From: Chrysiogenes arsenatis DSM 11915
GTDB lineage: Bacteria; Chrysiogenota; Chrysiogenetes; Chrysiogenales; Chrysiogenaceae
NCBI RefSeq assembly: GCF_000469585.1
Contig: NZ_AWNK01000007.1
Location: 147,348-211,347, forward strand
Direction: 5' to 3'
Length of the DNA stretch: 64,000 bases
In this document: positions 1-64,000 of the stretch, piece by piece
Layout: each line of letters opens with the position of its first letter
Position numbering within the stretch: position 1 is the first letter of the stretch
The notes under the pieces: generated by a model
Database searches by the model: none
Told to the model about the DNA's origin: nothing
What the model saw: the letters and a program-made list of their open reading frames with translations, nothing else
Translations under genes and position numbers: made by a program

Positions 1-7
1 AGCCTTT

Positions 8-3000
8 ATGCGAATGCCCACTATTTTCCAACAGTCGCGGCCATTGCGGTTACTCATTTTCGTAATGCTATTGTGTTTTCTCAGCACATCATCCGCGTTT
101 GCTAATCTTATTAGTGACCAGACTGCAACATTGCAGAATATGCTGCGTAATTCCCCCGATCCTACAACCCTTGGCGTTAACCTTGGAGCCTTTGCACAGT
201 CGGTAGAAGTTGAACGGGCGGCCGCCAGTTTTGATACGAGCGACCGCTTTCGGATAAACCGTGACCTTGGTGATGAAGTTACCTTCCGCGTAACAAGTAT
301 TAACCGAACAACAGGTGTAGAGAATGTAGTTGCCTTGGGCAACGATGGTGACACTGTCGAGATCTCACCACCCGTAAGATATACTATTTCCTCTAATAAT
401 ACGCTGACACTTGACACCGACCACCTTACATCAGAGCAACTCTACACGGTGAGTTTTATCCGTGATGGCATCCGTCGGGCACAAATCACATATATTCAAC
501 CGAACACTAAACCCATTCTGCGGACACAAATCCTCCAAGGTGGGACAACTCCAAATACTGGTGAAACCATACGGGTATTAGGTATGGCGTTTACCCGTCA
601 GGATGCACTCGGGATTGACGCGGTACAATGGAGTGTTAAAAATAACTCTGGAATTATTGCAAATTTTAATACCACGGCGAAATTGACATCGTTCCGATTT
701 GATACACCAGATAGCTACACTTTGATGTTTGCAACGACTACTGGCACGATAGATACTATAGAAATCCCTATCACCGTCTATGCCCCGCAACAGCCACGGT
801 TGATAGCGACTCTTGCCGGAGCACCGACAAAAAAAGGTGATACATTTGAGGTGAATTTTACCGGATTATCGATTGACCCTACGGATTCTGTGGAGCTACA
901 GTTCATCAAACCAATATTAAATAGCTCTCGAGTGAATTTTTCTGCGGGAAAAATTTCTCATACGGTTGACACCGTTGAGCCGGAATACCTTTTCCGTGCG
1001 GTAGCTATAAAAGCAAATGGATTGCGCGACACCTCGGAAGTATTCCGGATTACCATGCCAGTGCCGCGCGCGTACGCCAAAGCACTGCCAGATGCCGCAG
1101 TCCTGAAAACCGCAGACTCTAACCAAACGTACCAATTACGAGCGCAAACCGCCCGTGTCGACAATGGTACAGCTGTTATTACGTGGAAAGGGCAAGGGGT
1201 ATCTCGCACCGTGAGTGGCTGGCAAGTCAACGTTGGTTCGCTTGCACCGGGAACATATGAATACCAATTAGAAGTTGCTGTTCAGGGGCGAGCTGACATT
1301 GTTGCTCGTGACACCTTCCGCCTTAGCGTTCTTGAATCGGGTGCGCCTCGCGTTACCCTGAGTGCGGCGAATCCCACGCTTTACATCACCGACGGTAGAC
1401 CTGACCTTGGCTTTGTACTCCAAGCCACTGCGATACATGGAACTGCCAATGATAGCGGCGATATTGTCCTGAGTTGGGATTTAAGTCAGCTGAACAATGT
1501 CATTACCGCTAGCCCAAGTGGTTCGCAGGTAACAATTATACCAATTCGCGAGGGTGCGGCGACGATTGCCGTCACTGCGCAAGCTCTAGCAACAGGTAAG
1601 AGCACGACGGTACAGGCTACTGTCAGAGTGCAAGAACGGTATACTGACCGCTCTCGCCCCGTAGCGAATATCGATGCGCCATTTGAAATGCGGGTTATCA
1701 GAGGAACAGCGTTGACCCTGAGCGGAGCGCGCAGTTACGACCCAAACTTGGAGCCGCTCACTTACGCGTGGAATTTGATAGATAGTGCTGGAAATTCGGT
1801 ATCATTAACGAACAACACAGGCACAAGCATTACACTCCCAAGCTCACTCACTGCCGGAACCTACACCCTGCGCCTGACTGTGAATAATGGGAAAACAGGA
1901 GAAAATAGCACCGCTACAACAACTCGCCAAATCATCGTTTTTGAACCGAGTAAGCCAGTTGTGCAGCTCACTGCGCCCGGAACCATCCAGTTGGCAAGTG
2001 GGGTGATTTCTACCAATGTTTCTATAGGAGTGAACAGTTACTACATTGACGAAGCAACTGGGGCGTATATTCCTCTGGCAACGACTGTTGCTATTGGATC
2101 GGTCACTAAACAGCTTAATAGCACGACGAAGAGTACACAATTTGATTCACTTTCCACAGGAACCTATACTGTTAGTGCAAGCGCTGAAAATAGTGGGCAA
2201 ACGACTACCAGCACGCAAACAATCAGAATTGTAGCTGGCTCAGTGCTGCACATCCCAAGTGAAATGTATTTGCGGCCAGGGGATACACTTTCTCTCACCC
2301 CAATGATTTTTGGGGATTCCGCACTTACCGCAGGCAATGTTCTCTGGGGTGTGGATCGCGCTGTGCTGCAGAATTTTCCGCAGTCTGGCAATGTCTCCTA
2401 TACAATCCCATCTGGAATCACTATTCCTGCCTCTGGATTGTCTATCGTAGGCACCTTGCAAAGTGGTAGTGAAATCTATGATTCCAAAGAAGTCAAACTC
2501 TACGTAACTGGCGGCTCAGTAGCGCCTGTTCCAACCTACACACTTGGTGTTGTGAGTGCCAATACCACACAGGGAACAGCTACCGTTAACCAGAGTTCCG
2601 TGAGTCACAATGGTAGCGCCACATTCACGGCTACACCGAATACCGGCTATTCTTTCGTGAACTGGACTGACGGAGCAACGGCGGTGTCGACGCAGCCTGT
2701 ATTCACACTGGCTAATATTACCTCGAACCGTACGCTAACGGCTAACTTTACTCCACTCACCTATACAGTTGCTGCTACCAGTGCCAATGCCACACAGGGA
2801 ACAGCTACCGTTAACCAGAGTTCCGTGAATCACAATGGTAGTGCCACATTCACGGCTGCGCCGAATACGGGCTATGCCTTCGTCAACTGGACTGACGGAG
2901 CAACGGCGGTATCGACGCAAGCCACTTTCACTCTTACCAACATCACGGCAAACCGTTCACTGGTGGCCAACTTTGCCCCAATCGATTTGGGCGACACGTC

Positions 3001-6000
3001 GCTTCCGCCATTTATGGTAGGGCTTATTGGGCCATCGTTCCTTTCTCAGAGTTCTTCACCGGCAACGTATACGCCGCAGGTAGAAATTAGTTGGGGCGGG
3101 CGGAATTCTTCGGAATACAGCGTAAGCTATCTGGCCACAATTCAAAGTGTTGAAGGCTCTCCTGCGACGCTCACGTCATCAGCAGGACCTTTCACTGTTG
3201 ATCCGGCAGGGTATGATACCGGAGACTACTCAATTGGCTATCAAGTCACGATCAGCCGAGGTGAAGAAACTCAAACAGAAGCTATGGTGCTTCCGCTTAC
3301 AATCTCTTCTCCCCTTGACTCAACCGAAGCGGAAATGATTCTCCTGAATGCCGAAGAAGCGTTGCGTTACGGAAATCTTTTTGAATTCGGCAGCACCGTT
3401 CGCGAATATCCATATCTCTTTATGGATTCGTCAGATCCATCCCTTTCATACATGCTGCTTGCCGCCAACGCTCTGAACGTTGTTCATCGGCCCGAGTGGA
3501 AGGTGTTGCATGGTCTCCACAAACGAATGCTCGGCTTCACCCTCTTTCAGCGCCCTGAAGCTGAAATAGGCGAGTGGATCGAGTTTGAAAATACCGGCTG
3601 GGGCTTACTGGTTAACCCCGTTGGCAACCTCGTGTGGCCGCATATGCCCGAAGGAGACTATGACTCAACCGTGGCGTATACCATTGACACCACCGATACT
3701 GCTGATTTTGCTGGACTCGTGCAGGCACTTCAGCAACTGCGCGGCGTATTAACCAATACACAAACCTTTGCTAGCTCCTTTGAACTTGGCCATAGCTATG
3801 ACGGCCATTTCTACAGCACCATGGAAGACTCTTATGAAACCGAACCAACCATGCAGTACGCCCTTGTCGACACCCTTGACAAAGTACTGATCGCTAGTGC
3901 CATTGACGCCTTGATCGGTGAAGCCCGCTACCTCGCCGCGCATAATTGGGTCAACGTCGGCGAAGCGATTGGTTACGCCCGCGCCCTAGCGTACGATACC
4001 TTTGACGCCAGCAAGTTGCCGATTGTCTCTCGCAGTGGCGATGTTGAAGCGGCCATCAGCGCTATGAGCTTAGGGTATGGCGCACTCGGTGAATTTTTAC
4101 CCGAATTGATCGCAACCCGCACAGAAGGAACTTGGACGCTCCCAGAGGACGTAGAACCCGCCATTTCTATCCCTGATAGCGCCGAAGCGATGCTGCTTGG
4201 CCTCTTTGCACAAAATTGGCAAACCCTCTTCGGGTCGACCAGCAGCTTTAGTCAAGGGATACCAACTGCCGCTGCGGAGCAAATCGTCCGCTTTGATGTC
4301 ATTGCTTGGAACCCCTACTACTATGATTCAATGGAAAACATAACGTATGAAACCGTCGAAATCCAATTCGACACCGTAGAGTTCGCTGCAGGCACCGATT
4401 TTGCCGGACTGCTGCGTGACAACTCGCTGCGGCAGATTCTTGAAGCCAGCGTTGGCGTTGGTGACGCTACCCTGAGTGGTACGCTTCCCTCTGGTATTAT
4501 CACAGCCGACGGCTTTAACTACGGCGCAACCACCGTGGCTAGCCGTACCGAGATATTCCACTTTAAAGAGGACGAAACGCCCGGCCAGGTGACGTACTAC
4601 GATGACAGTTATCCCGATCAAATGTATCTCGTCGCCTTTGACGACGGGGATGGATATGTGGGCGGAGAGCGGACGAGCTATGTAACCGTCTTTGACTACA
4701 ACGGCGGCAGCATCCTCAAGCGCCACACCCTGAACACCTCTATCTATCAGCCCGGCCTCTACGGCATTGACGCCGTGCGAGTCACCGCGTACGACGCCCT
4801 CTTGCGTGCCGGAACCAAAGGCGATCTCTACATGGATGGCGGCATTGAGCGCTACCAGTGGTTCAACACCGGAACACGGAATGATACGAAATCATCCGAC
4901 CCGCTTGCCATCGCAGGAGGTGGCACCTACCTTCAAATGAACATTGAACCAGAGATGGGACACCAATTTGAAGTAAAAAGCCGCGCTCTCGTCCATTACG
5001 ACCAAACAGCTGGCAAAACATGGATGTGGTTGCCAAACTACCTCACCCATACCGTTGAAGCGCACGAAATCGCTGCGACCGCTGACAGAAGTAAAGTGTA
5101 CGTTGGCACCAGCGACAGTAAGAATTACCTGACCATGGAACTTAGTGGGTCTGCACTGACAATGGAGCTGTACAGCATAGACTCCAAGGAAGCGCCAGCT
5201 ATTAGCGCCCTGTGGAGCGGCACGTTGCCAATCGACGTGTACAGTAGTGCCAATATGACATATGCTCGCCAATTCCCTATTGGTACAACACGTTGGTTCT
5301 ATAACGGTTATAACCGTATTGTGAACCTGAACGACCAAACGCAGATGCGGACACTCAATGTGAATGGTTCCATCTACAAAGTCGCCCGTGATGGCAATGT
5401 CCTTATCTATCGTGATGATAATGGACTCCGATTCTACAATGTTGCGACAGACAGCTATGGTGTAACCGTAGAACTTGCCGCATGGCCATCGTACAGCGAT
5501 GCCATCTCAGTTTCGCAGGGCGTACTCACCTATCGCTCGAATGAAGCCAATTTTGTTGGCTTCTATGACACACAAAGCGGTATGCCACTGGGCGCAAGCT
5601 ACGTGAACTGGGAAGATCGCGTATTTGTTATGCCGCAAGGCAAGGCGCTTATCTCTAACTGGGATTACCTCAGATGGGTTGAGTTGAGTGCTACGACACC
5701 GCCGCCTTCTGGTGACGCACTGTATTTCAGCACACCGGCGCCATTTACTTACCCACTGAACGTCAGTGTTGACTCGGTTGAGCTGCAACTGACCTTCGGG
5801 CTTAGTCGACCACTCGAAGGCTCCGAGCACATAGCGATGCGCTACATCCTGAGCCAAGACAGTGTTGAGCTAGCGAACGGCGTCGAAGGATTTATTTATT
5901 CCAGTCCACACACCCTCGTCATTCCATTCCCAAGTGGTGCGGTGTCTGAATCTCTGCCGATCCTAGCTCAGGTTTGGACGCGCATAGACACCGACGAAGA

Positions 6001-7972
6001 CCCAATGACGTGGCTTATGGAGCACGCCGAATCCTTTGAGATCTGGACAAGCGGTGGTTCTTATGAACCACCAACTTTTAATGCCGATGCCGTTGCCGGG
6101 CAAACGTTTTACATCGTGAACTTTGACGCCACTGGGTATCATGTCGTCACCTTTAATGTCGATGGCTCTATGATCGACACGTGGGAAGATTCTAATGGAA
6201 TGACGTTTACGAACATCCCCGTTGCCTATGTCGATGGACGGTTGGAGTTTACCCTTGATGGTATTAATAATGTGATGCAGATTCAGACAGCAGAAGAAGG
6301 GGCATTTGTCGATATCTTCTGGACGGCAGGGATGAACTCAGGCTCAACGACGATCTTCTACTGGGATTGGCAAGCACAGAACTTTGTTGATGCCAACGGT
6401 GGCGGAGGAGGCGTTACACCGCCATCGAACGATATTGTTCCGCCGATGCTCGCCGCAGGTGGTATCGATTCGAGCGGGTTGACACTCACATTAGCTTCTG
6501 CCAGCGACACGCTCGTATTGCCGTCTGACTCTATCGAATGGATGGGGATCATAGATTCCCAAGGGTCGTATGATTCCACCTATGTCACCTACTCTGTGTT
6601 CTTGTTTGTTGATAATAACTCGCCTTTCCGCTTTGTTAAGCGTGAGCAGATGGCGGGGCTTGTGGTGCCTGGGTATGTTGACTCCTTGACCTTTACGGGT
6701 TTGCCCGCAGGTTCGTTGTGGTTGCCAAGTCTTGGTGCCGGAGTAGACACGTTTGATATGTCTACCTTGCCAAGCTCAGGGAGCTACATGCCGATGGTGC
6801 TTTACTACACAAACGTTGATAGTACAGATTTGGTATTAGCATTCGCTGAAATGGATATCGAATTAGGCTTGCCGGCAATGGATAATCTCGTTGGTGCGAT
6901 GGCCGATCAGATTTGGATGACGGTTGGCGATGTCCCCATTATTCCATTCCGTGACCTTAGTATCGGTGTTGCCGTCAACGAATATGGGGCTTGGGCGCAG
7001 CTATTCTGGGATCCTGCGATAGTGGCTAATACTGTTGTTGTGCAGATTGGCGATGGCGACTGGGTGCCATATCCAAACAATGGATATATGGAGCATATTG
7101 TGGATACGGCGGATTACACCTCACAAGCCATCTCGTTTGCTGCGTATCCCGTCGGCAGTAGCGTACCTCAAATCTATACAACGACACTGCCAAACTGGGC
7201 TGACGTGAGCACAGCGCTGTCGTTGCAAATTGGGCAACCAAATTTAATAATGACAACAATTGAGGATGATACGCCGGCGCTGGTAGTAATGGGCTTAGAT
7301 CTCGGTGGCGATTCTGTCGACCGTATCCATAGCTTCTTTGGCGCCGATTATGATGGGACACCGTATCAGTTCTCTATCGAAAGTTATTTGGGGATGATGT
7401 TCACCGAGTATGGTTACTTTGCCGCCAAGGTGCCAATGATATTCTATGAGTTGTATGGTACGCAATTTATGCTGAATCATGTTTCAGCGCTTACTATCCT
7501 TGGCAATACTGCAGTTGTGAAAGGGCATCCGGTAAGTAATGTTTCGGCAACTTACTGCCACCCTGAAGACCTTGAGTGCATGGAAGGAGGAGAATACCCT
7601 TATCCTGGCGAGGGTGGATACTATAACGACGGCACTCTTGACTCGTCCACGATGAGTAGTGCGGGATTGGTAGCGATTCCTTCAAGTACCAATGGCACTA
7701 TCAGTGATGGCAGCTATACTATTTATCGCATTGAAGTGCCGGCAGGTGGTGGTGACTTGCTCTTGTATACAACCGGCGACATCGATACCTATGGTGTGCT
7801 GTACGATCAGGGTGGGAATATGGTTGCGTACAATGATGATTTTAATGGCCCGAACTTTAGCATTATGCAGACCGTTGCGGCTGGCACGTACTATATTAAG
7901 GTGCGTGGCTATAGTTCCTCTGTTTCAGGGAGCTATATGCTGGAGGTTGAGCTGAGCATGGGTGTCAACTGA
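8..7972 (+). CDS. Giant secreted modular protein (Ig/PKD-like, InlB B-repeats, C-terminal PPC domain)
   Basis: 2654 residues. A Sec signal peptide covers about residues 1-32 (hydrophobic core LLIFVMLLCFL, cleavage likely after SAFA); no lipobox cysteine is seen. Residues 33-840 are Thr/Ser/Asn-rich and beta-rich, with a PKD-like module near 555-645 (SYDPNLEPLTYAWNL). Residues about 843-990 hold two nearly identical 75-residue divergent InlB B-repeats (GYSFVNWTDGA / GYAFVNWTDGA). A more helical stretch follows near 1110-1400. Residues 1450-2000 look propeller- or sandwich-like, and a Gly-rich linker lies near 2130. The last ~90 residues match a bacterial pre-peptidase C-terminal (PPC) domain (DTYGVLYDQGG, GTYYIKVRGYS). 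I see no protease motif, LPXTG or membrane anchor, so export or surface association is inferred. ATGs lie at 8 and 14; the upstream region is outside the window, so the start is uncertain. Role unknown: adhesin or extracellular binding protein is possible. Confidence 0.8.
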   Translation: MRMPTIFQQSRPLRLLIFVMLLCFLSTSSAFANLISDQTATLQNMLRNSPDPTTLGVNLGAFAQSVEVERAAASFDTSDRFRINRDLGDEVTFRVTSINRTTGVENVVALGNDGDTVEISPPVRYTISSNNTLTLDTDHLTSEQLYTVSFIRDGIRRAQITYIQPNTKPILRTQILQGGTTPNTGETIRVLGMAFTRQDALGIDAVQWSVKNNSGIIANFNTTAKLTSFRFDTPDSYTLMFATTTGTIDTIEIPITVYAPQQPRLIATLAGAPTKKGDTFEVNFTGLSIDPTDSVELQFIKPILNSSRVNFSAGKISHTVDTVEPEYLFRAVAIKANGLRDTSEVFRITMPVPRAYAKALPDAAVLKTADSNQTYQLRAQTARVDNGTAVITWKGQGVSRTVSGWQVNVGSLAPGTYEYQLEVAVQGRADIVARDTFRLSVLESGAPRVTLSAANPTLYITDGRPDLGFVLQATAIHGTANDSGDIVLSWDLSQLNNVITASPSGSQVTIIPIREGAATIAVTAQALATGKSTTVQATVRVQERYTDRSRPVANIDAPFEMRVIRGTALTLSGARSYDPNLEPLTYAWNLIDSAGNSVSLTNNTGTSITLPSSLTAGTYTLRLTVNNGKTGENSTATTTRQIIVFEPSKPVVQLTAPGTIQLASGVISTNVSIGVNSYYIDEATGAYIPLATTVAIGSVTKQLNSTTKSTQFDSLSTGTYTVSASAENSGQTTTSTQTIRIVAGSVLHIPSEMYLRPGDTLSLTPMIFGDSALTAGNVLWGVDRAVLQNFPQSGNVSYTIPSGITIPASGLSIVGTLQSGSEIYDSKEVKLYVTGGSVAPVPTYTLGVVSANTTQGTATVNQSSVSHNGSATFTATPNTGYSFVNWTDGATAVSTQPVFTLANITSNRTLTANFTPLTYTVAATSANATQGTATVNQSSVNHNGSATFTAAPNTGYAFVNWTDGATAVSTQATFTLTNITANRSLVANFAPIDLGDTSLPPFMVGLIGPSFLSQSSSPATYTPQVEISWGGRNSSEYSVSYLATIQSVEGSPATLTSSAGPFTVDPAGYDTGDYSIGYQVTISRGEETQTEAMVLPLTISSPLDSTEAEMILLNAEEALRYGNLFEFGSTVREYPYLFMDSSDPSLSYMLLAANALNVVHRPEWKVLHGLHKRMLGFTLFQRPEAEIGEWIEFENTGWGLLVNPVGNLVWPHMPEGDYDSTVAYTIDTTDTADFAGLVQALQQLRGVLTNTQTFASSFELGHSYDGHFYSTMEDSYETEPTMQYALVDTLDKVLIASAIDALIGEARYLAAHNWVNVGEAIGYARALAYDTFDASKLPIVSRSGDVEAAISAMSLGYGALGEFLPELIATRTEGTWTLPEDVEPAISIPDSAEAMLLGLFAQNWQTLFGSTSSFSQGIPTAAAEQIVRFDVIAWNPYYYDSMENITYETVEIQFDTVEFAAGTDFAGLLRDNSLRQILEASVGVGDATLSGTLPSGIITADGFNYGATTVASRTEIFHFKEDETPGQVTYYDDSYPDQMYLVAFDDGDGYVGGERTSYVTVFDYNGGSILKRHTLNTSIYQPGLYGIDAVRVTAYDALLRAGTKGDLYMDGGIERYQWFNTGTRNDTKSSDPLAIAGGGTYLQMNIEPEMGHQFEVKSRALVHYDQTAGKTWMWLPNYLTHTVEAHEIAATADRSKVYVGTSDSKNYLTMELSGSALTMELYSIDSKEAPAISALWSGTLPIDVYSSANMTYARQFPIGTTRWFYNGYNRIVNLNDQTQMRTLNVNGSIYKVARDGNVLIYRDDNGLRFYNVATDSYGVTVELAAWPSYSDAISVSQGVLTYRSNEANFVGFYDTQSGMPLGASYVNWEDRVFVMPQGKALISNWDYLRWVELSATTPPPSGDALYFSTPAPFTYPLNVSVDSVELQLTFGLSRPLEGSEHIAMRYILSQDSVELANGVEGFIYSSPHTLVIPFPSGAVSESLPILAQVWTRIDTDEDPMTWLMEHAESFEIWTSGGSYEPPTFNADAVAGQTFYIVNFDATGYHVVTFNVDGSMIDTWEDSNGMTFTNIPVAYVDGRLEFTLDGINNVMQIQTAEEGAFVDIFWTAGMNSGSTTIFYWDWQAQNFVDANGGGGGVTPPSNDIVPPMLAAGGIDSSGLTLTLASASDTLVLPSDSIEWMGIIDSQGSYDSTYVTYSVFLFVDNNSPFRFVKREQMAGLVVPGYVDSLTFTGLPAGSLWLPSLGAGVDTFDMSTLPSSGSYMPMVLYYTNVDSTDLVLAFAEMDIELGLPAMDNLVGAMADQIWMTVGDVPIIPFRDLSIGVAVNEYGAWAQLFWDPAIVANTVVVQIGDGDWVPYPNNGYMEHIVDTADYTSQAISFAAYPVGSSVPQIYTTTLPNWADVSTALSLQIGQPNLIMTTIEDDTPALVVMGLDLGGDSVDRIHSFFGADYDGTPYQFSIESYLGMMFTEYGYFAAKVPMIFYELYGTQFMLNHVSALTILGNTAVVKGHPVSNVSATYCHPEDLECMEGGEYPYPGEGGYYNDGTLDSSTMSSAGLVAIPSSTNGTISDGSYTIYRIEVPAGGGDLLLYTTGDIDTYGVLYDQGGNMVAYNDDFNGPNFSIMQTVAAGTYYIKVRGYSSSVSGSYMLEVELSMGVN
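2534..2980 (+). repeat. 225-bp tandem duplication encoding two InlB B-type repeats
   Basis: Two consecutive copies with a 225-bp period (for example GTGCCAAT at 2556 and again at 2781). They are nearly identical in DNA, including the core ACACAGGGAACAGCTACCG, and encode two 75-residue modules. High nucleotide identity suggests recent duplication or ongoing homogenisation inside the giant secreted protein gene. Confidence 0.85.
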
Positions 7973-7982
7973 TCAAACTTAA

Positions 7983-8023
7983 AAAGCCGAGCTCGCCAGA
8001 TTTTTTCCGGCGGGTTCGGCTTT
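7983..8023 (+). terminator. Hairpin terminator after the giant gene
   Basis: Eleven bases after the stop, a roughly 15-bp stem (AAAGCCGAGCTCGCC paired with GGCGGGTTCGGCTTT, including two G-T pairs) closes an 11-nt loop and is followed by only three Ts. It probably acts together with the stronger hairpin just downstream. Confidence 0.6.
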
Positions 8024-8034
8024 GCTCGGCGATT

Positions 8035-8067
8035 AAAAAAGGGCAGACTTTGCAGTCTGCCCTTTTT
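8035..8067. terminator. Bidirectional rho-independent terminator
   Basis: A perfect 9-bp stem (GGGCAGACT / AGTCTGCCC) with a TTGC loop is flanked by A6 on the left and T5 on the right. It can stop the plus-strand giant gene and the minus-strand ABC-F gene whose stop codon is at 8071. Confidence 0.85.
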
Positions 8068-8070
8068 GCG

Positions 8071-9708
8071 TTAAATCTTCATCGGCACCGTGCCGCCGTA
8101 CATTTCGGTACGAACCTTGGCAACCGATTCACTGTCAAGGTATTCATCAAGCGTCATGCGACGGTCAATGAGCCCATTCGGGGTAATTTCTACAATGCGA
8201 TTGGCAATTGTTTCCACAAATTCTTGGTCATGCGAAGCAAAGATAAGTACTTCCGGGAATGCGGTCAGGCTATTGTTTAACGCGGTAATGCTTTCAAGGT
8301 CTAAGTGGTTGGTCGGGTCATCCAGGAGTAACGTGTTCGCGCCGCTCAGCATGAGTTTAGAAAGCATGCAGCGGACTTTTTCGCCACCGGAAAGGACTTT
8401 CACGTTTTTAAGCGCTTCATCTCCCGAAAAGAGCATCCGCCCCAGAAAGCTGCGTGCGAACGTTTCTCCTTCACCCGGCACATACTGCAAAAGCCATTCG
8501 ACGATGTTCATATCGCCCTGAAAGTACGGCGAGTTATCTTTGGGGAAGTAATCCCACGTAATGGTCGTGCCCCACTCCACTTCGCCAGTATCGGGTTTTT
8601 TGTAACCGGTTAGCACGTCGAAAAGCACTGATTTCGCAAGGTCATTCGCGCCGACAAGGGCAATTTTATCCCCTTTATCGACAACTATATTCACGTTTTT
8701 CAGGATGTGAGTTCCATCTTCGAGCGTCACGTTAATATCGCTGGCGTTGACAATAATATTGCCGCACTCGCGTGTTGGCTTGAAGTGGACATAGGGAAAG
8801 CGTCGTGAGCTGGCAGGCATATCTTCAAAGGTGATTTTTTCGAGCAGTTTCTTGCGCGATGTCGCTTGTTTCGCCTTTGAAGCGTTAGAGCTAAATCGTT
8901 GGATAAACTCTTTGAGTTCATTGACTTTTTCTTGCTGCTTGCGGTTATCATCTTTGCGTTGGCGCGCCGATAACTGACTGGCCTGGTACCAGAACTCGTA
9001 GTTCCCCACATAGAGCTGAATGCGGTTGTAATCGATATCGGCAATGTGTGTGCAAACCGTGTTCAGAAAGTGACGGTCGTGCGAAACAACAATCAGTGTG
9101 TTTTCAAAACGGATCAGGAATTCTTCCAGCCAGCGGATAGAACGGATATCAAGGTTGTTGGTTGGCTCGTCAAGGAGGAGCACATCGGGATTGCCAAACA
9201 ACGCTTGGGCGAGGAGTACACGGACTTTTTCTCCGCCTTCAAGTTCTTTCATCAGGCGACTTTGCAGAGCCTCTTCGATACCCAAACCGCTCAAAAGGGT
9301 AGCGGCTTCGGCTTCGGCTTCATATCCATTCATTTCCGCTACCAGCGATTCAAGATCAGCCGCACGGATGCCGTCGGCTTCGGTAAAGTCGCCTTTGGCA
9401 TAAATGGCATTACGCTCATGTAGAATATCGTACAATTTTTTGTGACCCATGATGACGGTGTCAAGGACGGTATGTTCGTCAAAAGCGAATTGATCCTGAC
9501 GTAGTACGGCTATCCGTTGACCAGAACCAAGTGAAATATCACCTTTATCGGGCTCAATTTCACCGCTCAAAATTTTCAGAAATGTTGATTTGCCAGCACC
9601 ATTGGCGCCAATAAGCCCATAGCAGTTGCCAGGGGTGAATTTCAGGTTAACATCTTTAAACAGAATGCGTTTGCCAAAGGAAAGAGTAAGATTACTGACG
9701 TTGAGCAT
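8071..9708 (-). CDS. ABC-F family ATPase, YbiT-like
   Basis: 545 residues with two ABC cassettes and no membrane segment, the ABC-F layout. ABC-F proteins bind the ribosomal E-site region and modulate translation. Cassette 1 has the P-loop GANGAGKST (about residues 34-42), a variant signature LEGGEKVRV and Walker B LLLDEPTNNLD. Cassette 2 has LSGGEKVRC and LLLDDPTNHLD, but its P-loop reads GANDLAKSVLF in place of GxxGxGKST, so ATP binding at that site may be altered. Between them lies a charged helical linker (residues ~235-290). Length and motifs fit the YbiT subgroup. It is the last gene of a minus-strand run starting at tilS, 60 bp after uup. Confidence 0.88.
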   Translation of the reverse strand: MLNVSNLTLSFGKRILFKDVNLKFTPGNCYGLIGANGAGKSTFLKILSGEIEPDKGDISLGSGQRIAVLRQDQFAFDEHTVLDTVIMGHKKLYDILHERNAIYAKGDFTEADGIRAADLESLVAEMNGYEAEAEAATLLSGLGIEEALQSRLMKELEGGEKVRVLLAQALFGNPDVLLLDEPTNNLDIRSIRWLEEFLIRFENTLIVVSHDRHFLNTVCTHIADIDYNRIQLYVGNYEFWYQASQLSARQRKDDNRKQQEKVNELKEFIQRFSSNASKAKQATSRKKLLEKITFEDMPASSRRFPYVHFKPTRECGNIIVNASDINVTLEDGTHILKNVNIVVDKGDKIALVGANDLAKSVLFDVLTGYKKPDTGEVEWGTTITWDYFPKDNSPYFQGDMNIVEWLLQYVPGEGETFARSFLGRMLFSGDEALKNVKVLSGGEKVRCMLSKLMLSGANTLLLDDPTNHLDLESITALNNSLTAFPEVLIFASHDQEFVETIANRIVEITPNGLIDRRMTLDEYLDSESVAKVRTEMYGGTVPMKI

Positions 9709-9768
9709 GCGAAAATGTCCTTATAATGAAATTTAATACGTGTGATGTGTGTTGATACCAGTGTGCCA

Positions 9769-11676
9769 CTACAGCGACTTGCTTTCCAGCTCATCCCAGC
9801 GGGCGTATGCGGCGCTGATTTGTTGTTCCAATGTGGCATAGCGCTCGTTGGTTAGCTGGACGTCATTTGGCGCACGTTGGTAAAAGAGTGGATCGCCCAA
9901 GGTAGCAAAGAGCGCCTCTTTTTCTGTTTCCATGGTTTCGATGAGGGCGGGAAGTTTTTCCAGCTCAATTTTTTCGCCGTAGGTTAAACGTGTTGTGGCG
10001 TGCGTTGTAGCGGCCACCTCTTTGACTTTCGTGGCGGCTACGACAGCAGGTGCTTGAGCTTGAGACGGTATAGACTGCAAGGTAGCCTTCTGGCGCAACC
10101 AATCGTCATACCCACCGACAAACTCGGCAATACGCCCATTTCCTTCAAACACCAGCGTTGAGGTGACGATATTATTTAAAAATTCACGATCATGGCTGAC
10201 AACAAGCAGCGTCCCCTGATATTCGTACAACTGCTCTTCCAGCAATTCGAGCGTTTCGCTATCAAGGTCGTTGGTCGGTTCATCCAGTACCAACACGTTC
10301 GAAGGCTTGCTGAACATTTTCGCCAGCAATAAACGGTTCCGCTCGCCACCCGAAAGGGCACTGACCGGAGTGCGAGCGCGCGCCGGGGTAAAGAGAAAAT
10401 CCTGCAAATAGCTAATGATATGTTTCGGCTGCCCGTTGATGAGGAGCGTATCAGTCCCATCACTCACATTTTCTTGCACGGTTTTTGTCGGATCGAGCTG
10501 ATCACGCATTTGGTCGAAGTACGCAATGGCGAGTTTGGTTCCGTGCTCGATGGAACCACTGTCTGGTAGCAGTTGCCCAAGGAGAATTTGAAGTAATGTG
10601 GTTTTCCCGACGCCATTGGGGCCGATTAAACCGATGCGGTCGCCACGCATAATGAGCGGCGAAAAGTTATCGATAATCAAATTATCGCCAAAGCGATGTG
10701 TAATTGCCGTTCCCGTCACAACAATATTGCCAGAGCGCTCTGCCGTTTGAATGTTCAGCCTGACACGCCCTTCTTGTTCGCGGCGTGCCTTGCGCTGGAG
10801 CCGGAGCTGTTCTAACTGCCGTACACGCCCTTCGTTACGGGTGCGCCTTGCTTTAATCCCTTGCCGAATCCACGCTTCTTCCTGATTCAGTTTTTTGTCA
10901 AACTGGGCGTTATGCTCCGCCTCGACGTCCAGAGCAGCCTTTTTGCGCGCCAAATATGTGGGATAGTCGCATTCCCAATTGGTGATTTCGCCACGATCTA
11001 GCTCGACAATGCGCGTGGCAACACGGCGCAAAAACATCCGGTCGTGCGTTACAAACAACAGCGTCGGCGCTTGCTGGCAAAGGAACTGTTCTAGCCAGTT
11101 GATTGAGTCGATATCAAGGTGATTGGTTGGTTCGTCCAGCACAAGCAGATTCGGGCGACTGACCAAGCTGCGCGCCAAGAGCACGCGGCGCTTCATTCCG
11201 CCGGAAAGCGAGTCGAATGGCGTGTGCGGGTCAATGCCCAGACGGGACGTAACCTGTTCCACCTGTTGCTGCACGACCCAGCCGTCAGCGGCATCAATCT
11301 GCTGCTGAAGGCGTTCAAGAATGTTCAGATTTGATTCAGAGGGCGTGTGTGCGATATCAAGCGATACCTGCTGGTAGCGCGCCAACAATTGCCCCGCTTC
11401 GCCTAATCCGTCCGCGATAACGCGGTAGACGGTTCCGGTCAGGGCGGGAGCAACTTCTTGACTCATAAAGGCGACGCGTATCCCTTGCTGTTTGACCACT
11501 TCGCCGCTATCGGGAGGGATGGCACCCGCAATAATTTGCAGTAAGGTTGATTTGCCCGTGCCATTGCGCCCGATGAGACATACGCGCTCGCCGGGCTCTA
11601 TCTGAAGATTGACGTTTTCTAAAAGCGTTGGCCCGCCATACGCCATCCGCACATTTTGTACACTCAACAGTGACAT
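9769..11676 (-). CDS. uup: ABC-F family ATPase Uup
   Basis: 635 residues with tandem ABC domains: P-loops GRNGTGKST (about 37-45) and GPNGVGKTT, signatures LSGGMKRRV and LSGGERNRL, and Walker B LVLDEPTNHLD and LVLDEPTNDLD. A C-terminal helical segment (about residues 560-635) is the DNA-binding coiled coil typical of Uup. Uup-type ABC-F proteins act on ribosomes and reduce precise transposon excision in E. coli. It starts 15 bp after the ftsH stop, so the two are probably co-transcribed. It lies next to a second, different ABC-F gene. Confidence 0.88.
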   Translation of the reverse strand: MSLLSVQNVRMAYGGPTLLENVNLQIEPGERVCLIGRNGTGKSTLLQIIAGAIPPDSGEVVKQQGIRVAFMSQEVAPALTGTVYRVIADGLGEAGQLLARYQQVSLDIAHTPSESNLNILERLQQQIDAADGWVVQQQVEQVTSRLGIDPHTPFDSLSGGMKRRVLLARSLVSRPNLLVLDEPTNHLDIDSINWLEQFLCQQAPTLLFVTHDRMFLRRVATRIVELDRGEITNWECDYPTYLARKKAALDVEAEHNAQFDKKLNQEEAWIRQGIKARRTRNEGRVRQLEQLRLQRKARREQEGRVRLNIQTAERSGNIVVTGTAITHRFGDNLIIDNFSPLIMRGDRIGLIGPNGVGKTTLLQILLGQLLPDSGSIEHGTKLAIAYFDQMRDQLDPTKTVQENVSDGTDTLLINGQPKHIISYLQDFLFTPARARTPVSALSGGERNRLLLAKMFSKPSNVLVLDEPTNDLDSETLELLEEQLYEYQGTLLVVSHDREFLNNIVTSTLVFEGNGRIAEFVGGYDDWLRQKATLQSIPSQAQAPAVVAATKVKEVAATTHATTRLTYGEKIELEKLPALIETMETEKEALFATLGDPLFYQRAPNDVQLTNERYATLEQQISAAYARWDELESKSL

Positions 11677-11691
11677 GAATACGCCTGCACG

Positions 11692-13665
11692 TCACTCCCT
11701 TGTCGGGGTGTTAGATGACGCGGGATCAGATTCAGGGGATGTTCCGTCCTGCGGCTCGTTGTTAGTGTTCGGTTGCTCAGGCGGTTGCACTGTGTTGGTA
11801 TCGGCAGTCACTTTTACCTCGCTGGCTTCCACGACATCAATCGGTTTTGATGTGGTATGCGGCACATAGTCGGGGTAATGGTTACGAATGATATCGTCAA
11901 TCGCCTTACCGTCTATGGTTTCTTCTTCCAGAAGTTTTTTGGCCACTTCGTGCAGTATCTCAATATTGGTGGTCAGAATGGCTTTGGCGTTTTCGTAGTT
12001 GCGCATCACGAATTTTTGAATTTCGCTGTCAACGGAGCGAGCGGTGGTTTCGCTATAGTTTTTGTGCTGGGTGATTTCACGACCAAGGAAAATCTCCTCT
12101 TGCTTTTGGCCATAGACGAGCGGCCCCATCTCGTCGCTCATCCCCCACTCGCACACCATACGGCGGGCAATTTCAGTTGCGCGTTCGATGTCGTTGCCAG
12201 CACCGGTTGTTTTGTGCTTCATCACTAGCTCTTCTGCAATACGGCCACCCATCAGCATGGCAATCTGGTTTTCCAGATACTGGGCATCGTGGGTGAATTT
12301 ATCATCCTGAGGCAAGTACATCGTCACGCCTAGCGCGCGGCCACGGGGAATAATCGTTACTTTATGCACCGGGTCAGTCCCTTTCAGAAACTTGCCGACA
12401 ATTGCGTGACCCGCTTCGTGATAGGCCGTGTTGCGGCGTTCTTCTTCGGAAAGCACCATCGAACGGCGTTCTGGCCCCATGCTGACTTTATCTTTTGCCT
12501 CTTCAAAATCAACCATTTCCACGCGAATACGGTTACGGCGAGCGGCAATCAGTGCAGCTTCGTTGCACAAGTTGCTCAAGTCAGCGCCGCTAAACCCCGG
12601 CGTACCACGGGCGATCGTGTCGAGTACGACATTGGGGGCCAGTGGGATTTTCGAGGTGTGGACTTTCAGAATACCCAAGCGCCCTTTCATGTCCGGTTTG
12701 GGGACGATAACCTGACGGTCAAAGCGCCCAGGACGTTGCAGCGCAGGGTCGAGTACATCAGGACGGTTGGTGGCCGCAATCAGGATAACCCCTTCGTTCG
12801 ACTCAAACCCATCCATTTCTACCAGAAGCTGGTTTAGGGTTTGTTCCCGTTCGTCGTGACCGCCACCAAGCCCGGCACCACGGTGGCGACCAACGGCGTC
12901 GATTTCATCAATAAAAATAATACACGGCGCATTCTTTTTTCCTTGTTCAAACAGGTCACGCACACGGCTGGCGCCGACCCCAACAAACATTTCTACGAAG
13001 TCCGAACCGGAAATACTAAAGAATGGCACACCGGCTTCGCCAGCAATGGCGCGCGCGAGCAGCGTTTTTCCCGTTCCGGGAGAGCCCATCAGTAAAACCC
13101 CTTTCGGGATTTTGCCCCCGAGCTTGGTGAATTTTTTCGGATCTTTTAAGAAATCAACGATTTCTACCAGCTCTTCTTTGGCCTCTTCCACACCAGCAAC
13201 ATCATTAAACGTTACTTTTGTGTCGGACTCTGAAAGCATTTTCGCTTTTGATTTACCAAAACTCATGGCTTTGTTGCCGCCCATCTGCATCTGACGCATA
13301 AAGAAAATCCATACGCCAATCAGAAGCAGCATCGGGAACCAGGAAATAAGGACTTGTAAATACCACGGCGTCCCTTCCGGCTGGCGCACATCAATTTGTA
13401 TGCCGCGCTCTTTAAAGGTCGAAATCATGTCGGGATCGTTCGGTGCCACGGTTTGTATCCGTCGTCCTTCAACGTCACGTCCGATAATAGTATCACCCTG
13501 AATTTGCACTTCTGCGATAGAACCACGTTCAACCATGCCGATAAATTGCGAATAGGGGACGTTTCCGGTATTCGTGGTCTGAACATTGAACGTGTTAAAC
13601 ATCAATATAATTACCAATCCGACGACCACCCAAAGCGAAACATTCTTGTAAAAATTGTTATTCAA
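11692..13665 (-). CDS. ftsH: ATP-dependent zinc metalloprotease FtsH
   Basis: 657 residues. Two N-terminal membrane helices (about residues 9-25 and 105-125) flank a periplasmic segment. The AAA+ domain has Walker A GSPGTGKT (about 194-201), Walker [10 protein letters not shown] and the second region of homology ending RPGRFDRQV. The protease zinc motif HEAGH lies near residue 418. The last ~55 residues are a Pro/Thr/Asn-rich tail. FtsH degrades misassembled membrane proteins and short-lived cytosolic regulators. It starts 3 bp after the hpt stop; tilS-hpt-ftsH is a widely conserved order. Confidence 0.97.
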
Positions 13666-13668
13666 AGC

Positions 13669-14205
13669 TTACTCCTGAATTCTCAAAACTCCGACATACG
13701 GGAGTTCACGAAATGTATGATTAAAATCAAGCCCATAGCCTACAACAAAATGGTCTTCAATGGCAATTCCTGTATACAACGCGCGCAACTGATTCACGCG
13801 CCGTGAAGGTTTGTCGAGAAAGCAACACAGCTCAAGTCGTTTCGGATTGCGGGCACTCAGCATCCGCATCAAGTGCCCAAGCGTTTGTCCGGTATCAATA
13901 ATATCTTCAACGATCAGCACATTTTTATCGGTAATCGAACGGCTTAAATCACATTCGACCTTCACTGATCCCGTTGATTCGCAATCGGCATACGACGAAA
14001 CCCGCATGCAATCCATTTCGACCGACATCCCTTCCCGCGCCAGCGCGCGTGCGAGGTCAGCGGTAAACATCAGCGAGCCATTCAAAATGCACACCAATGT
14101 GAGCGACTCACCTGTAAAATCTGTGGCAATCTGCGCGGCCATCTTTTGCACCGTGCGGGCAATCGTTGGTTCATCAATCAGCGGGGTGATATGGTGTGAC
14201 GTCAA
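13669..14205 (-). CDS. hpt: Hypoxanthine phosphoribosyltransferase
   Basis: 178 residues, normal length. It salvages hypoxanthine or guanine with PRPP to IMP or GMP. The PRPP-binding motif VLIVEDIIDTGQTL lies near residues 94-107, and an early CILNGSLMFTADLAR segment matches the family. The start overlaps the 3' end of tilS by 32 bp in another frame, which suggests translational coupling within tilS-hpt-ftsH. Confidence 0.93.
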   Translation of the reverse strand: MTSHHITPLIDEPTIARTVQKMAAQIATDFTGESLTLVCILNGSLMFTADLARALAREGMSVEMDCMRVSSYADCESTGSVKVECDLSRSITDKNVLIVEDIIDTGQTLGHLMRMLSARNPKRLELCCFLDKPSRRVNQLRALYTGIAIEDHFVVGYGLDFNHTFRELPYVGVLRIQE

Positions 14206-15517
14206 TGCAATACTCCTTTTGTGTCGGTGTTAGCTGCGAGGGAATACTTCCCACGCCGGCAATCCAGCGCACGGCTCCCTTCGCGTCCACGAGTAAAAAT
14301 ACGTGGGGGCGGGCATCTCGTGGAATTTTCTGGTCGATAAAAAACTTTTTCAGCGATACACGACCAGCCGTGCGGTGCAGATAATCACCAGCGCACCGTG
14401 TGCGCAACGTCAGGGGGAAATCTTCATCGGAAAGGCGTATGATCGATGTTTTTTCCGTGCGCCCTGCGTGTGTTGCCAGCGCGAGTGACAGGCTTGTATC
14501 ACCGAACTGAAACGTTCCGCAACCTCGAATCGTCACCGGCAAAAATGGATCGCTTGCGGATGCCTGATTCTGACAAACACTCAACTCTCCATAGCAATGG
14601 TACAGCGTGTGGGTGGCGCTTATGGTGACGGTCGATGTGCCGCCGACGTGCGTACAGTGCAATACTTGGTCAATCATCCCTTCGGCGATAGAAGCGGAAT
14701 AAGGATAGAGAAAGTGAACAAGAATCTGCCGTTGCAAATAGGGATCAAGCGCATGAAGCTGGGTCGTATCAATCGCTCCATCGGGAGTTAAGAGAGCACG
14801 GAATTCCCGTTCGACCGCGTTGCGATACGAATCCACCAGCGCGCCAAACTCTGCCGCAACATGGCGGCCACGCGTTGTATCCCACGAATATTCCTTTTCC
14901 AACAGCGGAATCAAATGGTTGCGGATGCGATTGCGCAGAGCATACGTTGTATTATTGGAACTATCTTCACGCCATACCAGCGCGTGATTTCGGGCAAATT
15001 GGTACAACTGAGATTTAGGGATTTCTTCAAGCAAATGGATGACATCTGGCTGCGGATTTGACCCCAGCAGTGCTGGCGAACGCCCCTGGAGCCAACGGAT
15101 TATAAAACGCTCCAGTTGATCGTCCGCTGTGTGGGCGGTGGCAATCCAAAAAGGATGGCCGCTAAAAAAATCCGCACCAACCTGACGGAAAAAATGGTAA
15201 CGGCTTGCGCGTGCAAATGCATGGAAATTTCCCGGATTGGCAGACGAGAGATGGCCGCGCTGCACGTAGCACGCAATGCCGTGGCTTTTGGCATATTCTT
15301 GCACCACCTGAGCGTCAGCCAATGACTCTGCACCGCGCAACCCATGTTCAAAATGGGCAATTACCAGCCGGAAATCGGTAGCATAGTGCCGCAGGAGTTC
15401 GGTAAGGCACATCGAATCGACACCGCCGCTCAGGGCGACGACGATAGCGCGCCGGTTGTCGCTGTCGCGAAGTCGCTGGAGGCGAGTATGAAAGGTATGG
15501 ATACGGTTTTTCTCCAT
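14174..15517 (-). CDS. tilS: tRNA(Ile)-lysidine synthase TilS
   Basis: Modifies C34 of tRNA-Ile(CAU) to lysidine using ATP and lysine, changing both charging and decoding. The N-type ATP pyrophosphatase loop VALSGGVDSMCL sits near residues 23-34. The C-terminal third matches the TilS C-terminal domain (RRCAGD-like segment TRCAGDYLHR, then LKKFFIDQKIPRDAR). The frame stays open to 15658, but I place the start at 15517: that ATG has AAGGA about 10 bp upstream and gives 447 residues, beginning 22 residues before the PP-loop as in relatives. Confidence 0.92.
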   Translation of the reverse strand: MEKNRIHTFHTRLQRLRDSDNRRAIVVALSGGVDSMCLTELLRHYATDFRLVIAHFEHGLRGAESLADAQVVQEYAKSHGIACYVQRGHLSSANPGNFHAFARASRYHFFRQVGADFFSGHPFWIATAHTADDQLERFIIRWLQGRSPALLGSNPQPDVIHLLEEIPKSQLYQFARNHALVWREDSSNNTTYALRNRIRNHLIPLLEKEYSWDTTRGRHVAAEFGALVDSYRNAVEREFRALLTPDGAIDTTQLHALDPYLQRQILVHFLYPYSASIAEGMIDQVLHCTHVGGTSTVTISATHTLYHCYGELSVCQNQASASDPFLPVTIRGCGTFQFGDTSLSLALATHAGRTEKTSIIRLSDEDFPLTLRTRCAGDYLHRTAGRVSLKKFFIDQKIPRDARPHVFLLVDAKGAVRWIAGVGSIPSQLTPTQKEYCIDVTPYHPAD

Positions 15518-15538
15518 CGTGGTGCTGTCCTTATCGTG

Positions 15539-15576
15539 TAATCCATTTTTTCTAATGATCATATCAGGGTGGATTA
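15539..15576. repeat. Inverted repeat between tilS and hipB
   Basis: TAATCCA at 15539-15545 and TGGATTA at 15570-15576 form a perfect 7-bp inverted repeat in the divergent tilS/hipB region. An operator for the HTH protein encoded downstream is possible but not shown. Confidence 0.35.
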
Positions 15577-15651
15577 GCAATGCCCAGCGGCTATTTTTCG
15601 CTATGGAAACCGCGGAAGATGCAAGTTGATTTCCGTATTGGGAAAGAATTC

Positions 15652-15679
15652 TTGCCATTCGCTGAATTTTCTGTAAATT
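15652..15679 (+). promoter_or_regulatory. Candidate sigma-70 promoter for hipBA
   Basis: TTGCCA (15652-15657) and TAAATT (15674-15679) are separated by 16 bp, about 40 bp before the preferred hipB start. The match is moderate. Confidence 0.4.
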
Positions 15680-15717
15680 TCCGCTTAGGGATAAAAACGT
15701 ATTTTGCGGGTGATCAT

Positions 15718-16002
15718 ATGGGAAATTTTACAAATCGGGAAAATAGTGCACTACAGAGGATGGCAACGCCGCTTGCCTTGGGGCAGTTATTTCGTGAGGA
15801 GCGCAAGCGACAGGGGTTAACACTCGAAGAGGTCTATGCCCTTACGGGTCTGTCGATCCGCTTTCTTTCCGAGTTTGAACGCGGTAAGGCGAACGCTTCA
15901 CTCGGGAGAGTCATGCTCGCACTCCATTCGCTTGGGCTGGAAATATTCATTGCACCACGCAGTAGTGGGTCATTATCGCGAACTAATGAGCGATTGTTAT
16001 GA
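15718..16002 (+). CDS. HipB-like HTH antitoxin/repressor
   Basis: 94 residues. A Xre-type helix-turn-helix (LGQLFREERKRQGLTLEEVY, then LTGLSIRFLSEFERGKANAS) covers about residues 19-60, with a short LEIFI strand near the end as in HipB. HipB proteins bind the operon operator and neutralise HipA. The ATG at 15718 is preferred, with an alternative at 15760; neither has a strong ribosome-binding site. The stop overlaps the next start as ATGA, so translation of the pair is coupled. Confidence 0.75.
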   Translation: MGNFTNRENSALQRMATPLALGQLFREERKRQGLTLEEVYALTGLSIRFLSEFERGKANASLGRVMLALHSLGLEIFIAPRSSGSLSRTNERLL

Positions 16003-17285
16003 GCCATCGTCAAGGAACCGTTTGGTGGCAAACTGAACTGGTGGGGCATCTCAACGAAAACGAACACACCCTGATGGAGTTTCGTTATGCTGAAGCGTGG
16101 CTGACAGGGAAGCCTTTCCCGATATCGATCAGCTTGCCAATTGAGGCTCGTGATACGTGGCAAGCGGCACACAGTTTTTTTGCAGGTCTCCTCCCTGAAG
16201 GGGCTATGCGGCAGCGGGTAAGTCGACAATATCGCATTGCTGAAAACGATGATATGGGTTTACTGCTCGCCATCGGTGGGGATTGCGCTGGTGCCCTGAG
16301 TGTTTTACCAATTGGTGTTATCTCTTCCGAGTTACCGATAGAACCGCAACTTATAGATGAGACAACATTTGAGCGCCTTGTCGCCCACCGTGGAATACTC
16401 GGAGGGAGCAGCTTATCAACGAGCCCGCCACGTTTCTCTTTAGCGGGAGTGCAGGATAAACTGCCCGTCATTTCCGATCAGGGGCGATTCTTTCTTCCTG
16501 ATGCACATAATCCTTCCAGTCACATCTTGAAATTCGAGACCATCAAGCGGGTGTGCTTTGCCGAATACATCGCCAATCAGATGGCCTGCAAACTTGGACT
16601 TAACGTCGTTCCAACACAATACCAGACAAAATCACTTGGAAAAAATGGTTTTGCCTGGCTCTTGATTGATCGCTATGACCGGATGCAAAGCGCCGATGGC
16701 CGACTGGTACGCTTGCACCAAGAAGATATACTCCAAGCGCTTGGGATGCCGACGCATGCCAAATATCAAAGCGATGGCGGTGTATCGCTTCGGGGGATCG
16801 GTGAAATGCTCCGTCATTACCTCGCACTGCCAGCCAAAGCCTTGGCACAACTGCGTGACTGGCAGATTTTTAACTTCCTGATTGGCAACTGGGATGGCCA
16901 CGGCAAAAACCTCGCATTACTGTATACCCCGGGATCAGCGGCTCCGACGTTAGCTCCCTTTTACGACCTTGTGGCCATTGAATTTTTAAATCAACTCACC
17001 CCAGCACAATATGCACGGGAAATGGCGCTCTATATCGGCGACGAAAAAATACCGGAGCGCATCACAAAACCCCAATGGCAACTCATGGCAAAACATCTTG
17101 CTATGCCACCAAAGCCATTACTAGAAAGGGTTGCACACATAGCCGAACAGCTGCCGTATATCGCTACGCAATGCCGAGCCGAATTCGCCGCTCAACATGG
17201 TGACACGGCGATGTATGAAAAACTGGTTAACATGGTGAGTAAGCGATGTCGCTGGACACTAGAAACTCTTGGAAAGTTGAAATGA
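15999..17285 (+). CDS. HipA-like serine/threonine kinase toxin
   Basis: 428 residues, full length for the family. HipA kinases phosphorylate a translation factor, in E. coli glutamyl-tRNA synthetase, causing growth arrest. Seen here: the N-subdomain (FFAGLLPEG, about residues 64-72), GGDCAGALSVLP, a lysine-bearing HILKFET segment near residue 172, and the catalytic loop NFLIGNWDGHGKNLALLY (about 291-308) followed by the metal-binding FYDLVA. All kinase motifs look intact. It sits directly behind the HTH gene with an ATGA overlap in an island of decayed defence genes. The substrate cannot be deduced. Confidence 0.85.
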   Translation: MSHRQGTVWWQTELVGHLNENEHTLMEFRYAEAWLTGKPFPISISLPIEARDTWQAAHSFFAGLLPEGAMRQRVSRQYRIAENDDMGLLLAIGGDCAGALSVLPIGVISSELPIEPQLIDETTFERLVAHRGILGGSSLSTSPPRFSLAGVQDKLPVISDQGRFFLPDAHNPSSHILKFETIKRVCFAEYIANQMACKLGLNVVPTQYQTKSLGKNGFAWLLIDRYDRMQSADGRLVRLHQEDILQALGMPTHAKYQSDGGVSLRGIGEMLRHYLALPAKALAQLRDWQIFNFLIGNWDGHGKNLALLYTPGSAAPTLAPFYDLVAIEFLNQLTPAQYAREMALYIGDEKIPERITKPQWQLMAKHLAMPPKPLLERVAHIAEQLPYIATQCRAEFAAQHGDTAMYEKLVNMVSKRCRWTLETLGKLK

Positions 17286-17312
17286 ATTGCGTCCAAAGTA
17301 AGTAGCATTTTC

Positions 17313-17349
17313 TTGACAGGGGTATGTGATTGTATATCCTATCAGATAT
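17313..17349 (+). promoter_or_regulatory. Promoter and overlapping inverted-repeat operator of the TA pair
   Basis: TTGACA (17313-17318), a 16-bp spacer and TATCCT (17335-17340) make a good sigma-70 promoter 30 bp before the antitoxin start. The perfect inverted repeat ATATC-CTATCA-GATAT (17334-17349) covers the -10 box, as expected for autoregulation by an antitoxin. Confidence 0.65.
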
Positions 17350-17371
17350 GCAAAAGCCAAAGGGGAACGCC

Positions 17372-17608
17372 ATGCCAGTCGTCAAAAAACTCATAACGCT
17401 CGATGAATCTGTGGCAAAAGAATTGGAAATGGTTGCTGCCGCATTGCATAAAACGCAGCGGGAAGTGGTCGAAACCGCTCTTGATTTCTATTTCGACCAT
17501 ACCGATGCCATTATTGCGGACAAAATCACGCAGGATATTTGCGATGGCAAAATGCGTACTATCGACAGTGCCGAGGTGTATGCGGAGCTTGGCATTGATG
17601 AAGATTAA
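17372..17608 (+). CDS. Type II antitoxin (RelB/ParD-like)
   Basis: 78 residues. The N-terminus (KKLITLDESVAKELEMVAAA, then LHKTQREVVETALDFYFDH) has the strand-helix-helix pattern of a ribbon-helix-helix DNA-binding domain; the acidic C-terminal tail is the probable toxin-binding part. The ATG at 17372 is chosen because AAGGGG lies 7-8 bp upstream. It overlaps the downstream toxin by 11 bp. An operator-like inverted repeat covers its promoter. Confidence 0.75.
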   Translation: MPVVKKLITLDESVAKELEMVAAALHKTQREVVETALDFYFDHTDAIIADKITQDICDGKMRTIDSAEVYAELGIDED

Positions 17609-17873
17609 ATATTCCGAGCAAGCCTTAAGCGATCTCAAATCATTCAACCAAACCGACAGGCAACTGATTGTCAATAAAATCCATTATCTGCGCGATAACT
17701 TTACCGCGTTAGCGCAAAGCAAAAAAGTTACCGAACTTAAAGGAACTCGCTTTGCGGGGCAGTACCGCTTTATTGTTGCCCGTAAAATTCGCGTTCTTTT
17801 TCGGGTGCAAAATAATGTAATGATACTACTGGTGCTTAGGGTGGGGCTTCGTAAAAATGCGTATGAGCAATAA
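17598..17873 (+). CDS. Type II toxin, RelE/ParE superfamily
   Basis: 91 residues. The sequence MKIKYSEQALSDLKSF, a middle LKGTRFAGQYRFIVARKIRVLFRV and a terminal LRVGLRKNAYEQ give the RelE/ParE strand-helix-helix-sheet order with conserved basic residues (R and K in the third and fourth strands). RelE members cut mRNA on the ribosome and ParE members poison gyrase; I cannot tell which applies. The start overlaps the antitoxin end in another frame, typical of coupled TA pairs. It appears intact. Confidence 0.75.
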   Translation: MKIKYSEQALSDLKSFNQTDRQLIVNKIHYLRDNFTALAQSKKVTELKGTRFAGQYRFIVARKIRVLFRVQNNVMILLVLRVGLRKNAYEQ

Positions 17874-18030
17874 CCGGTTACAATGGGTGCTGCTTTTTTC
17901 TGAATGACATCGTAGATCATTGATAGATAGTATATTGCGGCCATGCGGAACAGCTGCTGAGTTTTTTGCTATATACACTGATAGTGTTACATTTTATAGT
18001 CATCACTCCATCGCCACTCAAGGAGCATGT

Positions 18031-18369
18031 ATGTCTGAAAAAGAGGCAACCGCTCGCATCAAGATCAACAGACTGCTCGAAGCCGCTGGCTGGCGTTTTT
18101 TTCAAGAAGGTTGCTTGCTTGCCAATATTTGTCTTGAGCCGAGCGTCACAATCAACTCCTCCGACTTTGGTGCACTCGGCGCTAATTCCGCAAAAAACTC
18201 AAAGGGTGTTGTGGATTTCCTTTTCTTTTATTTTAAAGGCTTCCCACTCATTGGCACGCAGCAGCGACCTTCACCGCCAACCACAAATTTGTTACCCGTT
18301 TTGAGCAAAAAATCCTGGCTATACAGCCAATTGCGGCACAACTGGAATGAATATCAATGGAGTAATTGA
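18031..18369 (+). pseudogene. Truncated type I restriction R-subunit (HsdR) N-terminus
   Basis: Residues 1-74 (MSEKEATARIKINRLLEAAG, LEPSVTINSS, KGVVDFLFFYFKGFPLI) closely follow the start of HsdR proteins, which normally exceed 700 residues and continue into VLEAK of the nuclease site. Here the match stops near 18252, before the catalytic residues, and the rest is unrelated sequence to a stop at 18369. In another frame the tail (about 18254-18348) reads as a plausible protein C-terminus (FVTRFEQKILAIQPIAAQLE, stop). A deletion therefore probably joined the HsdR start to the end of a different gene. Not functional as a restriction enzyme. Confidence 0.75.
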
Positions 18370-19233
18370 ATGAGTAACGTCAATATCAAGCGAGCCGTTG
18401 AGAACATTCGGACGAACACGACCGTTTACACTCCTGTTGTCGAAATGATTGTAAATGGAATTCAGGCTGTTGATGAAACGGGCCGAAAGGATGGCAAAGT
18501 GCTGGCGCGTGTGCAACGTAGTACCCAGGCCGAACTCGATGCTAGCCTGCCGGAGGTCATCGGTTTCGATATCGAGGATAACGGCATTGGCTTTACCGAT
18601 GCGCACCGCAAGTCCTTCGATACGCTCTATTCTGACTTCAAAATAGAGGAAGGCGTGGTTCACGACATCATCTTCCCGCGCAAGGGTGACTCGGACTCCA
18701 CGTCGTTCCACGATCACAATCTCTGGATCGTGGACGAGCGCCTAAATTTCACGACCTGGGTATCCTCCGATGTTCCGCTCGGCGGCAAGAATGCCGACCG
18801 ACCTGACCTTCTTGTCTACAACAAGCGCGTGCTCTTCCGCGGAGACAACGAGGCGAGCAACCCGATCACCATCTTCGAGTTCAAGAAGCCGCAACGGGAT
18901 GACTTCGTGAACCCTTCTTCGCACGAGGATCCGGTGCAGCAAATCGTGTGTTACGTGAACGACATCCGCGACGGTAAATACAAGACCCCCGAAGGCCGCA
19001 AGATGTTGGTCGCGGAGAACACGCCGTTCTACGGCTATGTCGTGTGTGACCTGACGCCCAAGGTCGAAACTTGGCTGGAGCGCGAGAAGAACTTCACGCC
19101 CATGCCGGACCGGCTGGGCTGGTTCCATTGGATGGGCAACATCAACCTCTATGTCGAGGTCATGAGCTGGGACAAGGTGCTCAGGGATGCGAAGATGCGC
19201 AATCAGATATTCTTCCAAAAACTTGGGATATAG
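18370..19233 (+). pseudogene. Internally deleted GHKL-ATPase / PD-(D/E)XK nuclease-like gene
   Basis: An open frame of 287 residues made of two parts. Residues 1-95 look like the start of a GHKL (HSP90-type) ATPase: N-box EMIVNGIQAV and G1 box DIEDNGIGF. The later ATP-lid motifs are missing. At about residue 96 it jumps to a C-terminal block (HDIIFPRKGDSDS ... LNFTTWVSSDVPLGGK) with a restriction-nuclease-like site: RPDLLVYN then ITIFEFKK (D ... ExK). The second part is visibly more GC-rich and codon-biased than the first. Large GHKL proteins with such nuclease tails occur beside restriction genes; here an in-frame deletion near 18650 seems to have removed the centre. The frame has no stop, so a short protein may still be made. 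Start ATG has GGAG 8 bp upstream. Confidence 0.65.
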
Positions 19234-19245
19234 TGGTTCCTAAAT

Positions 19246-19462
19246 TCAAGCAATCAGGGCATCGCCCAGTGTCTTTTCAATGTCTACGCCTGAGAGCTTA
19301 TGGAACACTTCGTAGGGCGTTTTATAATCCAGACATTTTCTCGCTGGTCTACTGTTGAGTTTATGTACGGCGTTGAAGACTTGCTGGTTGGTTACACCCG
19401 ATAATGATGCTGTTGCTTTAGGGAAGTATTGACGTATTAATCCGTTGGCGTTCACCGCTCGT
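19246..19462 (-). pseudogene. IS30-family transposase C-terminal remnant
   Basis: On the minus strand, RAVNANGLIRQYFPKATASL, then NAVHKLNSRPARKCLDYKTP and YEVFHKLSG match the last ~70 residues of IS30 transposases (usual NGLIRQYFPKGT...LNNRPRKCLGWKTPYEVF). The upstream part including most of the DDE core is absent and no terminal inverted repeats are visible. It marks the right edge of the island, between the GHKL remnant and the P-type ATPase gene. Confidence 0.8.
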
Positions 19463-19517
19463 TGAGTGGTAAGGCATTGCCTATTAAATGAGGTCACAGG
19501 CTAACATTGCCGTTGAT

Positions 19518-22208
19518 TTACCTCTTTGCCACCTTTCTGAAAACCCATTTTTCAAATTCCACCAGCAGGAACACGCCGAGGCCGATAGCGAACGGTATCA
19601 ACCAGTGCTGCAACTTTAGGGGCGCTGAGTTGAAGAGCGTGTGCATAAAGGGGGCATACACGAAAACGAGTTGGAGTCCGAGTAAGATAACCACGCTGAT
19701 CCACGCTGCACGATTCGCAAAAAGGCGTTGGAGCGTCATGCTCGATTCCCGCAGGAAGCGGCTATTGAAAAGATAGAATATTTGCCCGAAAACCAGTGTG
19801 TTGACGGCCAACGTCCTGGCGAGTTCTATCGGCATGCCACTGTGTTTTTCGAAAACAAAGACACTGAAGGTTGCTCCTGCAATCAGGGATGAGACAAATG
19901 CTATGCGCCACAGAAATACTCCATCTAAAATTGAAGCGCCAGGCTTGCGCGGTGGACGCTGCATTACATCGGGTTCGGACGGCTCAAATGCCAGTGCGAG
20001 GGCGAGCGTGACTGCTGTAACCATATTTACCCACAGTATTTGCACTGGAGTGAGGGGTAAAAGGAAGCCAAACGCTACTGCTGCGAGAATGACCAGTCCT
20101 TCGGCGCCATTCGTTGGCAAAATAAAGAGGATTGCTTTGCGTAGGTTGTCATATGTGGTGCGACCTTCTTCTACTGCTCGCTCGATAGAAGCAAAATTAT
20201 CGTCTGCTAAAACGATTTTAGCGGATTCTTTCGTCGCTTCTGTTCCCTTAATCCCCATTGCAATGCCAACATCGGCACGCTTGAGGGCAGGCGCATCGTT
20301 CACCCCATCGCCGGTCATCGCGACAACGTCCCCGTTGGCTTGCAGCGCCATGACCAGTCGGAGCTTATGTTCGGGGCTGGTTCGGGCAAAGATAACATTT
20401 TGCCGCACCAGTGCTTGCAGTTCACTCTCGGATGCCATTTCCAGCTCGCTGCCAGTGATGGCATATTTCCCATCGCCAATCCCCATTTCGCGACCAATTG
20501 CCTTGGCCGTTCCGGCGTGGTCACCTGTGATCATGATGACGCGAATTCCCGCACGATGACATGCGGCAATGGATTCAATCGCTTCAGGACGTGGCGGGTC
20601 GATAATCCCCACAATGCCCAGAAAAATCATATCGTTTTCAATGTCGTGTCGTGTAAGTGTCTGCGTTTCGCTTGCCACCGTGCGATGTGCTGCTGCTAGC
20701 ACGCGCAACCCTTGATTACTGAGGATATTGATCTGTTCTTCCCAATAGGGGCGGTCAATCGGGGCAGTCGAGTGGTCGGCGCACTGCTGGAGTGAACAGC
20801 GACCCAGCAATCTATCTGGCGCTCCTTTGAGTAAAATCTTTTTATGGCCATGAGAAAACTCATTGAGTGTCGCCATAAATTTGTTTTCCGATTCAAATGG
20901 GATAATATCAATGCGTGTCACACCTGCTGAGTTAAACGCCGCTTTCATACCGAGCGTGCGCAGCGAACCTTCGGTTGGTTCCCCAACCAACTCCCAGCGC
21001 CCATTCTCTTCGTGCAAGGTTGTATCGTTGCAGATATCCATCACTTCGATCAGCGCATGCAGATCGTATGCATGATCGAGCGCAACGGTGTGGCCGTTAC
21101 GAGTAATGTCGCCGTCAGGGTTATATCCTGTCCCCGAAATGGTATAGGTATGATCCGCTGTCGTGACATGGCGCACGGTCATTTCATTGCAGGTGAGTGT
21201 GCCGGTTTTATCGGAACAAATAACGGTGACGGAACCGAGCGTTTCAACGGCATTCAGTTTCCGCGTAATCGCGTTGCGGCGTGCCATGCGTTGAACACCA
21301 AGCGCGAGGGTAATGGTCAAAATGGCGGGTAAACCTTCTGGGATAGCAGCCACGGTAAATCCAATAGCGGCTAAGAGAATGTCTCCGAGGGGATAGCTAT
21401 GAAAGAACCAACCCGCAAAACCCATCAGGAATGCCATGCCAACGATTGCGACCGACAGCACTTTGCCGAATTGCTTCATTTGCTTTGTCAGCGGAGTTTC
21501 CAGCGTTTCAACTTCGGCGATCAGTGTGCTGATATGGCCGATTTGGGTGGCGGCTCCCGTCGCACTCACCACGCCGAGTCCGCGCCCTGCGACAACGAGA
21601 GTTCCCGAAAAAGCCATGCCGTGACGGTCGCCAATACCACTTTCCGGTGCGGCGACATGAGTCGTTTTGTCGGATGGTACGGATTCGCCAGTGAGCGCCG
21701 ACTCCTCTATCGCAAGATTAACGGCGTCGAGCAGTCGCATATCGGCAGGAACGCGGTCGCCGGAACGGAGTCGGACAATGTCGCCTGGGACTAATTCAGC
21801 TGCGTCAATTTCATCCCATGCGCCATCACGTAAGACATGCGCTTTGAGGGAGAGCATGTTGCGTATCCCTTCCAATGCCTCTTCTGCTTTCCCTTCTTGA
21901 ATAAAGCCAATAATCGCATTGATAACAACTACTCCCAGAATAACGCCTGTGTCAATCCAATGTCCCATCAGTGCGGTAATCAGCGTGGCCAGCAGCAGGA
22001 TATAAATTAATACATCGTGGAAGTGTTTAAAAAATCGTTTAAAGAGCCCTTCTTTCGGTGGAGAAGGGAGGCGGTTCGGTCCGACAGTAGCCAGCCGTGC
22101 GGCGGCTTCATCTGATTGAAGCCCTGTGCGGCTGCTCTGCAGGGAAGTGATTACGTCGTGCGCCTCACGGGCATGCGGATTTTCGATGTGAAAGGGATTA
22201 TGGGTCAT
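19518..22208 (-). CDS. P-type cation-transporting ATPase (PacL/CtpF-like, P2A)
   Basis: 896 residues with the complete P-type layout: N-terminal cation-ATPase domain, actuator TGES motif (ESALTGESVPSDK), M4 VAAIPEGLPAIL, phosphorylation motif ICSDKTGTLTCNEM (Asp near residue 332), nucleotide-binding FESENKFMA and KGAPDRLL, hinge MTGDGVNDAPALKRADVG, and C-terminal membrane helices. VAAIPEGLP fits calcium-type pumps, but M6 reads WVNMVTAVTLALALAFE, with Ala where SERCA has the Ca-binding Asp of NLVTDG. The ion is therefore uncertain. The ATG at 22208 is preferred over an upstream TTG. It starts 29 bp after the sodium channel stop, so the two are probably co-transcribed. Confidence 0.9.
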   Translation of the reverse strand: MTHNPFHIENPHAREAHDVITSLQSSRTGLQSDEAAARLATVGPNRLPSPPKEGLFKRFFKHFHDVLIYILLLATLITALMGHWIDTGVILGVVVINAIIGFIQEGKAEEALEGIRNMLSLKAHVLRDGAWDEIDAAELVPGDIVRLRSGDRVPADMRLLDAVNLAIEESALTGESVPSDKTTHVAAPESGIGDRHGMAFSGTLVVAGRGLGVVSATGAATQIGHISTLIAEVETLETPLTKQMKQFGKVLSVAIVGMAFLMGFAGWFFHSYPLGDILLAAIGFTVAAIPEGLPAILTITLALGVQRMARRNAITRKLNAVETLGSVTVICSDKTGTLTCNEMTVRHVTTADHTYTISGTGYNPDGDITRNGHTVALDHAYDLHALIEVMDICNDTTLHEENGRWELVGEPTEGSLRTLGMKAAFNSAGVTRIDIIPFESENKFMATLNEFSHGHKKILLKGAPDRLLGRCSLQQCADHSTAPIDRPYWEEQINILSNQGLRVLAAAHRTVASETQTLTRHDIENDMIFLGIVGIIDPPRPEAIESIAACHRAGIRVIMITGDHAGTAKAIGREMGIGDGKYAITGSELEMASESELQALVRQNVIFARTSPEHKLRLVMALQANGDVVAMTGDGVNDAPALKRADVGIAMGIKGTEATKESAKIVLADDNFASIERAVEEGRTTYDNLRKAILFILPTNGAEGLVILAAVAFGFLLPLTPVQILWVNMVTAVTLALALAFEPSEPDVMQRPPRKPGASILDGVFLWRIAFVSSLIAGATFSVFVFEKHSGMPIELARTLAVNTLVFGQIFYLFNSRFLRESSMTLQRLFANRAAWISVVILLGLQLVFVYAPFMHTLFNSAPLKLQHWLIPFAIGLGVFLLVEFEKWVFRKVAKR

Positions 22209-22237
22209 AGTGCTATCCAACGCATACTTTCTGCCGC

Positions 22238-23095
22238 TTATTGCGGGGGGTTCTGGCGATCCAGCGCTTGGAGCACAATCGCCTTGAGTTCGCGAACTTC
22301 GTGGCGCAAGTCGTCAATATCGTCATGTAGTTTTTGCTCTTTCATGTCCGCAATATGTTCAAGCTCTTCGATCTGTTGGCTTTGCGCTTCACGAGCCTGG
22401 CTCTGCATCGCGTCAACAATGACGGCGATAAAAAGATTCAGCATGGTGAAGGTAGCTATCATAATAAATGGTACAAAAAAGATCCACGCGTAAGGGTGCA
22501 CTTCCAATACCGGTCTGACAATCCCCATCGACCAGCTTTCAAGTGTCATAATTTGGAAAAGTGTATACATAGAAGCGCTGATAGAGCCAAACCATTCGGG
22601 GAAATCATGGCCGAAGAGCTTTGTGCTCATGACGGCCGAAACATAGAAAAGAAGAAGGAGCAACGAAATAATCGCACTCAGGCCGGGAACAGCAGAAAGT
22701 AAGGCCGAAACGACGGAGCGCATCCGTGGTGAGGAGGAAACAAGCTTGAGCACCTTGAGGATCCGTAAACTCCGCAGTATAGAAAAGGCACCTGTGGCCG
22801 GAATGAGCGCAATTCCAACGACGACAAAATCAAACACGCGCCAAGGATCGCGAAAAAAGCGTTTGGGTCCTAACGCGACTAAGGCGAGGAGTATTTCAAC
22901 GACAAAGACGGCCAGACAGGCCCGATCAATGGTATAGAGGAGGTCGCCGTACTCGCGGTTAACCGATGGTACGGTTTCCAGTCCCAAGATGACCGCATTC
23001 AAAATGATAATGGCAATAATCGTTTGATGAACAGAACGCTTTTCTATCCACCGATATAAGCGCTCCCTCCATTCGAGAGTATGTTGTCCTTCCAT
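22238..23095 (-). CDS. Voltage-gated sodium channel, NavAb/NaChBac family
   Basis: 285 residues, six membrane segments. S4 carries repeated basic residues (ILRSLRILKVLKLVSSSPRM). The pore has the bacterial Nav selectivity filter TLESWSM, the same seven residues as NavAb as I recall it, followed by S6 WIFFVPFIMIATFTMLNLFI. A C-terminal amphipathic coiled coil (IEELEHIADMKEQKLHDDID and onwards) should hold the tetramer together. Expected role: voltage-gated Na+ entry across the inner membrane, in bacteria linked to motility, chemotaxis or pH homeostasis. The ATG at 23095 is preferred (AGGAAGG 6 bp upstream) over 23131. Downstream P-type ATPase gene is 29 bp away. Confidence 0.93.
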   Translation of the reverse strand: MEGQHTLEWRERLYRWIEKRSVHQTIIAIIILNAVILGLETVPSVNREYGDLLYTIDRACLAVFVVEILLALVALGPKRFFRDPWRVFDFVVVGIALIPATGAFSILRSLRILKVLKLVSSSPRMRSVVSALLSAVPGLSAIISLLLLLFYVSAVMSTKLFGHDFPEWFGSISASMYTLFQIMTLESWSMGIVRPVLEVHPYAWIFFVPFIMIATFTMLNLFIAVIVDAMQSQAREAQSQQIEELEHIADMKEQKLHDDIDDLRHEVRELKAIVLQALDRQNPPQ

Positions 23096-23184
23096 GAAAA
23101 ACCTTCCTACTTTTGCTGTATACGCAACCAAGCTAAAAATAGCGCACTCTGGCGGCGGTGGCTACCGTATACGACTATTGGCAG

Positions 23185-24630
23185 TTATTTTTCTGGTTTA
23201 TGCGGGATGGTTTCTGTTCGGGCGCGTGACAACACTTTGGTTATCAAGTCGCGAAAGACAAAGAAATGTGCTGGGAGCATCGCATACCAGTAGAGACGCC
23301 CGGCAATTCCATCGGGATAAAAGTATGCTGTTTGAATCAGTTCGTCGCCATCAATCATAAACTCCAGCCACGCTTTGCCAGGGAGTTTCATCTGAGCAAA
23401 AAGCAGCAGGCGGCGGTCGGGTTCCAGCTCCACAACTTTCCAAAAGTCAAGGCAATCACCGATACGCAGATCGCAGGCATCGCGTCGTCCTCGATTGCGT
23501 CCGAATCCTCCTAAAAGTTTATCGATAAACCCACGCATCCCCCAAAGCCAGTCATAGGAAAACCAGCCGGAATCACCACCAAGCATGGTGAAGGAGCGGT
23601 ACACCGCCGCTGCCGTGGCACCGTTTAGTGGAGCACGGCGGCGATCAATCAAAAGCGCGTTGGCAATATCGCCTTGGCGGTGCTTTTCCCAGATTTCCCC
23701 ACCACTATCACTCCAACGGCTGACCACCTGACGCGATTCAATTTCATCGAGTGCACGGCGCACACTTGCTTCGTATGACATTGGCTGAAAGGAAAAAAGC
23801 TCTTTCGCTCGTGAATTCTGGACGATAACGGGCGAAGATAATCCTTCGATTAACTCGCGTGCGACAACGTAGGGCACGGAGGTAAAGAAAATCAGCCAGT
23901 ATGATGATAATGTTGGCGTCATAACGGGTACGGGGATAATTTTCCGCTTGAGCCCCATAACGCTGGCCGTGCGCAGCATCAACTCGCGGTACGTCATGGC
24001 ATCGGCACCAATATCAATCATTTGATTGCCGCTTACTTCTAATGTGGCGCTGTTGACCAAGTAGCGGACGACATCGTCTACGCCAATTGGTTGTGCCATA
24101 GTTTCCACCCAGCGTGGCGTGATCATGATAGGAAGCTTTTGCGTAAGGTTGCGGATGATTTCAAAGCTGGCGCTGCCGGAGCCGATGATCACACCCGCGC
24201 GAATCCAGAGTGTTTGAATCTGATCAGGGCGGGAAGAAAGCACTTCGCCTGTTTCAATACGGCTCAGTAAATGTTCGCTGGCATGTGCTTTATCGCCAAG
24301 GCCGCCTAAGTATATGATGCGCTTTACACCAGCGTTGATAGCCGCTTCCAGAAATAAGCGGGCACTGGTTTTATCTTTTTCGCGATACTCCGCCCCCGCC
24401 GCGAGCGAATGAATCAGGTAATACGCAATGTCGATACCGCTCAGTGCGTGACGTAATGCCACCGCGTCGAACGTAGTCGCTTCGGCAATTTCGCAACGCT
24501 GAGTGGTCGTTAGGTCAAGGCTTTTCGCGTTTCGCACCATAAGGCGGAGTGAAATGTCCGGTACGCTCAAAAGTGCCTGTTTCAGGCGTCTGCCAATGTA
24601 GCCATTGGCACCGGTCAGGAGAATATGCAT
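23185..24630 (-). CDS. SDR-family NAD(P)-binding protein with C-terminal DUF2867
   Basis: 481 residues. The N-terminal Rossmann motif LLTGANGYIGRRL (residues 4-16) and an atypical SDR fold run to about residue 310, followed by a DUF2867-type domain (WFSYDWLWGMRGFIDKLLGG, ending with YWYAMLPAHFFVFRDL). This two-domain arrangement is common but its substrate is not established; relatives have been discussed as NAD(P)H-dependent reductases or quinone-related proteins. A GGGGG ribosome-binding site lies 9 bp before the ATG. It ends 89 bp upstream of the Nav channel start on the same strand. Confidence 0.8.
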   Translation of the reverse strand: MHILLTGANGYIGRRLKQALLSVPDISLRLMVRNAKSLDLTTTQRCEIAEATTFDAVALRHALSGIDIAYYLIHSLAAGAEYREKDKTSARLFLEAAINAGVKRIIYLGGLGDKAHASEHLLSRIETGEVLSSRPDQIQTLWIRAGVIIGSGSASFEIIRNLTQKLPIMITPRWVETMAQPIGVDDVVRYLVNSATLEVSGNQMIDIGADAMTYRELMLRTASVMGLKRKIIPVPVMTPTLSSYWLIFFTSVPYVVARELIEGLSSPVIVQNSRAKELFSFQPMSYEASVRRALDEIESRQVVSRWSDSGGEIWEKHRQGDIANALLIDRRRAPLNGATAAAVYRSFTMLGGDSGWFSYDWLWGMRGFIDKLLGGFGRNRGRRDACDLRIGDCLDFWKVVELEPDRRLLLFAQMKLPGKAWLEFMIDGDELIQTAYFYPDGIAGRLYWYAMLPAHFFVFRDLITKVLSRARTETIPHKPEK

Positions 24631-24761
24631 TACGTGTTGCCCCCTTATGAGAGATTGCGCTCTCTCTTCTGCAAAGAGTCAAGAGTAGTCCTTCTGGGCG
24701 AATAGCGCTACTGGGGATTTTTCCTGCTGCATGGCAGGATGGTGCGGTTTTGCTGTCAGAA

Positions 24762-24805
24762 AAACAAAACCCCCTTCGCCGGAGGAAATCCGGCGAAGGG
24801 GGTTT
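24762..24805 (-). terminator. Strong rho-independent terminator after the biotin carboxylase gene
   Basis: A 17-bp stem (AAACCCCCTTCGCCGGA / TCCGGCGAAGGGGGTTT) with a 5-nt loop. On the minus strand it continues into a T-rich stretch. It lies 19 bp past the carboxylase stop. Confidence 0.88.
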
Positions 24806-24824
24806 GTATGAAACAAGGGAAACG

Positions 24825-27722
24825 TTAGAGAACAGCGGCGAGATACTCGTCAGTTTTCTTGCGGATCTCTTTTTGCACTTCTTTGGGATCAATATCGACA
24901 AATTTCTCATCTGGGGTGACTTTGAAGAGGGTTTGCCCTTTCGAAACAATAATCCCTTCGGTTCCTTCAATAACGATTTTGTCGATCGTGCCGGCAAATG
25001 GTGCAGGCACTTTATTAAACATTTTCATAACTTCGATGATATAGAGCGGTTGTCCTTTTTCAAAATGCATCCCTTCGTGGATAAAGGAAGGCATTCCTGG
25101 GGCTTCCTGTCCATAGTACATGCCGCCACATATGGCCGCAATTTCATCGGCTTTGGTGACGGGAGGTGGCACGAGTACCTTTTTCATCCGCGCTTGCAGG
25201 TCAGGGTCGCTCAGTTCATCAGGGATGATGATCTCCATCTCGTCTGTGATGCGCAGGTTCCAGAATCCGGTGTTTTCTGCGATCAGGAAGAGCATGCCCA
25301 AGAGTTCCATTCCCGCTTCATAGCCAGCGTGGGCGCTGCGAACGGCTTCCCAAGTGTTCGCATCAAAACCTTTGGGAGCTTTGGGTTTGGCTAAAATTTC
25401 GCTGGCCTTCGCGTAATCTTGTTTGGTCAGTTTTAATTTGTCACGCAACGTGTCATAGAAACGGAGCGCAGCTTGAAGCAAGTCGTTGTCGTGCGACCAG
25501 ATCACTTCGGCGGCGGGTGCGGTTGGGTCGTAGCTCATATTGAGGTATTCATAGGTTTCGTCAAGAATAACAATAGGGTTACGCTGCCATGCTACTTTGC
25601 CGTTCTCGATCTTAAAGTTCTTGCGGTTAATGCTGAGCCAGCCGGAGAGGAGATGCGGATCGCCAAGGAGGATTTCCATCGGACGGGTAATCAGCGTCCC
25701 TTTGCGGTCGAGAATATTCGAAATGCTCTTGAGCGCTTTCCCTTGTTCCGCGGGGTCAGTGATCGCTTCTACCACCTGTTTTGCATAGTGTTTTTTCATT
25801 TGCAAGAAGGCATGAACCGGATCAAGTTTGTTGGCTTCCTCTTTCAGGATGCCGACGAGAGTCAGATAGGGCACGACGAAGCGGGTGGTTGGTTTGGCAT
25901 TCACATTTGTGCCAAGGAACCAGTTGACTAAGCCGTAGTGGAATTGCAGGTTGGTAGCCAGATCGGTGCCACGCAGGTTGGTAGAACGGAGCACTTTGGC
26001 AAGGTGCTGATAGCTTTCAAGGCGGTTGTCACCTTTCGTGAGTAACAGCGCGATGTTGGAGTCATAGGCTCCCGCCACTTTGTAGTTCATGAAGATGCCG
26101 GTATCTGGATTTTTAATGCAGATACCTTGGTCGTCACGCACTTCACCTTCGATAGGGGCAGACCAGTAGCGGATCATGCCGCCAGCATGCGGTGAAAGCG
26201 ATGAGTCGGTGGCGTTCAGGCGCGCTTCGACCGAAGCGTTATAGCGCACGACCCGTTCGGGCTTTGGTAGGCGCTCTTTGTGTTGTGCAAGCAGCGCCAT
26301 CGCTTCGACGAGTGATTCGACGATAAAGAAGTCGTTTTTATTTTTCGGGTTGGTGAATTTCAGGCTGTAGCACAGTTCGGTAACGCGGTGTTCCACCTGA
26401 ATGCGAGTGTTCACTTCCATGAAGTAGTGGCGATCACGGTCGACAATACATTCGAACGTTGACGCCGAATCAAGTCCGACCGCTTGGCCGAAGCGTGCCG
26501 CTTCTTCTTCCATTTTCTTCAAAACGGTGAGGTCGCTTGCTAGTGACGCCGCTTCGCCCGTTCTCCCAGCTTTTTTGGCTACTTCAATGGCGGCCTTGAG
26601 CCCTTCTTGTGTGACTGATACTTCAAGGAGTTTTTGCTCGTGCATTTGCAATGAGCAGTCCCGCCCACCAAGTGATATGCACCATTTGCCGTTACCGAGC
26701 AGCTGGATTTCGTTGTGACGGGTTTGTTCGATGTTCAGCTCAATAAGGACGTTTTTGTTATCGCCAACGCCACCGGCTTTTACTTCGTTCAGGATTTCAC
26801 GCACCATGCCAGGTGCATCAGAAGCGGCTTTTTTAATGGCAGCTTCGTCGATTTTTTTGGCAACCAGTAGAGAGGCTCCTAAAATCCGCTGCCCTTTCCC
26901 GCCGCCGCCGCCGATGGCTTTGAGGCGGACGCGACTGCGTGGGTATTTGCGGAACATTTCGGCAACTTCATACTCAACTTGGGCGCAGAGTTCTTCGACA
27001 GAAAAAAGGTCGACCCCTTTGGCATACGAAGCAAACAAGATAGCATCGGCCAGAGTTTCCAGCGGAGCTTGCGTGTCGTCTACAATAGCTTTGGGGAGGT
27101 TGAAGCCTTCCACGTTCGCCATGCCAATGAGCTTTTCGCGCGTTGGATATTTTTTGACCAAGGTGCGCGCGGTGACGTTGTCAATCCCTGGGGTAACGCT
27201 GACGTTGACTTGCAAGGCCGTCCGCTTTGCTTCGTCTTTTTTGCCGGCACGAGCCTGTGTCCCAGAGTTCGGGCCGAGGAATTTCAGACCAGCTCTTTCG
27301 ATACAGGCAACAAATTCTTCGTCTTCCGCCATGAAGCCGTAGCCAGCGAAAACTGAGTCATAGTTGTTGTCTTTAGCGATTTGGATGATTTGTTCAATCC
27401 GTTCGACACGCTCTTCTTTGCTGGCACCAGTGTAGTCGGGTACGCGATGGACGCGGGTGGAATCTTTCAGTTGGCGCAGCTCGGGCGCCAGAGCGTTGGG
27501 GTACACAATCGAATCTTTTTCGGAAAGCAAAATTCCATAGTGGGTGATTCCCATTTCTTCAAAAACATCCATCGCTTCTTTACGAATTGGGCCACGACAG
27601 ACGATGAGAGGGCGCAGGTCTTCGCAAGCAAAAGAGCGTACCCATTCTGACGATGACTCGCTAAGGCGGCGGTTGCGATGAATCAGCGGGTTGTGTTTAT
27701 AGTAGTCAACAGTATGTGTCAT
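24825..27722 (-). CDS. Biotin carboxylase / biotin carboxyl carrier fusion subunit
   Basis: 965 residues. The ATP-grasp biotin carboxylase part has a glycine-rich loop IGGGGGKGQRILG (near residue 275) and EVNTRIQVEHRVTE (near 440). The C-terminal biotinyl domain carries the biotinylation motif EVMKMFN, lysine near residue 900. It carboxylates its own biotin with bicarbonate and ATP and hands the carboxyl group to the carboxyltransferase encoded just upstream (62 bp). It is longer than standard AccC-BCCP fusions, with extra sequence between the domains and after the carrier. The acyl-CoA substrate (acetyl-, propionyl- or other) is not resolved. AGGAG lies 9 bp before the ATG. Confidence 0.88.
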   Translation of the reverse strand: MTHTVDYYKHNPLIHRNRRLSESSSEWVRSFACEDLRPLIVCRGPIRKEAMDVFEEMGITHYGILLSEKDSIVYPNALAPELRQLKDSTRVHRVPDYTGASKEERVERIEQIIQIAKDNNYDSVFAGYGFMAEDEEFVACIERAGLKFLGPNSGTQARAGKKDEAKRTALQVNVSVTPGIDNVTARTLVKKYPTREKLIGMANVEGFNLPKAIVDDTQAPLETLADAILFASYAKGVDLFSVEELCAQVEYEVAEMFRKYPRSRVRLKAIGGGGGKGQRILGASLLVAKKIDEAAIKKAASDAPGMVREILNEVKAGGVGDNKNVLIELNIEQTRHNEIQLLGNGKWCISLGGRDCSLQMHEQKLLEVSVTQEGLKAAIEVAKKAGRTGEAASLASDLTVLKKMEEEAARFGQAVGLDSASTFECIVDRDRHYFMEVNTRIQVEHRVTELCYSLKFTNPKNKNDFFIVESLVEAMALLAQHKERLPKPERVVRYNASVEARLNATDSSLSPHAGGMIRYWSAPIEGEVRDDQGICIKNPDTGIFMNYKVAGAYDSNIALLLTKGDNRLESYQHLAKVLRSTNLRGTDLATNLQFHYGLVNWFLGTNVNAKPTTRFVVPYLTLVGILKEEANKLDPVHAFLQMKKHYAKQVVEAITDPAEQGKALKSISNILDRKGTLITRPMEILLGDPHLLSGWLSINRKNFKIENGKVAWQRNPIVILDETYEYLNMSYDPTAPAAEVIWSHDNDLLQAALRFYDTLRDKLKLTKQDYAKASEILAKPKAPKGFDANTWEAVRSAHAGYEAGMELLGMLFLIAENTGFWNLRITDEMEIIIPDELSDPDLQARMKKVLVPPPVTKADEIAAICGGMYYGQEAPGMPSFIHEGMHFEKGQPLYIIEVMKMFNKVPAPFAGTIDKIVIEGTEGIIVSKGQTLFKVTPDEKFVDIDPKEVQKEIRKKTDEYLAAVL

Positions 27723-27784
27723 GAGTGTTTTACTCCTGGTCTGGTTTTTCGAGTCTTTTTCTCAGGCTGCACAGTGGCAGAATA

Positions 27785-29509
27785 TCAGTGGAATTCGCGC
27801 TGAACGCCGCTCATAGGCGATGGCTTGTAGTGTCTGAGGAAGAAGTTGAGGTTTTCGCCGAGTACCTTCCGGAGGTCAGTTGGCATAACGATCGAAGAAA
27901 TCGACCCGAGTGCCAAACCTTCTTTGGGGTTCATAAGCTCTTTTTCGTAGCGCTGGTTGAGGAGAGCCTCTTCAGCTTTCATCCAGTCGGCGGCTTCTTT
28001 TTCTGCATCACGTTTTGCGGCGGCACTTTCCATCCCTGCGGCAATGCGTTCTTGTGTGCCCGTTTTGACGCGACCAGCGACGGCATTGCGGATCTTGCGA
28101 ACTTCATCTTTGTACACAAATTCTTTTCCTGCTGGCCCCATAACCGAAAGGCGCGTGGTTGGGAGCGCCAATACGAGATCGGCTCCGGTAGGATAGTTAT
28201 TGTATGACGCGTACGCACCACCGAAGGCATTGCGCAGAATAAGCAGGATGCGTGGTGTTCTGAGGTCGACAATAGAGTCGAGCATGGAGCGTCCCGCCTG
28301 AACGATACCGCGTGATTCCTGTTCGCGTCCGGGGAGGAAGCCAGTGGTGTCTTCCATGAAGATGACCGGAATATTGTAGAGGTTACAGAAGCGGATAAAG
28401 CGAGCAATTTTGAGAGCTGCATCAACGTCAATCTGCCCTGATGCGACGGCGCTGTTGTTACAGCAGAAGCCAACTACGTTGCCTCCAAGGCGACCAAAAG
28501 CGGTAATAACGCAACGGGCGCGATCTGGTTGCAGTTCGATATAATCGCCAAAATCGCAGATTTGCTGGATGACGATAGAGACGTCGAAAGGCGTATTAAA
28601 GCCGGTCGGCGAGTTAAAGGCTTTTTTGAGAAGGGTGTTGATTTCCCATGTTTTCCGGTCAAGCGGGTCGCTGGTTGGCTGGAATGGAGCCATTACGCTA
28701 TTGTTATCGGGGATGTAGCTCAGGAGGCGTACGGCGCGGCGCAGGGCAGCAACTTCGTCCGCAACGGTAATGTCGGCTACCCCAGATTGCCCGTGCACCA
28801 TTGGGCCGCCGAGTTCTTCCGGTGTAATGTCTTCACCGAGAACTGACTTCACAACTCCAGGGCCAGTCAAGCCGAAAAAGGTGTCATTCGGCTGAATAAC
28901 AAAGCTTCCCTGACGTGGTAAATAACTGCCGCCGCCAGCGTTAAAGCCGAACATACACATGATACTGGGAACAACACCGCTGATTTTACGCAGAGCGGTA
29001 AAGGCTTCAGCGTATCCGTCAAGACCGCCTACGCCAGCAGGAACAAAGGCTCCGGCGCTGTCGTTCATGCCGATAACCGGAATCCCTTTTTCGCCAGCCA
29101 TGTAAAAAAGGCGCGCGAGCTTATTGCCGTTTGTCGCGTCCATTGAACCGGCGCGTACGGTAAAGTCATGACCATACACAGCGACATCGCGGCCAGCGAT
29201 ATTTAAAATCCCGGTAACGAGCGAGGCGCCGTCAAGGTTTTTGCCCCAGTTCTGGTAGAGGATATTCGGTTCTTGATCCGTGAGAACTTTAATCCGCTCC
29301 CACACTGTCATACGCTTTTTAAAATGTTGTTTCTCGATCTGTTCAATGGCGACAGATTTGATAGGGCGTTGAATGAGTTCGTGCCCTTCTTTCATTGCCT
29401 CTTCATAAGGGCCGGCCTTCCGGGATACTTCCCCCGGAATGGTGAATTCCACCACTTCAGCAGAATCAAAAGGATTCTTTAATGAAGGTTTGATCATCGT
29501 TTTGGACAT
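27785..29509 (-). CDS. Acyl-CoA carboxylase carboxyltransferase subunit
   Basis: 574 residues. It is a crotonase-fold carboxyltransferase with both halves: an N-terminal region with [20 protein letters not shown] and [12 protein letters not shown], and a C-terminal region with [15 protein letters not shown] and [20 protein letters not shown]. It transfers CO2 from carboxybiotin to an acyl-CoA. It lies 62 bp before the biotin carboxylase/carrier gene, giving a two-gene enzyme. The propionyl-CoA carboxylase beta-like sequence suggests acyl-CoA of short chain; substrate not proven. The start ATG has AAGGAAGGG 5-6 bp upstream. Confidence 0.88.
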
Positions 29510-29947
29510 TGCACCCTTCCTTCTTAATAAAATTAACGACTTGAAAACTCAGTTTGGCACAAAAAGAGCCTGACACCTGCGCAAGGAGGGATGATCAGGC
29601 TGTTGTTACCATTTTGAATCAAACTACTTTTGATTACTGGCAGAAATTATCGGAATGACGAAGAATTGTCAACTGCTAACTGTATACAATGTGCTGGTTT
29701 TATATTTCTGTTTTATTTCAGGTAAGTTGTTTTTGTTGAAAAGGATATATTGATTTTTTCGGGAATTGCCTTGTCAGCGAATGATGGCTTATTGATGCCA
29801 TTTTAAAACGCATAATGTGATTTGTGCTGAATTTTGTGTAGCTGATGGGTTAATTTCTGCCACTCATGGGCGTGAGGATAGTTGGGATGTGTCGTGTTGA
29901 AAAAAAGAAAAAGCCGGAGAAGTATTCTCCGGCTTGATGATGTTCCG
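29510..29947. other. 438-bp intergenic region upstream of the carboxylase operon
   Basis: No gene recognised. On the minus strand, 29567-29601 can form AGCCTGA/TCAGGCT with a 21-nt loop followed by CTTTTT, a weak attenuator-like structure in the leader of the carboxyltransferase gene. The rest is AT-rich and ends at the tRNA-Leu terminator. Confidence 0.4.
29901..29935 (-). terminator. Terminator of the tRNA-Leu gene
   Basis: A perfect 11-bp stem AAGCCGGAGAA / TTCTCCGGCTT with a 3-nt loop, followed on the minus strand by a T-rich run, 12 bp past the encoded CCA of the tRNA. Confidence 0.85.
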
Positions 29948-30033
29948 TGGTGGGGCTGAAGAGACTCGAACTCTTATGACTTGTGGTCACTGCCGCCTGA
30001 AGACAGCGCGTCTACCAATTCCGCCACAGCCCC
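29948..30033 (-). tRNA. tRNA-Leu (CAG)
   Basis: On the minus strand the 7-bp acceptor GGGGCTG/CAGCCCC, a D-arm GCGGAATTGGTAGACGC, the anticodon stem CTGTC/GGCAG with loop TTCAGGC (anticodon CAG), a long class II variable arm, T-arm GAGTTCGAGTCTC and an encoded 3' CCA are all visible; 86 nt. Confidence 0.95.
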
Positions 30034-30051
30034 TTGCGGGTGCGAAGCGGA

Positions 30052-30080
30052 CTTATACGGCAATGCGTAGGGCTTGTCAA
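30052..30080 (-). promoter_or_regulatory. Sigma-70 promoter of tRNA-Leu
   Basis: Minus-strand TTGACA (30080-30075) and TATAAG (30057-30052) with an ideal 17-bp spacer, 18 bp before the mature tRNA 5' end. Confidence 0.8.
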
Positions 30081-30239
30081 CGAGAAAGTAGCGTGTTTGT
30101 CAGTTGTTGGTGGCGCGAAAGGTAAATCTCTTTTTCGTGGTATTTCTTCGAGTCCATTTCTTGACCAACACTTGATTCGCCATTATAGTATATTCCTGAA
30201 AAACAGGCGGTGACGCTGCACCATAGACAGGAGTATTTG

Positions 30240-31169
30240 ATGGCCAGTATGCAAAACCAAGATGATATTGATGCTCTCCTCGCCGGTTTCGACGCTGCCC
30301 CCTCACCTGCGGCTCCCGCTCCAACTCCAAAAGCTTCCCCTGCCGCGCCGCTTTCCAATGACGATATTGATATTGATGCGCTTATGGCAGAAGCTGGTGC
30401 TCCAGCAGTTGCGGTCGCGGTCGCCGCTGAAGAGGCTGATGACGAGGAATTTGACATAGATGCTGCGGTGGCAGCGCGTGATGCCGCCAGCGAATCAAAA
30501 GATTTTCCGGAAGAAAACAGCGTTCCAGCGGAAAATCTTTCAGGCGACATGGCGGAAATTCTTGCTCAGGAATCTGCTGGGGTGTCGTCTGCAGCCCCAT
30601 CTCGCTCGCGTAATGAAGAGGTCGAAGGTGAGCTATTAGGGGGCGTTCGTTTGCCGTCCGCCGACCATCGGATTATTGACCGTCTGGATGAGATTACCAG
30701 CGAAACCGAGCAAAAAACCAATGAGGTAATGGATAAGCTGGACGGCGGTATCGCCAAGCTAAATGAGATGATCGAGGAGATGGACTCCTTTTTTGCTCAA
30801 CTCCAGGCGCATGAACAAGTCGTAAACCGGTTGAGTGCGAAGTATCCGGAAAACCCTGTCGTAAAACTCCTTTTAGAGATTACGGGAAGCTTTGCCAGTA
30901 TCCAGAAAATCAAAGATATTGCGTACGAATGTCAGGATGAAATTTTTGTGGCAATGGATTTGCTACAGTTCCAGGATATATCGCGGCAGAAGATTGAAAA
31001 AGTCATTGCCGTGATACGCGCACTCAATAACTATCTCAACACCTGGTTCGGTACCGAGTCACAAAAATCCCGCGCGCGGGTTGCCCGCACGATGGGACGC
31101 GATGATGCCAACGCAACTGATACGCAAGATATCGAGTCGCTGATCGAGGGGTTTAGAGAAAAGGGGTAA
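30240..31169 (+). CDS. cheZ: CheZ-family protein phosphatase
   Basis: 309 residues. CheZ dephosphorylates CheY-P in chemotaxis. The long helical C-terminal half contains the family motif AMDLLQFQDISRQKIEKVI (about residues 237-255) with the Asp and Gln positions equivalent to the catalytic residues of E. coli CheZ, and a charged C-terminal end (IESLIEGFREKG) that may be the CheY-docking helix. The N-terminal ~130 residues are Ala/Pro/acidic and low-complexity, with two copies of a DDIDALL/DIDALM peptide like the CheY-P-binding tip of FliM. The ATG at 30240 follows AGGAG by 6 bp. The J-domain gene starts 1 bp after the stop. Confidence 0.8.
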   Translation: MASMQNQDDIDALLAGFDAAPSPAAPAPTPKASPAAPLSNDDIDIDALMAEAGAPAVAVAVAAEEADDEEFDIDAAVAARDAASESKDFPEENSVPAENLSGDMAEILAQESAGVSSAAPSRSRNEEVEGELLGGVRLPSADHRIIDRLDEITSETEQKTNEVMDKLDGGIAKLNEMIEEMDSFFAQLQAHEQVVNRLSAKYPENPVVKLLLEITGSFASIQKIKDIAYECQDEIFVAMDLLQFQDISRQKIEKVIAVIRALNNYLNTWFGTESQKSRARVARTMGRDDANATDTQDIESLIEGFREKG

Positions 31170-31170
31170 C

Positions 31171-31881
31171 ATGTTTACGTATGCTCGCGAAGCCAAGAGA
31201 CTGCTCGGGGTGGATCACACCAACACCTTGCCAGACATTAAGGCCGCTTTCAGGCAGTGCGTAAAAAAATATCATCCAGACGTTCTGGGCAATACGCCTG
31301 CGAGTGTCCGATATTTTCAGCAAATCAACCGAGTTCATGGCGAACTGATGAAGTACAAACAGTTGCATCCAGATACTGTTTGTGCGGATGCAGCAAGCGC
31401 GAAGAAGACCTCAAGCGCGAGTGCCTCCGCACATGGGCATACTCCACGGTATCAGACGAACACGCAGTCTACCGCAGGTCGCCCACGCTCAAAGCCGACA
31501 ACAGAGCAGTTGATTCTGCAAAAAGTGCAGAAAATCAAGCAAGGGACGTTTAAGGTTGATCCGCTCGTGGCACATATGAGCATCGAATCGCTGATCATGC
31601 GCTGCGAGTTTAGCGATAACTTTTATGTGAAGCGCGAAGCGATCAAAGCGTTAGTGACCAAGGGAACTGTGGAAGCGGTGCGCGGCATTGTTTACCTGCA
31701 AAATTCTCAGGATAAAGAGTCTAAAGAGATCATTGCGGATATTTTGGCAAAATCCGATAGCCGTTTTCGACGCATGGTTCACGATGATGATTTGCAAGTA
31801 AACCCTTTCTTTGCGTGGGTTGATAAGCTGGTTTCCGGTATTATTCGAGTATTTGACGGTTCCGTGCGTATCTCGTACTAA
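31171..31881 (+). CDS. J-domain (DnaJ-like) protein with C-terminal helical repeats
   Basis: 236 residues. Residues 1-65 form a J domain with the diagnostic HPD (KKYHPDVLG), which stimulates the ATPase of DnaK. Residues ~75-115 are a Ser/Ala/Thr-rich linker. Residues ~120-236 are helical and HEAT-like (VKREAIKALVTKGTVEAVRG). It lacks the Gly/Phe and zinc regions of true DnaJ, so it is a specialised class III co-chaperone. It is tightly packed between cheZ and rsmH. Client unknown. Confidence 0.8.
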   Translation: MFTYAREAKRLLGVDHTNTLPDIKAAFRQCVKKYHPDVLGNTPASVRYFQQINRVHGELMKYKQLHPDTVCADAASAKKTSSASASAHGHTPRYQTNTQSTAGRPRSKPTTEQLILQKVQKIKQGTFKVDPLVAHMSIESLIMRCEFSDNFYVKREAIKALVTKGTVEAVRGIVYLQNSQDKESKEIIADILAKSDSRFRRMVHDDDLQVNPFFAWVDKLVSGIIRVFDGSVRISY

Positions 31882-31898
31882 TTTTGGCAGGGGAGCCT

Positions 31899-32858
31899 GT
31901 GACGTTCCATCATGTAACGGTTTTACAACAAGAAGTTATTGAAGCACTTGCCCCTACGGATAGTGAGCCGTCGGGGCTTTTCGTCGATTGTACCTTTGGT
32001 GGCGGCGGCCATAGTCGCGCGCTCCTTGAGCGGCTACCGCAGGCGGCTGTTATTGGGATTGATCGCGATCCTGCCGCATTAGCCGCCGCTTCAGAACGGC
32101 TTGCCGGATTCAATTTTCGTGCGGTGCGGGGGAATTTTCTCGATCTGAATCAACTCCTCCAGTCGCTCTCTATCACCCCTGCTTCTGTGAATGGATTCAT
32201 CTATGATCTCGGTGTCTCTTCGCATCAGATTGATACTGCCGAACGGGGTTTTTCTTTTTTGCACGATGGGCCGCTGGATATGCGGATGGATCCCGATCAC
32301 CCTTGCTCGGCGGCTGATATTATTGCCGAAGCTGATGAAGCAGAACTCACGCGTATTTTCCGCGAATATGGCGAAGAGCGGCACAGTCTTTTGGCGGCGC
32401 GCAAGATTGTTGAAGAGCGGCAAAAGCAGCCGATAGAAACGACCGCTGCGCTTGCTGGGCTCATCGAACGCGTGATCGGGCGCTGGTATCGTAATGAGAA
32501 AATTCACCCTGCCACTCGGATATTTCAGGCGCTACGCATTGCTGTCAATGGCGAGTTGGATGCGTTGGAGCGTTCATTGCTCGACGCTATTGATTGGTTG
32601 GCACCTGGTGGACGTTTGGCGGTTATCACCTTTCATTCGCTGGAAGACCGCATCGTGAAGCACCTTTTCCGGCGTGAAGCCGCTACCTGCGTGTGCCCGC
32701 CGGAAATGCCACGCTGTATGTGTCAACATCAGCCGCCAATCCGCATCATTACCCGCCGCCCGATCATCGCCACGGATGAAGAAATAAGCCGTAATAGCCG
32801 TTCGCGAAGTGCGAAGTTACGGGTAGTAGAGAAACTCCCTCAAGCTATGCTACAGTGA
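31899..32858 (+). CDS. rsmH: 16S rRNA (cytosine1402-N4)-methyltransferase RsmH
   Basis: 319 residues. The SAM-binding motif FVDCTFGGGGHSRALL lies near residues 27-42, followed by GIDRDPAAL, YDLGVSSHQID and, towards the end, HSLEDRIVKHLF. It methylates C1402 in the decoding centre. The frame is open to a TTG at 31884, but the GTG at 31899 gives the usual N-terminus (TFHHVTVLQQEV) and follows AGGGGAG. In most bacteria mraZ precedes it; here a J-domain gene does. Confidence 0.93.
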   Translation: MTFHHVTVLQQEVIEALAPTDSEPSGLFVDCTFGGGGHSRALLERLPQAAVIGIDRDPAALAAASERLAGFNFRAVRGNFLDLNQLLQSLSITPASVNGFIYDLGVSSHQIDTAERGFSFLHDGPLDMRMDPDHPCSAADIIAEADEAELTRIFREYGEERHSLLAARKIVEERQKQPIETTAALAGLIERVIGRWYRNEKIHPATRIFQALRIAVNGELDALERSLLDAIDWLAPGGRLAVITFHSLEDRIVKHLFRREAATCVCPPEMPRCMCQHQPPIRIITRRPIIATDEEISRNSRSRSAKLRVVEKLPQAMLQ

Positions 32859-32906
32859 ATTTCGGGATTTTAGTGACGTGTCTATACGCCGGAGTAAAGA
32901 AACGAT

Positions 32907-33209
32907 ATGCGCTTGTTTTACCTGTGGGGAGCGGCCTTTTTGCTGGTCGCCACTATCCTGTTAAGTCTGATAGTTAAAACTCGCATTATCACTATGGGAT
33001 ACGAAATAGCGATGTTGCAGACGCGTGTCTTGGAAGAAGAAAATCGTCTTGGCACACTGAACTTAACGTTGCAACACCTCAGTTCGCCGGTTGCCGTTGA
33101 AGCCATGGCAAAAAAACTTGGCATGGTGTATCCCGATGTCGATAAACTCGAATTCCTTCACCAAGGGACTGTCAAAGGAGCTGCTGACATTGCTCGACCG
33201 CAACGTTAA
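32907..33209 (+). CDS. ftsL: FtsL-like cell division protein
   Basis: 100 residues, bitopic: one N-terminal membrane helix (residues ~4-24) and a periplasmic leucine-zipper-like segment (MLQTRVLEEENRLGTLNLTL), ending with the typical SPVAVEAMAKKLGMVYP. FtsL joins FtsB/FtsQ and activates FtsWI. The position between rsmH and ftsI supports the call. The gene overlaps the proposed ftsI start. Confidence 0.8.
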   Translation: MRLFYLWGAAFLLVATILLSLIVKTRIITMGYEIAMLQTRVLEEENRLGTLNLTLQHLSSPVAVEAMAKKLGMVYPDVDKLEFLHQGTVKGAADIARPQR

Positions 33210-34869
33210 AACCCTTCGTTATATGCAGCTAGGAGTGCTAGTTTGTTCGGCTGGACTGATATTTTATCACTTGAGCATGAAGCAGATAGTCCACCATGAC
33301 TACTGGGCACAAAAGCGCCAAGCGCAATATACTAAAGACTTTACGGTGAAGCAGCAGCGCGCCGATATTCATGACCGCAATGGTCTGCCGCTGGCGTTAA
33401 GCTCAAAGGCGTACAATGTCTATGGTGTTGGTTCGGAAATTGAAGAAATTATCAAAACGTCCAGTCATATCGCGACGGCACTTGGGTTGAAGGATTACGG
33501 CCCGATTTATGAACGGATTCATGGTCGCAGTGGTTTCTTCTGGATTGCACGCAACGTCCCCCCCGCGCAAGCGGCGAAGATTGGCGAAATTAAAGGGGTC
33601 GGATTGTTGAGCGGCGAGCAGCGGAGCTATCCATCTAAAGAGCTTTTTAGCCGCGTGCTGGGCTTTACAGGAGTTGATGCGCAGGGTCTTGAAGGGGTCG
33701 AAAGACGTTTTGACGATGTGTTGATCGGCGATGAGTTGAGGATTGGCATTTATCGCGATGCACGCCGCCGTGATATCATGCTTGAAACGTTGACACAAAA
33801 TTATCCGCTGAAGAAAGAGCCATTGCGCCTTTCACTCGACAGTCAACTGCAAACATTTATTCACGATTCTGTGAGTACCTATCTTGTGTCTAGCAAGCCG
33901 AAAAGTATTACGGTTGTGGCGATGGATCCGTGGTCGGGTGAAGTGCTGGCGGCCTACGGATGGCCAAATTATGACCCCGAAAATTATCAAAAATTTCCTA
34001 AAGAAAAATGGAAAAATATTTTCATTACGGATGTATTTGAACCTGGTTCGACGTATAAGCTCGTGACATTTGCTGCTGCCTTGCAATCAGGAAAAGCCAC
34101 TCCGCAGGATATGTTTTTCGGGGAGAATGGTGTCTGGCGCGATGGGAATCGTGAAATTCGCGATACGCATCCGGTAGGACATATCAATACAGTGGATGCT
34201 TTTGTGGAATCGAGTAACATCATCACTGCCAAAATTGCACTCAGCATGGAGCCGGAGTATCTCTACCGATTTATGACGAATTTCGGCTTTGGGCAGAAAA
34301 CAGGGATAGAACTGCATGGCGAATCGCCCGGCTTGCTCCGTCCGCCAAAGCAGTGGAGCAAACTCTCACGCTCTTCATTGGCTATGGGGTATGAAATGAG
34401 CGCCAATGCACTACAAATGGTTCGCTTGTACAGTGCGATAGCGAATGGTGGCTATCTTGTGACACCCACAATTTTACGCCGTACGACTGGGGAGGAAATC
34501 CCGCGTGAACGGGTTTTGGACGAACAGGTTGCGTTGACCTTAAAGCATATGCTGTTACAGGTTGTTGAGCGCGGAACCGCTAAAAGTGCTCGTTTAAAAC
34601 ACTATACGTTGTGCGGAAAAACCGGCACCTCGCAGAAGCTTGATCCTGTTAAAGGGTATAATAGCGGGAAGTATTTTTCGAGTTTTGTCGGCTTTTTCCC
34701 GTACGAATCTCCGCGAGTGGTCGTCGGTGTCTTTGTTGATGAGCCAGAAGGGAAATACTATGGTGGAGCGGTCGCCGCGCCGATTTTCCGCGATATTGCG
34801 GCGAAATACATAAATTTCCATAACATCCTTCCCGACAAAGCGCCCACTGTTGTGACTAGAGGAGAATGA
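33190..34869 (+). CDS. ftsI: Septal peptidoglycan transpeptidase FtsI (PBP3)
   Basis: About 559 residues. One N-terminal membrane helix (LGVLVCSAGLIFYHL), then a pedestal (RADIHDRNGLPLA), then the transpeptidase with SxxK as GSTYK, SxN as ESSNI and KTG as CGKTGTS. It crosslinks septal peptidoglycan in the divisome. No in-frame ATG has a good ribosome-binding site; the TTG at 33190 has AAGGAG 9 bp upstream and starts right before the membrane helix (LLDRNVKTLRYMQ), so I prefer it. An ATG at 33136 is the alternative. Either way it overlaps ftsL. Confidence 0.9.
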   Translation: MLDRNVKTLRYMQLGVLVCSAGLIFYHLSMKQIVHHDYWAQKRQAQYTKDFTVKQQRADIHDRNGLPLALSSKAYNVYGVGSEIEEIIKTSSHIATALGLKDYGPIYERIHGRSGFFWIARNVPPAQAAKIGEIKGVGLLSGEQRSYPSKELFSRVLGFTGVDAQGLEGVERRFDDVLIGDELRIGIYRDARRRDIMLETLTQNYPLKKEPLRLSLDSQLQTFIHDSVSTYLVSSKPKSITVVAMDPWSGEVLAAYGWPNYDPENYQKFPKEKWKNIFITDVFEPGSTYKLVTFAAALQSGKATPQDMFFGENGVWRDGNREIRDTHPVGHINTVDAFVESSNIITAKIALSMEPEYLYRFMTNFGFGQKTGIELHGESPGLLRPPKQWSKLSRSSLAMGYEMSANALQMVRLYSAIANGGYLVTPTILRRTTGEEIPRERVLDEQVALTLKHMLLQVVERGTAKSARLKHYTLCGKTGTSQKLDPVKGYNSGKYFSSFVGFFPYESPRVVVGVFVDEPEGKYYGGAVAAPIFRDIAAKYINFHNILPDKAPTVVTRGE

Positions 34870-34943
34870 TGAAAAATTACTTGCGGCTTCTCTATCGAAA
34901 AGTTATGCTCCTCCCTCTAAAAAACGGTACGTCTTGGTTGTGA
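34866..34943 (+). CDS. 25-codon mini-ORF directly after ftsI
   Basis: Starts with tandem ATGs overlapping the ftsI stop (ATGA) and has a strong ribosome-binding site, GAGGAG, just upstream. It encodes a basic peptide (MMKNYLRLLYRKVMLLPLKN ...) and stops at 34943. Another frame continues for 20 codons (KRYVLVVTGSSTTPHIVQYV). In most genomes murE starts exactly here, so this may be the remnant of a lost downstream gene, but I see no clear MurE sequence. May also be a real small peptide. Confidence 0.3.
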   Translation: MMKNYLRLLYRKVMLLPLKNGTSWL

Positions 34944-35081
34944 CCGGAAGTAGCACAACGCCACACATTGTTCAGTACGTTTAGGTGATTGGTTGCGGTA
35001 TAGTAAATGTTTTGCGTATGACTCACGGCACCCTTTCGTCCGAAGCGCACATTATCCTTTTTGTTACTTATGGTGGCACAT

Positions 35082-36212
35082 ATGCAGATGATGGCAATAG
35101 CCGATCTCGAAGTGGGAATGGTGCTTGCGCAGCGGGTATTTCACAATCATTCACTTCTGTACGATCAAGGGACAGTACTTGATCGGATGAAAATCGAGAC
35201 GTTATACAATCTCGGCTATTCTATGTTGCTGGTATCAGACCAGCGTGGCACGGATGCGCAAGTGAATTTAGCAACGGAAGTGCAGGCCGAAGGGGCTATG
35301 ATTGTTGCTAAGGTATTTGAAGCCGCCGAAAAAGGGGCATTGGCCACGGTACGTAAGATCGGTGACTCTTCTCATCTACTTGAATTAACGGACTACATCC
35401 ATAAAATCATCAATCTTCTTTCGCAAGACACGTTGATTTCTCTCAACTCCCTAAAAGATAACTCCCTGTATAACTTCCAACACAGCGTTGATGTTGCCGT
35501 GTTTGCCATTCTCTTTGGCAAAAAACTTGGTTTTGTGAATGACCGATTGGTTCATCTCGGGGTTGGTGCCATTCTGCACGATATCGGAAAAGTCTATATT
35601 CCGCCGGTTATTCTCAATAAAACAGGGAGTTTAACCCCGAGTGAGCGTGACGTTGTGACGGAACATCCCGTTCGTGGGTACGAAATGTTACAAGCGAATG
35701 AGAGCCTCAATACCATAGCTGGAGTGCTGGATATTGTGCGTCACCATCACGAACGCCATTCTGGTGGCGGTTATCCGGAAGGGTTAAAAGGGCAAGCGAG
35801 TCGCTGGGAAGCGCAATCGATTTCTGAGGGTGCTATTTCCAGTATCCATCCGATGGCACAAGTCATTGCGCTGTGTGATGTTTTTGACGCTTTGACGAGT
35901 AAAAGGCCGTACCGCAGTGCGATGAGTTATCCCGAAGCGCTTTCCATTATGAGCAGTGAAATGGTGGAGTGTTTTCATCCGCAATTGCTGGAGCGCTTTG
36001 TCCGTTCCGTGAACCTGTATCCGGTCGGTTCCGTTATTCGTGTGAGCAGCGGTCGCTATAAAGGGTATGTTGGCACGGTCATCAATTCTGGCTTGGGATT
36101 GACGGAAGAGATGTTTTCTCCGCGCGTCCGTCTTTTCTGTGATCGCCAAAACCGCCGCGTGCCGCCAATTGTTATCAATCTGCATCAGGAAGAAGGAAGC
36201 CTCGCCATGTAG
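35082..36212 (+). CDS. HD-GYP domain protein (probable cyclic-di-GMP phosphodiesterase)
   Basis: About 376 residues. The HD-GYP signature is complete: LHDIGKVYIP (near residue 165), a middle EHPVRGYEML, HHHERHSGGGYPEGLKG (near 226) and a downstream DVFDALTSKRPYR. HD-GYP enzymes hydrolyse c-di-GMP, linking it to motility and biofilm. The N-terminal 100 residues are not a recognised sensor domain. Several ATGs (35070, 35082, 35088, 35091) are possible; 35082 is chosen because GGTGG lies about 6 bp upstream, but this is weak. Confidence 0.88.
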   Translation: MQMMAIADLEVGMVLAQRVFHNHSLLYDQGTVLDRMKIETLYNLGYSMLLVSDQRGTDAQVNLATEVQAEGAMIVAKVFEAAEKGALATVRKIGDSSHLLELTDYIHKIINLLSQDTLISLNSLKDNSLYNFQHSVDVAVFAILFGKKLGFVNDRLVHLGVGAILHDIGKVYIPPVILNKTGSLTPSERDVVTEHPVRGYEMLQANESLNTIAGVLDIVRHHHERHSGGGYPEGLKGQASRWEAQSISEGAISSIHPMAQVIALCDVFDALTSKRPYRSAMSYPEALSIMSSEMVECFHPQLLERFVRSVNLYPVGSVIRVSSGRYKGYVGTVINSGLGLTEEMFSPRVRLFCDRQNRRVPPIVINLHQEEGSLAM

Positions 36213-36374
36213 GCGACGGTGTGAAGACTCCCCGCTTTTTGCCGACTTGAATCTTACAATTCCTTTGCATTCATATAAAAACTCTTTAATATGCCATCCC
36301 ACATACTGCTCCCCATTTTTGCGTCCATCATGAGCGATGGTACGGCATCAAATTCAACTATGAGGATGGGAACC

Positions 36375-38462
36375 ATGCAGCCACCGATGGAATATCCGTA
36401 TATAAATCGCGAAATAAGTTGGCTCTCATTTAATGATCGCGTGTTGCAGGAAGCCACCGATCCGGAAAATCCGGTGATGGAAAGGTTGAAGTTTTTAGGG
36501 ATTTTTTCGTCAAATCTTGACGAATTTTTCCGAGTGCGAGTGGCCACCATGAAGCGCCTCCTTGCGCTGGGCGAACGGGCTCAGGAACTGATTGGCTCCG
36601 ATCCCAAAGTGATACTCGCCACCATCCGTAACCGTGTTATGCGCCAACAAGACCGTTTTGAAAAAATCTATGCGGCGGTGTTAGAAGAGCTTGCCGAATC
36701 GGGGATCTTTCTGGTTGATGAAACCACATTGGACGAAGCACAGCAGCAATTCGTCGTGCAATACTTTCGTTCGACTGTGCGGCCAGCGCTTGTGCCGGTT
36801 ATGCTTGACCAAGTCGCTTCGGCACCGCGCGTCAATGATGGGATGATTTACTTTGCTATTTTGATGCGCAATTCTAATGATCCCGACGACGAACAACGCG
36901 CGGTTATGAAAATACCACCGGCTGACACCATCCCCCGCTTCCTCGTACTCCCTTCGGCATCAGATCGCCACTGTATTATCTTGCTTGATGACATCATTCG
37001 CTTTTGCTTGAGCGAAATATTTGCGCTCTTTGATTATGACCGTTTTGATGCATATACGTTCAAAATCACGCGCGATGCCGAGCTGGATTTAGAAGATAAA
37101 GTGATGATTTCCTATATTGAAACACTGAGCGAAAGTCTCAAAGAGCGCAAGCGCGGCAAGCCCGTGCGGATGGTGTACGACCGAGAAATGCCGCTCGAGC
37201 TTCTGGAAGCGCTCGATGATAAACTGGAGTGGAGTGACGAGCTGACGAAGATCCCATCTGGCCGTTACCACAATTTTAAAGATTTTATGGGGTTTCCCAA
37301 AGTCGGGGATAAATCACTCTACTTTGAACCGTTTCCGGCGATTCCGCACCCAGCTATATCGCCACGTCAGAGCATTATGCGGATTATTCGGGAGCGCGAT
37401 ATCGTGCTCCACTTTCCCTATCAGCCCTTTTACCACGTGATCGATTTGCTGCGTGAAGCCGCTATTGACCCAAAAGTCACCTCGATTAAAATGACCCTGT
37501 ACCGCCTTGCCAGCAATTCTAATGTTGCCAACGCGCTGGTCAACGCTGTGCGCAACGGGAAAGAGGTTGTAGTGGTTATCGAACTACAAGCCCGCTTTGA
37601 TGAAAAGGCCAATATATCGTGGGCGCGTAAATTCAAAGACAATAACGTACGGGTTATCTATGGCGTCCCCGGTTTGAAAGTGCATTCAAAACTGCTGCAC
37701 ATTACGCGCACTGAAGGTGAAAATAGTGTGTGCTACAGCGGTATAGGCACCGGAAATTTCAATGAATCAACAGCGAAAGTCTATGGCGACGATATTTTGT
37801 TAACGGCTGATTCGCGCATTACCGAGGATGTTGGCGAAGTGTTCCGCTTTTTGGAAGATAACGCCTACGAAGCGCAGCCCAAGCATATCCTGATGGCTCC
37901 ATTCACCATGCGCCCCCGTTTTGAAGCACTCTTGCAACGGGAGGTCGATAATGCCCGTTTGGGGAAGGAAGCGTGGTGTTCACTCAAACTCAATAGTCTT
38001 GTTGATCGTGAAATGGTAAAACGGCTCTACGAAGCGGGTGAGGCGGGTGTGAAAATTCGGCTGATCATACGCGGGATTTGCTCCTTAGTTCCTGGGAAGC
38101 GTGGCGTAAGTGACAACATTCAGGCGATTAGTATTGTCGACCGCTTCCTCGAACATTCACGCCTCTTTTTCTTTGCCAATGGAGGAAACCCAGAAGCCTT
38201 TATGGGGTCAGCCGATTGGATGCGACGGAACTTGAGTAACCGCGTCGAAGTGATTACTCCGATATATGATTCCACCTTGCGTCAGGAACTCTATGATATG
38301 TTTGAGCTGCAATGGAACGATAATACGAAAGCGCGGCTCTTGAGTGGTCGGCAAGCAAACCGCTATCGCGGAACCGCGCAGAGGAACTGTCGACGTGCTC
38401 AATTTGAAATCTATCGCTACATCTTTGAAAAAAATCTACCCACGGAGGACAACCCAGAGTGA
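36375..38462 (+). CDS. ppk: Polyphosphate kinase 1
   Basis: About 695 residues. Reversible transfer of ATP gamma-phosphate to polyphosphate at the membrane. The N-terminal ppk domain begins YINREISWLSFNDRVLQEA. The two phospholipase-D-like halves carry KVHSKLLHITR, with the predicted autophosphorylated His, and YSGIGTGNFNESTAKVYGDD. The start is placed at 36375 (GAGG and GGGA upstream); the frame is open from 36291. The stop overlaps the ppx GTG start (GTGA), so ppk-ppx is a coupled pair that makes and breaks polyphosphate. Confidence 0.95.
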   Translation: MQPPMEYPYINREISWLSFNDRVLQEATDPENPVMERLKFLGIFSSNLDEFFRVRVATMKRLLALGERAQELIGSDPKVILATIRNRVMRQQDRFEKIYAAVLEELAESGIFLVDETTLDEAQQQFVVQYFRSTVRPALVPVMLDQVASAPRVNDGMIYFAILMRNSNDPDDEQRAVMKIPPADTIPRFLVLPSASDRHCIILLDDIIRFCLSEIFALFDYDRFDAYTFKITRDAELDLEDKVMISYIETLSESLKERKRGKPVRMVYDREMPLELLEALDDKLEWSDELTKIPSGRYHNFKDFMGFPKVGDKSLYFEPFPAIPHPAISPRQSIMRIIRERDIVLHFPYQPFYHVIDLLREAAIDPKVTSIKMTLYRLASNSNVANALVNAVRNGKEVVVVIELQARFDEKANISWARKFKDNNVRVIYGVPGLKVHSKLLHITRTEGENSVCYSGIGTGNFNESTAKVYGDDILLTADSRITEDVGEVFRFLEDNAYEAQPKHILMAPFTMRPRFEALLQREVDNARLGKEAWCSLKLNSLVDREMVKRLYEAGEAGVKIRLIIRGICSLVPGKRGVSDNIQAISIVDRFLEHSRLFFFANGGNPEAFMGSADWMRRNLSNRVEVITPIYDSTLRQELYDMFELQWNDNTKARLLSGRQANRYRGTAQRNCRRAQFEIYRYIFEKNLPTEDNPE

Positions 38463-39346
38463 AACTCGCAGCTATAGATATTGGTTCTAACGCCATGCGC
38501 CTACTGATTGCCAATGTATACGAACGGAATGGCGAAGGGGTGAATATCAAAAAGGGGGCGTTATACCGCATACCGCTGCGTTTAGGAGACGACGCCTTTT
38601 TGCAGGGCGCCATTTCGCCTACTAAAGTTGATGACCTGATAAAAACTATGATCGCTTACCGTAACATTATGGAAGTGTCCAAAATAGAAGGGTATCTGGC
38701 ATGTGCCACTTCGGCATTGCGCGATGCCGTGAATCGGGAAGACGTTGTAAAGCGCGTTGCTATTGAGAGTGGCGTGCATATCGAAATCATTAGTGGGGCA
38801 CGGGAAGCCGAAATCATTGCCCACAATTCCTCCAGTGCCATCAGTCCGAACGGGTCGTACTTGTATATCGATGTTGGTGGTGGCTCGACCGAATTAACCT
38901 ATTATCGCGATGGAGTGCGCGTTGTTTCGCGTTCGTTTGACATTGGCACCGTCCGACTGCTCAATAATCTTGTTCCAGACGAGCGCTGGAAAGAACTGCG
39001 CGAGTGGTTGCGTCAGACCGTTGCTGACGATAAAGCCATTCAGGCCATCGGTTCTGGGGGGAATATCAATAAAATCTACAAACTTACCGGCCCGAAAGAG
39101 GGACACCCCCTATCGCAGGAAAAACTCGCTGAAACCGTGAAAATGCTCAGCGCACTTTCGATGGATGAGCGGATGAAACAAATTGGCTTGCGTGAAGATC
39201 GCGCTGACGTCATCGTTCCCGCTGGTCAAATCGTGCTGAGTATTCTGCGTTGGGGAAAAATCCGCCGCATTATTGTGCCGAAAATCGGCCTCTCTGATGG
39301 TATCGTTGCCATGCTGTATCAAGAGCGGATGCAATGCCAGGTGTAA
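38459..39346 (+). CDS. ppx: Exopolyphosphatase / pppGpp phosphatase family protein (Ppx/GppA)
   Basis: 295 residues, a short single-module Ppx/GppA lacking the C-terminal HD-like extension of E. coli Ppx (513 residues). Actin-fold ATPase motifs: AAIDIGSNAMRLLIA at the N-terminus and LYIDVGGGSTELTYY near residue 140. It releases Pi from the end of polyphosphate or acts on pppGpp. It begins with GTG overlapping the ppk stop, and its own 3' end overlaps the next permease gene by 13 bp. Confidence 0.9.
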   Translation: MKLAAIDIGSNAMRLLIANVYERNGEGVNIKKGALYRIPLRLGDDAFLQGAISPTKVDDLIKTMIAYRNIMEVSKIEGYLACATSALRDAVNREDVVKRVAIESGVHIEIISGAREAEIIAHNSSSAISPNGSYLYIDVGGGSTELTYYRDGVRVVSRSFDIGTVRLLNNLVPDERWKELREWLRQTVADDKAIQAIGSGGNINKIYKLTGPKEGHPLSQEKLAETVKMLSALSMDERMKQIGLREDRADVIVPAGQIVLSILRWGKIRRIIVPKIGLSDGIVAMLYQERMQCQV

Positions 39347-40326
39347 TCTGGTACCTCGTCAAAAGGATTGTTGGGATGATTCCCCTCTTGCTGGGGATAT
39401 CGATCATCTCATTTATTACGATACATCTGACGCCGGGTGACCCTGTATCGTTGGTAAATGATCTGAATCCAGAAGTTAGCCGCGAAGCTACCGCCCGGTT
39501 GTACGCCATGTACGGCCTTGATCAACCGTTGCATATACAATTTTGGGAATGGCTTTCGCGTATGGCAACCTTTGACTTTGGTGAAAGCTTTTCGCCTGAC
39601 CGTCGCCCCGTAGCCACGATTATTGTCGAACGACTTCCGATAACGCTTGGGATTAACGTGGTCAGTCTTATTGTGATTTTTGCCGTTTCGATGTTGCTGG
39701 GAATTATTTCTGCCGTGCGGAAAGATTCACTCTGGGATAAAGGGATCACTGTTTTTGTTTTTGTGTTATTCGCACTTCCTGGCTTTTGGATCGCGCTTTT
39801 GTGCATCATGTTTTTCAGCGTTGAACTTGGGTGGTTTCCTGTCAGCGGCATTAAAAGCTTTCATTACCACGCCCTGTCGCCACTCGGCAAAATCCTTGAT
39901 ATTGCGCATCACCTCGTGTTGCCAGTTGCGGTTTCCATTCTGGGGTCGCTGGCGGGAATCAGTCGCTACATGCGCTCCAGCATGCTGGGTGTACTTTCGC
40001 AGGATTACATTCTGACCGCCCGCTCCAAAGGGTTGAGCGAATATCGCGTGGTAGGCATTCATGCGCTGCGCAATGCGCTGATTCCCGTTATCACCATTTT
40101 GGGGCTCTCTTTACCGGGGCTGATCGGCGGCAGTGTAATCTTTGAAACCATTTTTTCCATTCCTGGCATGGGACAGCTTTTTTATCAGTCGGTTATGTCA
40201 CGTGATTATCCTGTGGTAATGGGCATTTTGGTGATTGGAGCACTGTTGACATTGGTGGGTAATCTGCTGGCGGATATTTTGTACGCCGTTGCCGATCCGC
40301 GTATTCGCCTTGCGGGGAGGCCGTAA
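39334..40326 (+). CDS. ABC transporter permease, DppB/OppB type
   Basis: 330 residues with about six membrane helices. The start (WYLVKRIVGMIPLLLGISII) and the cytoplasmic coupling loop (YILTARSKGLSEYRVVGIHALRNALIPVI, near residues 226-254) are typical of peptide or nickel importers of the Dpp/Opp family. It overlaps the ppx end by 13 bp and abuts the DppC-type gene. No binding protein or ATPase gene is visible in the window, so the cargo is unknown. Confidence 0.9.
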   Translation: MPGVIWYLVKRIVGMIPLLLGISIISFITIHLTPGDPVSLVNDLNPEVSREATARLYAMYGLDQPLHIQFWEWLSRMATFDFGESFSPDRRPVATIIVERLPITLGINVVSLIVIFAVSMLLGIISAVRKDSLWDKGITVFVFVLFALPGFWIALLCIMFFSVELGWFPVSGIKSFHYHALSPLGKILDIAHHLVLPVAVSILGSLAGISRYMRSSMLGVLSQDYILTARSKGLSEYRVVGIHALRNALIPVITILGLSLPGLIGGSVIFETIFSIPGMGQLFYQSVMSRDYPVVMGILVIGALLTLVGNLLADILYAVADPRIRLAGRP

Positions 40327-41157
40327 ATGTTACGATTTTTCTGGGAATCATTTCGCCATAGCTGGTTAGGAATGAGTGGTGCACTGATTATTGTCGCCAT
40401 TATTCTGGTGGCACTTGGAGCGCCGTGGCTGGCGCCGTATGATCCGAATGCCGTTGACCTTACCAAAGTGCTCATGCCTCCATCTCCCGAAAACTGGCTT
40501 GGAACCGATGATTTGGGGCGTGATGTGCTGTCGCGCATGATTCATGGCGCGTCGATATCGCTCCTGGTTGGTATTGTGGCTGTTGGCATTTCGCTCATTA
40601 TCGGCACGTTAATGGGTGCCTTTTCTGGCTATGCTGGTGGTTGGATAGACACGTTATCTATGCGTTTTGTCGATATCATGCTTTGTTTCCCTTCCTTCTT
40701 CTTGATCCTTGCCGTCATCGCGTTTTTGCAACCAAGCATCTACAATATTATGGCAGTGATTGGTTTAACCAGTTGGATGGGGGTTGCGCGGCTGGTGAGA
40801 GCTGAATTTTTGCGTAACAAAGAGCTTGGCTACGTGCTTTCGGCACGGGTTTCCGGTTGTTCGTCGGCGCGGATTATCTTCCGGCATCTCCTCCCTGCCA
40901 GTTATCCCAGCATTATCGTCGCGGCAACGCTCGGCGTTGCTGGAGCAATATTGACCGAATCGGCACTGAGTTTCTTAGGGATAGGTGTACAGCCGCCAAC
41001 CCCAAGTTGGGGCAATATGCTGGCAGCGGGAAAAGAAAACATCGATTTTGCGTGGTGGCTCAGCCTGTTTCCCGGACTCGCTATATTTATTGCCGTGATG
41101 GGCTTCAACCTGCTGGGTGAAGGGTTACGCGATGTGTTAAGCTATGAAGAGCGGTGA
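40327..41157 (+). CDS. ABC transporter permease, DppC/OppC type
   Basis: 276 residues. The N-terminal segment before the first helix, the LAPYDPNAVDL and NWLGTDDLGRDVLSRMIHGA motifs and the coupling loop (YVLSARVSGCSSARIIFRHLLPASYPSII) are all characteristic of the second permease of Dpp/Opp transporters. It starts directly after the DppB-type stop and should pair with it. No ATPase or solute-binding protein follows. Confidence 0.9.
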   Translation: MLRFFWESFRHSWLGMSGALIIVAIILVALGAPWLAPYDPNAVDLTKVLMPPSPENWLGTDDLGRDVLSRMIHGASISLLVGIVAVGISLIIGTLMGAFSGYAGGWIDTLSMRFVDIMLCFPSFFLILAVIAFLQPSIYNIMAVIGLTSWMGVARLVRAEFLRNKELGYVLSARVSGCSSARIIFRHLLPASYPSIIVAATLGVAGAILTESALSFLGIGVQPPTPSWGNMLAAGKENIDFAWWLSLFPGLAIFIAVMGFNLLGEGLRDVLSYEER

Positions 41158-41189
41158 CTCATTCATGTCGACTAATTCTTATGAGGTGC

Positions 41190-41972
41190 ATGATGAGAAA
41201 TGTTTCTGTGCCATTATGTTTGAGTTTCTTGCTTGCGGTGTGTGCCGCGTCGAGTGCTGCGGCGCAAGAATCGGTTTTTAAGGCAGCTATCGGTGGGATG
41301 GCGCTTGTCGCGCCGGATTATGAGGGCTCGGACGACTATCGCGTGCGGGCGTTGCCACTAATAGACATGACCTATGGCGAGCATTTTTTTGTGCATACGC
41401 GGCGTGGTATCGGGTGGCGTGTCGCTCCTGACTCCCGGCAGTGGGATGCCAGCATAGCGCTTGGCTACCGTTTTGGGCGCAAAGAAAGTGATAATCAGGC
41501 GTTGCAGGGATTGGGCGATGTGCGTGGTGGCGCGGAGCTGGTAGTGGCAGCGAGTTATCTGTTGGCGCCACTTACCTTGAGTGTTGAGGCGCGCCATCAA
41601 GTCAACGACAGTAATGGGGGAACAGTGCTGGAGTTGAAAAGTGCGTACCGCATCCCGTGTCCCCATGAACGAGTGTTCAGTGCTTTGACGCCGAGTGTGA
41701 CGTGGGCAAACCGTGAGTATATGGCAAGTCGTTTTGGTATCACTGCGGCGCAGTCGCTCCGTTCTGGCTATGCCCCTTTTCAGGCCGATGCAGGGATCAA
41801 AGATGTAGGTGTTGCGTGGACGCTTCAGTACAGCGTTACACCTAGCGTGACGCTTTCTTCCCTGATAAGTTATAGTCGGTTGGTGGGCGATGCGGCGCAG
41901 AGTCCGATGGTTCGCTTGGAAGGGTCAGCCGATCAAATGCGTGGTGGCGTTGGTGTCGCGTATCGCTTTTAA
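41190..41972 (+). CDS. MipA/OmpV family outer-membrane protein
   Basis: 260 residues. A signal peptide ([20 protein letters not shown], cleavage near AAAQ) is followed by a beta-barrel pattern: [20 protein letters not shown], then alternating polar/hydrophobic strands, ending in an aromatic residue (GVGVAYRF), as for Bam-assembled barrels. MipA relatives scaffold murein enzymes or act as porin-like proteins. It starts 32 bp after the permease stop (GAGGTG upstream), and could be in the same transcript. Confidence 0.82.
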
Positions 41973-42012
41973 CGGCAATTTGAGGAAAAACACATCAGTA
42001 AAGGAGAACACT

Positions 42013-42621
42013 ATGCAAGTCCTTATTGTTCAGTACAGTCTCTACGGTCACACCTACCAGATGGCAAAAGCAGTGGCAGAAGGGGTTCAGGCGGTTGTGG
42101 GGTGCGAAGCGGTTATCAAGCGGGTTCCCGAAACGCTTTCTGATGAGGTGCTCGCGAAAATGGGAGCGTTAGAAGCGCAGCAGAGCATGGCTCACGTTCC
42201 GGTTGCCGCAGTGGAGGATCTTGCCAAGGCGGACGCCATTATTTTTGGTTCACCGACCCGCTTTGGTAACATGTGCGCACAAATGCGGCAGTTTATTGAT
42301 GCTACGGGCGGGTTATGGCAGCAGGGGGCGTTGGTGGGGAAAGTCGGCAGTGTTTTTGTGAGCACGGCGTCGCAGCATGGCGGGCAGGAATCGACTATCC
42401 TGAATTTCCACACGACACTGCTGCACCACGGCATGGTGATTGTCGGTTTGCCGTATGCTTTTGCCGGGCAACTGGAGATGAGCGAAATTACCGGCGGCTC
42501 TCCATACGGCGCGACGACTATTGCGGGTGCTCGTGGAGAGCGGATGCCAAGCCAGAATGAACTCGCGGGAGCTCGCTTTCAGGGTGAGCATGTCGCGCGT
42601 ATTGCGAAAAAACTCGCTTAG
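42013..42621 (+). CDS. wrbA: NAD(P)H:quinone oxidoreductase WrbA
   Basis: 202 residues, normal length. Flavodoxin-like FMN protein that reduces quinones by two electrons, giving protection from redox stress. Seen: N-terminal [19 protein letters not shown], the FMN loop [21 protein letters not shown] and the family-specific ending [21 protein letters not shown]. The ATG follows AAGGAG by 6 bp. Its TAG stop interlocks with the TAA of convergent trkH. Confidence 0.93.
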
Positions 42622-44063
42622 AACCGTGACCAGAAAGCGCGCGAGAAGAGGACGAAAAAGGTGTAGCACTCCAGTCGACCGATGATCATGCCGAGCGACA
42701 GCACCAGCTTGTCATACCAAGCAAAGAAGGCGTAGTTATCGTACGGGCCGACTTCGCCAAATCCGGGGCCAATACTGCCCACAATCGCCAGTGATGCGGT
42801 AATCGCCGTCCACAGATCGAAGCCGCGCACGGCAAGGTAGAGCACAAGAGCTGAGGTGGTCAGAAAGTAGAGCGCGAAAAAACCGAGCACTACCGTAATA
42901 GTTTCTGGTGCGAGCCGTTTGTTGCCGATCTGAAGCGGGTACACCGCGCGTGGGTGGATGATTTTTTTTAGTTCGACACTCAGCGTGCGAAAGAGCACCA
43001 CGTAGCGGATGACTTTAATACCGCCGGACGTCGACCCCGCACAGCCGCCGATGACCATTGTCAGAAGGGCAAACACAATGGCCGCATCATACCATTGTTC
43101 ATAGTCAATACTGGCAAATCCCGTCGTGGTCATGAGCGATGCAATCGTAAAAGCGGCGTGCATTAAGGTTTCAAGATACGGCAGTTCCGCGCTGCGGCTC
43201 CATTGTGCGAGCGACATTCCCAGCGCGAAACAACAGAATATCAGCAAATAGAGCCGCGTTTCGGCAGTGCGATATCCACTCAAATCGCGACTGAGTGCCT
43301 TGAAGTGCGCCAGAAAACTAATGCCGGCAATGAGCATAAAACCGGTAGTAAGCCAGATAATGAGCGGGTTATCGGCGTAAAACGCCATCGAAGTATTTTT
43401 GGTGGAGAATCCCCCAGTACCCAGCGTAGAAAAGGCGTGATTGATGGCATCAAACAGGTTCATACCCGCCAGCAGCAGCGCGATGATATTAGCGACGGTG
43501 AGTAGGCAGTAGACTTTCCAAAGCGCTAACGCAGTGTCGTGAATATGCGGTGTCAGTTTTTCGACCCCAATCCCCGAAGATTCAGCCTTATAAAGCTGCA
43601 TGACGCCATTGCCGATATACGGCAAAATAGCGATGCTGAAAACGATAATCCCCATCCCACCAAACCAGTGTGTCGCGCTACGCCATATTAAAATCATGTT
43701 CGGCAGACTTTCGATATCGCTGATGATAGTTGCCCCAGTCGTGGTAAAACCGCTGATAGCTTCAAAGATACCCTCGACATACGACGAGCAGCCATACAGC
43801 GCAAACGGCAGGCCACCGATGATACCGAGCAACAGCCAAACGAGGCTGACGACGAGCATTCCTTCGCGCGAACCTAGCTGTGTCTGGTGGTGGCGCAGCG
43901 TCAGCAGCACTGCGCCGCTGAGAGTCATCACGCCCAGTGCCAGTAAGGTAAAAGGAAGGTATGGCTCGCCATAGATGATGCCCGTGAGAATGGGAACAAT
44001 CATCAGGAAACCCACGAGCAGTGAAATAACCGCCAGCGACTTGGCAATACTGAGGTAATTCAC
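42618..44063 (-). CDS. trkH: Trk potassium uptake membrane subunit TrkH
   Basis: 481 residues, four membrane-pore-membrane repeats with the K+ selectivity glycines visible ([47 protein letters not shown]). It imports K+ together with cytoplasmic TrkA. The start overlaps the trkA stop by 4 bp, showing coupled translation. Confidence 0.95.
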
Positions 44064-45400
44064 CGCAGTACCTTCTTTTTAACCTGCGCGAGAACACTTT
44101 CGATACAAAAGATAATCAGCAGATCATCCGGCTCGACGATAAAATTGCCGGAAAGCAGTATTGCCTGTTCGTTGCGCATGCACGCGACTGCTAGGGAGCC
44201 TTCTGGAAACGGTATCTGCGATATCTTTTGCCCAGCCAGAGACGATTTTTGTGGTACCGACCAGCGGAGTACTACTCCTTGTTTCCCGAGGAAGTAACTC
44301 TCGGCGAGCATGGTTTTTCCTTCAGAAAGCTTTTGCAGTAGCGAAGTGACGGTCGCCAGTTTGGGCCCAGCGGCAATATCAAGCCCCATGGCATGCGCCA
44401 GCTCGTAGTATTCATTATTGGAACTCAGGCTGATAACGCGTGGCACGCCAGCTTTCAGCGCACTCATACCCATGATAACGTTATATTCATCATTGAGTGT
44501 GGCAGCGATCAGCACATCGGCGAGGTGAAAGCTTTCCTGGTAAAAAATGCCGGTCGTCGTGTGACGATCGTTGAGCACCAGCACGTCGTCACCCAGTTTG
44601 AGGGCAGCATGTTCACAGTCGGCGAGATCGCGGTCGAGCAATTTGACTTGTGCTCCGCTTTCGCTGAGTGCTTTTGCTATCACAATACCAATGTCGTTCG
44701 CTCCCAGTACCACGGCTCGTTTAATGGTGTGTCCGAAGTGGAGTTCCGTTGATTCGGCAAACGCCTTCAGGTCGCTGTCGGCGCCCAGAACATAGAGGCG
44801 ATCTTTGAGGAGGATTTCCGTGCGACCATTCGGTATGAGTAGAGTTCCTTCCCGCTCAATGGCGCAGGCGATAATGCGCCCGCGAAAGGATTGCATCAGA
44901 TTGGCAATCGTCTGCTGGTGCAGCGCCTGATTGGTGATATCAAGGGCGATGGCTTTCACGGTTTGTGACGAAAACGTGATGACGTCGCGCGCCCAGGAAT
45001 TTTCCAGCAATTCCAGCACCGTTGTGGCGGCCTCATGTTCCGGTGAAACGATGAAATCAATGGACGCAAGTGCGTCAATGCCGATCTCCAGAAGCATTTG
45101 ATTATGAATACGTGCCATTTTGCGATGCACTTTCAGGCAAGAAGAAACAATAAGGGAAGCGGTTATATTGACTTCGTCGGTACTGGTGACGGCTATGAAC
45201 AGATCATATTCGCGTAAGGGAAGTTTAGTATAGCTGGCAGGGTCGGCTGCGCTGCCATGAACGCTGAGGATATCAAGATCTTCTCCAGCTTTTTCCAGAC
45301 GGTAGGCATCCGAGTCGATCACTACCACATTGTTGTGCGGACTCAGCACTCGCGCGAGATCGCGCCCGACGCGCCCAGCACCGGCAATGATAATGTCCAT
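44060..45400 (-). CDS. trkA: Trk system regulatory subunit TrkA
   Basis: 446 residues with two RCK modules. Each starts with an NAD(H)-binding Rossmann glycine motif (GAGRVGRDLARVL at residues 6-18 and VLGANDIGIVIAKAL near 232) and is followed by a TrkA-C regulatory domain. It gates TrkH in response to nucleotides. First gene of the trkA-trkH pair; divergent from dnaX over about 180 bp. Confidence 0.95.
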   Translation of the reverse strand: MDIIIAGAGRVGRDLARVLSPHNNVVVIDSDAYRLEKAGEDLDILSVHGSAADPASYTKLPLREYDLFIAVTSTDEVNITASLIVSSCLKVHRKMARIHNQMLLEIGIDALASIDFIVSPEHEAATTVLELLENSWARDVITFSSQTVKAIALDITNQALHQQTIANLMQSFRGRIIACAIEREGTLLIPNGRTEILLKDRLYVLGADSDLKAFAESTELHFGHTIKRAVVLGANDIGIVIAKALSESGAQVKLLDRDLADCEHAALKLGDDVLVLNDRHTTTGIFYQESFHLADVLIAATLNDEYNVIMGMSALKAGVPRVISLSSNNEYYELAHAMGLDIAAGPKLATVTSLLQKLSEGKTMLAESYFLGKQGVVLRWSVPQKSSLAGQKISQIPFPEGSLAVACMRNEQAILLSGNFIVEPDDLLIIFCIESVLAQVKKKVLR

Positions 45401-45581
45401 GCACGCTCCTGAAGGTGTTACTTGCGAACCAGAGCAGCACTGTACTCCGATTGGGCGGAGTGATCAACTGGGTTTGCGCGAAATTATATGACTCCCATGC
45501 TCTCTTTCAGCTGTTGCGGTTGCCATACGAATACGCATGGTGGTATCCTGCGAAGCAGATAAGAGTAAGGGAGTTTCGCTG

Positions 45582-47216
45582 ATGTCCTACGTTGTCTACG
45601 CCCGCAAGTATCGTCCGAAAAAATTTGCCGATGTCGTCGGGCAGCAGCATATCTGCCGCACGTTGCTCAATGCCATTCGTCAGGATCGCTTGCCGCATGC
45701 CTTGGTTTTTAACGGGCCGCGCGGTGTTGGCAAGACATCGACGGCGCGGATTCTTGCAAAAAGCTTGAACTGTCTTGAGCAGCACGAAGGTGAGCCGTGC
45801 GGTGTGTGTCGCCACTGCGAGGCGATTGATAGTGGGGCGTTTCTTGATGTGGTCGAGATGGACGCGGCGTCGAGCCGTGGTATCGACGCCATGAAGGCGA
45901 TGATCGAAGAGGTTCATTTTACGCCTGTTCATGGTAGTTGGAAGGTTTATATCATCGACGAATTTCACATGCTTACAAAAGAGGCCTTTAACGCGTTTTT
46001 GAAAACGCTGGAAGAGCCCCCGCCACATACGGTTTTTATCTTGGCTACTACAGATCTCCACAAAGTTAACCCTACAATTCTTTCGCGTTGCCAGCGTCAT
46101 GATTTTCGCCGTATTGGCATGAGTGACATGGTTGAGGCCTTGGCGCAAATTTTGCGTACCGAAAATATTCCATTCGAGCCACAGGCGCTGGAAATCATTG
46201 TACGCAACTCGGAAGGGTGCATGCGTGATGCTGAGTCGTTGCTGGATCGGATTGTCAGCTATGCTGATGGAGAGCTGAAGGCGGACGAAGTGGCGAGCCT
46301 GCTGGGAACGACGTCGTTACAGACGGTGTTGCAGTTTTTTGAGCTGTTGCGGCAGCGCGATATTTCCGGTTTGCTCGCCCTACTGGAATCGCTGGATGCC
46401 AGCGGAATTGATATCCGCAATCTGACGCGTCAGTTGCTGGAAGGGTGCCGCCACGTGAGTTTAGCTATACAAGGGATTTATCCGCATGATTGCGATGAGT
46501 CGGCACTGGCAATGTTGCGCCAGTTGGCGGATTCTGATCCACGGGTGTTGGACATGGTATACGCGATCCTGCGCGAGTGCTTCATTCAGCTTAGTAATAC
46601 CCCGTTTCCGCGATACGATTTAGAGTTTGCGCTGATCCGCGCGGCACATATTGTTCCCGGAGTGGCGGTTGACGCCCTGTTATCGTTGCTGCAAGGCGAG
46701 GTGGTGCCACCAGTGGAAGTGGCTTCACGCGGTGCCATGCCGGAAAAAAAAACTCTAGCACCAGCAGTTTGTGAGTCGAGTGTAATAGCTAAACCGGCTC
46801 CTAAGGCTGTTCCGGAAAGTGTTGGTTTGCAGCAGCGGCTGGCAGAAGAAGTAATGCAGTTCGACCCGCCGCTGGGCGGGATGCTCCGTAACGTGAAGTT
46901 AGTTGCGGGGGCGAGTGCGGGGAGTTTTACGCTTATGGTGGCCGAAGCTCAGCGTTCAATTTTTCGTACTGAAAAGATGTATCGCTTGGAGCAGGTGCTT
47001 GGGCAGATAGTTGGCGGGGCGGTAACTATTGCACTTCAGGCGGATCAGAGTGAACATCGTGAAACATTGGCCACGCATGAGCGGCGCATGGAGGAAGACC
47101 GTAATGAGGAATTGCGTCAGGAAATTGAGGCACACCCGCTGGCCAAAGAGCTTATGCGTACGTTGAACGGCACTTTAGTGTCTTTCAAGGTGCTTGATGT
47201 GCAAAATAAAACATAA
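45582..47216 (+). CDS. dnaX: DNA polymerase III tau (and probably gamma) subunit DnaX
   Basis: 544 residues. AAA+ clamp-loader ATPase: KYRPKKFADVVGQ, Walker A GPRGVGKTSTAR (about 44-55), a zinc module (CGVCRHCEAID, plus an upstream Cys), Walker B/sensor IIDEFHMLTKEAFNAFLKTLEEPP and the SRC motif. Residues 1-370 form domains I-III; the rest is the tau-specific tail. At codons 388-391 an A9 run (46744-46752) creates a slippage site; see the separate entry. The ATG at 45582 has AAGGGAG upstream. It leads the common dnaX-ybaB-recR group. Confidence 0.95.
   Translation: MSYVVYARKYRPKKFADVVGQQHICRTLLNAIRQDRLPHALVFNGPRGVGKTSTARILAKSLNCLEQHEGEPCGVCRHCEAIDSGAFLDVVEMDAASSRGIDAMKAMIEEVHFTPVHGSWKVYIIDEFHMLTKEAFNAFLKTLEEPPPHTVFILATTDLHKVNPTILSRCQRHDFRRIGMSDMVEALAQILRTENIPFEPQALEIIVRNSEGCMRDAESLLDRIVSYADGELKADEVASLLGTTSLQTVLQFFELLRQRDISGLLALLESLDASGIDIRNLTRQLLEGCRHVSLAIQGIYPHDCDESALAMLRQLADSDPRVLDMVYAILRECFIQLSNTPFPRYDLEFALIRAAHIVPGVAVDALLSLLQGEVVPPVEVASRGAMPEKKTLAPAVCESSVIAKPAPKAVPESVGLQQRLAEEVMQFDPPLGGMLRNVKLVAGASAGSFTLMVAEAQRSIFRTEKMYRLEQVLGQIVGGAVTIALQADQSEHRETLATHERRMEEDRNEELRQEIEAHPLAKELMRTLNGTLVSFKVLDVQNKT
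46744..46752 (+). promoter_or_regulatory. A9 slippage site inside dnaX
   Basis: Nine consecutive As span codons 388-391 (GAA AAA AAA ACT). Loss of one A gives an immediate TAG (about 391 residues); a -1 ribosomal shift, or one extra A, reaches TGA within ten codons (about 397 residues). Both outcomes end right after clamp-loader domain III, as in the gamma form. Slippery A runs produce gamma in E. coli (ribosomal) and Thermus (transcriptional). Confidence 0.55.
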
Positions 47217-47272
47217 ATGTTGAATGTTTTAAAATTGAATGTACTTTTTAAGGTACCGTAAGGGAGTGACTT

Positions 47273-47605
47273 ATGGCAAAAGGTTTCGGTGGCATGAATA
47301 ACATGCAGGGTATTTTAAAGCAGGCGCAAGCTATGCAGGAAAAAATGGCGCGGATGCAAGAAGAGGCAGAGAGTAAGACGGTCGAAGTTGCTGTTGGTGG
47401 CGGTATGGTTAAAGTCGTCGCGAATGGAAAAAATCGTATTATTTCGCTGAAAATCGCTCCCGAAATCATTGATCCGGAAGATCCCGAAATGTTGCAGGAT
47501 TTGGTTATTTCGGCGGTGAATGAAGCTCAGGAAAAAGTGCAGCAGATGGTGCAGGATGAAATGAGCAAAATCACTGGCGGGATGAAAATTCCAGGATTTA
47601 TGTGA
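47273..47605 (+). CDS. ybaB: YbaB/EbfC nucleoid-associated protein
   Basis: 110 residues. Small dimeric DNA-binding protein. Seen: a Met/Gln-rich N-terminal helix (MQGILKQAQAMQEKMARMQE), the central VEVAVGGGMVKVVANGK and a C-terminal amphipathic helix. Located between dnaX and recR as in most bacteria. The stop overlaps the recR start (TGATG). Confidence 0.94.
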   Translation: MAKGFGGMNNMQGILKQAQAMQEKMARMQEEAESKTVEVAVGGGMVKVVANGKNRIISLKIAPEIIDPEDPEMLQDLVISAVNEAQEKVQQMVQDEMSKITGGMKIPGFM

Positions 47606-48237
47606 TGTATCCGCTGCTGGTGCAGCGACTTGCCTTGTCGCTTGTGGCCTTGCCTGGGGTGGGGAAGCGCAGTGGTTTGCGGTATGCGCGCGAAATTGCC
47701 TTGTGGAGTTCGCAGCAGCGTCAGGAACTTCTTCTGCAGTTGCAGGCAATGGAGTCCGGCCTGGCTCCGTGTCCTGAATGTCATGGGCTTATGGAGCAGC
47801 AACGATGCCCACTGTGTCATTCTGTGCAGCGCGACTTGCGGGTTTTGTGCGTCGTGGAAAGCTATGCTGATGTGGTCGCTATTGAGGAAGCTGGTTGCTA
47901 TCGTGGCCACTATCACATTCTTGGCGGCGCGGTCAGTCCGATGGAAAATCGGCGCTGGGAGGATTTGTATGGTGCCGATGTTGCCGAGCATGTTTATCGG
48001 CTGCGAGCAGATCGTTTGGTGGTGGCAACCAGTAATACTCCGGAGGGAAATATTACGGCGCGAATGGTACAAGACGCTGTTATACAATCGCGGTCTGATC
48101 TGCCAATTTATTTCCTTGGTCAACAGCTCTTGTCAGGCGTTAGAGTTGAAAACCTCTCTGGTGAAATGCTGAAATTAGCCTTTGAAAATGTCGAAATTGA
48201 GCATGAACGGAAAAGCAAAGAGATCGTCTCTTTGTGA
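47605..48237 (+). CDS. recR: Recombination mediator RecR
   Basis: 210 residues. Helix-hairpin-helix LVALPGVGKRSGLRYA (about 12-27), a C4 zinc finger (CPECHGLMEQQRCPLC, near 53-68), a Toprim domain (VVESYADVVAIE, then GGAVSPMENRRWEDL) and a Walker-like end. It works with RecO and RecF to load RecA at gaps. The ATG at 47605 overlaps the ybaB stop; a GTG one codon earlier is possible. Confidence 0.95.
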   Translation: MYPLLVQRLALSLVALPGVGKRSGLRYAREIALWSSQQRQELLLQLQAMESGLAPCPECHGLMEQQRCPLCHSVQRDLRVLCVVESYADVVAIEEAGCYRGHYHILGGAVSPMENRRWEDLYGADVAEHVYRLRADRLVVATSNTPEGNITARMVQDAVIQSRSDLPIYFLGQQLLSGVRVENLSGEMLKLAFENVEIEHERKSKEIVSL

Positions 48238-48289
48238 TAGTTTAATCAAAAGCTGTTTGGATTTTTTATGTTCCGTTGCAGATTTTGCT

Positions 48290-48317
48290 TTGAAACGTCC
48301 GTTCTTTCTGTCATACT
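48290..48317 (+). promoter_or_regulatory. Candidate promoter of the oxidoreductase operon
   Basis: TTGAAA (48290-48295) and CATACT (48312-48317), 16 bp apart, lie 35 bp before the first gene of the pair. Moderate match to sigma-70 consensus. Confidence 0.35.
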
Positions 48318-48351
48318 TTCCAAACTTTTGATCATCCAAGGAGGCCTGAGA

Positions 48352-49332
48352 ATGAGTCAGAATTTCACCCTCCCCTACTCCGACGAGCTGGGGTTCTGTA
48401 ACATTAAGTTGTCCGCTATTGGTGGCGACGGCGCCAACATGGCAGGAAAAATCCTGTTCAAGATTGCTGTTGAAGAGCTCGGATTAGATGGCGCGTTTGA
48501 CGCCAAATACGGTTCAGAAAAAAAAGGAACCCCGACCGATGTGAGCGTTAAGATCTGTGAACTCGGAAATGTCATCCGCGAAAGCGGCCCGACAGAAATC
48601 CCGCACATCCTCGGTATCTTCCGCGAGCAGCTTATCCGTCCCCTTAGCCTGATTCAAGGGCTGCAGGAAAATGCTTCTGTTGTTGTAAACACGTCAAAAA
48701 CTCCAGACGAAATCCGTGATATTTTGCAATTGCATAGCGGAACTATTATCTGTGTTGATGCGATGGCAATTGCTACGGAAACCGATTCGCGTCTCAATAT
48801 GCCGATGATCTGCGGTATCGCGCATGCGGTTGGCATTACCGACGCAACGATGGAGAAAGCCATTAAGAAAACGTGGCCGAATCCGAAGGCGACCGCTTCA
48901 AACATTGCGGCGTACGAAAAAACCATTAAGTCAATGGTCGTAAAAAAATTTGCTGCTGATGGCAAGTTCCCTTTAGTTCCAGGTCGTTGGACGTATGAAA
49001 CGCCAATCGGCTGGAAGAACCAGAACAAGGGCGGCTACATGGAATCTCGCCTGTTCTCCCTCCACCCCAAAGACAACAGAATTACCCGTCAAGGGATGAT
49101 TCCGCTCTTCAACGAAGAGGCGTGTATTCACTGCGCCAAATGTATCTACACGTGTGCTGACCCTGGCTCAATCATCTTTGCTGACGCAAAAATGCAAGGC
49201 TTTAACTATGGATACTGCAAAGGGTGCATGCGCTGCGTTGCAGTATGTCCGGAAACGAAAAAAGGGAAGGCTCTTTCGAGCGCTCTTGAAGTTGAACACG
49301 CCGCACTCGTTGAAGAAAAAACCTGGTTTTAA
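48352..49332 (+). CDS. 2-oxoacid:ferredoxin oxidoreductase, gamma plus ferredoxin-like (delta) subunit
   Basis: 326 residues. The first ~190 residues form the gamma domain that binds CoA (LSAIGGDGANMAGKILFKIA, then SEKKGTPTDVSVKICE). The end carries two 4Fe-4S motifs, CIHCAKCIYTCADPG (near residue 258) and CKGCMRCVAVCP (near 288), so gamma and delta are fused. With the next gene it should convert pyruvate or another 2-oxoacid plus CoA to acyl-CoA, CO2 and reduced ferredoxin, or run in reverse. AAGGAGG lies 7 bp before the ATG; the spacer to the next gene is 15 bp. Confidence 0.85.
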   Translation: MSQNFTLPYSDELGFCNIKLSAIGGDGANMAGKILFKIAVEELGLDGAFDAKYGSEKKGTPTDVSVKICELGNVIRESGPTEIPHILGIFREQLIRPLSLIQGLQENASVVVNTSKTPDEIRDILQLHSGTIICVDAMAIATETDSRLNMPMICGIAHAVGITDATMEKAIKKTWPNPKATASNIAAYEKTIKSMVVKKFAADGKFPLVPGRWTYETPIGWKNQNKGGYMESRLFSLHPKDNRITRQGMIPLFNEEACIHCAKCIYTCADPGSIIFADAKMQGFNYGYCKGCMRCVAVCPETKKGKALSSALEVEHAALVEEKTWF

Positions 49333-49347
49333 TCTGTGGAGGTACTG

Positions 49348-51570
49348 ATGAGCGCTATAAAGAAAATTGAACAAGTTCCTGCCGTCTTAAATGGCAACCA
49401 AGCTGTTGCCGAAGCCATCATCCATGTTGGCTTTGAATTTGAAGGCTATTATCCGATTACCCCTTCTTCCGACGCCGGCGAAGAAGTAAACCGTCGTCTT
49501 GCCAATGGCGAAGCTGACCTTTCGTTTGTTGTTGGTACGTCCGAATTAGCCGCTATCGGCATTTGCTACGGCGCGGCGATTGCTGGTGCGCGCGTGGTCG
49601 ATGTTACTTCGGCGAACGGCCTTTTGCTGAAAATGGAGCAAATTCCAGTTATTTCTGGAACGCGTATTCCGATGGTGCTCAACCTTTCTACCCGTTGTGT
49701 TTCTGGCCCGTTGAACATTAAGAACGACCACACCGACCTTGCGACTATGCTTGGTATGGGCTGGATCATCCTGATGGCGAAAAACGTTCAGGAAACCTAT
49801 GATATGAACATCATCGCGCTCAAGCTGGCCGAAAAAGTGAACCTGCCGGTTTGCGTTGCCTATGATGGATTCCATACTTCACATGGCAACCGCCGCATTA
49901 TGATCGCCAAAGATCAGCAAGATGTCCGTAACTACATCGGTCCAAAGCCGAAGCGTCCTACTTGCCTTGACTTTGATGAGCCAAAAACATTTGGCCCATA
50001 CATGAACGATGATGTTATTAATAACAAGTACCAGCTCCACCTTGCGATGGAAGAGGCGTACGCGGCACTTCCAGGCATGTTTGCAGAGTTTGAAGCCGCA
50101 TTTGGTCGTAAATATAACTTCCTTGACACCTACAACCTTGAAGGCACTGATAGCGCCCTCATGATGTTGAACAGCGCTGCCGAAGCAACGAAAGACGCTA
50201 TCGACCTTGCGAAAAAAGCGGGTCAGTCAGCTCCTGCGCTTATTTCTTTCAACGTACTCCGTCCATTCCCAGTGAAAGAAGTGGCGCAAGCTATCGGTGG
50301 ATTGAAGCAGTTAATGGTTGCAGAACGTGCTCACCAGTACGGCGCACCACTCTCTTACCTTGCGAGCGAAGTTTCTACCGTTGCTCAACAGAATCGTACG
50401 GACGTAAGAATCTACAACCGCGTCTTCGGTCTTGGCGGTCTGAACTTCATCTTCCGCGATGCGCAAGTATTGATGGCGCAATTGGCAGAAGCGAAAGCCG
50501 GTAAAACTATCCCTGTATTCGATTACTATCAGCATTGGGATGGCGACGAAAAGTTTGCGCCAGCCGAAAAAATCAAACTTCCCGCGCTTGAGCAGTACAA
50601 CCAGAACTGCAAATACGAAAAAGTTGATATGAACGTCCTCAAGAAGCTCGCTTCTGATATGCCAAGCCGTGTTGATAAAGTATCAAGCTGCCCCGGTTGC
50701 GGTATTTTCACGAACGTGGAAATGTTCCTGAAAGGGATCGACGGGCCAACTATCCTGAGCTTTAACACTGGTTGTGGCATGGTTGTTTCGACTGGCTATC
50801 CGTTCACTTCATTTAAAGTTCCTTACGTCCACTCACTCTTCCACAACGCCTCATCGACCGCTACTGGGATCGTTGAGCACCACAAGTGGTTAAAATCTCA
50901 CGGTTATACCGACAAAGAGATCACCGTTATCAGCATTGGTGGCGATGGCTCTTCTGACATTGGGATGGATCAGTTGATCGGCGCTGGACTGCGCGACACG
51001 CCATTTATCTATATGGAATATGATAATAAAGTCTATGCGAACACTGGCGCGCAAATGTGTTACAGCGGTTTCAAAGGCTCGCTCTCTACGACGTCGCATG
51101 TTGGTAAGAGCATCACTGGAAAGCAGTTCCACCACAAAGATATCGTCGAAATCATGCGTGGCACCAACATGTCATACATTGCGACGATTGCCGAAACCAA
51201 CCCGCTGGATGCCGTGCGTAAAGCGCGTCGTGCGCAGCAAGTGGTACGCGAAGGTGGTATGGCCTTCATTAAGGCGTTCTCCGTCTGCCCACTCAACTGG
51301 GTAACTCCAGACGATAGTGGTCCAGAAACCACACAAGCGATGCTTGATAGCTGCCTCTTCCCACTGTACGAGATCGACCACGGCATCACGACGCTGAACT
51401 TCGATCCGAAAGACAAGAAGATGTCTGTCACTGACGCCCTGAAAACCATGGGCAAAGCGACTGGTCACCTGTACAAAGCTGGCGGCGAAGTTATCCTTGC
51501 TGAACTCCAGAAAGAAGTTGATCGTCGTTGGGCGCGCCTCAAAGCCTACGCTGAGAACCCAATCCTGTAA
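49348..51570 (+). CDS. 2-oxoacid:ferredoxin oxidoreductase, fused alpha-beta subunit
   Basis: 740 residues. Residues 1-390 resemble PorA/KorA alpha (GYYPITPSSDAGEEV; FVVGTSELAAIGICYGAAIAGAR; KNDHTDL). Residues ~440-740 resemble the TPP-binding beta chain: SSCPGCGIFTNVEMFL, NTGCGMVVS and the TPP/Mg motif GGDGSSDIGMDQLIGAGL ... NKVYANTGAQ. In most organisms these are separate polypeptides. Pyruvate and 2-oxoglutarate are both possible substrates. The ATG at 49348 has GGAGG 6 bp upstream. A strong terminator follows, so the enzyme is a two-gene operon. Confidence 0.88.
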   Translation: MSAIKKIEQVPAVLNGNQAVAEAIIHVGFEFEGYYPITPSSDAGEEVNRRLANGEADLSFVVGTSELAAIGICYGAAIAGARVVDVTSANGLLLKMEQIPVISGTRIPMVLNLSTRCVSGPLNIKNDHTDLATMLGMGWIILMAKNVQETYDMNIIALKLAEKVNLPVCVAYDGFHTSHGNRRIMIAKDQQDVRNYIGPKPKRPTCLDFDEPKTFGPYMNDDVINNKYQLHLAMEEAYAALPGMFAEFEAAFGRKYNFLDTYNLEGTDSALMMLNSAAEATKDAIDLAKKAGQSAPALISFNVLRPFPVKEVAQAIGGLKQLMVAERAHQYGAPLSYLASEVSTVAQQNRTDVRIYNRVFGLGGLNFIFRDAQVLMAQLAEAKAGKTIPVFDYYQHWDGDEKFAPAEKIKLPALEQYNQNCKYEKVDMNVLKKLASDMPSRVDKVSSCPGCGIFTNVEMFLKGIDGPTILSFNTGCGMVVSTGYPFTSFKVPYVHSLFHNASSTATGIVEHHKWLKSHGYTDKEITVISIGGDGSSDIGMDQLIGAGLRDTPFIYMEYDNKVYANTGAQMCYSGFKGSLSTTSHVGKSITGKQFHHKDIVEIMRGTNMSYIATIAETNPLDAVRKARRAQQVVREGGMAFIKAFSVCPLNWVTPDDSGPETTQAMLDSCLFPLYEIDHGITTLNFDPKDKKMSVTDALKTMGKATGHLYKAGGEVILAELQKEVDRRWARLKAYAENPIL

Positions 51571-51592
51571 GAGTTTTTACGTATCGCAACAC

Positions 51593-51625
51593 ACCCCCGA
51601 GGAGTTCGCTCCTGCGGGGGTTTTT
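51593..51625 (+). terminator. Rho-independent terminator of the oxidoreductase operon
   Basis: An 11-bp GC-rich stem (CCCCCG-AGGAG / CTCCT-G-CGGGGG, one bulged G) with a TTCG tetraloop and a T5 tail, 23 bp after the stop. Confidence 0.9.
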
Positions 51626-51687
51626 CAATTGGTTTTTTCCTGTTTCCCCATGTAATATAGCGAAAAATACTTGCTCGGAGCATACTC

Positions 51688-52788
51688 ATGGGATTTAACT
51701 GTGGCATCGTCGGTTTACCAAATGTCGGCAAATCGACGATTTTTAATGCATTGACCAAAGCTGGTGCCGAAAGCGCCAACTATCCATTCTGCACCATCGA
51801 CCCAAATGTCGGGATTGTTAGCGTCCCCGATCCCCGCTTAGACAAGCTGCGTGAAATAGTGAAGCCGCAGCGCACGGTTCCTACTACCATGGAATTTCTT
51901 GATATTGCCGGACTTGTCAAAGGAGCTTCGCAGGGCGAAGGACTTGGGAACCAGTTCCTTGGCCACATTCGCGGCACCGATGCCATCGCGCATATTGTCC
52001 GCTGTTTTGAAGATGAAAACATTGTCCACGTGGGCGGTAAAGTTGATCCAGCTTGTGACATTGAAATTATCGAAACCGAGCTGATTTTGGCTGATATGCA
52101 GTCGCTCGAAAAACGCCAAGAGCGGCTGCGCAAACTCCTGAAGGGGAATAATAAAGAGGCCATGACCGAACTGCCGATTGTGGAAAAACTCCTGCCGCAC
52201 CTTGCCAAAGGATTGCCCGGACGGAGCGTAGATTTGAACGAAGAAGAACGGCGCATTGCTGATTCTTTCCAGTTGCTCACCACAAAACCGCTGTTGTACG
52301 TCTGCAACGTGTCGGAAGATGAAATCGCCGACTACTCAGCAAACCCACATGTCGCCGCCGTGCGCGCACGCGCCGAAGCTGAAGGAGCTGGCGTAGTGGT
52401 ACTTTCTGGCAAAATTGAAGCGGAACTTTCTGAGCTTGACGAAGCCGAAGCCGCCGCATTTCTGGCCGACCTTGGCGTTACCGAAAGTGGCCTGAACGCC
52501 CTGATCCGCGAAGGGTATAAACTCCTTGATCTGATTACCTACTTCACCGCTGGGGAGAAAGAAGTACGTGCGTGGACAGTATATAAAGGGGCGACAGCAC
52601 CGAAAGCGGCGAGCGTGATTCACTCCGACATTGAGCGGGGATTTATCCGCGCCGAAGTGACGAAGTACGACGATGTAGTCACATTTGGCGGGATGAAAGC
52701 CGCTGCCGAAGCAGGGAAAATGCGCCTCGAAGGGAAAGAATATATCGTGCAGGATGGGGATGTCATCTATTTCCGGTTTAATGTGTGA
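51688..52788 (+). CDS. ychF: Ribosome-associated ATPase/GTPase YchF (Obg family)
   Basis: 366 residues, standard length. P-loop GIVGLPNVGKSTIFNALT (residues 6-23), switch region FLDIAGLVKGASQGEGLGNQFL, an insert coiled-coil domain and a C-terminal TGS domain (LITYFTAGEKEVRAWT ... GDVIYFRFNV). The usual NKxD is replaced by VCNVSEDE, the change that gives YchF proteins ATP preference. It binds ribosomes and affects translation and stress responses. Single gene, preceded by a terminator. Confidence 0.95.
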   Translation: MGFNCGIVGLPNVGKSTIFNALTKAGAESANYPFCTIDPNVGIVSVPDPRLDKLREIVKPQRTVPTTMEFLDIAGLVKGASQGEGLGNQFLGHIRGTDAIAHIVRCFEDENIVHVGGKVDPACDIEIIETELILADMQSLEKRQERLRKLLKGNNKEAMTELPIVEKLLPHLAKGLPGRSVDLNEEERRIADSFQLLTTKPLLYVCNVSEDEIADYSANPHVAAVRARAEAEGAGVVVLSGKIEAELSELDEAEAAAFLADLGVTESGLNALIREGYKLLDLITYFTAGEKEVRAWTVYKGATAPKAASVIHSDIERGFIRAEVTKYDDVVTFGGMKAAAEAGKMRLEGKEYIVQDGDVIYFRFNV

Positions 52789-52838
52789 TAACTGGGAATG
52801 ATATAACCTCGAAAAACACGAAATGCACGAAAAGTGAG

Positions 52839-52935
52839 CCTGAGATTTCTCCTCGCTGGCGCTCGTCGAAATGACAGGGAGATGCGGCATTGTGCCTTCA
52901 TGCTGTCATTTCGAGCGAAGCGAGAAATTTTCAGG
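52839..52935. repeat. REP-like imperfect palindrome with ATTTCGAGCGAAGCGAGAAA core
   Basis: Arm 52839-52877 (CCTGAGATTTCTCCTCGCTG ... GTCGAAATGACAG) is the imperfect reverse complement of arm 52903-52935 (CTGTCATTTCGAGCGAAGCG ... TTCAGG), separated by 25 bp. From memory, very similar palindromes are dispersed in many unrelated bacterial genomes. Non-coding, between ychF and argB; it could fold as a long hairpin in the ychF transcript. Confidence 0.75.
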
Positions 52936-52973
52936 TTTTTCCTTCTTGCCCTCCCTCGGTAAGCTTTTGTTTG

Positions 52974-53003
52974 GTTCTTTATTTTCACGCGAAAATAAAG
53001 AAC
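52974..53003. repeat. Perfect 13-bp AT-rich inverted repeat upstream of argB
   Basis: GTTCTTTATTTTC-ACGC-GAAAATAAAGAAC. There is no T tail, so it is not a standard terminator. Located 81 bp before the argB start; could be an operator, or a transcript-stabilising hairpin. Confidence 0.7.
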
Positions 53004-53083
53004 ATATTGACCAACGGAGCACACCACGAAAAATTTAGTGTTTAACCAGTGCAATCAATAAGGTTCGAAAGGAGCCCCTTCAC

Positions 53084-53968
53084 ATGCAACACCTCATCGA
53101 CAAAGCCAACGTCCTTATGGAAGCCCTGCCGTACATCAAACGTTTTTACGGCAAAACCATCGTGATTAAATACGGCGGTAACGCTATGGTCGACGAAGAC
53201 CTGAAGCGTAATTTCGCGCTCGATATCATTATGATGAAATATATCGGCATCAACCCTGTGGTAGTGCACGGCGGTGGGCCACAGATTGGCGAAACACTGA
53301 AGCGCATGGGCAAGAGCACAGAGTTTGTGCAGGGGCTGCGGGTAACGGACGACGACACAATGAACATCGTGGAAATGGTGTTGGTCGGCAAGGTGAACAA
53401 GGAAATTGTTGGGCTCATCAATCAGAATGGCGGTCACGCGGTCGGTCTTTCCGGTCGCGATGGTCATCTGATACGTGCCAAAAAGATGTTTGTCACCAAG
53501 CCATCGCCAGAAACGCAACGGCCAGAAATCATTGATATTGGCATGGTGGGTGAGGTGGAATACGTCCGTCCTGACATTATCCACACGATCGTGCGGGATA
53601 ATTTTATTCCGGTGATTGCGCCGGTGGGCGAAGGTGCCGACGGTAAGGCGTATAATATCAACGCCGATTATGTGGCGGGGGCGATTGCGGGAGCAATCAA
53701 AGCGGAAAAGATGGTGTTATTGACCGATATTGAAGGGGTGAAGGGAGCAGATGGAGAATTGCTCCGGTCATTGTCGCTTTCGCAGGTTGATGCGCTGATT
53801 GCTTCTGGTGTGATCCACGGCGGTATGTTGCCGAAGGTTGATACCTGTCGCCATGCGATTCATGCCGGTGTTCCAAAGGTGCACATCATCGATGGTCGAG
53901 CACGCCATTCGGTACTGCTGGAAATTTTCACTGATGCCGGCATTGGCACCGAAATTCACGCGGGTTGA
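53084..53968 (+). CDS. argB: Acetylglutamate kinase ArgB
   Basis: 294 residues. Second step of arginine synthesis, phosphorylation of N-acetylglutamate. Amino-acid-kinase fold with KYGGNAM (near residue 27), the HGGGPQIG substrate loop and [18 protein letters not shown]. The N-terminal helix ([18 protein letters not shown]) is the type present in the hexameric, arginine-inhibited enzymes. The 3' end overlaps the asnS start (TTGA). Confidence 0.95.
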
Positions 53969-55329
53969 GTGCTGTGGCGGTCTATTCGGTTCGTCAGTTG
54001 CTTTCCGGGGAAGCGGTCAATCAAGCGGTTACGGTGCGGGGCTTTGTCCGTAGTCGCCGCACTTCTAAGAGTTGTTCATTTATCGCGCTGCATGATGGGT
54101 CGGCATTTGGCACATTACAGATTGTGGCCGAGCAGCCGGAAGGCGAGCTGCACGCGGTGACGACGGGAGCGGCGATTATTGTCACGGGGGTTTTGGTCGC
54201 GTCGCCCGCGGTAGGGCAGCCTTTTGAAGTGCATGCAGAGTCGATCGAAGTGGTGGGCCTTGCGGATGCGGAAACGTATCCGCTGCAAAAAAAGCGGCAC
54301 ACACTGGAATACCTGCGCACGATGCCGCATTTGCGACCGCGCACAAATCTTTTGAATGCGGTGTTTCGTCTGCGCTCATTTTTGGCGCAAGCGGTGCATG
54401 CCTATTTTGCCGAGCGTGGTTTTCACTATGTGACCACGCCAATCATTACGGCGAGCGATTGCGAAGGGGCGGGGGAGCAATTTACCGTGACGACGCTGAA
54501 GGCGTTGCATGCCCAAACCGACTTTGCTGATGATTTTTTTGGGCAACAGGTGTCGCTGACGGTCAGTGGGCAACTGGAAGGGGAGGCAATGGCGCTGGCG
54601 CTCGGAAAGATCTACACTTTTGGGCCGACGTTCCGCTCAGAAAATTCCAATACATCGCGCCATTTATCGGAATTTTGGATGATTGAGCCGGAAATGGCGT
54701 TTGCTGATTTGCAGGACGATATGGCGCTGGCGGAAGACTTTGTCCGGACGTTGATTATCAAAGCACTCGATCAGTATGGAAGCGAGTTGGCGTTTTTCGA
54801 TCAATTTGTCGAAAAAGGGTTAGTGGCGCGTTTGGAAGCGGTTGCGGCGGGGACGTTCGCTCATCTTACTTACACCGAAGCGATTGATGTTTTGAGTAAA
54901 GCGCCGCGTACGTTTGCTTTTCCTGTGGCTTGGGGCTGCGATCTGCAATCAGAGCATGAGCGCTATTTAAGCGAGGAGTATTGCCGAGCGCCAGTCTTCG
55001 TGACCGACTACCCAGCGGCCATCAAGGCTTTTTACATGAAAGAAAACAGTGATGGCAGAACTGTCCGCGCGATGGATTTACTCGTGCCGGGTATCGGTGA
55101 AATTATTGGCGGTTCGCAGCGCGAAGATAACGAAGAGCGTTTGCGTCAGCGGATGGTTGCGATTGGGGTTGATCCGGTGCGGATGGATTGGTATTTGGAG
55201 TTGCGTCGTTTTGGTGGCGCCCCTCATGCGGGATTCGGGATGGGATTTGAGCGTTTTGTGCAGTATGTCAGCGGGATGCAGAATATCCGTGATGTGATTC
55301 CCTTTCCGCGTGCGCCGCGGACGGTGTAG
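53965..55329 (+). CDS. asnS: Asparaginyl-tRNA synthetase
   Basis: About 454 residues. N-terminal OB-fold anticodon-binding domain ([20 protein letters not shown]) and class II catalytic core: motif 2 [21 protein letters not shown] and motif 3 [12 protein letters not shown]. It charges tRNA-Asn with asparagine. There is no ATG at the N-terminus: the TTG at 53965, overlapping the argB stop, or the GTG at 53974 must be used. Confidence 0.93.
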
Positions 55330-55363
55330 TCGAAATATTGGAACGACTTGAGGGGAAATATAA

Positions 55364-55395
55364 AAGCGGAGCACGTGAGTGCTCCGCTTGATTTG
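55364..55395. terminator. Bidirectional terminator between asnS and amtB
   Basis: A perfect 11-bp stem AAGCGGAGCAC / GTGCTCCGCTT with a GTGA loop, T-rich after it on the plus strand (GATTTGTTTTT) and TTTTAT on the minus strand. It serves the convergent asnS and amtB genes. Confidence 0.88.
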
Positions 55396-55407
55396 TTTTT
55401 GCGTTTT

Positions 55408-56628
55408 TTATGATCGTGCGACTTTTACGGCATCTTCTGGATAGGCACCAATATTGTGAATCGCTACGTCGGCACCGCGGTATTCAGCCTCTTCATCCAT
55501 GCGTATTCCTACTGTTTTCTTGAGAACGGCATAGACGATATAGCTGGCGACAACCGCAACGATGATCGCCGCGAGTGCGCCGATCGTTTGCGAGATGAGG
55601 CTAACGCCGCCAAGTCCTCCCAGTGCTTGTTGGCCGAAGATTCCAGCGGCAATGCCGCCCCATGTGCCACACACCCCGTGCAGCGGCCAGACGCCGAGCA
55701 CGTCGTCGATTTTCCATTTTTCATTCGCATACAAGAAGGCGACAATGAAGAGTCCGCCAGCAATAGCTCCGGTGGCGAGTGCGCCAAGTGGGTGCATGAT
55801 GTCGGAGCCTGCACAGACGGCAACAAGCCCAGCAAGGGCACCGTTATGGACGAATCCAGGGTCATTTTTCGAAAAGACGAGTGCCGCAATGACCCCACCG
55901 ACCATAGCGAATAGCGAATTCATGGCAACCAGCCCAGAGATACCTACGAGTGATTGTGCGCTCATGACGTTAAAGCCAAACCAGCCGACCGCCAGCATCC
56001 AGCTGCCGAGCGCAAGGAAAGGGATATTGCTGACGGGAATGAATTGGCTTTTCCCGTCGCGGTATCTCCCTTTGCGTGGGCCGAGAAGGAGAATCGCTGG
56101 GAGTGCCAGCCAACCGCCCATCGAGTGAACGACAATAGAGCCTGCGTAATCGTGGAGTCCTTCGCCAGTAAGGGCGGTGAGCCATTCTTGTAATCCGCCT
56201 TCGGTGCCGATACCCCAGATCATCCGCTCAAAGAACGGGTAGACGAAGGCAACAAATACGACAGCTGCCATGACTTGTGGCCAAAATTTTGCCCGTTCGG
56301 CAATCCCGCCGGAAATAATGGCAGGGATGGCGGCGGCAAAGGTGAGTAAGAAGAAGAAGCGGACGAGGTCGAATCCTTGGTTTGATCCGATGAGTTCGGC
56401 GGCGCCACCAAAGAAGGTTATGCCGTACGCAATCGGAAATCCGATGAAAAAATAGGCAATTGTTGAGAATGACCAGTCTGATAAAATCTTCATGAGGGCG
56501 TTGACTTGGCTTTTGCGTCGCACGGTTCCGACTTCGAGGAAGGCAAAACCGCCGTGCATGGCAAAGACCATGACGGCTCCTAACATCATAAAAAGAACGT
56601 CTGCTGAGGCTTGTAGCTCGTGGCCCAT
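55408..56628 (-). CDS. amtB: Ammonium transporter AmtB
   Basis: 406 residues, about 11 membrane helices and no obvious signal peptide. The pore histidines are in VVHSMGGWLALPA and VWPLHGVCGTWGG, and GGIAERAKFWPQV is characteristic. It conducts ammonium and is blocked by PII (GlnB/GlnK) under nitrogen sufficiency; a PII gene lies just beyond glnA. It has its own -24/-12 promoter. Confidence 0.95.
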   Translation of the reverse strand: MGHELQASADVLFMMLGAVMVFAMHGGFAFLEVGTVRRKSQVNALMKILSDWSFSTIAYFFIGFPIAYGITFFGGAAELIGSNQGFDLVRFFFLLTFAAAIPAIISGGIAERAKFWPQVMAAVVFVAFVYPFFERMIWGIGTEGGLQEWLTALTGEGLHDYAGSIVVHSMGGWLALPAILLLGPRKGRYRDGKSQFIPVSNIPFLALGSWMLAVGWFGFNVMSAQSLVGISGLVAMNSLFAMVGGVIAALVFSKNDPGFVHNGALAGLVAVCAGSDIMHPLGALATGAIAGGLFIVAFLYANEKWKIDDVLGVWPLHGVCGTWGGIAAGIFGQQALGGLGGVSLISQTIGALAAIIVAVVASYIVYAVLKKTVGIRMDEEAEYRGADVAIHNIGAYPEDAVKVARS

Positions 56629-56672
56629 GTGAGAATCCTCCTTGGTATATGAATCTGCGTTTTAGGAGGGTA

Positions 56673-56688
56673 TGCAAAAGATGCGCCA
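56673..56688 (-). promoter_or_regulatory. Sigma-54 promoter of amtB
   Basis: Minus strand TGGCGCATCTTTTGCA: the invariant GG and GC are exactly 10 nt apart as required for -24/-12 promoters. It lies 44 bp before the amtB ATG. Expected activator: NtrC or another enhancer-binding protein. Confidence 0.82.
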
Positions 56689-56702
56689 GTATTGCGGTCT
56701 TT

Positions 56703-56732
56703 TTATGTAATGACTTAGCGAGTTATGTGATG
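56703..56732. repeat. Direct repeat TTATGTAATG/TTATGTGATG upstream of the amtB promoter
   Basis: Two 10-bp copies (one mismatch) spaced 20 bp start-to-start, two helical turns, 15 bp beyond the -24 element. Possible regulator site; not identified. Confidence 0.35.
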
Positions 56733-56880
56733 GCGGCGATGTGCTTCATGCGTAAAGGTTATGCATTTATTGCCTTATTATTAGCTAATGGCAGGTTTTG
56801 GCTTGGGATATGGTTAGTAAATGTGCATGTATGTGGTCTTGAAAACATATCTGGTTTGGTGTTGAGGTTATTGCCTAATA

Positions 56881-56911
56881 AAAAAGCCCCGCGGCACTAT
56901 GGCTGCGGGGC
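56881..56911 (-). terminator. Terminator of glnA
   Basis: The stem GCCCCGCGGC / GGCTGCGGGGC-type pairing (10 bp, one G-T pair) is followed by T5 on the minus strand, 24 bp after the glnA stop. It separates glnBA from amtB. Confidence 0.85.
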
Positions 56912-56934
56912 ATCGAAATTGAGAGGCGGGCGTA

Positions 56935-58350
56935 TTAGTACGCGTAGTACATCTTGAATTCGTATGGGTGTGGGCGAAGTGAGAGCGGCTTGATTTCGTT
57001 CTCGCGCTTGTATTCAATCCATGTTTCGATAACGTCAGGAGTGAATACATCACCCTTGAGTAAGAAGTCATGGTCGGCTTCGAGAGCGTCAAGTGCTTCG
57101 CTTAGGCTGCCTGGCATAGATGGAATAGTTGACAATTCAACTGGGTCAAGATCGTAGATGTTTTTGTCAAGCGGCTCGCCTGGGCTGATTTTATTCTCAA
57201 TCCCGTCGAGGCCAGCCATCAGCATGGCACTGAAGGCGAGGTATGGGTTAGCGAGTGGATCAGGGAAGCGCACTTCTATCCGCTTCGCTTTTGGTGAAGT
57301 CGCAATTGGAATCCGGATAGCAGCGGAGCGGTTGCGTGAGCTGTACGCCAGCTTGTTTGGTGCTTCGAATCCTGGAACAAGGCGCTTGTAAGAGTTCGTG
57401 GTGCAGTTTGTGAAGGCAGCCAGTGCATTCGCATGTTTGATGATGCCGCCGAGGTACCAGAGAGCTTCTTGACTGAGGCCAGCATAGCCGTTGCCGCCGA
57501 AGAGTGGTTGACCGTTTTTCCAGATTGACTGGTGACAGTGCATGCCGGAGCCGTTGTCTCCAAACAGTGGCTTTGGCATGAAAGTAACGGTTTTATTGTT
57601 TTGAATAGCAACGTTGCGTACAACGTACTTATACATTTGTACGATATCAGCTTGGCGCAGGAGGCCGTCAAAGCGCACGTCAATTTCGCACTGTCCGGCA
57701 GTTGCTACTTCGTGGTGGTGAGCTTCTACGTTGATGCCGATGGCTTGCATTTGCTCAACCATTTGGCAGCGAAGGTCGTGGAGTGAGTCTACTGGGGGAA
57801 CTGGGAAGTAGCCGCCTTTAATGCCTGGCTTGTACTGGAGGTTCGGCATTTCGTCAGCGCCAGTATTCCAAGAGCCTTCCTGAGAGTCGAGGAAGTAGAA
57901 AGACTGCTGTTCGGATGAGTCGAAACGAACATCGTCAAATATGAAGAATTCGGGCTCTGGGCCAAAGTAAGCTTGGTCGCCTATGCCGGTTTGTCTGAGA
58001 AATTTCACGGCTTTTTCAGCGATAAAGCGTGGGTCACGCGTGTATTTTTCGGTGGTGATCGGATCGACAATATCGCAGCAGAAGACAACAGTTTTGCGAC
58101 GGAAGAATGGGTCGACGAAGGCTGAGGTGACGTCTGGAACAAATGTCATGTCGGAACTATGGATTTCGCACCAGCCGCGAATTGATGATCCGTCAAAGCC
58201 TAGGCCGACTTCAAGGATGTTCTCGTCAACGTGTGCAGCTGGGATTGTGATATGCTGCCAAGTTCCCATAAGGTCGGTAAAGCGGAAATCAACAGACGCC
58301 ACGCCTTCGTTGCGGATATAGCTGGCGGCTTCATCAATCGTCTTGAACAT
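56935..58350 (-). CDS. glnA: Glutamine synthetase type I
   Basis: 471 residues, dodecameric GSI. Makes glutamine from glutamate, ammonia and ATP. Seen: latch loop (VEAHHHEVATAGQCEIDVRF), MPKPLFGDNGSGMHCHQSIW, NSYKRLVPGFEAP and, near residue 398, KNIYDLDP with the tyrosine that is adenylylated in GSI-beta enzymes. It lies 55 bp after glnB on the same strand, so it is likely transcribed from the sigma-54 promoter in front of glnB. Confidence 0.97.
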   Translation of the reverse strand: MFKTIDEAASYIRNEGVASVDFRFTDLMGTWQHITIPAAHVDENILEVGLGFDGSSIRGWCEIHSSDMTFVPDVTSAFVDPFFRRKTVVFCCDIVDPITTEKYTRDPRFIAEKAVKFLRQTGIGDQAYFGPEPEFFIFDDVRFDSSEQQSFYFLDSQEGSWNTGADEMPNLQYKPGIKGGYFPVPPVDSLHDLRCQMVEQMQAIGINVEAHHHEVATAGQCEIDVRFDGLLRQADIVQMYKYVVRNVAIQNNKTVTFMPKPLFGDNGSGMHCHQSIWKNGQPLFGGNGYAGLSQEALWYLGGIIKHANALAAFTNCTTNSYKRLVPGFEAPNKLAYSSRNRSAAIRIPIATSPKAKRIEVRFPDPLANPYLAFSAMLMAGLDGIENKISPGEPLDKNIYDLDPVELSTIPSMPGSLSEALDALEADHDFLLKGDVFTPDVIETWIEYKRENEIKPLSLRPHPYEFKMYYAY

Positions 58351-58405
58351 GTGTCACCTCGTAGTATTTAATGGAAATGCTAAATAGTAGTTTTGGGCTG
58401 TGAGT

Positions 58406-58804
<399 letters not shown>

Positions 58805-58813
58805 TTAAAGGTA

Positions 58814-58840
58814 TAGGTTATGTTTAGGTTTACATAGGTT
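58814..58840. repeat. Three phased TAGGTT repeats upstream of the glnB promoter
   Basis: TAGGTT at 58814, 58825 and 58835 (steps of 11 and 10 bp, one helical turn), beginning 13 bp upstream of the -24 box. The phasing suggests a regulator-binding array. Confidence 0.45.
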
Positions 58841-59340
58841 TTACTGAGTTGACATCTTGGTTTCTCTCTATTTTTTGTGCAAAAAGATAAATCACATTTC
58901 ATATTTTAAGGCACAAGAGTGCCTAAGAATGAGGCAGATAGTGCGAATCGTTTTTGTGTTTAACAAGGTGGCGGTTTCGTAGGTTTGATGAAATGTAGAG
59001 GAGTGAAATTAATACTATCATCTTATGTTTTATTTTCATTTATAGTTGATTAAAGTATTGTTAATAATGGTGTAAGCAATGGTTTATCTCGTGCGTAGTT
59101 ATGCTTTATGAACCATAATGAACTATTGTTATGAGAATTTTTTTAATGCAATATTGATTTTTATAATGTATTTTAGCACTCTGTTTTAAAGCAGCAAGTC
59201 TCATTTTTAGAATAAATTATAAGTGATTATCTGCACAATCAGTTTTGATTTGCTTAGGTTAAATCATTTATAGTTTGTTTTTAGCATTTGAAGACTTTTT
59301 ACTGCAGTTCGTAGGGAATTACTGCCTGAATGCGGAAATA
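58841..59340. other. AT-rich intergenic stretch between glnB and the MarR-type gene
   Basis: About 500 bp with no credible gene. Markedly more AT-rich than the rest of the window. It holds a small perfect hairpin AGGCAC-AAGA-GTGCCT (58909-58924) and a candidate plus-strand promoter TTGATT (59245-59250), 18 bp, TATAGT (59269-59274) for the regulator gene. Confidence 0.5.
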
Positions 59341-59357
59341 TAACGAGGAGGTGTTGC

Positions 59358-59801
59358 ATGCGGCCGGAGTTTCCCCTTACCCTATATTGGAATTTGGGTG
59401 TTGTGTTGCGAGATTTAAAGCACGTTGATTCAGAGTTTTTACGTACTTTCGATGTAGGCCCAGCGCAGTTTAAGGTTTTGTATTACATCAACTCATGCCG
59501 GAATGGGGCGAACCTGAAGGAAATTGCGCAACTCATGGACGTTTCTCCAAGTAACGCAAGTCGCTTGGTCGAGAAGTTGGTTCAGAAAGAGTGGGCAGAT
59601 CGGGTTGTTTCGCCGGAAAGTAAGCGCGAAATAATCGTGAAAATTACTCGTGAAGGAAAGCGGATGCTGCGCAAACTCGCACCAGAACAGCGACGTGTAA
59701 TGCAGAATTATTTACATTCGCGCACGTCTGGTGATCAGCTGGAGAAGTTAAATGGACTTTTACAGTTGATTATGAAGGATGAGGTGGTAACCGAGGCGTA
59801 A
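59358..59801 (+). CDS. MarR-family transcriptional regulator
   Basis: 147 residues. Winged helix-turn-helix: AQFKVLYYINSCRNGANLKEIAQLM, recognition helix VSPSNASRLVEKLVQKEW, and the wing RVVSPESKREIIVKITREGKRML with the conserved D/E-R-like turn. MarR dimers usually repress neighbouring genes until a ligand binds. GAGGAGGTG lies just upstream. Its target is not evident; glnB is divergent about 600 bp away and dedA follows 83 bp downstream. Confidence 0.85.
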   Translation: MRPEFPLTLYWNLGVVLRDLKHVDSEFLRTFDVGPAQFKVLYYINSCRNGANLKEIAQLMDVSPSNASRLVEKLVQKEWADRVVSPESKREIIVKITREGKRMLRKLAPEQRRVMQNYLHSRTSGDQLEKLNGLLQLIMKDEVVTEA

Positions 59802-59884
59802 GCAGGTGTTTTCTGCTTTACCCATAATGGGCTTTACGGTAGCATCTGCCAATCACATGTACGTTTTTAAGGCAGGTGTGGAAT

Positions 59885-60502
59885 ATGCTTCAGTCAATGG
59901 TTGATTTTCTTCTCAGCACCATCGGCACCCTTGGGTACGGTGGTGTTGTTGCGTTGATGTTTTTGGAATCCTCATTTTTCCCCTTTCCAAGCGAAGTGGT
60001 GGTGCCGCCGGCGGCTTACCTTGCGGCACGCGGAGAAATGCACCTTGGTTTAGTCATACTCTGTGGTACGGGCGGAAGTTTGCTGGGTGGATTATTTAAC
60101 TATTGGATTGCTATGCGTTATGGGCGTCCTTTTTTTGAGCGTTACGGCCGTTATTTTTTTGTAAAACCAGCGCATCTTGATCGTGCCGAGCAGTATTTTC
60201 AGCGTCATGGGCACATCAGTACGTTTATTGGTCGACTGATTCCAGGCGTGCGGCAGTATATTTCGCTTCCTGCTGGAATCGCGCGGATGAATCTCTTACT
60301 TTTTGCTTTGTTTACCTCGCTTGGTGCAGGGATATGGGTCGTTATTCTGGCTTTGCTAGGTTATTGGTTGGGCAGTAATGAGGCACTCTTACATGAGTAT
60401 TTGCAGCAGGCGATTATTTCGCTTCTGATTCTGTGCACTCTATTGGGTGCGGGGTATTTTTTCTGGCAGCGCAAAAGGGCGTCACTTGACAAAAGTCAGT
60501 GA
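59885..60502 (+). CDS. DedA/SNARE-associated family membrane protein
   Basis: 205 residues, several membrane helices. DedA motifs: [22 protein letters not shown] and [20 protein letters not shown]. DedA proteins are linked to undecaprenyl-phosphate or phospholipid recycling and membrane-potential homeostasis. The ATG at 59885 is preferred; a GTG at 59876 is possible. The 3' end overlaps the proposed pabB start. Confidence 0.88.
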
Positions 60503-61466
60503 TCATTTTGCTCAAATGAATGCCTTTGGGGATGCGCGTGAGCCTTTTGTTTGTGTGGTTGATTTTACCGGTGCGGTAGGGCATGTTTTCCCGCTTGCAT
60601 CATTGCCCGCTACTGTTGCTATCGCTTGTGATGGCAGGCACTATGGTGTGTCGCATGCGCAGATGGCTGCCGCGGAAGGTGTTGCTGTTAGGGTGTCAAA
60701 TCCCCCTGCATATGATGAATATGCGAATCGCATAGCGTGTATCCATCAGGCAATGCGTCGTGGGGACACGTATCTTCTGAATTTTACCTGCCGTACGCCG
60801 GTAACGCTTCATGGCACGCTGGAGTCGGTTTTTTTTCACGCTGCTGCTCCTTTCCGTTTATTGTGGCGCAACCGTTTTGTCTGTTTCTCTCCCGAACGCT
60901 TTATCCGTATCGCGCACAACCAAATTGCTACCAGCCCGATGAAGGGGACGGTGGAGGCCTCTTTGCCTGACGCGTTGGGAACGCTTTTGAGGAATCCGAA
61001 GGAGCGTGCCGAGCACGTGATGGTCGTCGATTTACTGCGGAACGATCTTTCGCTGGTGGCGTCAAATGTGCGGGTAGATCGCTTTCGCTATGGGCATCAA
61101 ATAGTGGCTGGCGGGAGACATTTGTGGCAGACAAGCTCTGATATTGTCGGCACACTTACGGATTCATGGCACGGAAGTATAGGCACTATGCTGCAAAAGC
61201 TTTTGCCAGCGGGTTCAATTAGCGGTGCTCCGAAGCGCAAAACGGTAGAAATCATCCAGGCGTGTGAAACGTACGAGCGGGGATTCTATACCGGAATTTT
61301 TGGCGTGTATGATGGGGAAACGTTTGATTCTGCAGTAATGATACGTTTTCTGGAGCAGGATGGCGACGCGTACTTCTATAAAAGTGGTGGCGGCATTACA
61401 ATTGAAAGTGATCCAAGGCAGGAATATGAAGAGATGATCGGGAAAATATATGTCCCCGTGCTTTGA
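60486..61466 (+). CDS. pabB: Aminodeoxychorismate synthase component I (PabB-type)
   Basis: About 326 residues, only the chorismate-binding domain; the N-terminal tryptophan-binding-like domain of E. coli PabB (453 residues) is missing. Motifs: SPMKGTVEA (the Lys in place of the Ala of TrpE marks the PabB type), [50 protein letters not shown] and [18 protein letters not shown]. It makes aminodeoxychorismate for folate. TTG at 60486 has AAGGG upstream; ATG 60516 has none. Overlaps the next gene by 17 bp. Confidence 0.87.
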
Positions 61467-62100
61467 AACGATTTTGGTTGTTGATGGTGTGCCGCAGCAC
61501 GTGGAGTATCATGTGGGCCGTATAGGGCGCACGTTGATGGAGTGTGGGTGCGGCATGCGCGATATGGCGGGCGCGGTCGCAGAAGCTCTCTCAAAAGTCT
61601 GTGGTAGTGCGACACAAGAGCGTTGTCGGCTGGAGTACGATGGTACGGGCATTCTTGGCGTTTATTGTCAGCCATATCGGCGTACATTGCCGTGTGCGAT
61701 TGTTCCTGTGGAGGGGAGCAGCATTGCTTATTGTTGTAAGTGGTGTGATCGTAGCGAGCTGGATGCGTTGCGGCGCCATGCGATTCAGCGTGGAGGAGAT
61801 GAGGCGTTGATTATTCGCAATGGTTTGGTGACCGATACGACCATTGCGAATGTCGCGTTTTGGGATGGTACGCGCTGGCTAACCCCAGAAATGCCACTTT
61901 TGTGCGGCACGACGCGTCAGCGGCTGCTTGAATCTGGTGGTGTTGTGGCGACTGAAATTCGAGTGAGTGATATTTCCCGGTTTTCAGCGGTTGCGCTCAT
62001 GAATGCACTGGTCGGTTTTGCTCCTTTGGATATTTCAACATGGCAGCGACTTCAGGAATCGAGTGTTTCCTGGGGGCGGCATGGTAATGATCTCTTCTGA
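61450..62100 (+). CDS. pabC: Class IV aminotransferase fold protein, probable aminodeoxychorismate lyase (PabC)
   Basis: 216 residues. PLP lysine in YCCKWCDRSELDAL (the family pattern KxxDRxxL), then DEALIIRNGLVTDTTIANVAFWDG and a TRQRLLE segment, all matching PabC/IlvE-type fold IV enzymes. Its 17-bp overlap with pabB supports a role in p-aminobenzoate formation. It is shorter than E. coli PabC (269). No PabA (glutaminase) gene is nearby. Confidence 0.82.
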   Translation: MSPCFETILVVDGVPQHVEYHVGRIGRTLMECGCGMRDMAGAVAEALSKVCGSATQERCRLEYDGTGILGVYCQPYRRTLPCAIVPVEGSSIAYCCKWCDRSELDALRRHAIQRGGDEALIIRNGLVTDTTIANVAFWDGTRWLTPEMPLLCGTTRQRLLESGGVVATEIRVSDISRFSAVALMNALVGFAPLDISTWQRLQESSVSWGRHGNDLF

Positions 62101-62206
62101 TAGAAAAGAAAAGTAATAAGACAACGTTTGATTTATCTGCTTATGTCCTATATAAGTCCCATATTGTTCAGTGACAACGAAAAATTGTCCGACATTGGAG
62201 AGCTTT

Positions 62207-63625
62207 ATGGATGTATTCTTTCCTCAAGAATTTCAAAATAGCAAATACCAAAATATGTTTGATACGTTAAGTGATCAGGAGCGCGGATTGCTGTATCAAG
62301 AGTTTCTTGGTGTAGCGTTGCGTCGTCGCTTTAAGCCGAAATCACTGCGGGATGGGTTGGCAAAAACGGATCGACGCCTGCGATTATCGGCATCGGTCTG
62401 GCGCCGGGATCGATCGGTTGTGTTGCATTACCTTCGCCTTGTCGTGCGGCACTACACTCTTGGCTCTACCATCATGCGGATTAAACGTTACTTTGGCCTC
62501 CAGCTTCCGCCACCTTCACCGGGCTGTATTCGCGATAGTGCTGCCATTGTTGTGGCGTTACTATTTTTAAATCGGCAGCGTGAAGTGCTTGATTTTCATT
62601 TGAAAATTGCTGCAGAGCAATTGCATCGTGAAAAGACGGGAAGTTTTTTCATTATGGCATTGATGGGTTTTTTGCTCGCTCGGACACTTTTTGATACGGT
62701 TGAGGTGGGCAATGCTCTTGATTCCTTGCGGTCGCAGATGATTCATGGGGAGACGCCGCTTGGTGCAGAAATGGAATTTAGTAATCTTGGACATCTGGCT
62801 CCCGCTGGTGCTCGCTGGCAAGGGTTGACGTGTTGGAAATCATGTCGCTCAGACGAGAAATTCCACAATATGCGTTTATATTATGATTTTCATCTCGATC
62901 ATGTGTGCTGGCGCTTGGGCGGGTATTTGGATCATCATGTGCGTTGGCGTAAATATGTGGCACTTCCATTTCTGCGAGTAGGCGGATTTTTCGAGTATAG
63001 TCTCGTGCGACTTGATTATGCGCGGAAACGAACGCTCCCTTTTACGACCGATACGGGATTACTGGCAACGGCGATTGAGTCATTGGTTGAATTTAGTGGC
63101 GACATCATGCCGTTTAGTCTGCATGTCAATATCGAAAAGAGGGCAACTGCATCGCTTGTGCCGTCACTCGATGATCTGAAAATTCTGTTTCTGCTCGGTG
63201 GCGACTTTCATGTCGATGAAAACGGCAGGATGATGGAGCGGAGAATGGGTCGCGATGAAATCCGTGGGATTATGTGTACACGTAATCATATGAGTGGCCG
63301 AGATAATCGCTTGCACGAGGTGGTTGAGTTTAGCTTCTTGCGTCTGCGCCGTGCTGGTGAGTATCTGTTGCCGCTGTCAACGCTCTTGCTGGTATTGCAG
63401 GGATACTTGCGTGTCTATGAAGTGACGGCAGGGACTATTGATACGCAAGCCGCTTTGGTGCAGTGGGCAGTTGAGCCAAGAAAGGTTGCGCCACAGTCGC
63501 TGGACGTGTTTTGTGAAAATATTCATGCTGGGCTTCGTGAAATAAATGCAGGGCACGACATTGAAGGGTGTATGGCCGCTTTGCGTCGTGCCCTCGAAAT
63601 CCGGCAGGGAATGCTGCCAGATTAA
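62207..63625 (+). CDS. Unknown protein with amidoligase/GCS-like motifs
   Basis: 472 residues, not recognised. Start at the ATG 62207 (GGAG 6 bp upstream); a GTG at 62171 is possible. No signal peptide or convincing membrane helix. The N-terminal ~180 residues are basic and helical. Near residues 185-200, TPLGAEMEFSNLG shows the G-x-E-x-E strand seen in amidoligases and glutamate-cysteine-ligase-fold enzymes, and about 110 residues later MPFSLHVNIE resembles their LHVxV strand. HLDHVCWRLGGYLDHHVRWR is His/Arg rich. The fold assignment is a guess from motif order. It follows pabC by 106 bp. Confidence 0.45.
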   Translation: MDVFFPQEFQNSKYQNMFDTLSDQERGLLYQEFLGVALRRRFKPKSLRDGLAKTDRRLRLSASVWRRDRSVVLHYLRLVVRHYTLGSTIMRIKRYFGLQLPPPSPGCIRDSAAIVVALLFLNRQREVLDFHLKIAAEQLHREKTGSFFIMALMGFLLARTLFDTVEVGNALDSLRSQMIHGETPLGAEMEFSNLGHLAPAGARWQGLTCWKSCRSDEKFHNMRLYYDFHLDHVCWRLGGYLDHHVRWRKYVALPFLRVGGFFEYSLVRLDYARKRTLPFTTDTGLLATAIESLVEFSGDIMPFSLHVNIEKRATASLVPSLDDLKILFLLGGDFHVDENGRMMERRMGRDEIRGIMCTRNHMSGRDNRLHEVVEFSFLRLRRAGEYLLPLSTLLLVLQGYLRVYEVTAGTIDTQAALVQWAVEPRKVAPQSLDVFCENIHAGLREINAGHDIEGCMAALRRALEIRQGMLPD

Positions 63626-63641
63626 TATGCGCTGGTGAGCG

Positions 63642-63863
63642 TTAGCGGGCGACGACTTCGGTCAGGATGTATCCTTCATCGTCAAGAACTTCTTCCAGTT
63701 CTTCTTGGGCTATTTCTTCGTCTGATTCGAAGGATGCCTTGCCGCTTGGGGCACTGACGCGTACGGCGCTCACGCCGTCAAAGTTCAGTAGAATTTCGCG
63801 GACGTGCTTTTCACAATTTGAACAACTCATACCTTCAATAGTTAACTGATAGCGAATGCTCAT
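63642..63863 (-). CDS. Heavy-metal-associated (HMA) domain protein, CopZ-like
   Basis: 73 residues. A single ferredoxin-like HMA domain with the metal-binding motif GMSCSNCEKHV (MxCxxC) at residues 11-21 and the usual beta-alpha-beta pattern. Carries Cu(I) or a similar ion to a pump or other partner. It is preceded 9 bp upstream by the end of another minus-strand gene, probably in the same transcript. Confidence 0.88.
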   Translation of the reverse strand: MSIRYQLTIEGMSCSNCEKHVREILLNFDGVSAVRVSAPSGKASFESDEEIAQEELEEVLDDEGYILTEVVAR

Positions 63864-63872
63864 CTCATTGAC

Positions 63873-64000
63873 CTATCCTTGGGTGTTTTTCATGTCCGCA
63901 TAAAACTCACGGACGTCTTTTATCTTGCCACAGTACATGGTGCCTTCTGGGCATATGCCGCGAACGCAACCAGGTCCTGATTCGCAGAAAATAGAGGGCG
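63873..64000 (-). CDS. C-terminal fragment of a cysteine-rich protein (runs off the window)
   Basis: The last 42 codons of a gene continuing beyond 64000, ending FCESGPGCVRGICPEGTMYC, then GKIKDVREFYADMKNTQG. Four cysteines in the visible tail suggest metal or Fe-S binding. Being upstream of the CopZ-like gene it may be part of a metal-handling operon. Family not identified. Confidence 0.5.
   Translation of the reverse strand, partial: PSIFCESGPGCVRGICPEGTMYCGKIKDVREFYADMKNTQG

Follow-up and report, generated by a model that had tools for sequence, protein, structure and literature searches.

The C-terminus of CheZ is the part of this CheY-P phosphatase that binds CheY, as established for the Escherichia coli protein, and it uses the same site on CheY as FliM. 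Canonical CheZs (E. coli type, PF04344) have the catalytic D-x3-Q motif and the C-terminal CheY-binding peptide in common with the CheZ described here and, in the examples compared, differ from it in having no FliM-like peptide at the N-terminus. A near-identical peptide forms the CheY-P-binding tip close to the N-terminus of FliM (SQEEIDALL in the FliM of the same organism), although FliM is a switch protein of the C-ring and no CheZ phosphatase. CheY-P has been described, in passages of PMC9126983, to bind a conserved EIDALL motif in both FliM and FliY; in FliM the motif belongs to the first helix and sits in a groove of the CheY helices α4/α5. FliY is likewise described as a member of a CheY-P phosphatase family with a FliM-like EIDALL N-terminus; its CheC-family fold differs from that of CheZ, and the FliY proteins of Campylobacter and Helicobacter are said to be devoid of phosphatase active sites.

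The closest relatives of our protein are the CheZs of Campylobacterota (NF041271; the "remote CheZ" of Helicobacter pylori), with which it shares the core, the D-x3-Q motif, a C-terminal DxxxLI-type peptide and an N-terminal FliM-like peptide of nine residues (9-mer). The pertinent passages of a 2024 mBio paper (PMC11237671) describe the N-terminus of the H. pylori protein as a region whose function is unknown. The same passages relate that in earlier work deletion of this region did not affect the phosphatase function and that deletion of the C-terminus did; the paper's own N-terminal deletions (residues 1-39 in its strain table) left the role of CheZ in biofilms unaffected. The polar localisation of H. 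pylori CheZ is stated to depend on ChePep (PMC7750401; PMC11237671), a protein that the sources describe from Campylobacterota only.

In this work we have analyzed a CheZ gene of Chrysiogenes arsenatis DSM 11915 with FliM-like peptides in its N-terminal arm, and surveyed the peptides among CheZs of the same type.

A second CheZ gene in Chrysiogenes arsenatis

The gene is located in a stretch of 64,000 nucleotides, referred to as the window, of a genome of 2,825,161 bases in 22 contigs. Its features and those of its neighbours are as follows (window coordinates).

30161..30189, plus strand: promoter-like sigma-70 hexamers TTGACC-17-TATAGT (consensus match only)
30229..30233, plus strand: Shine-Dalgarno-like AGGAG, read from the sequence, 6 nt before ATG 30240
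30240..31169, plus strand: gene of a predicted CheZ-type CheY-P phosphatase, 309 aa and stop (NF041271 and Pfam CheZ matches)
30240..30662, plus strand: N-terminal acidic/Ala-Pro arm, residues 1-141 (low pLDDT, with modelled helices)
30255..30281, plus strand: FliM-like peptide 1, NQDDIDALL, residues 6-14 (score 32; counterpart in 3/3 genomes of the family)
30360..30386, plus strand: FliM-like peptide 2, DDIDIDALM, residues 41-49 (score 19)
30444..30470, plus strand: weak third copy, EEFDIDAAV, residues 69-77 (score 15)
30663..31049, plus strand: core with a helical hairpin (helices 142-201 and 218-270 of the AlphaFold2 model)
30975..30989, plus strand: catalytic motif D246-x3-Q250 (FQDISRQ), by direct reading
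31119..31145, plus strand: C-terminal CheY-binding-type peptide DTQDIESLI, residues 294-302 (aligns with the C-terminal peptide of L020)
31171..31881, plus strand: DnaJ-domain protein, conserved downstream neighbour (Pfam DnaJ 3.6e-10; same order in G001 and G002, by eye)
31884..32858, plus strand: rsmH (mraW), conserved second neighbour (Pfam Methyltransf_5 7.3e-117)

Direct reading places the 309-aa CheZ-type protein at 30240-31166 (+), with the stop codon running through 31169. The mechanical open reading frame opens at GTG 30210; translation probably begins at ATG 30240, with AGGAG lying six bases upstream of it. Three pairs of sigma-70-like hexamers occur in the region, against a mean of 1.9 in shuffled sequence. 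The protein matches the NF041271 (Phos_CheZ) profile with E 2.1e-27 over positions 70-240 of 242. Its 96.2 bits are below the curated cut-off of 350, a value passed by just 20 of the 200 Campylobacterota genomes searched too, and the match to Pfam CheZ (27.5 bits, E 3.4e-6) is slightly below the cut-off of 30.7. The product is a CheZ of the Campylobacterota type. It is distinguished from the Campylobacterota proteins by its score (96 bits against the cut-off), by a long Ala/Pro-rich arm with a second copy of the peptide, and by the presence of a canonical CheZ in the same genome; its identity with L020, a CheZ from an Arcobacteraceae-like genome, is 30% in a two-sequence alignment.

The domain layout follows a two-sequence AlphaFold2 model, which with a mean pLDDT of 58.9 is weak and serves as a sketch only. 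The arm contains modelled helices at residues 4-17, 45-50, 73-83 and 97-113; the core block has pLDDT 69-87 across residues 141-260 and 63 for 261-270, and a C-terminal helix is modelled at 295-308, with other short helices besides. The two long helices of the core would correspond to the hairpin from which CheZ phosphatases build a four-helix bundle as dimers. D246 and Q250 fall inside the second long helix (218-270), and a catalytic motif of D-x3-Q type is present in 145/145 homologues. DTQDIESLI is the predicted C-terminal CheY-binding peptide. A Foldseek search with this low-confidence monomer model gave generic long-helix proteins and no CheZ among the matches listed (50 of 445), none of which reached E 0.001. 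Sequence searches of the PDB returned two chains at E ≤10 for the whole protein and three for its first 54 residues, none related to CheY, FliM or CheZ, in a library of chains of at least 20 residues, from which short peptides of FliM or CheZ are necessarily absent.

The sequence-only reading of this stretch had proposed a CheZ with two FliM-like peptides on a flexible acidic/Ala-Pro arm. The open reading frame, its coordinates and both N-terminal peptides are confirmed by direct reading and the character of the arm is borne out, while the C-terminal DTQDIESLI had been overlooked.

A canonical short CheZ (L003) is encoded elsewhere in the host genome, adjoining CheY and CheA in a stretch that also holds genes for FliM and a FliY-like protein, which makes the cheZ of the window a second one. 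The canonical cluster (L113:3245-9647, minus strand, G000:C4) comprises FliM (SQEEIDALL), a FliY-like protein (SQEEINAML), an Hsp70/DnaK-like protein, CheY, canonical CheZ and CheA; the genes were named by eye, and the FliM/FliY and CheW domains come from domain searches. An Hsp70-like gene stands between the switch genes and the CheY gene in 3/3 Chrysiogenaceae genomes, as judged by eye. There are ten CheW-domain matches in the host genome. An 867-aa CheW-CheZ fusion is encoded at L116:5058-7667 (minus strand, G000:C3; also L002), with an N-terminal CheW domain (134.6 bits), a long acidic middle part and a CheZ-like C-terminus (E 8.8e-5) that ends in IDALLREMGLD; a 582-aa frame in G030 (L014) was judged by eye to be of similar make-up.

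Among 40 relatives searched, the two other Chrysiogenaceae match the window CheZ over nearly its full length, and matches outside the family are parts of the canonical CheZ core, save for the CheW-CheZ fusion L014. The order cheZ, DnaJ-domain gene, rsmH is common to 3/3 Chrysiogenaceae genomes and the upstream side varies. No recognisable chemotaxis gene was found among the open reading frames adjoining this cheZ.

Conservation of the N-terminal FliM-like peptide

Every 9-mer of each arm was scored with BLOSUM62 against the FliM consensus SQEEIDALL. The consensus was derived from the N-termini of 27 FliM proteins encoded in these genomes (28 rows less one CheA) with a filter that demands an S-Q/P-type N-terminus; each of the 24 Campylobacterota FliM loci fetched yielded a row. 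On this scale, on which E. coli CheZ has 28 for its CheY-binding C-terminal peptide, peptides 1 and 2 of the window CheZ reach the scores listed above (32 and 19) and bear out the resemblance to the FliM tip that had been noticed from the sequence alone. The window CheZ also has the pattern S/T/N-Q-D/E-D/E-I/L-D-A-L-L/M near its N-terminus. In the remaining two Chrysiogenaceae peptide 2 corresponds to DDIDVDALL (20) and to DYDDIESLM (16). In the alignment the third copy, EEFDIDAAV, has no counterpart in either of them, and it is possibly an accident of composition. The string DDEEFDID, identical in the window protein and L020, was excluded as evidence since L020 had been fetched with patterns containing it.

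It might be supposed that such peptides arise generally in this way, acidic arms rich in Ala and Leu yielding DIDALL by chance, or that the N-terminus is conserved for translation. The window arm by itself beats shuffling only moderately, with at least one match of ≥22 in 2.0% of shuffles, which leaves some room for such an origin, and two matches of ≥18 in 0.6%.

The peptide was compared across 145 CheZs of the Campylobacterota/Chrysiogenaceae type: three from Chrysiogenaceae (3/3 genomes), 90 Campylobacterota loci and 52 loci of Arcobacteraceae-like genomes, "Arcobacteraceae" being an inferred name for the family of L020. The 90 loci (30 best-scoring and 60 hand-picked) come from a draw of 200 genomes, 173 of which had a match, and the 52, L020 included, from 61 genomes drawn from that family; 55 of these gave a match, and the three of the 55 that were left aside have weak matches only. 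L088 and L167, truncated at contig ends, were dropped, leaving 143 usable proteins (3 + 89 + 51).

A 9-mer scoring ≥24 is present in 143/143 usable arms, against a total of 1.21 in shuffled arms and four in reversed arms. First-order Markov arms gave 0.07 expected matches of ≥24 against three observed in Chrysiogenaceae, 2.6 against 89 in the other Campylobacterota and 2.27 against 86 in the Arcobacteraceae-like set. With the first ATG in a frame taken as the protein start, the best match starts at residues 2-9 in 3/3, 89/89 and 51/51 arms of the three sets, a place in the chain comparable to that of the peptide of FliM itself (residue 6). The commonest forms are TQEELDALM (58/89 other Campylobacterota) and SQEEIEALM (29/51 Arcobacteraceae-like); all 89/89 CheZs of the former set, in which the H. 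pylori reference strain is not singled out by name, carry the peptide.

A degenerate DNA pattern for MTQEELDxLM/L matched in 132/200 Campylobacterota genomes, more than once in a single genome only, and the same pattern reversed as a control gave zero matches in these 200 genomes. The places compared by eye (e.g. in G042, G148 and G229) are the first codons of CheZ matches. Synonymous codons differ among the pattern matches, which speaks against the supposed accident as well. We regard the N-terminal peptide as real because of its occurrence in 143/143 arms where 1.21 were expected, and this is the decisive evidence. The same count rules out chance and composition as a general account, and we consider that account, translation included, extremely improbable.

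The two Campylobacterota sets have mean pairwise identities of 0.91 and 0.92 in the 9-mer and of 0.20 and 0.23 in the remainder of the arm. The core stands at 0.56 and 0.58, the linker at 0.63 and 0.50, and the last 14 residues of the chain at 0.71 and 0.60. In Campylobacterota the 9-mer is thus more conserved than the mean of every other segment compared; the values are segment means, so individual core columns may equal it, and gaps were scored as mismatches, which depresses the values for arms differing in length. The three Chrysiogenaceae sequences give 0.78 for the 9-mer, 0.24 for the rest of the arm, 0.72 for the core, 0.58 for the linker and 0.67 for the C-terminal 14 residues, the 9-mer being just slightly above the core.

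The canonical control comprised 13 CheZ loci, L003, L018 and L019 of Chrysiogenaceae and ten from other members of the window's phylum, with L014 kept out as a CheW fusion. The N-termini of the 13 lack a FliM-like peptide, their best scores being 8-17, and a C-terminal peptide of DQxLVDxLL type is present in every one. E. coli CheZ reaches just 8 with the best 9-mer of its first 70 residues. Judged against these canonical proteins, the N-terminal peptide characterises the Campylobacterota/Chrysiogenaceae type and not CheZ in general. Lack of conservation outside this one protein had been named beforehand as evidence that would count against the peptides, and on that point the proposal survived; it had itself overlooked that the peptide is spread through every usable CheZ of the type.

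Copy number of the peptide along the arm

The Arcobacteraceae-like arms have a median length of 158 residues, and 38 of the 51 hold internal copies past residue 22 that score ≥20. These copies number 66, against 4.2 in shuffled, 12 in reversed and 6.8 in first-order Markov arms, and their excess over all three controls is a further argument against compositional accident. Counted over the whole arm at a threshold of ≥18, one copy is present in 4 arms, two in 14, three in 19, four in 11 and five in 3; at ≥20 the corresponding numbers are 13, 17, 15, 5 and 1. The other Campylobacterota have essentially a single N-terminal copy, with four internal matches of ≥20 in 89 arms (0.37 in shuffles, 0.61 in Markov arms). 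The Chrysiogenaceae have two, the second weaker, with two internal matches of ≥18 against 0.19 in shuffles and 0.63 in Markov arms.

At the loose threshold of 14 the C-terminal copy is found in 3/3 Chrysiogenaceae, 89/89 other Campylobacterota and 39/51 Arcobacteraceae-like proteins, several of the last having C-termini of the form DDLxxLI. The score is an imperfect guide to binding, since the accepted C-terminal peptide reaches 14 in just these 39 of 51.

In L236 and other Arcobacteraceae-like arms, units such as TDIDELLNS or FDDILAGIDGI recur nearly in tandem, which suggests a recent duplication of the putative docking unit. Four short CheZ paralogues were hand-chosen from the Arcobacteraceae-like matches. 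L239, L240 and L241, with 152-171 aa far below their full-size relatives, keep the N-terminal MTQ-E/D-ELDALM, the catalytic motif and the C-terminal peptide; the fourth, L238 (129 aa), is without the N-terminal peptide.

Proposed docking of CheY-P and alternative roles of the peptide

Its sequence groups the N-terminal peptide with those of FliM and of the CheZ C-terminus, and we think it probable that the N-terminal peptides act as additional docking sites for CheY-P. By sequence the protein is a CheZ with the predicted catalytic residues D246 and Q250, and its C-terminal peptide would serve as the primary dock by analogy with E. coli CheZ. The N-terminal peptide, an "xxDIDALL" helix of the kind found in FliM and at the CheZ C-terminus, would be the candidate second dock. 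The long flexible arm may hold further CheY-P molecules near the CheZ dimer, which would raise the local substrate concentration and add cooperativity, and the peptide may compete with FliM for the shared surface of CheY. In the Arcobacteraceae-like proteins the arm has expanded into an array with as many as five copies.

Several observations count against docking. Peptide 2 of the window CheZ is weaker and internal copies in Chrysiogenaceae are few, no chemotaxis gene is recognisable among the neighbours of the window cheZ, and the 9-mer identity of the three Chrysiogenaceae is barely above that of the core. When the N-terminal region is removed from H. pylori CheZ, both the phosphatase function and the biofilm role are reported, in the passages cited above, to persist. 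It follows from the retained phosphatase function that a docking role of the arm should be accessory, namely capture, cooperativity or competition with FliM. Of the original interpretation, the resemblance, the arm and the conservation thus stand, and the proposal that the peptides recruit CheY-P to its own phosphatase holds at most in an accessory sense.

The same deletion would be accounted for if the peptides mimicked the switch or buffered CheY-P, binding it without feeding the active site and keeping it from FliM, so that the motor signal would be damped or delayed. Such a sink would also fit the match of the peptide to the FliM N-terminal tip at a comparable position in the chain and the multiplication of copies in Arcobacteraceae-like genomes. 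It is, however, hard to tell a sink from docking when the sink leads to a phosphatase bearing a C-terminal dock of its own, and we hold a switch mimic or buffer to be unlikely.

The N-terminal helix could instead have a binding partner different from CheY, be it a factor for polar or motor localisation, some further chemotaxis protein or CheZ itself, its likeness to FliM coming merely from both being short acidic amphipathic helices. The description of the region's function as unknown (in the passages of PMC11237671) and the reported ChePep-dependence of CheZ polar localisation in H. pylori (PMC7750401; PMC11237671) are in line with such a partner. Yet Chrysiogenaceae keep the peptide, ChePep having been described, as far as the sources tell, from Campylobacterota only, and these proteins carry a similar peptide at their C-terminus; a non-CheY partner therefore seems to us quite improbable.

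Returning to docking, the kind of interaction in question is already familiar. No description of an N-terminal FliM-like peptide in CheZ was found in the open-licence papers searched, which is a weak negative. The docking design that CheZ would share with FliY seems to have had a separate origin in each. We propose more tentatively, with belief and doubt nearly balanced and doubt somewhat the greater, that CheZs of the Campylobacterota/Chrysiogenaceae type carry CheY-P docks at both ends and that the multivalent array of the Arcobacteraceae-like proteins is a tunable CheY-P trap competing with the switch.

The conserved FliM-like 9-mer gives the N-terminal region a testable identity, that of a second CheY-P dock, and if this is true the N-terminal region of H. 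pylori CheZ would gain a specific job. CheZ and the motor would then be in direct competition by means of the same peptide chemistry, in a manner resembling FliY, and the natural series of one to five copies may offer a view of the effects of multivalency on the speed and sensitivity of the chemotactic response.
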